The position numbers and the translations under genes were made by a program. A stretch of DNA of 36,647 nucleotides from an uncultured Verrucomicrobiota bacterium (GTDB taxonomy: Bacteria; Verrucomicrobiota; Kiritimatiellia; RFP12; UBA1067): the NCBI GenBank assembly GCA_946610035.1, contig CAMOCC010000021.1, forward strand, positions 1 to 36,647, written 5' to 3'. Each line of letters begins with the position of its first letter. The stretch's first letter is position 1. Below are positions 1 through 36,647 of the stretch, piece by piece. The notes under the pieces were generated by a model that was not told the DNA's origin, did not search any database, and saw only the letters and a list, made by a program, of their open reading frames with translations.

Positions 1-35
1 CCGGCTGCTCCGTCTTCGGCTCGGGGATAGGGATA

Positions 36-142
36 AGTTAAGAGTTGGGAGTTGGTTAGGATCGGTTAGGGTCCTTTAGGGTCGTTTAGGGTCATTTAGG
101 GTCATGTTAGTGCCGAAGATGACTAATCCTCAATTCTTAACT
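36..142. repeat. Imperfect inverted repeat flanking a decamer array
   Basis: An 11-base segment at 36-46 (AGTTAAGAGTT) and its near-complement at 132-142 (AATTCTTAACT, one mismatch) bracket the decamer array at 51-110. The arrangement looks like a small MITE-like or REP-like unit lying beyond the rpoC terminator. No coding sequence is visible in bases 1-176. Mobility is an inference and nothing here encodes a transposase. Confidence 0.4.
51..110. repeat. Decamer tandem repeat, consensus GTCNTTTAGG
   Basis: Six consecutive 10-base blocks from 51 to 110 follow the pattern GTCNTTTAGG. The outer copies are degenerate and the inner three are near-perfect. The array ends in TTAGTGCCGA. The same decamer followed by the same TTAGTGCCGA end is found inside ispE at 9299-9324, so this is a dispersed family and not a purely local slippage product. 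Confidence 0.8.
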
Positions 143-176
143 CGTAACTTCTCAAGCCACCGACTACCATTAAAAC

Positions 177-212
177 AAGCGGCGCGACTTCCGAAGGGAA
201 GACGCGCCGCTT
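177..212 (-). terminator. Rho-independent terminator after rpoC
   Basis: A perfect 10-base stem (AAGCGGCGCG paired with CGCGCCGCTT) continues into a second short stem (CTTCC/GGAAG) with a CTTC loop. On the minus strand it is followed by GTTTTAA. It begins 22 bases past the rpoC stop codon and is the expected end of the rpoBC transcript. The stem is symmetrical, so it might also act on plus-strand transcription. Confidence 0.85.
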
Positions 213-234
213 TGTCGCTTCATGGGCTATGCTG

Positions 235-4608
<4,374 letters not shown>

Positions 4609-4637
4609 TTGTTAAGTCTCCCTGATAGATGTCCGCC

Positions 4638-8558
<3,921 letters not shown>

Positions 8559-8622
8559 TTTTCTGTGCCTTTGTTGATTGTTCAGTTGCAAATATGACTT
8601 GGAAACCCTAGTCATGCGCCTG

Positions 8623-8643
8623 AAGTGTGGTAAGCGACCACTT
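8623..8643 (-). promoter_or_regulatory. Hairpin in the rpoB 5' leader
   Basis: In the roughly 115-base leader between the predicted rpoB promoter and its start codon, AAGTGGT and ACCAC-CTT segments can pair around a CGCTT loop. One stem side carries a two-base bulge. The hairpin could be a regulatory leader structure or incidental. There is no U-run after it, so it is not an obvious terminator. Confidence 0.3.
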
Positions 8644-8679
8644 TGTTAACTGTCCGCATCTTGGGTAGTTTGAGTATAT

Positions 8680-8709
8680 ATTTTATCAAAAATTCCCCCT
8701 TGAAGGCAA
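8680..8709 (-). promoter_or_regulatory. rpoBC promoter
   Basis: On the minus strand TTGCCT (8704-8709) is followed after 18 bases by TAAAAT (8680-8685), a good sigma-70-type match. It lies about 120 bases upstream of the rpoB start codon. Its -35 hexamer overlaps the -35 hexamer of a plus-strand promoter serving the neighbouring tRNA. Confidence 0.6.
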
Positions 8710-8714
8710 GGGGG
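8695..8714. promoter_or_regulatory. Palindrome between the divergent rpoB and tRNA promoters
   Basis: CCCCCTT (8695-8701) and AAGGGGG (8708-8714) form a perfect 7-base inverted repeat around a GAAGGC loop. The element is centred exactly on the two overlapping -35 boxes. It may be a binding site for a regulator acting on both promoters, or a by-product of two promoters placed head to head. Confidence 0.4.
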
Positions 8715-8729
8715 CAAATTTGGTAAAAT
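8700..8729 (+). promoter_or_regulatory. Promoter of the tRNA(CAT) gene
   Basis: TTGAAG (8700-8705), an 18-base spacer and TAAAAT (8724-8729) preceded by TGG (extended -10). The predicted start site falls a few bases before the mature tRNA 5' end at 8745. Confidence 0.6.
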
Positions 8730-8744
8730 ATTCGGCGTTGGTTT

Positions 8745-8821
8745 GGACCGGTAGCTCAGTCGGTCAGAGCTGGGGACTCATAATCCCTAGGTCGGGGGTT
8801 CAAGTCCCTCCCGGTCCACCA
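8745..8821 (+). tRNA. tRNA with CAT anticodon (tRNA-Ile2 or elongator tRNA-Met)
   Basis: A canonical cloverleaf is visible. The 7-base acceptor stem is GGACCGG/CCGGTCC, the anticodon stem GGGGA/TCCCT encloses loop CTCATAA (anticodon CAT), and the T-arm contains GGTTCAAGTCC. The discriminator is A at 8818 and CCA is encoded at 8819-8821. The GACTCATAATC context and the following GGTCG resemble tRNA-Ile2, which reads AUA after lysidine modification. Elongator tRNA-Met cannot be excluded without covariance scoring. It is not an initiator tRNA, because the first acceptor pair is matched. It is the only plus-strand gene in the window. Confidence 0.9.
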
Positions 8822-8856
8822 CAATTCCCCCATCTTTCCGGTCCAGTACACATTAT

Positions 8857-8930
8857 TGGTTGTCCCGCTTGGATTCGAACCAAGACTAAGGGTATCAAAA
8901 ACCCCTGTGCGGCCACTACACCACGGGACA
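8857..8930 (-). tRNA. tRNA-Gln (anticodon TTG)
   Basis: The acceptor stem TGTCCCG/CGGGACA, the anticodon stem GGGGT/ACCCT with loop TTTTGAT (anticodon TTG) and the TTCGAATCC T-arm are all complete. The discriminator A is at 8860 and CCA is encoded at 8857-8859. The 5' end of the tRNA (8930) lies inside the coding sequence of ispE: the last five ispE codons, including the stop, are the first 15 bases of the tRNA. Release of the tRNA from a common transcript would therefore cut the ispE message. Confidence 0.95.
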
Positions 8931-9836
8931 GGTTCGGACGGCCCGGGCCCAAAGGCCCTTCGCCTCCAGAAGCGCCGCGATTTCACGTCCCCGCGCCTCC
9001 GTCGGGACGAGACCGAAGACAGTCGATCCGCTGCCGCTCATAAGCACACCCTCCGCACCCGCATCGGCGAGCGCCGCCTTCACCGCCGCAATCTCCGGAT
9101 GGAGCGCCACGGCCGGCGGCTCGAGGTCGTTCTGCAGGGCGGACGCTATGGCGGCGACCTCCCCGCTTTCAAGAGCAGAGTAAATATTATACAATATCGA
9201 TGTGTCGTCTGGCAAGCGCGAAGTGCACTTGGAGTAGACTTCCGCGGTCGAAGAGTGTACGCCCGGGTTGGCTAGGACGAGATTCAGGGGAGGATGGGGT
9301 CGTTTAGCGTCTTTTAGTGCCGAATCGCGTCGCCCGGGGTCGCTTGCAGACACTGACTCGACCCCGCCCGCCCCTAGGACCGACACCTTTTCGCCGCGAC
9401 CCTCCATCAGGACCGGGCGGCCGGAAATCCGTGCAAGCACAAGCGCGGGCACGTCGCTCCCGACCCTCGCACCCACCTCCGCAAGCCGCGCGGACGGCAG
9501 GGAAAGTCCCCAAATGGTGTTCAGTGCGACGATGACCGCCGCCGCATCCGCGCTGCCTCCGCCGAGCCCGCCCCCTACGGGGATTCGCTTCTCGACGTAG
9601 TGGATCGCCGCGCCGAGCCCGCGTCCGCCCGCCTCTCGCGCCAACTCGCGGGCCGCCTTGAGCGCAAGGTCGTCCGGATACCGGGAATCGCTGGAGATGC
9701 CGTCGGCGAGCGTCACCTCAAGCGTGTCCGACAGCGAAACGGGCATGACAACGGAACGAAGCGCGTGATATCCATCAGCGCGCTTCGCAAAGACTTCAAG
9801 CGTGAAGTTTACCTTGGCGTATGCCTCGAGGATCAT
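8916..9836 (-). CDS. ispE: 4-diphosphocytidyl-2-C-methyl-D-erythritol kinase
   Basis: A GHMP-family kinase of the MEP isoprenoid pathway, which phosphorylates CDP-methylerythritol. At 306 residues it is about 20 longer than typical homologues. Hallmarks are K8 in the AKVN motif, the ATP loop PVGGGLGGGSADAAA (residues 86-100), D128 in VGSDVPALV, and the C-terminal MSGSGSTVFG motif. The extra length sits at about residues 160-182, where the DNA contains the decamer repeat also seen near the window start. The ATG overlaps the stop of the upstream 504-aa gene (ATGA), suggesting translational coupling. The stop codon lies within tRNA-Gln. Confidence 0.95.
   Translation of the reverse strand: MILEAYAKVNFTLEVFAKRADGYHALRSVVMPVSLSDTLEVTLADGISSDSRYPDDLALKAARELAREAGGRGLGAAIHYVEKRIPVGGGLGGGSADAAAVIVALNTIWGLSLPSARLAEVGARVGSDVPALVLARISGRPVLMEGRGEKVSVLGAGGVESVSASDPGRRDSALKDAKRPHPPLNLVLANPGVHSSTAEVYSKCTSRLPDDTSILYNIYSALESGEVAAIASALQNDLEPPAVALHPEIAAVKAALADAGAEGVLMSGSGSTVFGLVPTEARGREIAALLEAKGLWARAVRTCPVV
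9186..9215 (-). promoter_or_regulatory. Candidate promoter inside ispE, reading toward tRNA-Gln
   Basis: TTGCCA (9210-9215), an 18-base spacer and a perfect TATAAT (9186-9191) lie within the ispE coding sequence. Transcription would start about 250 bases before tRNA-Gln and could supply that tRNA independently of the ispE operon. The sequence match is strong, but the position within a gene lowers confidence. Confidence 0.4.
9299..9324. repeat. Decamer repeat copy within ispE
   Basis: Two consecutive decamers (GTCGTTTAGC, GTCTTTTAGT) followed by GCCGA match the array and its end at 51-115. The copy is in frame with ispE and encodes part of the extra segment (about residues 171-180). Confidence 0.7.
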
Positions 9837-11347
9837 TCTCCGTCCGAATCGTCCTCGTCTTCGTCGTCCTCGTCAAGCTCGTCGCAGGTCATTCCGCCCA
9901 TCTGGGACTGGACTACCGTGAAGCCGGCCATGAAGAGGGACGAAATCGCCTTCATCTCGCCGGGGGTGACGCGGCAGAGCACCGCAAGATTCGCATCCTT
10001 CCTCCAGGACGCGGCGGCGATGCAGTCGTCGCCAACGGGCGGAAGCGTCGCCAGCAGGCCCTTGATCGTCGAAAGCTGCGGATTGTCGGGGAACATCTTC
10101 ATCACCTCGTCCGCCACAAGGCGTATCGTCCCGTACAGGGAGACGACCGCCGCGCCGACGAGTGGACGACCCGCCATCTCGGGCAGAGTCTTCTCGAAGC
10201 GGGCGGACGCCGTGGACGGAAGCTCGATACCCTTGATGGACAGGGAGGCGAAAAGCTCGGGGTTCTTCGCCTCGAACTTCGGGGCGGCGACGGCGAGCTG
10301 GAGCTCCTCGAGGAACGACTCGGGGTTGGAGATCTTCTGGCACGCCTCAAGGCCCTCGGTCTTCGCGTACTCGACGAGCTTCTGGATGTCGAGCGTCTGA
10401 CGGACGACCGGGCCCTGGATGTCGATCTTTACGAAGTCCAGTTTGAAACCCTTCTTGGTCAGGAACTCGACGAGCCTGTCGAAGTTCTTCATGTCCGATC
10501 CGTTGCCGGAGTCCTCGGCGTAGGCGCAGGCGACGAGCGCGTCGCGTCCGGCGAAGGAGAGGGGCTTGGACTTGGAGATGCTCTTCAAGCCGACCTTGGC
10601 GAGTTCGGTGCCTTCGACGGGAGCCGCGCAGAAGCGGATGTCCAGGCCCTTGTCGGACGCCTTGAAGCCGAAGCCGCCGTCCTTGACCTGCTTGAGGACG
10701 TTGGCGAAGTTCTCCATCTGCTGGACGGCCGTCTGCGCATTCGCCTTGCCGGCCATCTCCTTCTTCAGTTCCCCGGCCGCGTCTTCGGCGGCGCGGGCGA
10801 TCAGCTTCAGCGCGGCGGTCGTCAAGCGGACGGACGCCGCCTCGCCGTTGCAGGGCTTCCTCGACGCCGATTCGGCGAGGTAGCCCTTGGCAAACTCCGC
10901 GTCGTTGCCGAAGGAGACCCACTTGCCGTCCTCGGAGAAGGCGGCGAACATGTCGTCGATCTTGACGACGCCGTTGGTCTCCACCGCATCCTCGTCGGCG
11001 GCCAGGACGGACGCCTTGGACTTGCTGGCGGGATAGGCGACGGCGAACTTGAGAGCCTCGAAGAAATACTCGGGATCATCGGGCTTGAAGGCGTCGGGAT
11101 CGCCGTAGACGACCGCGCTCACACAGGCGCCTTCGCGCATGGCCCCGAACGCCTCGGCCAGAGGATTGGAGGTTAGACCATTGACGGCGAGCATTCCAAC
11201 CATGGGCTGGCCGACCATCTCGCCGATCTTCGTGGCCTGGGTTATGAGATCCATCCGGTCCGTGAAAACGGCTTCGGCGAGCTTCTCCTGGGCGGCGGAG
11301 GCGGCAAGGGCAATGCCAGCCACTGCGAGGGATACGAGTCTTTTCAT
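9833..11347 (-). CDS. Secreted protein of unknown function with acidic tail
   Basis: A 504-residue protein not assigned to any family. It has a clear Sec signal peptide (MKRLVSLAVAGIALAASA, with cleavage predicted near ASA-AQ), so the mature protein should be periplasmic or exported. No transmembrane segment is evident after the signal. The body is rich in Ala, Lys and Glu, and the last 16 or so residues are almost all Asp/Glu (DELDEDDEDEDD). An AAAGGA ribosome-binding site precedes the ATG. Its stop codon overlaps the ispE start, so the two are probably translated together, although a functional link to isoprenoid synthesis is not evident. It lies 52 bases after the aminotransferase gene. 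Confidence 0.85.
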   Translation of the reverse strand: MKRLVSLAVAGIALAASAAQEKLAEAVFTDRMDLITQATKIGEMVGQPMVGMLAVNGLTSNPLAEAFGAMREGACVSAVVYGDPDAFKPDDPEYFFEALKFAVAYPASKSKASVLAADEDAVETNGVVKIDDMFAAFSEDGKWVSFGNDAEFAKGYLAESASRKPCNGEAASVRLTTAALKLIARAAEDAAGELKKEMAGKANAQTAVQQMENFANVLKQVKDGGFGFKASDKGLDIRFCAAPVEGTELAKVGLKSISKSKPLSFAGRDALVACAYAEDSGNGSDMKNFDRLVEFLTKKGFKLDFVKIDIQGPVVRQTLDIQKLVEYAKTEGLEACQKISNPESFLEELQLAVAAPKFEAKNPELFASLSIKGIELPSTASARFEKTLPEMAGRPLVGAAVVSLYGTIRLVADEVMKMFPDNPQLSTIKGLLATLPPVGDDCIAAASWRKDANLAVLCRVTPGEMKAISSLFMAGFTVVQSQMGGMTCDELDEDDEDEDDSDGE

Positions 11348-11399
11348 GGTTTTCCTTTCTTTTTTGGTGTAAATGTCCTGAATATGGTGTTTTCGCCGC

Positions 11400-12686
11400 T
11401 CAGGCGCCCTTTACGACGTCCTTCACCGCTGCGGCGACGTTCGCGAAGAGCTGCGGGAGCTTCGCCTTGGGGATCGTCGAGAACGCAAGGCGGATGAGCC
11501 CCGAGAGGACGATCGTCCCCGTCGAGTACTTCTCGATGAGCCGCCTGCGCACCGCCTCGGCGTCCGCCCCCTTCGGCCTTACGCACATGAAGTAGCCGGA
11601 GTTGAACGGCATTACGTCGAAGGACTCCGCGTACTCGGGATGGTCTGCGAGTATCTTGCGTATCGTCGTGTAGCGGGACTTGAGGACGGCGTACTTCTCC
11701 GCCTTCTGCGCCGCGTATGCGGGGTCTGCGAACGCCGCGAGCGCGATGCGCTGCCCTATGCCCGTCGCATTGGAGATGGAACTCCTGACATTGCCGGCGG
11801 CCTTCGCCTCCAGCGCCTTGAGCTGATCTGCGCTAGCGCCCTTGAATGCGAAGGTGATGAATCCTACGCGAAGCCCCCAGACGTAGTCCTCCTTCGTCGT
11901 TCCGTCGAGCTTGACGGCGAGGATGTTCTCGGAAAGGTCGCTGAACTCCGCGAAAAGCGACTCGCCGTGGACTCCTTCTTCGTAGACGAGGCCGAAGTAG
12001 GCGTCGTCCAGGACGACTACGATCTTCTTCCCGGCGTCGGCCGCCGCCTTGACGGCGGCGACGATCTCCCCGGCGTCCTCGATCGTGGCCGTGTAGCCCG
12101 TCGGGTTGTTCGGGAAATTGAGGATAAGTATCTTCTTTTCGCCGTCTTCGAGCAGTTTCGCCTTCATCGCCTCGGCATTGAAGCGCCCGTTCCCGCCTAC
12201 GAAGGTCTCGAACGTCTCCAGCTTCGCGCCGCAGGCTTCGCCGAAGACGAGCGCGTAGTTGTCCCAGTAGAGGTCGGGGACGACCACAGCGTCGCCGGGA
12301 CCGGCGAAGAGCTCGGCCGTGACGCGGAGCCCGTGCGTGAGCGCGTTGGTGACGACCGGGTTCGAGAAGGTCCTGCCCACGAGGGACGGATTCTTCCTGA
12401 ACTCCATCTCGCGCCAGACCGCGCGCAGGTCGGGGTTGCCGAAGCTGCCCGCGTAGAGGAACGTCTTCTTGTCCAGATTGAGGCTCTTCGAGAAGCATTC
12501 CATCACCAGCGGCGTGCCGTCCTCCTCGAAGGCCATGCCGATGGTGGCGTTGATTTCACACTTCTTCGCCTCGGCACCCTGACCGAGGATCCCGCCGTAC
12601 GGGAAATACATGCGCCTGCCCGCCGACGAGAGGAATTCCGCCGCCGGCCCCAGCGTTTCATTGAGCTTTACTGCAAGTTCATTCAT
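11400..12686 (-). CDS. PLP-dependent class I/II aminotransferase
   Basis: A fold-type I aminotransferase of 428 residues. Visible motifs are FPNNPTG (N194-G197, binding the cofactor and substrate), DDAYFGL (from D227) for the PLP pyridine ring, the predicted Schiff-base lysine K265 in DGTTKEDYVWG, and R273 in GLRVGF. The substrate cannot be deduced, though an aromatic or branched amino acid aminotransferase is possible. The start codon lies only 11 bases beyond a perfect TATAAT and has no Shine-Dalgarno sequence, so its mRNA looks leaderless. Downstream are the secreted 504-aa gene and ispE, possibly in the same transcript. Confidence 0.9.
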   Translation of the reverse strand: MNELAVKLNETLGPAAEFLSSAGRRMYFPYGGILGQGAEAKKCEINATIGMAFEEDGTPLVMECFSKSLNLDKKTFLYAGSFGNPDLRAVWREMEFRKNPSLVGRTFSNPVVTNALTHGLRVTAELFAGPGDAVVVPDLYWDNYALVFGEACGAKLETFETFVGGNGRFNAEAMKAKLLEDGEKKILILNFPNNPTGYTATIEDAGEIVAAVKAAADAGKKIVVVLDDAYFGLVYEEGVHGESLFAEFSDLSENILAVKLDGTTKEDYVWGLRVGFITFAFKGASADQLKALEAKAAGNVRSSISNATGIGQRIALAAFADPAYAAQKAEKYAVLKSRYTTIRKILADHPEYAESFDVMPFNSGYFMCVRPKGADAEAVRRRLIEKYSTGTIVLSGLIRLAFSTIPKAKLPQLFANVAAAVKDVVKGA

Positions 12687-12697
12687 GACGGGACAAT

Positions 12698-12706
12698 ATT
12701 ATACCA
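12698..12706 (-). promoter_or_regulatory. Extended -10 promoter of the aminotransferase gene
   Basis: Minus-strand TGGTATAAT, an extended -10 without a recognisable -35. The -10 ends 11 bases before the ATG at 12686, so the predicted start site is about five bases or fewer from the start codon. Confidence 0.65.
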
Positions 12707-12771
12707 TTTTTTCCCGGCGGATGGAGCGCGACACGAAATTTTATTTGAGGCTTCAGTCGCAACGTCTGTCG

Positions 12772-15090
12772 CTAGTCCAGATTGTCCATGAAGCCGGAGA
12801 CGCGAGAAAGGAGCTCGCCTACGTCCGTCACGGTGTGGACCGTCGCGGGGATGGACTTCTTGAATATCGCCCCGTAGTTCTTCGTGACGAGGCGCGGATC
12901 GGTCACCACGACGACGCCGCGGTCGCGCTTCGTGCGGATGAGCCGTCCGAAGCCCTGCCTGAACTTTATGACCGCCTCCGGGAGCGAGTAGTCCCTGAAG
13001 GAGCTGCCGCCCTCGCGCTCTATCTTCTCGGCGCGGGCCTCCACGACGGGGCTCCCCACCTGCGCGAACGGAAGCCGCGCTATGACGACGCATGAAAGCG
13101 CCTCGCCCGCGACATCCACCCCCTCCCAGAAGGACTGCGCCCCGAAAAGCACCACCTTCGCCGGCCGACCCTTCAGCGCACGCGTCATCGCCTCGCGCGA
13201 AGGGCCCTCGCCCTGGACCATGAGTGTCAGCCCCGACGCCTCGAACGCCGAACGCGCGTTGGCGGCGACGGCGTTCATCATCTCATAGCTCGTGAAGAGG
13301 ACGAGCGCGCGGCCCTGAGTGGCCCCGAAGAGGTCGTTCAGGATCGCGGCGAGGCTCTCGGAGTAGCGGACGGGGTCGGACGCCGGGTCCGGGAGGCAGT
13401 CCGGCGCAAGGACGAGCGACTGCTCCAGGTAGTTGAACGGCGACGCCGCGACGAAGGTGCTGAAGCGGAACTCCTCCCCTTCGTCCGCGCCCTTCGCCGG
13501 CGCGGACGTCCCGAGCCGCCTCGACATGTACTTGAAGTCGTTCCCCACCCGGAGCGTCGCCGAACAGAGGACGACGGAGTCCTTCACGTCGTAGAGCATC
13601 TTCTTCAGATCCTCCGCCACCGAAAGGGGCGCGGCGACGAGCCGCGTGTACGCGTGGCGCCTCTCGAGCCTCACGCGCTCCACCCAGTAGGCGTGAGTGT
13701 CCTTGTCGCCCTGGAGGACGAAGTTCGTCTCGTTTGCGAAGGCTATGAGGCTCTCCGCCACGCCGTCGGCCTGCACCGCGAGGTCCGCGCACGGATTCGG
13801 CTCCCCCTCCGGGACGGAGTTCTGGATCGCGTCCCTCACCTCGTGCAGGAGCTTGACGAGCGCGGCGAGTTCGCTCTCAAGGCGCGACTGCGCGGCGAAG
13901 AGGTTGCCCTCGTCCCATGCGTCGTCGTCGTATTCGCGGAAGAGTCCGCGCACGGAGTACCGCCGCCGGCCTTCGCACACCTTGTAGCGGACGACGTCAG
14001 CGCCCTTGATCGGACGCAGCAGGAGCCCTGCGAGGCCCGCAACGTCGTCGGCGGCGGAGACTATGCGGACGATCAGGGAGTCCGCCTCGGCTATGCGGCG
14101 GCGCATCATGTCCGCGACGGACCCGGCAAGGAGCCCCTTGTTCACGGCGCGGTCTATGGAGGAGAGGACTCCGCCCGGACGCGACCTCCTGCCGCGTCCC
14201 TTCCTGACGAGCCTGTTGAGTATCCGCGTAAGCTCGGGGACTGAGAACTCGTAGCTCAGGAACTCCGTCGCAATGTCCTCTAGGTTGTGGGCCTCGTCGA
14301 GGACGAGACGTCCGTACGCCGGCAGTATCGCGCCGCCCCCGGCGCCCGCCTCGGCGAGGACGAGGGCGTGGTTGACGATGACGAGGTGGGCGTCCGCCGC
14401 ACGCTTGCGGGCGCGGTAGACGAAGCATCGCGTGTACCACGGGCACCTCCTTCCGCCGCATTCCTCGCCCGGACACGAGATGAGGTTCCTCGGGATTCCT
14501 TCGTAGGAGTCAAGGTCGCCGTCCGGCGTCGTCTTGAGCCACTCGATGAAGTGCGGCATCTCCGCCTGCTCCTCGGGGGCCATCGTCCAGTACCCCGCCG
14601 AGAAGAACTCCGCGACCTCCCTGAGGCAGAGGTAGTTGGCGCGCCCCTTGAGAAGCGCCACCTTGAACCTGCGCTCATCGTCGCCCAGTATCCTGCGCGC
14701 GCGCGGGATGTCCGAGCCCATGAGCTGGCTCTGGAGGTTGCGCGTCGCGGTGGAGACCACGACGGGGGTGTCGTTCGTCCACGACCAGAGGATGGCGGGG
14801 ACGAGGTAGGCGAGCGACTTGCCGACGCCCGTCCCGGCCTCGACCATGAGGTGTTCGCGCGCGTTGAAGGCGCGGACTATCGCCTGGAGCATGTCGATCT
14901 GCCCCGGACGCTCCTCGTAGCCGTCCATGCGCCCGAGCGTCCCGCCCGCGCGCAGGTGGCCCGCCGCCGCCTCGGGGTCGAGGCGGGCGCAGTCGCAGTG
15001 CGACGGGAGGTGGCGCACCTTGGACGGCTCCCTCCACTCGGGTAGGAAGTCCGCCCAGTTGGGATCGTCTATGAATGCGGCCGGGGACAT
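12772..15090 (-). CDS. DinG/XPD-type ATP-dependent DNA helicase
   Basis: A superfamily 2 iron-sulfur helicase of 772 residues. In order it has RPGQ at 61-64 (Q-motif-like), Walker A GTGVGKS at 86-92 and a likely Fe-S cysteine C155 in GRANYLC. Further cysteines follow at C206, C211, C216 and C222, then the DEAH box at 265-268. The C-terminal motif VI is in GFGRLIRTKRDRG. DinG-type enzymes unwind 5' to 3' and resolve R-loops and forks. The first 50 or so residues are not recognised. The start follows fcl by 22 bases and has no close ribosome-binding site, so it may depend on coupling. No C-terminal exonuclease is present. Confidence 0.9.
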   Translation of the reverse strand: MSPAAFIDDPNWADFLPEWREPSKVRHLPSHCDCARLDPEAAAGHLRAGGTLGRMDGYEERPGQIDMLQAIVRAFNAREHLMVEAGTGVGKSLAYLVPAILWSWTNDTPVVVSTATRNLQSQLMGSDIPRARRILGDDERRFKVALLKGRANYLCLREVAEFFSAGYWTMAPEEQAEMPHFIEWLKTTPDGDLDSYEGIPRNLISCPGEECGGRRCPWYTRCFVYRARKRAADAHLVIVNHALVLAEAGAGGGAILPAYGRLVLDEAHNLEDIATEFLSYEFSVPELTRILNRLVRKGRGRRSRPGGVLSSIDRAVNKGLLAGSVADMMRRRIAEADSLIVRIVSAADDVAGLAGLLLRPIKGADVVRYKVCEGRRRYSVRGLFREYDDDAWDEGNLFAAQSRLESELAALVKLLHEVRDAIQNSVPEGEPNPCADLAVQADGVAESLIAFANETNFVLQGDKDTHAYWVERVRLERRHAYTRLVAAPLSVAEDLKKMLYDVKDSVVLCSATLRVGNDFKYMSRRLGTSAPAKGADEGEEFRFSTFVAASPFNYLEQSLVLAPDCLPDPASDPVRYSESLAAILNDLFGATQGRALVLFTSYEMMNAVAANARSAFEASGLTLMVQGEGPSREAMTRALKGRPAKVVLFGAQSFWEGVDVAGEALSCVVIARLPFAQVGSPVVEARAEKIEREGGSSFRDYSLPEAVIKFRQGFGRLIRTKRDRGVVVVTDPRLVTKNYGAIFKKSIPATVHTVTDVGELLSRVSGFMDNLD

Positions 15091-15112
15091 CTATGCTGCG
15101 GCTGTTCCCCGA

Positions 15113-16048
15113 CTACAAGCGGATGGTTCCCGAGGCGAGCTCCGCGCGGTAGCTCGCGACGGTGAGCGCGAGCCCGGCCTTTAGGTCGATTTCGGGCTTC
15201 CAGCCGAGCGAGCGGATAAGGGACGTGTCGCACAGTTTGCGCGGCGTTCCGTCCGGCTTCGACGCATCCCACTCGATCCTCGCCGTCGACCCGGTCGCCG
15301 CCTTCACGGCCTCGGCGAGCTCGCGGATCGTCACCTCCTCGCCGGAACCGACGTTCATGAGGTCCGGCGGATTTTCAAGCGTCAATGCGAAGAGGCAGGC
15401 GGAGGCGAGGTCGTCGACGTGGAGGAACTCGCGTATCGCCGAACCCGTGCCCCAGAGCGGGACGACATCCTTCATCGTCTCGAACTTGCGGATCAGGGTC
15501 GGCAGAACGTGCCCGTGGACGATGTCGTAGTTGTCTCCCGGTCCGTACAGGTTCGTCGGCATGAGGGAGTGGTACATGAGCCCCCTTTCGCGCCTGAGGA
15601 ACTCGCAGAGCTTGAGACCGGATATCTTGGCGAGCGCATAGCCCTCGTTCGTCTTCTCCAGCTCGCTCGTAAGGAGCGCGGACTCGGGAATAGGCTGGGG
15701 CGCCATGCGCGGATAGATGCACGTCGAGCCGAGGAAGAGGAGGCGCTTCACGCCCGCTTCCGCCGCGCCCCAGATCGTGTTCATCGCAATCATCTCGTTC
15801 TCGTAGAGGAACTTCGAGTTCGCCGCGCTGTTCGCGCCGATCCCGCCTACGCGCGCGGCGGCGATCACCGCGACGTCCGGCCTTTCGGACTCGTAGAACT
15901 CCCCCACGGCCCCGGGGTCGAGCAGATCAAGCTCCCCATGCGTCCGCTTGACGATATTGGTGTATCCGGCCTTCTCCAAGGCCATGCATACGGCCGAGCC
16001 CACCATTCCGCGGTGTCCCGCGACGTAGATTCTGTCTGTGAGTTTCAT
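15113..16048 (-). CDS. fcl: GDP-L-fucose synthase
   Basis: A bifunctional epimerase/reductase of the extended SDR family, 311 residues. It converts GDP-4-keto-6-deoxymannose to GDP-L-fucose using NADPH. It shows the nucleotide-binding GHRGMVG (11-17), S108 in FLGSTCIYP, and the catalytic pair Y137/K141 in YALAK, as well as the [10 protein letters not shown] segment. It follows gmd, the preceding step, by 30 bases, so the pair makes GDP-L-fucose for surface polysaccharide or glycan use. No glycosyltransferase is nearby. Sometimes named wcaG. Confidence 0.96.
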
Positions 16049-16078
16049 AGGTAGGAATAATTCCGGATTGCATCCCCG

Positions 16079-17083
16079 TCAGGACTTGAGCTTCAATTCC
16101 TTCTCGGCGAGTTTCATGTCGGAGTCGACCATCATCCTGACGAGTTCGGGGAACTTGACCTTCGGCTCCCATCCAAGCTCGCGCCTGGCCTTCGAGGCGT
16201 CGCCGAGAAGCTGGTCCACCTCGGTGGGGCGAAGGTAGCGCTTGTCGCACTCGACGTACTTCTCCCAGTCGAGGCCGACGAGGTCGAAGGCCATCTGGAG
16301 GAACTCCTTGACGGAGTGCATCTCGCCCGTAGCAAGGACGAATTCGTCGGGCCTCTCGTGCTGGAGGATCCTCCACATGCCCTCTACGTAGTCGCCAGCG
16401 AAGCCCCAGTCGCGCAGGGAGTTGATGTTGCCCATGTAGAGCTTGTCCTGGAGCCCGAGCTTGATGCGCCCGACGGCGCGCGTGATCTTGCGCGTCACGA
16501 ACGTCTCGCCGCGGCGGGGCGACTCGTGGTTGAAGAGGATGCCGTTCGAGGCGAAGATGCCGTAGGCCTCGCGATAGTTCCTGACCGCCCAGTAGCCGTA
16601 GAGCTTGGCGACTGCGTAGGGGCTGCGCGGGTAGAACGGCGTGGTCTCCCTCTGGGGGACCTCCTGTACGAGCCCGAAGAGCTCGGATGTCGACGCCTGG
16701 TAGAACTTCGTGAACTTGTCGCGCCCCGTGAGGTGTATCGCCTCCAGGAGGCGCATCGTGCCGAGCGCATCGACGTCGCCCGTGAACTCGGGGGAGTCGA
16801 ACGAGACGCGGACGTGGCTCTGGGCGGCGAGGTTGTATATCTCGTCGGGCTGGATGTCGTAGACGAGCTTGATGAGGTTCGAGCTGTCGGCGAGGTCGCC
16901 GTAGTGGAGGAACATCTTCACCCCGTTGATGTGGGGATCCTGGTAGAGGTGGTCGATTCGCTCGGTGTTGAACGTCGAGGCGCGGCGGATTATGCCGTGC
17001 ACCTCGTATCCCTTGGAAAGCAGAAGCTCCGTGAGGTAGCTGCCGTCCTGACCCGTAATTCCGGTGATAAGTGCCTTTTTCAT
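16079..17083 (-). CDS. gmd: GDP-mannose 4,6-dehydratase
   Basis: An SDR-family dehydratase of 334 residues, the first step from GDP-mannose toward GDP-L-fucose. It has the NADP-binding GITGQDG at residues 8-14, the [13 protein letters not shown] segment typical of the family, the active-site STSELFG at 131-137, and Y156/K160 in YAVAK. The ATG at 17083 has AAGGA six bases upstream and follows an extended -10 promoter. It heads an apparent gmd-fcl-helicase transcription unit. Confidence 0.97.
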
Positions 17084-17106
17084 ATCGTTCCTTCGTTTTG
17101 TCCAAT

Positions 17107-17115
17107 ATTATACCA
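17107..17115 (-). promoter_or_regulatory. Extended -10 promoter of gmd
   Basis: Minus-strand TGGTATAAT, identical to the elements before the aminotransferase and DUF4011 genes. The predicted start site is about 17 bases before the gmd ATG. It directly abuts the T-run of the preceding operon's terminator. Confidence 0.65.
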
Positions 17116-17121
17116 AAAATC

Positions 17122-17149
17122 GGAGGCGTACGCTCGGCCATACGCCCCC
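17122..17149 (-). terminator. Terminator of the RND efflux operon
   Basis: Read on the minus strand, GGGGGCGTA and TACGCCTCC form a 9-base stem with one mismatch and a 10-base loop, followed by GATTTTTGG. It lies about 60 bases after the outer-membrane gene stop. Its T-run merges with the gmd promoter. Confidence 0.6.
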
Positions 17150-17209
17150 CTGCGTCCGACGCATCGGGAATCCTCTGCGTCCCTGCGCTATATACGAGAT
17201 GCGATTCGA

Positions 17210-18694
17210 TCAGTCGGCGGTGCAGCCGCCGCCGAGCGACTTGTAGAGGGCGATGAGGTCGGTCGTGATCGTGCCGCGCGAGACGACGAGCGCCTCCTCG
17301 AGGGTGAGCAGCGAGCGCTGCGCGTCGATGACCGCCGTGAAGTCGCGCAGTCCGTTCTTGTAGAGGTCCTTCGCAATCGCCACGGCGTCCTGCGCCGCCT
17401 TCACCGCGCCCTGGAGCGACTGGTAGCGGTGGTACTCGCGCGTATAGGCGCTGTAGGCGTCGCGGACCTCGCCGTAGGCCTTTTCCTGCGCGAGTTCGTA
17501 CGCAAGCGCCTTCTCGTTCATGAGCGCCTCCTCCGCCTTCGCATTGGCGACGAGGTTGCCACCCTGGAAGATCGGCCAGCTGAAGGACGGGCCGATCGAT
17601 CCGTAGAGCGAGTTGCGCCTGAAGAGCTTCGTCGAATGAGTGGACTCGAGCCCGATCTGCCCGTTCAGGTAGAGCTTCGGATACCACAGCGACTCCGCTA
17701 CGCCCACGTGCGCGACCTGCGCGGCGAGCTCCCGCTCCGCGGCGCGGACGTCGGGACGGGCGCGGATGAGGTCAAGGGGGATGGCGTCCAGCCTCCTGGG
17801 CGCGACAAGCCAGTCGCGTCCCTGGACCGGCGCGAGTTCCTCCTCCAGGTCGCCCGGGACCGCCCCGACCAGGATCGCGAGCGCGTTCTTGAGCGCCTCC
17901 TCCTGCGCGAGGAGCGGCGGAATCGCCGCGCGGGTCTGGTCGACGATGTACTTCGACTGGTTGACGGCGAGTTCGTCGCCGATTCCCGAGTCGAGGCGCG
18001 ACTTGAGGATGTCGTATGTCTCGGTCTGGAGGACGAGGTTCGTGCGCGCGACGTCGAGCCGCTGCTGGGTCGTCCTCAGTTCGATGTAGTTCCTCCCCAC
18101 CTCCGAGGTGAGCGTCACCCACGTGTCGGCGAGGGTCCAGAACTGCGCCTGGGCCGTCGCGACGGCAGCCTCGACCTCGCGGCGGACGCCGCCGAATATG
18201 TCGATCTCCCACGTCGCGTCGAAGCCGCCCGCGAATACGTCGCGGTGGAGCGTCCGCCCCGTTCCGGCCATCGTGGACGTATTGGGCCCTCTCTCCATCC
18301 TGGTCGCCGAGAGCGACGAGCCGATGTGCGGCAGGTTCGCGGCGGCCGCGCCGAGGATGCGCCAGCGCGCGGCGACGAGGCGCTCGCTCGCCATGCGGTA
18401 GGAGATGTTGTTCGTGACGGCCTCGTCGACGAGTCCGGTGAGGACGGGGTCCTCGAACTTCGTCCACCAGCGGCGGACGTCGTTCGTCGTCACCGCCTCG
18501 CGATAGTCGTCCGCCCCCTCCGCCGGCTTGTACTCGCCGACGTCGTTCCTGTTCGTGGTAGGAAGCCCCGCATCCGGAAGGGCCGTCTCCGGCAGCGCCA
18601 CATCGGGCTTCTCGTAGTCCGGCCCGACGCAGGGGAGCCACGAGCAGCCGGCGCAGGCGGCTATGGCCGAGACGACTATCAACTGGTTCTTCAT
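17210..18694 (-). CDS. Outer-membrane efflux lipoprotein, OprM/NodT type
   Basis: The outer-membrane channel of a tripartite pump, 494 residues. The ATG at 18694 (MKNQLIVVSAIAACAGCS) is chosen over one 51 bases upstream, because it has AAGGGAG just before it and it starts the signal peptide directly. C17 fits a lipoprotein cleavage site, followed by the PCVGPDYEKPDV segment typical of this family. The two repeated alpha-barrel halves show the usual long helices (for example RLVAARWRILGAAAANLPH) and ARPDVRAAERELAAQVAHVGVA. It begins 40 bases after the RND pump gene and is the last gene of the tetR-led operon. Confidence 0.95.
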   Translation of the reverse strand: MKNQLIVVSAIAACAGCSWLPCVGPDYEKPDVALPETALPDAGLPTTNRNDVGEYKPAEGADDYREAVTTNDVRRWWTKFEDPVLTGLVDEAVTNNISYRMASERLVAARWRILGAAAANLPHIGSSLSATRMERGPNTSTMAGTGRTLHRDVFAGGFDATWEIDIFGGVRREVEAAVATAQAQFWTLADTWVTLTSEVGRNYIELRTTQQRLDVARTNLVLQTETYDILKSRLDSGIGDELAVNQSKYIVDQTRAAIPPLLAQEEALKNALAILVGAVPGDLEEELAPVQGRDWLVAPRRLDAIPLDLIRARPDVRAAERELAAQVAHVGVAESLWYPKLYLNGQIGLESTHSTKLFRRNSLYGSIGPSFSWPIFQGGNLVANAKAEEALMNEKALAYELAQEKAYGEVRDAYSAYTREYHRYQSLQGAVKAAQDAVAIAKDLYKNGLRDFTAVIDAQRSLLTLEEALVVSRGTITTDLIALYKSLGGGCTAD

Positions 18695-18734
18695 TGTCTT
18701 TTCTCCCTTGATCTTCAATTTCAAATCATGCGAT

Positions 18735-21700
18735 TCAACCGACATTCCTCCGCGCCTTCAGCTGGCGGCGGCGGAGCGCCGTCGCCGAGAGAAACGCGAA
18801 GAAGCGCTTCACACGCTCGCGCCACGTCTGGAAGAGCGCGTAGAGCCCCGGGACGAGCAGGATGCCGAAGCACACGGAAAAGAGCATGCCCCAGAACTCG
18901 GTCGTCCCGAGGTGGTTGCGGCTCGCAGCGCCCGCGCCCGTCGCGATCATCATCGGGAGCGTTCCGAGAAGCGTCGTCAAGGCCGTCATGAGCAGAGCCC
19001 TCAGACGCTCGCCCGCGGCGAGTCCCGCCGCGTCGACTATGGACAGCCCCTCCTTCTCACGCTTGTCCTTGGCGAACTCGACGATCAGGATCGCGTTCTT
19101 GGAGGCGAGGCCTATGAGGAGGACGAGTCCCAGCTGCGCGTAGATGGACAGCGCATAAGGCTGTCCCGTCGCGAACGTGCCCCAGAACTTGAGACCGACG
19201 AGCGCGCCGAAGACGGCGACGAATATCGACAGCATCACGGGAAGCGGGATGGTCCACGACTCGTACTGCGCGACGAGGAAGAGGTAGCCGAACAGGATGG
19301 CGAGGCCGATTAGCGGCGCCGCCGCGCCGGAGTTCTTCTGCTCCTGGTATGTTATGCCGCTCCACTCGTAGCCGAAATCCTCGGGAAGGACTTCTCCGAG
19401 TATGCGTACGATCTCCTCCATGACCTGTCCCGTCGCCACGCCATCGGCCGGGCGCACCTTGACGTCGGCCGCGGGATACATGTTGTAGCGCTTCATGACG
19501 CGCGGGCCTATCACGCGGTGGATCGAGCCGAGGGAGCCCACCGGCACCATAGCGCCGGTGTCGCTCCTCACGTACAGCCGCTCCACAGCCTCGGGGGTGG
19601 CGCGTCCGGTCCAGTCGGACTGGACCGTCACGCGGTTCACCTGCGTGCCCAGGTTCACGTCGTTGACGTACCTGGAGCCGAGGTAGTTCTGCAAGGTCGC
19701 GTACGCCGTCGCGACGGGGACGTGGAACATCTCCGCCTTTGTGCGGTCGACCTCAAGACGGAGGTGCGGCGTCTGGGACGTGAAGCCGGAGAACGCAAGC
19801 GCGATCTTGTCCGGCACGGAGTTGAGCCGCGCGAGCAGCGCGTTCTTCACGTCGTCGAGCAGTGCGGGGTCGGTCGAGTTCTTGGACTGTATCCTGAGGT
19901 CGATCGCGTTGTCCGCACCGAGTCCCGGGATCGCGGGCGGGACGAACACCGTCGCCCTCGCCTCGGGGATGGACCCGAGAAGCGTCTGGACGCGTCCGAT
20001 GAGCCTCAGAGCGTGCTGCTCGGGGAGGGGACGCTCGGCCCAGTCGGTGAGGTCGATGATGAGCATGGACTGGTTCTCGCCGCGTCCGCCGACCATCGAG
20101 AATCCGTTGATGGAAAGGACGCTGTTGACCTCCTTGACGTCCTGCAGCATCCTGACCGCCCTGAGCGCCACCTCCTGTGTGCGCGCCTTGGTGGTGCCCT
20201 CCGGGAGCTCCAGTGCGCAGAACAGTACGCGCTGGTCCTCGTCGGGGAGGAACGTCGTCTTGGTGTTCAGGAAGATGTTCGCCGTCACCAGCACAGTCAG
20301 GAGAAGGAGCATCGCCGTGAGGAAGAGCCGCGAGGCGAGCCACTTCGCCATCTTCACGAAGAAGCCCTTGAAGGCGTTCACCACCCAGTTGAACCATGCG
20401 AGCGGACCGTGCCTGTAGGGCCGCGCCTCGTGGAGGAGGAGCGAGCACAGCGCCGGCGCGAGCGTGAGCGCGCAGAGCGTGGAGAAGCACACGGCCGCCG
20501 AAAGCGTCACGGAGAACTGCTGGTAGATGCGTCCTGTGATGCCCGTCATGAAGCCGACGGGCACGAAGATGCCGAGGAGGACGAGCGTCGTCGCTATGAC
20601 GGCAGATGTGACGTCCGACATGGCCTGTATCGTCGCCTCCTTCGGGTTGAGCCCGCGCGTCTCAATGAGGAACTGGACGCGCTCGACGACGACGATGCAG
20701 TCGTCGACGACGACGCCGATCGCGAGGACGAGCCCGAACAGGGTGAGGATGTTGATCGAGTAGCCGAGCACGGCCATCAGGATGAACGTCGAGCAGAGCG
20801 AGACGGGGATCGTGATGCACGGGATGAGCGTCGCACGCCAGTCCTGGAGGAAGAGGTAGCAGACGAGGACGACGAGTCCGAACGTCAGCAGGAGCGTGAA
20901 GACGATCTCCTTGATGCACGAGCGCACGTAGTCCGTCGCGTCATAGGGGACGATGTACTCCATGTCGTCGGGAAACGACTTCGCAAGCCCGTCCATGGCC
21001 TTGCGCAGGGCGTCCATGGACGCGATCGCGTTCGCACCCGGCTTCTGGTTGACCGCTATTGAGATGGAGTTGCCGCCGTTGTACTGCCCGGAGAAGGAGT
21101 AGTTCTGCTCGCCGATCTCGATCCTGGCGATGTCCTTGAGCTTGACGAGTCCGCCCTGGTCGTCGCGCCTGACGACGATCTCCTCGAACTCGGCCGGCGT
21201 CATGAGGCGGCCCTTGGCGACGAGCGAGTACGTGAACGCGCCGTGCTCCTTGGTGGGCGAGGCGCCCACCGCGCCGAGCGACGCCTGGATGTTCTGCTTC
21301 GATATGGCCGCGATGACCTCCTCGGAGTTCATCGCCTGCGCGGCGAGGCGCTGCGGGTCGAGCCAGATCCGGACGGCGAGCTTCGGTCCGTAGATCGTCG
21401 TCTCGCCCACGCCCTGCACGCGGAGGAGGACGGGCTGTATGTTCTGGTACGCGTAGTTCGAAAGCTCCAGGCGCGAATGGGTGCCCTTGGGGGACATCAG
21501 CGCGAGGAAGCCGAGGAAGTCCGTCGACTGCGCGCGGACGCGTCCGCCCAGCTGCTTCGCCTCCGTCGGGAGTTTGGCCTCGGCCTGCGTGAGTCGATTC
21601 TGCACCTTCACGAGGTCCATGTCGCGGTCGGAGTCCACGTCGAACGAGACCGTCAGCGAGTAGGAGCCGTCGTCGCCCGATTCGCTGGACATGTAGAGCA

Positions 21701-21965
21701 TGTCGTCGACGCCGTTCACCTCGTCCTCGATCGGCGTCGCGATCGTGTTCATGACCTCCTGCGAAGGAGCTCCGGGATAGTTGTAGCTCACCTTGATCTC
21801 GGGCGGGGTGAGCTGCGGGTACTGCGCAACAGGCAGCATCTTGATCGCCATGACGCCCGCCATCGTCAACACGATGGATATGACCATCGCGAAGCGCGGA
21901 CGCTCCACGAACGTGCGCGAAAACGTCTTTATCTGGTCGATCGAAGCTCGGATTGGATTCTTCAT
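18735..21965 (-). CDS. RND multidrug efflux pump, HAE-1 (AcrB/MexB) type
   Basis: An inner-membrane proton antiporter of 1076 residues, full length for the family. The N-terminal cytoplasmic segment is followed by TM1 ([20 protein letters not shown]) and a large porter domain. The TM4 aspartate pair D421/D422 lies in [12 protein letters not shown], and the TM10 lysine K956 in [16 protein letters not shown]; these are the proton-relay residues of AcrB. The ATG at 21965 lies 10 bases after the adaptor stop. A frame extending 72 bases further upstream only overlaps the adaptor gene and is not used. Substrates of this class are hydrophobic or amphiphilic drugs. Confidence 0.97.
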
Positions 21966-21975
21966 GCCTTGAGCC

Positions 21976-23199
21976 TCACTTCTCGTCGAGGGTCGGCCTG
22001 AAGCCCGGGTCGGTATCCTCGTTCGGCGTCGCGACACCCCGGACGATCTTCATGCCGGGGCCGATCTTGCCGGTTCCGGCGATGACGACCGTCTCGCCGG
22101 CGGCGAGGCCCTTCGGACACGCCCTCCAGCCCTCGAACATCTCGAGCGCCTCCACGGCCCTGAGCTCGACCGTGCCGTCGTCCTTGACGATGTAGACGCC
22201 CTCGTTGCCGCCGGGGAGGTCGAAGAGCGCCGACTGCGGCACGGAGGGATACCTGGGCGGATTCTTGCTGTCGGTCAACAGCGTCACGTAGCTGTTCGGG
22301 ATGAGGAGGCGCTCGGGGTTGGGGAACTTGAGCCTCATCTGGATCGTCGCCGTCTCCTTGGACATCTGGTTGTCGTCGAAGTCCCAGGCGCCCTCCTGGT
22401 CGTAGTCGCTGCCGTCGGCGAGGATGAGCCTCATGCGGTAGTCGGTCGCCGCCCCCTTGCGCTGCGCCTCGCGCCACGCAATGTACGCGCGGTCCGTGAG
22501 CGGGAAGGTGACGCGGATGGGGTCGATCTGGACGATCCTCGCGAGCGCGCCCTTCGAGGGCGCGACGTAGTCGCCGACGTGCGCGGCGGACTTGCCGATC
22601 TGTCCGGAGATCGGGGCGACGACCTTCGCCTTCTTGAGGTCGTACTCGGCGACGATGAGGTTGGCCTTCGCCTGAAGGACGGACGCCTTCGCCTTCTCCG
22701 CGCCCGCCTCGGCGTTGTCGCGCTCGAGCTGGGTGATGCCGCGCTCGTCGGCCTCCTGCATGCGCTTGAAGTAGCGCTCCGCGCGGCGGGACTCCGCCTC
22801 CGCCGCCTCCAGGTCGGCCTTGCGCTGGTTCACGACGGCCTGATAGCGCTCGTCGTCGAGGACGTAGAGCGTCTGGCCCTCCTTGACGAGGTCGCCCTCC
22901 TTGAAGAGCATCTCCTTGATGTAGCCGTCCACCTGCGGGAGGAGGTCGACCTCCTGCACTGGCTCGGCGTGCGCGACGAAGCGCTCGGGCAGGTTGTACG
23001 CGCGCATCTCGGCGTTCGTGACCGCGACGGTCGCCGGCGGCATCTGCGGCTTCGCCGCCGCTGCGTCGCCTTTGTGACTCTTCGCCCACAGCTCGTGTCC
23101 GATCCATCCGCCCGCGACGCACGCGCCGGCGAGCACAACCGTCGCGATCGCCGATCCTATCACCGACGCCGCGCCCTTATTCTCCTCGTTCTCCGCCAT
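21976..23199 (-). CDS. RND efflux periplasmic adaptor (membrane fusion protein)
   Basis: An adaptor subunit of 407 residues, AcrA/MexA-like in order. It has one N-terminal membrane segment (about residues 12-33) and no lipobox cysteine. A lipoyl half-motif follows ([20 protein letters not shown]), then a coiled-coil hairpin (about 110-190), the second lipoyl half ([20 protein letters not shown]) and beta-barrel domains. The start ATG has GAGGA seven bases upstream. It lies between tetR (43-base gap) and the pump gene, so the three components are co-expressed. Confidence 0.96.
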
Positions 23200-23242
23200 T
23201 TTCTTTCCTCATTTTGTATTTGACATTGTCAGTTTCCAAAGT

Positions 23243-23863
23243 TCATTCCGCCTTGATCGACGCCCAGACCGCCGCGTAGGCGCGACGGAGCGTCGTCGCC
23301 AGGTCGCATTCGAGCATCCCGTCGATCCGCGCCCGGACGAGACCGTCCCACACCGCGACGCACGAGGCGGCGACGGACTTCGCATCCGCCCCGGGCACTA
23401 CTCGCCCCGCCGCCATGTCGTTCTCGACGGCGCGCATGAAGGTGTGGTAGGGACTGTCGTGGCGCCTCGAAAGGAGCTCCTCGCGCGTCTTCTGCATCGA
23501 GGCCTCCCCCCACTTCACCTGCGTGAACATCAGCATGAAGAACGCCTTGCCCTTCGGGTCGTCGATGATCCGCACGGCGTTGCCGACCATCATCTCGGCG
23601 ACTGCCGGGAAGGTAAGCTCCTCCTTCGGCATCAAAGACTCGGTCTCGCGCGCGAACTTGGACAGCATCTCGTCCACAAGCGCGACCAAAAGAGCCTCCT
23701 TCGACTCGAAGTGCCAGTAGACCGCGCCCTTCGTCATCTTGAGGCGCGAGGCGATGTCGGTGAACGTCGTCCTGTCGAACCCCTTCTTGGCGAAGAGCGA
23801 CAGGGCGCTCGCGAGTATCCTCGCACGCGTCCTCTCGGCTTCGACTTTGGCTCTTCTCGGCAC
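23243..23863 (-). CDS. TetR/AcrR-family transcriptional repressor of the efflux operon
   Basis: A 206-residue regulator starting with GTG at 23863 after GGGGAGG. The N-terminal helix-turn-helix is clear (RARILASALSLFAKKGF, TTFTDIASRLKMTKGAVYWHF, residues 13-52). The variable ligand domain follows. It is the first gene of the operon and its own promoter contains a 22-base palindrome similar to AcrR operators, so autorepression and drug-released expression of all four genes is expected. The ligand cannot be predicted. Confidence 0.95.
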   Translation of the reverse strand: MPRRAKVEAERTRARILASALSLFAKKGFDRTTFTDIASRLKMTKGAVYWHFESKEALLVALVDEMLSKFARETESLMPKEELTFPAVAEMMVGNAVRIIDDPKGKAFFMLMFTQVKWGEASMQKTREELLSRRHDSPYHTFMRAVENDMAAGRVVPGADAKSVAASCVAVWDGLVRARIDGMLECDLATTLRRAYAAVWASIKAE

Positions 23864-23894
23864 TTGGCGACACCCTCCCCGATTTTGGGCGTAT

Positions 23895-23924
23895 ATTATA
23901 CATACCTTCGGGTAGGTATGTCAA
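23895..23924 (-). promoter_or_regulatory. Promoter of the tetR-efflux operon
   Basis: TTGACA (23919-23924), an 18-base spacer and TATAAT (23895-23900). Both hexamers match the sigma-70 consensus exactly, making this the strongest promoter in the window. The start site would be about 25 bases before the GTG of tetR. Confidence 0.85.
23900..23921. promoter_or_regulatory. TetR-family operator
   Basis: ACATACC and GGTATGT form a perfect 7-base inverted repeat with an 8-base centre. It fills the spacer and touches both promoter hexamers, so bound repressor would exclude RNA polymerase. The ACATAC/GTATGT half-sites resemble the known E. coli AcrR operator (established knowledge of that family). 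Binding by the adjacent TetR is inferred. Confidence 0.8.
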
Positions 23925-23949
23925 GGGTGAATTTCAGACTATTTTCCAG

Positions 23950-26900
23950 CTACTTCAGCATCTCGAGAAGGCGGGCCTGGGCGCGGGCGCGGTCGAGCGC
24001 CCAGTCCACGCTCCACACGCGGCACATGCGCCAGCCCAGGCGCCCGAGGACGCCCGCGCGGTTCACGTCGCGGTCCTGCTCCGTGCGCTGGTGCGCGTAG
24101 GAGGGTCCGTCGCACTCTATGCCCATGATGTAGCGGTCGGGTGCGGACGGATCCTTCACCGCCACGTCTATCCTGTAGTTGGAGCAGCCGACGTCGCGGT
24201 CGACTCCCCAGCCCCTGGATCGCAGGAACTCGGCGACGACGTCGCCGAAGCCGCCCTCCCGCGCGCCGCCGCCGGCGACGGGGGCGGTCTTCGGTCCGCG
24301 CTCGGCGTACTCCAGGAACGCCTTGAGGTCGGCCGCGCCGACCGCCTTCGTCCGCCCGCCCTCGCCCGCGTCGATCTGCGCGCCGTGTATGGACGAGAAG
24401 ACGACCACCTGCTCCTTCGCGCGCGTCACCGCGACGTTGAGGCGGCGCTCGCCGCCGGAGAGGTTCAGCGGACCGAAGTTCATCGTGAGCCTGCCGTTCT
24501 CGTCCGGCGCATACCCGACGGAGAAGAGGATGACGTCGCTTTCGTCCCCCTGCACGTTCTCTAGGTTCTTGACGAAGTACGAGCCCTCGCCCTCCTCGGG
24601 GAGGAGCCTCTCCAGCTCCGGGTCCTCCGAGCGTCGCTCCTCGATGAGATCCGATATGAGCTTCTGCTGCGGCAGGGAGAACGTGACTATGCCTACCGAC
24701 CTCGCACGCCGCCCGGGCCGCTTCACCTCCTCGCACACGTAGTCGACAAGCGCCTTGGCCTCGACGGGGTTCACCCTCGGGCCCTTCCCCTGCTTGACGA
24801 ACCTCCCGCCCTCGACGAACTTGAACTTCACGCCGAAGCCGGACTCGTTCGTCGCCGCCGGGAACGTGAAGAGCCGTCCGTCGTAGTAGTGCTCGTTGCT
24901 GAAGGCTATGAGCGACTCGTGCCTGCTCCTGTAGTGCCAGCTGAGGTAGGTGGACGGGACGCCGGCGACGAGGCACTCGTCGAGGATGCTCTCCTGGTCC
25001 TCGAGCTCGTACGTCCCCTCGTCGAACTCGTCCAGCTCCGCCTCGCCCTTCTGGAAGAAGCTCGTCGGCGGCATCTGCTTCGGATCGCCCACCACGACGA
25101 GCTGGTTCGCGCGCGCAATGACGCCTATCGCGTCCCACACCGGAATCTGCGAAGCCTCGTCGAAGACGACCATGTCGAACTTCGGCGCATCCGTCCCCAG
25201 GTACTGGGCGACGGAAAGCGGACTCATCAGGAAGCACGGCTTGAGCGTCGGCAGCAGCTCCCTGCACTCCGCCAGCAGCTGCCTCACCGGCTTCTGCCTG
25301 CGCTTCTTCTCGCACTCGCGCCTGAGAGTGCCAAGCTCCGACCCCTTCCCCTTCGCCGTCGTCGGCGCGTCCCTCAGCGTCGCAGCCCTCTTCGCAAGCT
25401 TGGAGAAGACGACCTTCTTCGCAAGCTCCGTCTGCCTCTCGTCAAGCTCGCGGAAGCGCGCAATCCGCTCCTCGTGGGCGAGCCCCGCGAAGTCGGCGAG
25501 CGCGGAGGTCCGGGACAGGACCTGTTCCAGCATCCTCGCCGCGTATGCGTTCTCGAAGGCGAGCGACATGTCGGACGGCGGCTCCTCGACCTCGCACATC
25601 CGCTTCACAAACCCGCCGGCGCCAAGAGCGCGCACCCTTCCCGCGCTCTTCCTGAGCCTCATCACGGGCCGCAACTCGCCCATCTCGCCGGCGAAGGCGC
25701 GGCAGCGGCGCTCAACCTCGTCGAGGTCCGCCGTCACATATCCCGCGCCCGTGTGGTCCGCAAGCGCATCAGCCGCCGCCTTGACCTTCGCGCCCGGTCC
25801 CGCGTCGATCGCCGCCATCTCCCTGGCCGTCGCCCTGTTGCGGAAGAAGCGTATCAGGAAGAACGCGTTCCTGTCCGCCTCGATCCTCGCCCTGAGCGCC
25901 GCAAGCGACCTGAGGAACGACTTGTCGCCGCCTGATGCAAGGTAGATGTGAATCTCGTCCGCAAGCGCCTCGGCGGACGCCTTCAGCTCCCTCTCGAGGG
26001 CGGGCGACCAGTCGCCGTCGGAGAGCGCGGGGATAGCGGAGAGCGCGGCCGTCCCGACCTCCCTGCGGTCGGAGGCGAAGTCCCGGACGGCCTCCGAGAG
26101 CGATTGGTAGTCTGACTGGCTCTGCTTCAGCGTGTCCGCCTCGATGAGCCCCGCGTCGTCGCTTCGTCCGTACTGTATCGCACGGGCGAAGCAGGAGTAC
26201 GGGGTGAGTCCGTTGGGATACACGCGGTGGAGTTCGCGCACGTACGCCTCAAGTCCGAACCTGAGCGAGTCGAACTCCGAGACGACCGTCCGCCAGCTGC
26301 GCGGCGTCCCCGCCTCGGCGACTTCCAGCGCCTCGCGGATCTGTCCGTAGACGTGCGCCTTCTCGGACTTGTTGGAATGCAGCTCAAGGCAGAACGGCGT
26401 GAGGCCGACCTTGTCCAGCCTGTTCTTGACGACGTCCAGGGCGGCCTTCTTCTCGGAGACGAAGAGGACCCTCCGTCCGCGCGCCAGATTGTGTGCGATT
26501 ATGTTCGTGATGGTCTGGGACTTGCCCGTTCCGGGCGGACCGTGCAGCACGAAGGACTTGCCGAGCTCTGAATAGAGAACGGCTGTAAGCTGCGAGGAGT
26601 CGTAGCTCACGGGGCAGAACAGTTCGCCCGGAGTGACGTGCTGCGCGACCTCCTCCGGGGGGAAGACGGCGATTCCGTCGTCGAAGCGTCCGCCTCCCGC
26701 AAGGAGGTGGGCGACCAGCGGGCTTCCCTTCAGCTCCTCGGCGCGGTCCGTCATGTCCTTCCACATCACGAACTTGCCGAATGAGTATGTGCCGATGGTG
26801 CAGTCCTCGCGGACGCTCCATCCCGCCTTCGCCTTCACCGCGTCCGCGAAGGCGGCGAGGACGGCCTTCACGTCCACGCCCGAATCGTCCGCCGGCGGAG

Positions 26901-27381
26901 GGTCGATCCCGGCGACGGCGATGCCGTGCTGCGAACGGAGGAACTCGACAAGAGTGGTGTTGACGGTCGTCTCCTCGTCGAGGCGGGAGAGCTTCACGCC
27001 TTCGGACATCGACGCGCGCTCGAGGCGGACGGGGACGAGCAGAATCGGGGCGATGCGGGGCCTGGCCGCACCGTCCTCGGTCCATTCGAGTCCGCCAAGG
27101 GTTAGGAAGAGCGTGTTGGAGCCGGTCTCCTCGAGGTCGCGCCTCGCTTCGCGCATGAGGTCCGAAAGACGGCGCCTCACGTCCTTCTCCTCGTTGAAGT
27201 CGGCAAGCGGCGGAACGGCGATGCGCTCGTGCGCGGACAGCCTGTCCTCGACCTTGGCGATGTCTTCCACCTTCAGCCTGAGGACGGACTTCGACTTGGC
27301 CGGCATGTTGAGAAGCCTGTTCCGCGCCGAGAAGTCGAGCAGCTTCTGCGTCCACCTTTCGATCCTGTTCTCTTCACTCAT
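23950..27381 (-). CDS. DUF4011 - SF1 helicase - PD-(D/E)XK nuclease-like protein
   Basis: A single 1143-residue protein. The N-terminus (WTQKLLDFSARNRLLNMPAK, 10-29) is the signature of DUF4011 proteins. The UPF1-like SF1 helicase follows: Walker A GPPGTGKS 281-288, motif II VVFDEASQ 738-745, motif III GDPKQMPPTSF 765-775, motif IV WHYRSRHESLI, motif V NVQGDESDVILFS 942-954, and motif VI NVAVTRAKEQ 982-991. The C-terminus is a Vsr/DUF559-like nuclease fold with D1072 and E1089 in IECDG. Such fusions recur in phage-defence islands, but this one is alone and lacks a C-terminal DUF3320. The ATG at 27381 is chosen because GGAGG lies nine bases upstream. In-frame starts further upstream would cross the promoter. 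Confidence 0.9.
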   Translation of the reverse strand: MSEENRIERWTQKLLDFSARNRLLNMPAKSKSVLRLKVEDIAKVEDRLSAHERIAVPPLADFNEEKDVRRRLSDLMREARRDLEETGSNTLFLTLGGLEWTEDGAARPRIAPILLVPVRLERASMSEGVKLSRLDEETTVNTTLVEFLRSQHGIAVAGIDPPPADDSGVDVKAVLAAFADAVKAKAGWSVREDCTIGTYSFGKFVMWKDMTDRAEELKGSPLVAHLLAGGGRFDDGIAVFPPEEVAQHVTPGELFCPVSYDSSQLTAVLYSELGKSFVLHGPPGTGKSQTITNIIAHNLARGRRVLFVSEKKAALDVVKNRLDKVGLTPFCLELHSNKSEKAHVYGQIREALEVAEAGTPRSWRTVVSEFDSLRFGLEAYVRELHRVYPNGLTPYSCFARAIQYGRSDDAGLIEADTLKQSQSDYQSLSEAVRDFASDRREVGTAALSAIPALSDGDWSPALERELKASAEALADEIHIYLASGGDKSFLRSLAALRARIEADRNAFFLIRFFRNRATAREMAAIDAGPGAKVKAAADALADHTGAGYVTADLDEVERRCRAFAGEMGELRPVMRLRKSAGRVRALGAGGFVKRMCEVEEPPSDMSLAFENAYAARMLEQVLSRTSALADFAGLAHEERIARFRELDERQTELAKKVVFSKLAKRAATLRDAPTTAKGKGSELGTLRRECEKKRRQKPVRQLLAECRELLPTLKPCFLMSPLSVAQYLGTDAPKFDMVVFDEASQIPVWDAIGVIARANQLVVVGDPKQMPPTSFFQKGEAELDEFDEGTYELEDQESILDECLVAGVPSTYLSWHYRSRHESLIAFSNEHYYDGRLFTFPAATNESGFGVKFKFVEGGRFVKQGKGPRVNPVEAKALVDYVCEEVKRPGRRARSVGIVTFSLPQQKLISDLIEERRSEDPELERLLPEEGEGSYFVKNLENVQGDESDVILFSVGYAPDENGRLTMNFGPLNLSGGERRLNVAVTRAKEQVVVFSSIHGAQIDAGEGGRTKAVGAADLKAFLEYAERGPKTAPVAGGGAREGGFGDVVAEFLRSRGWGVDRDVGCSNYRIDVAVKDPSAPDRYIMGIECDGPSYAHQRTEQDRDVNRAGVLGRLGWRMCRVWSVDWALDRARAQARLLEMLK

Positions 27382-27406
27382 CGCTAACATCCTCCGTATG
27401 CCGGAT

Positions 27407-27415
27407 ATTATACCA
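27407..27415 (-). promoter_or_regulatory. Extended -10 promoter of the DUF4011 gene
   Basis: Minus-strand TGGTATAAT, followed by a short leader carrying GGAGG and the ATG at 27381. No -35 is recognisable, as at the two other copies of this element. Confidence 0.65.
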
Positions 27416-27507
27416 TATCGCAACCGCGCCTGGCTACGGCAGGACGCCCCGGCAATCAAAGTCGACGCCCCCTTTGCTGGGGTGCCGCTTCCAGCCGGCA
27501 TGAAAAG

Positions 27508-27544
27508 CGAACGCCCCCGGCCGACGGGCGGACGGAGGCGTTCG
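27508..27544 (-). terminator. Terminator after enolase
   Basis: CGAACGCC and GGCGTTCG form a perfect 8-base stem, continued by CGG/CCG. On the minus strand it is followed by CTTTTC. It begins 23 bases after the eno stop. Confidence 0.75.
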
Positions 27545-27567
27545 ATTCGGACGATGCCGTATTCGCG

Positions 27568-28878
<1,311 letters not shown>

Positions 28879-28899
28879 TTATTTCAGCAAATTGATAAT

Positions 28900-28928
28900 A
28901 GTTTATCATGTTGATCGGCCATAGTCAA
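28900..28928 (-). promoter_or_regulatory. Enolase promoter
   Basis: TTGACT (28923-28928), a 17-base spacer and TAAACT (28900-28905), about 50 bases upstream of the eno start. The intervening leader is A-rich on the minus strand. Confidence 0.55.
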
Positions 28929-29006
28929 TGGGCTTTTCTGCACATTGGGCAAATCGAAGATTGGGAAGTCTTCCGGCAACGGACATAGGAGCAGGCGCGC
29001 CGCCCG

Positions 29007-30266
29007 CTAGCCCTTGAGGCTGGCGAGCGGGACGAGGCGCACGAGCGGCTCGACGAGGTCAAGCTCGGACGAGATGACGTTCTCGATGTCCTTGTACGCC
29101 TGCGGCGCCTCGGAGAGGTCGAACTTGCCCTTCGCCTTCTTGCTGAAGCCTTTGTACTTGCCCCAGCGCTCGCAGACGATGCCCTCCATCGCCTTGTCGC
29201 ACTCCTCGACCGTGAGGTTCGCCGAGGCCGCGACGCGCGACATGCGGCGTCCCGCTCCGTGCGAGCAGCTCATGAAGGAGTCGGGGTTGCCGAGTCCGCG
29301 CACGATGTAGCTGGCCGTCCCCATCGAGCCCGGGATGATTCCGATCTCGTCGAGCTTCGCCGACGTCGCGCCCTTGCGGTGCACGAACACCTTCTTCCCA
29401 AAGTGCTCCTCGCAGGCCGCGTAGTTGTGGTGGATGTCGATCGTGCGAACGAAGTTCGCCTCGGGCGCAAACTCGAGAAGCGTCTCCTTCATCGCCTCCA
29501 TAATACGGCGGCGGTTCTCCTTCGCGTAGCGGAGCGCGAAGAGCATGTCCGTGAAGTAGTCGTGCCCCTCCTTCTCCGCGATCGGAAGGAACGCGAGGTC
29601 GGGGTCCGCGAGCGGCACTCGGTAGCGCGTGCAGAGGCGCGAGGCGATCTTGTGGTAGTGCTCCTCGATGCGCTTGCCGAGGTTGCGCGACCCGGAGTGG
29701 ATCATAAGCCAAACACGGCTCTCACCCCCATCCGATAGGGCGCGATCACCAAGCGCGCCGCCTATCTCGAGCGGCGTCGTCTTCTGCAGCTCGATGAAAT
29801 GGTTGCCGCCGCCGAGCGTGCCGAGGTTCATGCGGTCCAGCTTCGACGACCAGAGGCCCGAGCGCATGCCGTTGTTCGCGGTGTACTCCTCGAAGCCCTC
29901 CCAGTCCTGCGTCGTCTTGTGCGAAACACCCTCGCCTACGGGAATGCGCGTCTTAAGCTTCTCCTGGAACGCGCGCCGGAAAGCCATGTCCGCAAAGCGC
30001 TCCGCCGGAACGTCCGTCTCCGTCGCAATCATTCCACAGCCGATGTCCACTCCGACCGCCGCCGGGATCACCGCGTCCTCCGCAGCGACCACGCCGCCGA
30101 TGGGCATGCCGTAGCCCTGGTGCGCGTCAGGCATGAGCGCCACGTGGTGGAACAGCGCCGGATGCTGCGCAAGGTTCTCCGCCTGCTTCACCGCGCCCTC
30201 CTCGCAGTCCGCGCACCAAGACTTGATGTGCATCCGCCAGCCCTCGTCATACTTCTCCCACTTCAT
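29007..30266 (-). CDS. rtcB: RNA-splicing ligase RtcB
   Basis: A GTP- and Mn-dependent RNA ligase that joins 2',3'-cyclic phosphate (or 3'-phosphate) ends to 5'-OH ends, acting in RNA repair or tRNA healing. It has 419 residues. Hallmarks are MPDAHQGYGMPIGG, the metal-binding C77 in VGVDIGCGM, GGGNHFIELQ, IHSGSRNLGK, and the guanylylated histidine region SCSHGAGRRMSR. AAGGAG lies eight bases before the ATG. Upstream in the same direction is a truncated rtcA, so this was probably once an rtcA-rtcB unit. No rtcR-type activator is seen. Confidence 0.97.
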   Translation of the reverse strand: MKWEKYDEGWRMHIKSWCADCEEGAVKQAENLAQHPALFHHVALMPDAHQGYGMPIGGVVAAEDAVIPAAVGVDIGCGMIATETDVPAERFADMAFRRAFQEKLKTRIPVGEGVSHKTTQDWEGFEEYTANNGMRSGLWSSKLDRMNLGTLGGGNHFIELQKTTPLEIGGALGDRALSDGGESRVWLMIHSGSRNLGKRIEEHYHKIASRLCTRYRVPLADPDLAFLPIAEKEGHDYFTDMLFALRYAKENRRRIMEAMKETLLEFAPEANFVRTIDIHHNYAACEEHFGKKVFVHRKGATSAKLDEIGIIPGSMGTASYIVRGLGNPDSFMSCSHGAGRRMSRVAASANLTVEECDKAMEGIVCERWGKYKGFSKKAKGKFDLSEAPQAYKDIENVISSELDLVEPLVRLVPLASLKG

Positions 30267-30304
30267 TTTTTGTCTCCTTCAGATTGTTTGTTGATTTGTT
30301 TTAA

Positions 30305-30327
30305 CGCAGAGGCGCAGAGACGCAGAG
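30305..30327. repeat. Tandem octamer repeat (CGCAGAG)
   Basis: Three copies of CGCAGAG spaced by one base form a short tandem array between rtcB and the rtcA remnant. Nothing is encoded. It is of a kind often scattered through intergenic DNA of some environmental bacteria, but copies elsewhere in the genome cannot be seen here. Confidence 0.7.
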
Positions 30328-30333
30328 TCGTCA

Positions 30334-30579
<246 letters not shown>

Positions 30580-30660
30580 TTAGCACATACCGTGCCAACG
30601 CCCAGCAAAACTACGCCCCGCCCCACAAGCCGCAACCACCGTGCAGGGCATATAATTCAA

Positions 30661-30688
30661 TATAGCCGACTAAATATAGCCGACTATA
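30661..30688. repeat. AT-rich direct repeat (TATAGCCGACTA, two copies)
   Basis: TATAGCCGACTA occurs at 30661-30672 and 30675-30686 (14-base period), inside an AT-rich patch that continues to about 30700. It lies upstream of the rtcA remnant and could be a promoter or operator region for the former rtcA-rtcB unit. Bases 30577-30785 contain no gene. Confidence 0.5.
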
Positions 30689-30785
30689 ATTATATATAGA
30701 TGCTTGACTTCTCCCTCCATGGGGTTTGGCTTTCTGCCTCAATTATGCTACCGGGCTCTTGTTGCTGTCAAGCGCGCGACAGAAC

Positions 30786-30860
30786 TGGCTCGGATGGCTG
30801 GACTCGAACCGGCAACGGCCGCATTAACAGTGCGGGGCTCTACCATTGAGCTACATCCGA
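30786..30860 (-). tRNA. tRNA-Asn (anticodon GTT)
   Basis: A canonical cloverleaf: acceptor stem TCGGATG/CATCCGA, D-arm GTAGCTCAATGGTAGAGC, anticodon loop CTGTTAA (anticodon GTT), T-arm with GGTTCGAGTCC. The discriminator is G at 30789, as usual for tRNA-Asn, and CCA is encoded at 30786-30788. It is the last and only regular member of a small minus-strand tRNA group. Confidence 0.93.
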
Positions 30861-30862
30861 AT

Positions 30863-30940
30863 TGGTTGCGGGAGCCGGATTCGAACCGACGTTCTACAGC
30901 TTATGAGACTGCCGCTGGAACCACTCCAGTCAATCCCGCA
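30863..30940 (-). tRNA. tRNA-like gene with CAT anticodon and displaced D-arm
   Basis: The acceptor stem TGCGGGA/TCCCGCA, a T-arm with loop TTCGAAT, an anticodon loop CTCATAA and encoded CCA (30863-30865) are all present, so the outer shape is that of a tRNA. The D-stem is not at its usual place, because positions 10-13 do not pair with 22-25. Instead CTGG/CCAG forms a stem two bases further on, with a 7-base loop and a two-base link to the anticodon stem. The anticodon stem has two G-U pairs. It may be a decayed tRNA-Met/Ile2 or a non-canonical one. It lies just upstream of tRNA-Asn. Confidence 0.65.
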
Positions 30941-31016
30941 TTCTCGCAGACGCAACCGCAAGGCCTTTGCAACCCCGCGTCGCGTCATTCTCCTAAACGC
31001 AATTCGCCGAACAGCG

Positions 31017-31483
31017 TTACACCTCCTGCGCGGCTTTCTTCTCCCTCGCGAGGCCGCGATGGCGGATGATGCGCACGAAGCCGGGCGAGACGCCTTCTCG
31101 CGCGCCCGGACACGGATCGACGCCTCCTCCCGCGCCTCGACTATCCGCAGCGCATCGGCGGGGAGCGGGATCGCGAACTCGTCGAACTCTACCATCGCAT
31201 CGCGGCACCTGGCCTTCGCTCGCCGATGGTAGTCTATCACCTGCCGCGCGACCTGCATCTTCATGTACGAAACCGTCTCGGCCGCGCTGTGCGCCTTGAA
31301 GCGTCCCGCCCTGACCGCCGCTACGAACTTCACGAAAACGTCCTGCACGGCGTCGTCCGGCTCGTCGCATCCGCGCCTCACGGCATATGCGCGCATGACG
31401 GGCGCGAACGCCGCATAGAACGCCGTCCGTTCGCCCCCCCCCCGCTCGGTTCCCGAGCTGATCGAATCATCTATCGTTACCAT
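31017..31483 (-). pseudogene. Degraded ECF-type sigma factor gene
   Basis: From the ATG at 31483 (AGGGA upstream) about 95 residues resemble sigma region 2 (FAPVMRAYAVRRGCDEPDDAVQDVFVKFV, then MKMQVARQVIDYHRRAKARCRD). The linker (ADALRIVEAREEASIRVRAR) follows, but region 4 is not recognisable. The frame runs on through the downstream tRNA-like gene to 30851, whereas a +1/-1 frame ends at 31017 with IIRHRGLAREKKAAQEV. A frameshift plus loss of region 4 is likely. A run of ten G residues lies at codons 14-17. It sits between two odd tRNA-like genes. Confidence 0.55.
31434..31443 (-). repeat. G10 homopolymer in the sigma-like gene
   Basis: Ten consecutive G (minus strand) lie near the 5' end of the sigma-like coding sequence. 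Runs of this length slip readily and could switch the reading frame. They are also prone to sequencing or assembly error. Confidence 0.8.
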
Positions 31484-31501
31484 CTAAAATTCCCTTCTGT
31501 C

Positions 31502-31579
31502 TGGTGGGCCTGGCGGGAATCGAACCCGCACTGTCTTGCACCTCAAGCAAGCGCCTCCTGCCAGTTGGGCTACGGTTCC
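31502..31579 (-). tRNA. tRNA-like gene with GAG (Leu) anticodon, short variable loop and mismatched acceptor
   Basis: A perfect T-arm (GCGGG/CCCGC, loop TTCGATT), anticodon stem CTTGC/GCAAG with loop TTGAGGT (anticodon GAG) and encoded CCA (31502-31504) are visible. Two features are abnormal. The variable region has only five bases, although leucine tRNAs have a long variable arm. The 5' acceptor strand GGAACCG pairs with only four of seven bases of the 3' strand CAGGCCC. It may be a recombinant of two tRNA halves, a pseudogene, or an RNA that needs editing. The ATG of the sigma-like gene follows 19 bases after the CCA. Confidence 0.55.
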
Positions 31580-31606
31580 GTGTGTTGAGAAAGATCAATG
31601 TATGCA

Positions 31607-31643
31607 AAGAGGCCGGTCCTCGCATGCGCGGGGCTGGCCTCTT
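31607..31643 (-). terminator. Strong hairpin upstream of the GAG tRNA-like gene
   Basis: AAGAGGCC and GGCCTCTT form a perfect 8-base stem with a further partly paired inner stem (CCCCGC/GCGAGG). On the minus strand it is followed by TGCATAC, so only a weak T-run exists. It may end transcription arriving from the GH3 operon, or belong to a small RNA with the neighbouring hairpin. Confidence 0.4.
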
Positions 31644-31650
31644 CCTCCGA

Positions 31651-31669
31651 CTGCTGGCGTCTCCAGCAG
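31651..31669. other. Second hairpin, CTGCTGG/CCAGCAG
   Basis: A perfect 7-base stem with a 5-base loop, seven bases from the preceding hairpin. No reading frame accounts for the pair. Apart from the hairpins at 31607-31643, 31651-31669 and 31843-31882, nothing is seen between 31580 and 31900. Confidence 0.4.
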
Positions 31670-31842
31670 GCTTCAGTTCACGAACCCCGAGCAATAGCGT
31701 CCAAGTCGCAGATTCAGCATCCGCAACTTCGCGCGCATATTCTCTAAGTTCTTCCTCATTTGAATTCTCTTTTCCATTCCGCTTTCTCCGACATAAACGC
31801 ATCCGACCCGAAAACATTACACCGGTTTTCATAAAAACTTAC

Positions 31843-31882
31843 AAGCAATTACCATGCCAACGCCATTAACTGCCAATTGCTT
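31843..31882 (-). terminator. Probable terminator of the radical SAM-GH3 operon
   Basis: AAGCAATT and AATTGCTT form a perfect 8-base stem with a 24-base loop. On the minus strand TTTTT follows five bases after the stem. It begins 18 bases beyond the GH3 stop codon. The long loop makes it a weak example. Confidence 0.45.
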
Positions 31883-31900
31883 TACAAAACCTATATAATC

Positions 31901-33325
31901 TTATAGACGATATAAATCTATCGCGTTGCGGGTGAGAGGCGGAATCTTTGCGGCGGACGCTGAAAGACCAAAACATCTGCACCATCTGGCAAGTCCGTCG
32001 CAGATTTCCTTCACGACGGCAGGACGGATCTGGCCAAGTTCCACCGCATTTGCGTAGTAGTAGCTCTCGCACAGCCGCTGCTCGAATTCGTCAGCGGATG
32101 GCAAACCGCTTTCTTCCGCAGGTTCCCACCAGAGCGTATAGCCAGCACGGTTGATGTTCGGCGCCAAAACGGCGAACCGTGGCGCACCATGCCTTTCCGA
32201 CAGCGCATTGATGACGGTACCGACAAATGCCGGATGTAGTTTCTCCCCGCACAGATCCGACACGCCCCCGCTGCGGTACAAAAACTCAAGGCGCGGCGTC
32301 CGTCCAACAAATCCGACACACTCCACCACGTCCCCTAGCCTGTAGTCCGTGAAACCGTTCCCCGTCGTGAGGACAACACCGTAACGTCTTCCAACTTCAA
32401 GTCGTTCAATCCCGACAGCCGTTCTGGAAATTGGCTCCGACGTCGCCGGATCGACCGTCTCGAACGCCAACGTGTGCGACGTCACAGCCGCGACACGCTT
32501 CCCGAACCACGGAATCGTGACGACTCCCTCCGTTGCGAGAAGCCCCTTGCCCTCAACCTCAACGCATGGGAACATCTGCCGCAAACAATCGGCGTCGCCC
32601 TTCGCGAACGCAGCGTCCCAACAGCTGATTACCTTGAGATGGGGCCATACTGCCGCATAGTTCCGCGCTGCGAGCCGTTCAGCCAGTCGCGCACCTTCCC
32701 GTATTGGGGTTTTGCGAAGTCCTTCGCCCCAGTCACCCGTTGTCAACGCATGCACTAGTTCCGCCGCATGCTCCGTCATGTACTCAAGGATGCGGATGAA
32801 GAACGACGGATGCCACACTGAAACGATTCCCAGACGGTACGAGGCAAGCAGACCGAGTGCAGTGAGACGCCGATGGCGTGCAGGATCACTTACGCCGCGC
32901 ACGATGTCCGACACAGGAAACAGCGCCCGCGTGATACGACATCTCAACGAACCAAGATATTCGCGGTCCTCCGCGAACCCGCAACGCGCATCGCAGTCCC
33001 CACCTCGCACCTCGGTTGTCGGCGAAATCGCCCAATAGTGCGTACAGCGCAAAAGCCCGGGATGACGGAGGTAGAGCGAAGCCATCCACGGATTCACGGC
33101 GCGCATGAACTCGCGGCGGAGCTGCTCGGTGTACGGGATCAGCTTGTTCGCGCCAGTCGATCCGCTGGTGGGTTCGTAGAGGATGACATCTTCTTCCCTT
33201 GTCGGTCTCCGCCGCCGCGCCACAACCGCCTGCGCACACGCCGGGTTACGCAGCGCCAGCGCAAAACGGATGGTGTCCGGCAAGGTCGAGGCGAACCAGA
33301 GCAAGTTAGAGAGAAACACTTTCAC
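31901..33325 (-). CDS. GH3-family acyl-adenylating enzyme (auxin-responsive promoter family)
   Basis: A 474-residue member of the GH3 branch of acyl-adenylating enzymes, which activate a carboxylate with ATP and commonly join it to an amine. Visible motifs are the ATP loop TSGSTGANK (53-61), LLATEG (262-267), YRLGD (328-332), and the hinge region EFLYRSGGVSDLCGEKL (347-363). A GTG start at 33325 is chosen. It has GGAG eight bases upstream and overlaps the preceding stop as GTGA, matching the ATGA junctions elsewhere in the operon. An ATG at 33346 is the alternative. Its substrate is unknown. It is the last gene of the operon. Confidence 0.85.
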   Translation of the reverse strand: MKVFLSNLLWFASTLPDTIRFALALRNPACAQAVVARRRRPTREEDVILYEPTSGSTGANKLIPYTEQLRREFMRAVNPWMASLYLRHPGLLRCTHYWAISPTTEVRGGDCDARCGFAEDREYLGSLRCRITRALFPVSDIVRGVSDPARHRRLTALGLLASYRLGIVSVWHPSFFIRILEYMTEHAAELVHALTTGDWGEGLRKTPIREGARLAERLAARNYAAVWPHLKVISCWDAAFAKGDADCLRQMFPCVEVEGKGLLATEGVVTIPWFGKRVAAVTSHTLAFETVDPATSEPISRTAVGIERLEVGRRYGVVLTTGNGFTDYRLGDVVECVGFVGRTPRLEFLYRSGGVSDLCGEKLHPAFVGTVINALSERHGAPRFAVLAPNINRAGYTLWWEPAEESGLPSADEFEQRLCESYYYANAVELGQIRPAVVKEICDGLARWCRCFGLSASAAKIPPLTRNAIDLYRL

Positions 33326-34026
33326 GGCGTACGCTCCAGATGCCATTCCGGCACCGTCGCCTCGATCACGCGCAACCCCAGCCGGTTGAGGTTGTCCGTC
33401 GCGAGCGGCGCAAGGCAACACAGCTCGTCGCCGTTCATCCATCCGGGATTCAACGCGCGAAAACGGACGGATTCCGCGTCCATGCGCAACACGTCGCCGC
33501 GAAGGCGGTCTTTCTTCCCCGAAAAATGCAGGACGCCCGTCGCTGGATTGTATTCGCGCGGGTACAGCGCGGACGCGACACGCGCGAGCCGTTCTGAAAG
33601 GTCGGCATCCGCAGCAAGCCCCGGTACGTAACGTCTAAAGAAGGTCGGGAGGAAGCGGTACGTGCGCGCGCCCTTGCTGATGAGAAACCAGTACGCCGTC
33701 TCGTCAGGGAACATGCCCTCCACAAACTTGATCATGTGGCCGAACCCGCCCGAGAGCCCCCATTGTCCGCGCTGCGACGTCTCGACCACCGTGTCTCCGC
33801 TGAAGAGAACGCGCATCCCCGCAACGTCGACGAGCTTCATCGTGGAGAATCCGCATACGCCTGTTCCACGCAGGAGAATCGCGTAGTCCTTCTCCGCAAG
33901 GTCGCGACGGAAATCCGCCTCGTCTGCGCCGACATAGAACTCCCGGTAAAGTCGTTCCATTGCGGCGACATCCACTTCGCGGAGCAGGCTTCGGCTCCAA
34001 ATCTCAACCTTCACGTCCGCAGTCAT
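33322..34026 (-). CDS. GNAT-like acyltransferase, second copy
   Basis: A 234-residue protein. After a strand-helix N-terminus (VKVEIWSRSLL, then DVAAMERLYREFY) it has a central MKLVDVAGMRVLFSGDTVV followed by SQRGQWGL, which fits the acyl-CoA-binding motif A (Q/R-x-x-G-x-G/A) of GNAT enzymes. The C-terminal half (HFSGKKDRLRGDVLRM) is unlike standard GNATs and no substrate can be named. It is coupled upstream by ATGA and downstream by GTGA overlaps. Its motif A resembles that of the preceding gene, suggesting two distantly related acyltransferases. Confidence 0.7.
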   Translation of the reverse strand: MTADVKVEIWSRSLLREVDVAAMERLYREFYVGADEADFRRDLAEKDYAILLRGTGVCGFSTMKLVDVAGMRVLFSGDTVVETSQRGQWGLSGGFGHMIKFVEGMFPDETAYWFLISKGARTYRFLPTFFRRYVPGLAADADLSERLARVASALYPREYNPATGVLHFSGKKDRLRGDVLRMDAESVRFRALNPGWMNGDELCCLAPLATDNLNRLGLRVIEATVPEWHLERTP

Positions 34027-35039
34027 AGCGCCCCCGCTTCAATGTACGGCACGCCGCGAAGTTCATGGCTACACCCATCAAATTTGACTGTCAAGAACTC
34101 GCTGCCGTAATTGAATCCCCCGAGCGACTTGACGACATTGCACAGCGGATCGCTGGCATGGAGCGAGAGAACGATATTCCGGCCATGGCACGTCCGTCGC
34201 GCCGACTCTACGAGCTCGGAAAAGAGAAATGGGTCATCATTCTCCACAAGTGCATACGCGAGATACGAACACGCAAGCTCTCCGCCAGGCGCAGGGAGGC
34301 GCGGCCGGCGTGAAAACGCGTTCAGGGCGGGACGGAGCGCGCTTAGGACGAAGTTCCCGTATCCATCGACGAGGATACGCCTCCGAGCACCATGGTTCCA
34401 CACGGCCGCAGCAGCTGCAATGCGCCCCCCTCGACGGATGACAAAGAAATCATCCAGCAACAATCCAGGGGGCAACTTTGCGCCGAACACTGGAAAGAGC
34501 TGCCGTCGCGGCGACTCGCGTGCGTAGAACGCAGCAAGGTCGTCGAATGAGACACGTTCCGGCATGGCGCCACACCGTCCGGAAAGCGCATAAGTCACGA
34601 CCTTGCCGCAAGGATTGTACTTCGGCAATCCCACTCGTCCAGACGTGAGGAGTGAACGTCCTTCAGGATTGTCGTCAAGTATAGTCGTAAACGTCAGTAC
34701 GTTCGGAGATGCCGCCTCCAGGTCGGCGATCATCTGGAACCCCCGGAACAAACCCCAGCCCCGTCGTCCTGCTGCAAAACTTCGAAGTCCGCCTAGGTAG
34801 CCAACCTTAGACGGTTCGCCGTCAAGGTAAAGGCACCTTGTCGAGCGCGTTCCACATCCTGCGATGTGCCCTTCACCATCCTCCACGACGACGATTTCGC
34901 TGTCGCCCTTTAGCGCCTCGGCAGCGACATATCCCGAAGCGTAGTCGTACCTGAGCCGCACCCACCCCGGCATCGGCGCAGCAGCGAGCCGGACGAGTTC
35001 CGGCTCGTCTGACGGGCGGTAAAGACGTGCATGCGTCAT
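34023..35039 (-). CDS. GNAT-like acyltransferase, first copy
   Basis: A 338-residue protein from the ATG at 35039 (MTHARLYRPSDEPELVRLAAA), a typical GNAT opening. The family fold is supported by EIVVVEDGEGHIAGCGTRST followed by GYLGGLRSFAAGRRGWGLFR, where the RRGWG segment fits motif A for acyl-CoA binding. The C-terminal half (FFVIRRGGRIAAAAAVWNHG) looks like a second GNAT-type sheet, so it may be a double-domain enzyme. The start is set by the ATGA overlap with the radical SAM gene; longer in-frame starts would overlap it by over 150 bases. The substrate is unknown. Confidence 0.75.
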   Translation of the reverse strand: MTHARLYRPSDEPELVRLAAAPMPGWVRLRYDYASGYVAAEALKGDSEIVVVEDGEGHIAGCGTRSTRCLYLDGEPSKVGYLGGLRSFAAGRRGWGLFRGFQMIADLEAASPNVLTFTTILDDNPEGRSLLTSGRVGLPKYNPCGKVVTYALSGRCGAMPERVSFDDLAAFYARESPRRQLFPVFGAKLPPGLLLDDFFVIRRGGRIAAAAAVWNHGARRRILVDGYGNFVLSALRPALNAFSRRPRLPAPGGELACSYLAYALVENDDPFLFSELVESARRTCHGRNIVLSLHASDPLCNVVKSLGGFNYGSEFLTVKFDGCSHELRGVPYIEAGAL

Positions 35040-36358
35040 GGATCGCCTCCGTTTGGAAGTCCATGCCGACGCATGACCTCGCGTTCCTGGGTGAAATTCG
35101 AGGCGAAGAAGAGAACCGCCTTCAGAAAGCCATGGAGGTTCGCGCGGAAGTCCATCGCACGGCGGAAGATCGACTTCACCGAGTAAAACTTGAGGCGGAA
35201 CCTGCGACACGTCTCCGCCAAGCCCTCAGGCGTAAAATTCTTTGGACGGAACACGACATCGCCAAAGTGGACTGTCGGGTCGAGCCACCATTTTTCGTGG
35301 AGCAAACGACCTTCACGGACAAACCGCGCGTGGACGTCAGTTCCTGGAAACGGCACAAGGTGGTTGAACGCTGCGAAGAAAAACTTGCTTTCCATTGCGA
35401 ACTCGAACGTGCGCTCGAACGTCTCCGGCGTGTCGTGGTCATAGCCGAACACGAACGTCGCGTAGATCGACAGGTGATGCCGGCGCAGGTTCTCGATTGC
35501 GGCGGAGTAGTCGCTGTTAGTCGAGTTGACGCGCTTGCCCATCTCCGCAAGCGTCGCACCGTCCAGGGACTCAAAACCGATCAGTACGCCGGCACAACCG
35601 CTCTTCGCCATCAGCGCAAGGAGTTCGTCGTCCTTAGCAGAATGGATACTGAGTTGTCCGACCCAATGCATGCGCATCGGAATCATGCGGCGGCACAGTT
35701 CCTTTAGGCGCTCCACGTCCATTGCCAGATTGTCGTCAACAAAAAAGACAATGCGTTTCTCAAGTGAACGTACCTCCGCCATCACCTCATCGAGAGGACG
35801 CGGCGTATAGCGCCGCCCGAAGAATTTTGTGACTGAGCAGAACTCACAATTAAAGGAGCAACCGCGCGACGTCTCGACGAGGTTGAGCCGCCCGTAGTTC
35901 CTCCCGGCATAGAGTCCACGGTCGGGTATCGGGCAGAACACGCCTCCACATCCGACATAGCGCGACTTGAGAGCCCCCGACTCCAGATCGTCGATCACCT
36001 CGCCCCACGTCGTCTCCGCATCTCCAAGAATGATCGCATCGGCATGTGCGGCGGCCTCGTCTTGATTGAGCTTCACGTGGAATCCGCCGAGTACCACTTT
36101 CGCACCCTTCGCACGGAAGCGGGACGCAATCTCGTAACTGCGCGCAGCCGTGTAACACTCGACCGGCATCGCCACGACATCCGCGTCCGCCGAATAGTCG
36201 ACTTCGCCGAGACGGTCGTCCATGAAGAAACGCTCGATCCGACGCGGCGTGAGCGCGGAAAGCACGGCAAGCGCAAGCGGTTCCATGATCCACGTTTTCG
36301 GGTAGACCGCTCGGCCGCCCTTGTGCCCGACCGCAGGCTGGACGAAGAGGATGGTCAT
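35036..36358 (-). CDS. B12-binding-domain radical SAM enzyme
   Basis: A 440-residue enzyme starting at the ATG at 36358, which overlaps the upstream stop (ATGA) and has GAGG six bases upstream. Residues 1-130 form a cobalamin-binding-like Rossmann domain with GGFHVKLN (91-98), although the classic DxHxxG cobalt-ligand motif is not evident. The 4Fe-4S cysteines C167, C171 and C174 (CSFNCEFC) are followed by a radical SAM barrel (FFVDDNLAMD, LIGFESLD, ATFVFGYDHDTPETFE). The architecture recalls HpnP/HpnJ/BchE-type methylases and rearranging enzymes. The chemistry is not predictable. Confidence 0.88.
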   Translation of the reverse strand: MTILFVQPAVGHKGGRAVYPKTWIMEPLALAVLSALTPRRIERFFMDDRLGEVDYSADADVVAMPVECYTAARSYEIASRFRAKGAKVVLGGFHVKLNQDEAAAHADAIILGDAETTWGEVIDDLESGALKSRYVGCGGVFCPIPDRGLYAGRNYGRLNLVETSRGCSFNCEFCSVTKFFGRRYTPRPLDEVMAEVRSLEKRIVFFVDDNLAMDVERLKELCRRMIPMRMHWVGQLSIHSAKDDELLALMAKSGCAGVLIGFESLDGATLAEMGKRVNSTNSDYSAAIENLRRHHLSIYATFVFGYDHDTPETFERTFEFAMESKFFFAAFNHLVPFPGTDVHARFVREGRLLHEKWWLDPTVHFGDVVFRPKNFTPEGLAETCRRFRLKFYSVKSIFRRAMDFRANLHGFLKAVLFFASNFTQEREVMRRHGLPNGGDP

Positions 36359-36647
36359 TCGCATCCTCTTTTTGCGAATTCCGTGTCCACGAGGCAGGCC
36401 GGAACGAGCCTGTCCCCGTACACCGTCACATCGACGCACGGGTCGCAGTGCTCCACTTTCCCGTCTTCGGAAAACTCCGGGAGCGCCTCAACTACAAGGT
36501 GTTTCGGACGCACGCGCTCGCGGCGAAAAATCGCCGCAAAGACGAATGCGAGGTTGCGCAGCGGCCCGCCTAAAAGCGCATTCAACGCAATACGCGCAAG
36601 CGTCCCCCACTTCCCCGCGCGGACGCGATAGGGCAACTGGATGCGAA
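36355..36647 (-). CDS. C-terminal part of a probable radical SAM/SPASM-type protein
   Basis: An open frame enters from the window edge at 36647 and ends at 36355. About 97 residues are visible. The end holds a cysteine cluster, CDPCVDVTVYGDRLVPACLVD, reminiscent of auxiliary iron-sulfur sites at the C-terminus of radical SAM proteins. A preceding hydrophobic helix (ARIALNALLGGPLRNLAFVF) is also present. The true start lies outside the window; a TTG at 36636 is not a credible start. Its stop overlaps the next start (ATGA), placing it in the same operon. Family assignment is tentative. Confidence 0.5.
   Translation of the reverse strand, partial: RIQLPYRVRAGKWGTLARIALNALLGGPLRNLAFVFAAIFRRERVRPKHLVVEALPEFSEDGKVEHCDPCVDVTVYGDRLVPACLVDTEFAKRGCE

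Follow-up and report, generated by a model that had tools for sequence, protein, structure and literature searches.

In a rumen-type bacterium, an operon of eight genes (A to H), which encode five enzymes of the radical SAM type, the GNAT-fold proteins F and G and a GH3 enzyme (H), is cut by the end of the analysed contig, and its conserved core, F–G–H, recurs across bacterial phyla. With middling confidence, we read it as a horizontally acquired set of genes that make a modified N-acyl amide, the likeliest classes being aminolipids and N-acyl amino acids. The core probably builds a fatty-acid amide, and the two product classes are favored because the GH3 step has a characterized relative, OlsH (PMC12493201).

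The window, that is, the whole stretch of 36,647 nucleotides analyzed here, is an entire contig (C21) of its assembly and contains five minus-strand frames of the operon (Table 1). An earlier note on this DNA had listed these frames and their four junctions correctly: 36355/36358, 35036/35039 and 34023/34026 are ATGA overlaps, and 33322/33325 is a GTGA overlap. Contig C133 begins with an exact copy of the last 55 bases of C21, and on this 55-base overlap alone we joined the two. Extension past 36647, which the note had proposed, thus supplied the rest of the truncated gene D and the upstream radical SAM genes A, B and C; the overlapping genes that it had called a five-gene operon are real, but they are eight, with five radical SAM enzymes. 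C133 holds three further four-base overlaps, giving seven of seven for the junctions of A to H. The same is found by coordinates in a near relative (L028; 7/7), where the end of the hit was taken as the stop of B. Together with a gene order that recurs across phyla, which is more than chance, this agrees with the tight coupling claimed for the set.

Table 1. Features of the operon within the window
Feature	Positions	Strand	Remarks
H, GH3-family acyl-acid amido synthetase	31901..33325	-	GTG start, 474 aa; Pfam GH3 and GH3_M
G, single-domain GNAT-fold protein	33322..34026	-	234 aa; most constant member of the set
F, double GNAT with N-myristoyltransferase-like fold	34023..35039	-	338 aa, terminal Leu
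E, radical SAM enzyme of B12-type architecture	35036..36358	-	440 aa; Radical_SAM 61.6 bits; CSFNCEFC
D, radical SAM enzyme (369 aa in full), C-terminal part	36355..36647	-	remainder on C133 (L003:1-872)
E–F mosaic segment, differing from the L045 operon	34050..36360		limits approximate

All five radical SAM proteins exceed the Pfam cut-off for Radical_SAM and carry the CxxxCxxC motif, which is present in 113 of 114 B12-type radical SAMs. The full-length D protein scores 54.3 bits for Radical_SAM and is 40% identical to B. Matches to the B12-binding domain fall below the cut-off of 32.1 in both A (27.4 bits) and E (20.5 bits); binding of B12 by either protein is putative. The best NCBIfam matches of C are TrsS (122.5 bits, cut-off 490) and Tes (102.2 bits, cut-off 450), the latter being also its best solved relative (E value 3.4e-20); both scores lie far below the equivalog cut-offs. 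TrsS and Tes (GDGT synthase) resemble C in the core, and they resemble only C, an accessory gene. Protein E weakly matches the ladderane-associated TIGR04072 (72.5 bits, cut-off 360), and the B12-type and MoaA-type enzymes weakly match NCBIfam families of RiPP systems.

The GH3 label given earlier to H was confirmed by Pfam matches to GH3 (55.4 bits) and GH3_M (52.6 bits; cut-off 23.6), and its best match in the PDB is JAR1 (E value 1.5e-7). H shares with such plant acyl-acid amido synthetases the adenylation residues and the YRLGD motif, but it is shorter (474 aa), GH3_C is not detected and motif I is one residue shorter than in JAR1. Its motifs read T53SGSTGANK61, A264TE266 and G324FTDYRLGD332. 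Strict GH3 patterns matched only 19–22 of 47 full-length relatives, just single key residues being invariant, and we replaced them with per-column residue counts: T265, E266, Y328, D332 and K362 occur in 66 of 66 aligned proteins, and the key nucleotide-binding residues of motifs I–III in 64–66 of 66. The GH3 family also acts on other acids, among them plant hormones, and the acid used by H thus need not be a fatty acid.

The nearest characterized bacterial relative of H is OlsH, a GH3-family lyso-ornithine lipid synthetase of N-acyl-ornithine synthesis (PMC12493201). Apart from one chance hit, no NCBIfam family other than the OlsH model, NF052613, was found near the H family. H as OlsH itself is ruled out: against the cut-off of 620, the window protein gives no match at E ≤ 10, and its relatives score 20.7–55.3 bits or not at all. 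The OlsH/OlsI ornithine-lipid pathway of Singulisphaera acidiphila likewise combines a GH3 enzyme, acyl transfer and tailoring in one operon. However, that operon includes OlsI, an alpha/beta hydrolase, and, in S. acidiphila, OlsG, neither of which appears among the Pfam matches of A to H; the window operon has two GNATs and five radical SAMs instead, and the terms "radical SAM" and "GNAT" are absent from the text of the paper. No description of the gene set was found in the literature searched, the OlsH paper being the best match; in three other papers that came up, GH3 refers to the plant enzymes or to glycoside hydrolases. The impression that the pathway is undescribed was thus upheld for the set, while the GH3 step does have a characterized relative.

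F and G had been called GNAT-like, and structure prediction gave confident models for both, a double GNAT fold for F and a GNAT fold for G. Sequence families gave no such assignment: F of the window has no Pfam family at E ≤ 1, hence no NMT family match, NCBIfam also names none, and for G of the window neither database gives a family. Profile searches of the PDB returned one weak match for the F alignment (A3; E value 0.43), two for alignment A1 (0.43 and 0.89) and none for the G alignment (A2; the window protein and 66 of 80 G proteins). The fold of G is closest to NatD and GCN5, tied with AHL synthases. Among the structural matches of F, myristoyl transferases make up 49 of the 50 rows listed. 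The double GNAT fold of the eukaryotic N-myristoyltransferase (NMT) covers all of F, whose last model residue aligns up to the final residue of NMT, but the two share 13% identity, and F is bacterial and lies inside a biosynthetic operon. Eis-type double GNATs have two GNAT domains in common with F and are its first Foldseek rows by E value, but F (338 aa) is without their third domain, and NMTs rank higher in VIA. The 57 aligned F proteins (the window and 56 of 59 full-length ones, the close duplicates L046, L048 and L051 being omitted and two partials dropped) have the same final alignment column, always occupied by a hydrophobic residue and in 53 of them by Leu, and four further proteins have the same fixed C terminus. 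This is as expected if the terminal carboxylate served as the putative catalytic base, a mechanism that, according to a review (PMC4964394), only NMT uses among members of the GNAT superfamily.

By their record titles, loci with the core belong to Kiritimatiellae, Lentisphaerae, Verrucomicrobia, Planctomycetota, Acidobacteria, Proteobacteria and further groups; the gene set is widespread and not peculiar to the source genome. The counts come from the best 80 of 152 loci found with one peptide pattern from G and are conditional on G. Among these best 80 of 152, 71 of the 78 loci that extend far enough downstream carry H at any position, 59 of 76 carry F, 46 of 63 carry a B12-type radical SAM, and 19 of 62 long loci carry the B/C/D-type accessory set; outside Cyanobacteria, GH3 is the next gene after G in 61 of 64 loci, and F is the gene just before G in 55 of 62. 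The 14 loci assigned to Cyanobacteria from their record titles keep G, and nine have GH3; F is found in none (0/14), so F is not indispensable, and B12-type radical SAMs are absent too. These loci carry oxygenase-type genes, and in oxygenic lineages the comparable positions are taken by Rieske, AurF-like, ferritin-like, desaturase and hydroxylase genes, accessory families being labeled via one scanned representative per cluster and gene calling being imperfect in high-GC loci (e.g., L036). The conserved core is F–G–H, and the radical SAMs are variable. An apparent G–H fusion in L032 and L033 is an artifact with a stop codon inside the hit.

Co-occurrence in other genomes, a test set beforehand, came out in favor of the operon. 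Among 387 genomes of the phylum, G occurs in 19, and 18 of these, but no other genome, have a strong F match (E < 1e-70); three weak F matches in genomes without G (G298, G211 and G071) were left out of the count. GH3 occurs in 48 genomes, comprising 17 of the 19 with G and 31 without it. GH3 alone was rejected as a marker of the system: a Streptomyces GH3 (H17) lies in a polyketide neighborhood without annotated G or F. For the 36 loci with G, F and H all full-length, the distances of the three proteins correlate (r = 0.72, 0.82 and 0.62; 0/2000 permutations each), which may reflect shared descent only.

The L045 operon is 88–99% identical to that of the window except in the E–F segment. Between L007 and L058, A (99%) and F (94%) are nearly the same, whereas the values drop to 60% for E, 59% for B and 49% for D, and the idea of E and F moving as a fixed pair was accordingly not upheld. 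The best reading is that the pathway moves horizontally and recombines.

In the scheme that we favor, H would use ATP to adenylate a carboxylic acid, probably a fatty acid, and would then couple this acid to an amine, the role that OlsH plays with ornithine. F would acylate an amine in the manner of N-myristoyltransferase, the carboxylate of its own C terminus acting as base, and G would perform a second acyl transfer; the radical SAM enzymes A–E may oxidize, methylate, desaturate or cross-link the chain or the head group. We infer every reaction, substrate and product here, what is observed being gene content, order and conservation, the predicted folds of F and G, motif residues and mosaicism. 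Counting against the scheme, no acyl carrier protein was recognized among the genes scanned. The earlier suggestion that acyl transfer and GH3-type adenylation point to an acyl or amine conjugate is supported at the level of sequence.

Most GNATs use acetyl-CoA, and the operon might instead attach short acyl groups from that donor to a small molecule, giving a conjugate that is not a lipid but, for instance, a siderophore, a signal or an antibiotic. The fold neighbors of G fit this reading, and HlyD, MFS and outer-membrane efflux genes added in an Acinetobacter locus suggest export. We nevertheless consider it unlikely, if the strongest of the rivals, as the top structural matches of F are myristoyl transferases and many loci have lipid-type neighbors (fatty-acid desaturase, PAP2, fatty-acid hydroxylase and Mpo1-like genes).

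Membrane-lipid remodeling, in which the Tes-related C and the other radical SAMs would modify bulk lipids and F–G–H act on the head group, draws on the best matches of C and the ladderane-associated match of E; yet all these scores lie far under the curated cut-offs, C belongs to an accessory set of limited distribution, and the sporadic occurrence (F in one of 34 same-genus genomes) is unusual for a bulk lipid, making this reading improbable. A lipidated RiPP, its precursor peptide modified by the radical SAMs and lipidated by the GNATs, seems a shade less probable still. F does resemble a peptide acyltransferase, and enzymes of the B12 and MoaA types also occur in RiPP systems, but the unbroken four-base overlaps leave no space for a precursor gene inside the operon, and the cyanobacterial loci keep G, and usually GH3, without B12-type radical SAMs.

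Within the favored N-acyl amide reading, a bolder version is possible but tentative: a pathway not described before, crossing phyla and leading to N-acyl lipids or amides of a new class, in which F uses the NMT-type C-terminal-carboxylate mechanism and tailoring of the same scaffold falls to radical SAMs or, depending on the lineage, to oxygen-dependent iron enzymes. The set is present in the culturable Chthoniobacter flavus and Nostoc, and the product can thus be sought directly. If the bolder version is true, bacterial GH3 enzymes would make, besides ornithine lipids, another and widespread class of acyl amides, a mechanism called unique to NMT (PMC4964394) would also exist in bacteria, and one pathway would swap radical SAM and oxygen-dependent tailoring.

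The window is identical to contig C21 (36,647 bases) of a 3.03-Mb genome in 191 contigs, and its final 55 bases are the opening 55 bases of contig C133; through this overlap only can the two contigs be provisionally joined. On the joined sequence, genes A–H form an operon with four-base overlaps at all seven junctions, A and E (38%) and B and D (40%) being paralogues. The 5' neighbor of A is the end of a DUF4143 protein. DUF4143/AAA-type ATPase genes occur repeatedly near the operon in related genomes (loci L007, L008, L048, and L003:4633-5169), for which their general abundance alone may account.

Positions of the operon genes on the joined contigs C21 and C133
Gene	Position	Strand	Remark
A	39802-41121 (joined)	minus	start is one choice among several
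B	38723-39805 (joined)	minus	
C	37461-38726 (joined)	minus	
D	36355-37464 (joined)	minus	
E	35036-36358	minus	
F	34023-35039	minus	
G	33322-34026	minus	
H	31901-33325	minus	

Just past the 3' end of the operon lie tRNA genes for Asn, Met, and Leu (three in all; minus strand, 30786-30940 and 31502-31579); such genes often serve as integration sites. Next to a complete RtcB RNA ligase (29007-30266) is a fragment of 81 aa (30331-30576; both on the minus strand) whose match to the RNA 3'-phosphate cyclase profile covers positions 1-34 alone and which is apparently a broken gene. At two places in the window, very long open frames oppose each other on the two strands of the same DNA (1330/1457 aa at 229-4608 and 1322/1325 aa at 4629-8615).

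All of A–E exceed the Pfam cut-off for Radical_SAM and carry the CxxxCxxC motif; the B12-binding matches of A and E are below the Pfam threshold. No curated NCBIfam equivalog was found for A–E, all scores being below cut-off, including those of C against its nearest models, TrsS and Tes (tetraether synthase). For the window's F and G, no matching Pfam family was found. H belongs to the GH3 enzymes, and its key adenylation residues (G55, T265, E266, Y328, D332, and K362) are conserved in 66/66 and K61 in 64/66. Its nearest bacterial model with tested function is OlsH, described in PMC12493201 as joining free fatty acids to ornithine in an ATP-dependent manner. As the window's H did not match the OlsH model and its relatives reached at most 55.3 of 620 bits, OlsH serves as a precedent for the chemistry, not as a family assignment.

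Among 387 genomes of the phylum, G was present in 19, GH3 in 48, and F in 18 as strong matches (E<1e-70), with three further weak matches. All 18 F genomes carry G, and 17 of the 19 G genomes have GH3 by Pfam; in genome G153 it was detected by tblastn, and G374, with the weakest G match, has neither F nor GH3. Within the window's genus, F was found in 1 of 34 other genomes. A single scan of genome contigs with G gave 152 relatives, and the best 80 of these carry titles from Lentisphaerae, Kiritimatiellae, Verrucomicrobia, Planctomycetota, Acidobacteria, Cyanobacteria, Myxococcales, Alphaproteobacteria, and others. Of these best 80, 78 loci have 0.8 kb downstream, and H was found in 71 of them; 76 have 1.2 kb upstream, 59 of them with F; and 63 have 4.5 kb upstream, 46 of them with B12-type radical SAMs. 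In the noncyanobacterial loci, H immediately follows G in 61/64 and F immediately precedes it in 55/62. Across 36 loci, the pairwise distances calculated for G, F, and H are correlated (r 0.72, 0.82, and 0.62), and none of 2000 permutations reached such values, which shows shared inheritance and not function.

The genes around this core vary. B12-type radical SAMs without a recognized O2-type oxidase gene were present in 31 of 62 long-flank loci, both together in 14, oxidase genes only in 13, every one cyanobacterial, and neither in 4. The oxidase clusters (Rieske, fatty-acid desaturase, fatty-acid hydroxylase, ferritin-like, and AurF-like) were labeled from one representative each, the AurF and ferritin matches being below Pfam cut-offs. 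From position and exclusion, we infer that the oxidases would replace the radical SAMs. Further genes that recur are of the PAP2, SnoaL-like, hexapeptide, and amidohydrolase types. An 11-gene version on an IncF-type Citrobacter portucalensis plasmid from a gull (NZ_CP134684.1; L126:12004-24099) unites F, G, and GH3 with five radical SAMs, a desaturase, PAP2, and a SnoaL-like gene; megablast detected it in a single plasmid record and in no E. coli genome. An Acinetobacter baumannii record (L127:7111-16544) has the F-G-H core without radical SAMs, together with HlyD, MFS, outer-membrane efflux, and SurE genes. At a Myxococcales locus where GH3 was not found, G is followed by a DUF3419 gene (L112:10638-11822), DUF3419 being the family of betaine-lipid synthase BtaA.

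The gene set is real, widespread, and biosynthetic, and undescribed as far as the literature was searched; its product class we infer with moderate confidence. In 3-kb blocks, GC content is 58-60% at 30-36 kb versus 63-67% elsewhere. Compared with L045, a locus from a MAG assigned to another genus, DNA identity is 88-99% over A–D and G–H, falls to 71-85% in E, and is still lower in F, the edges of the divergent segment (~36.36 and ~34.05 kb) lying at gene junctions. The window's E is closer to L054 and L058 (88-89% protein identity) than to L045 (80%); for F, too, L045 (54%) is more distant than L007, L053, and L058 (71-72%). The simplest reading of this sequence mosaic is gene exchange between operons, which suggests that the product differs among strains.
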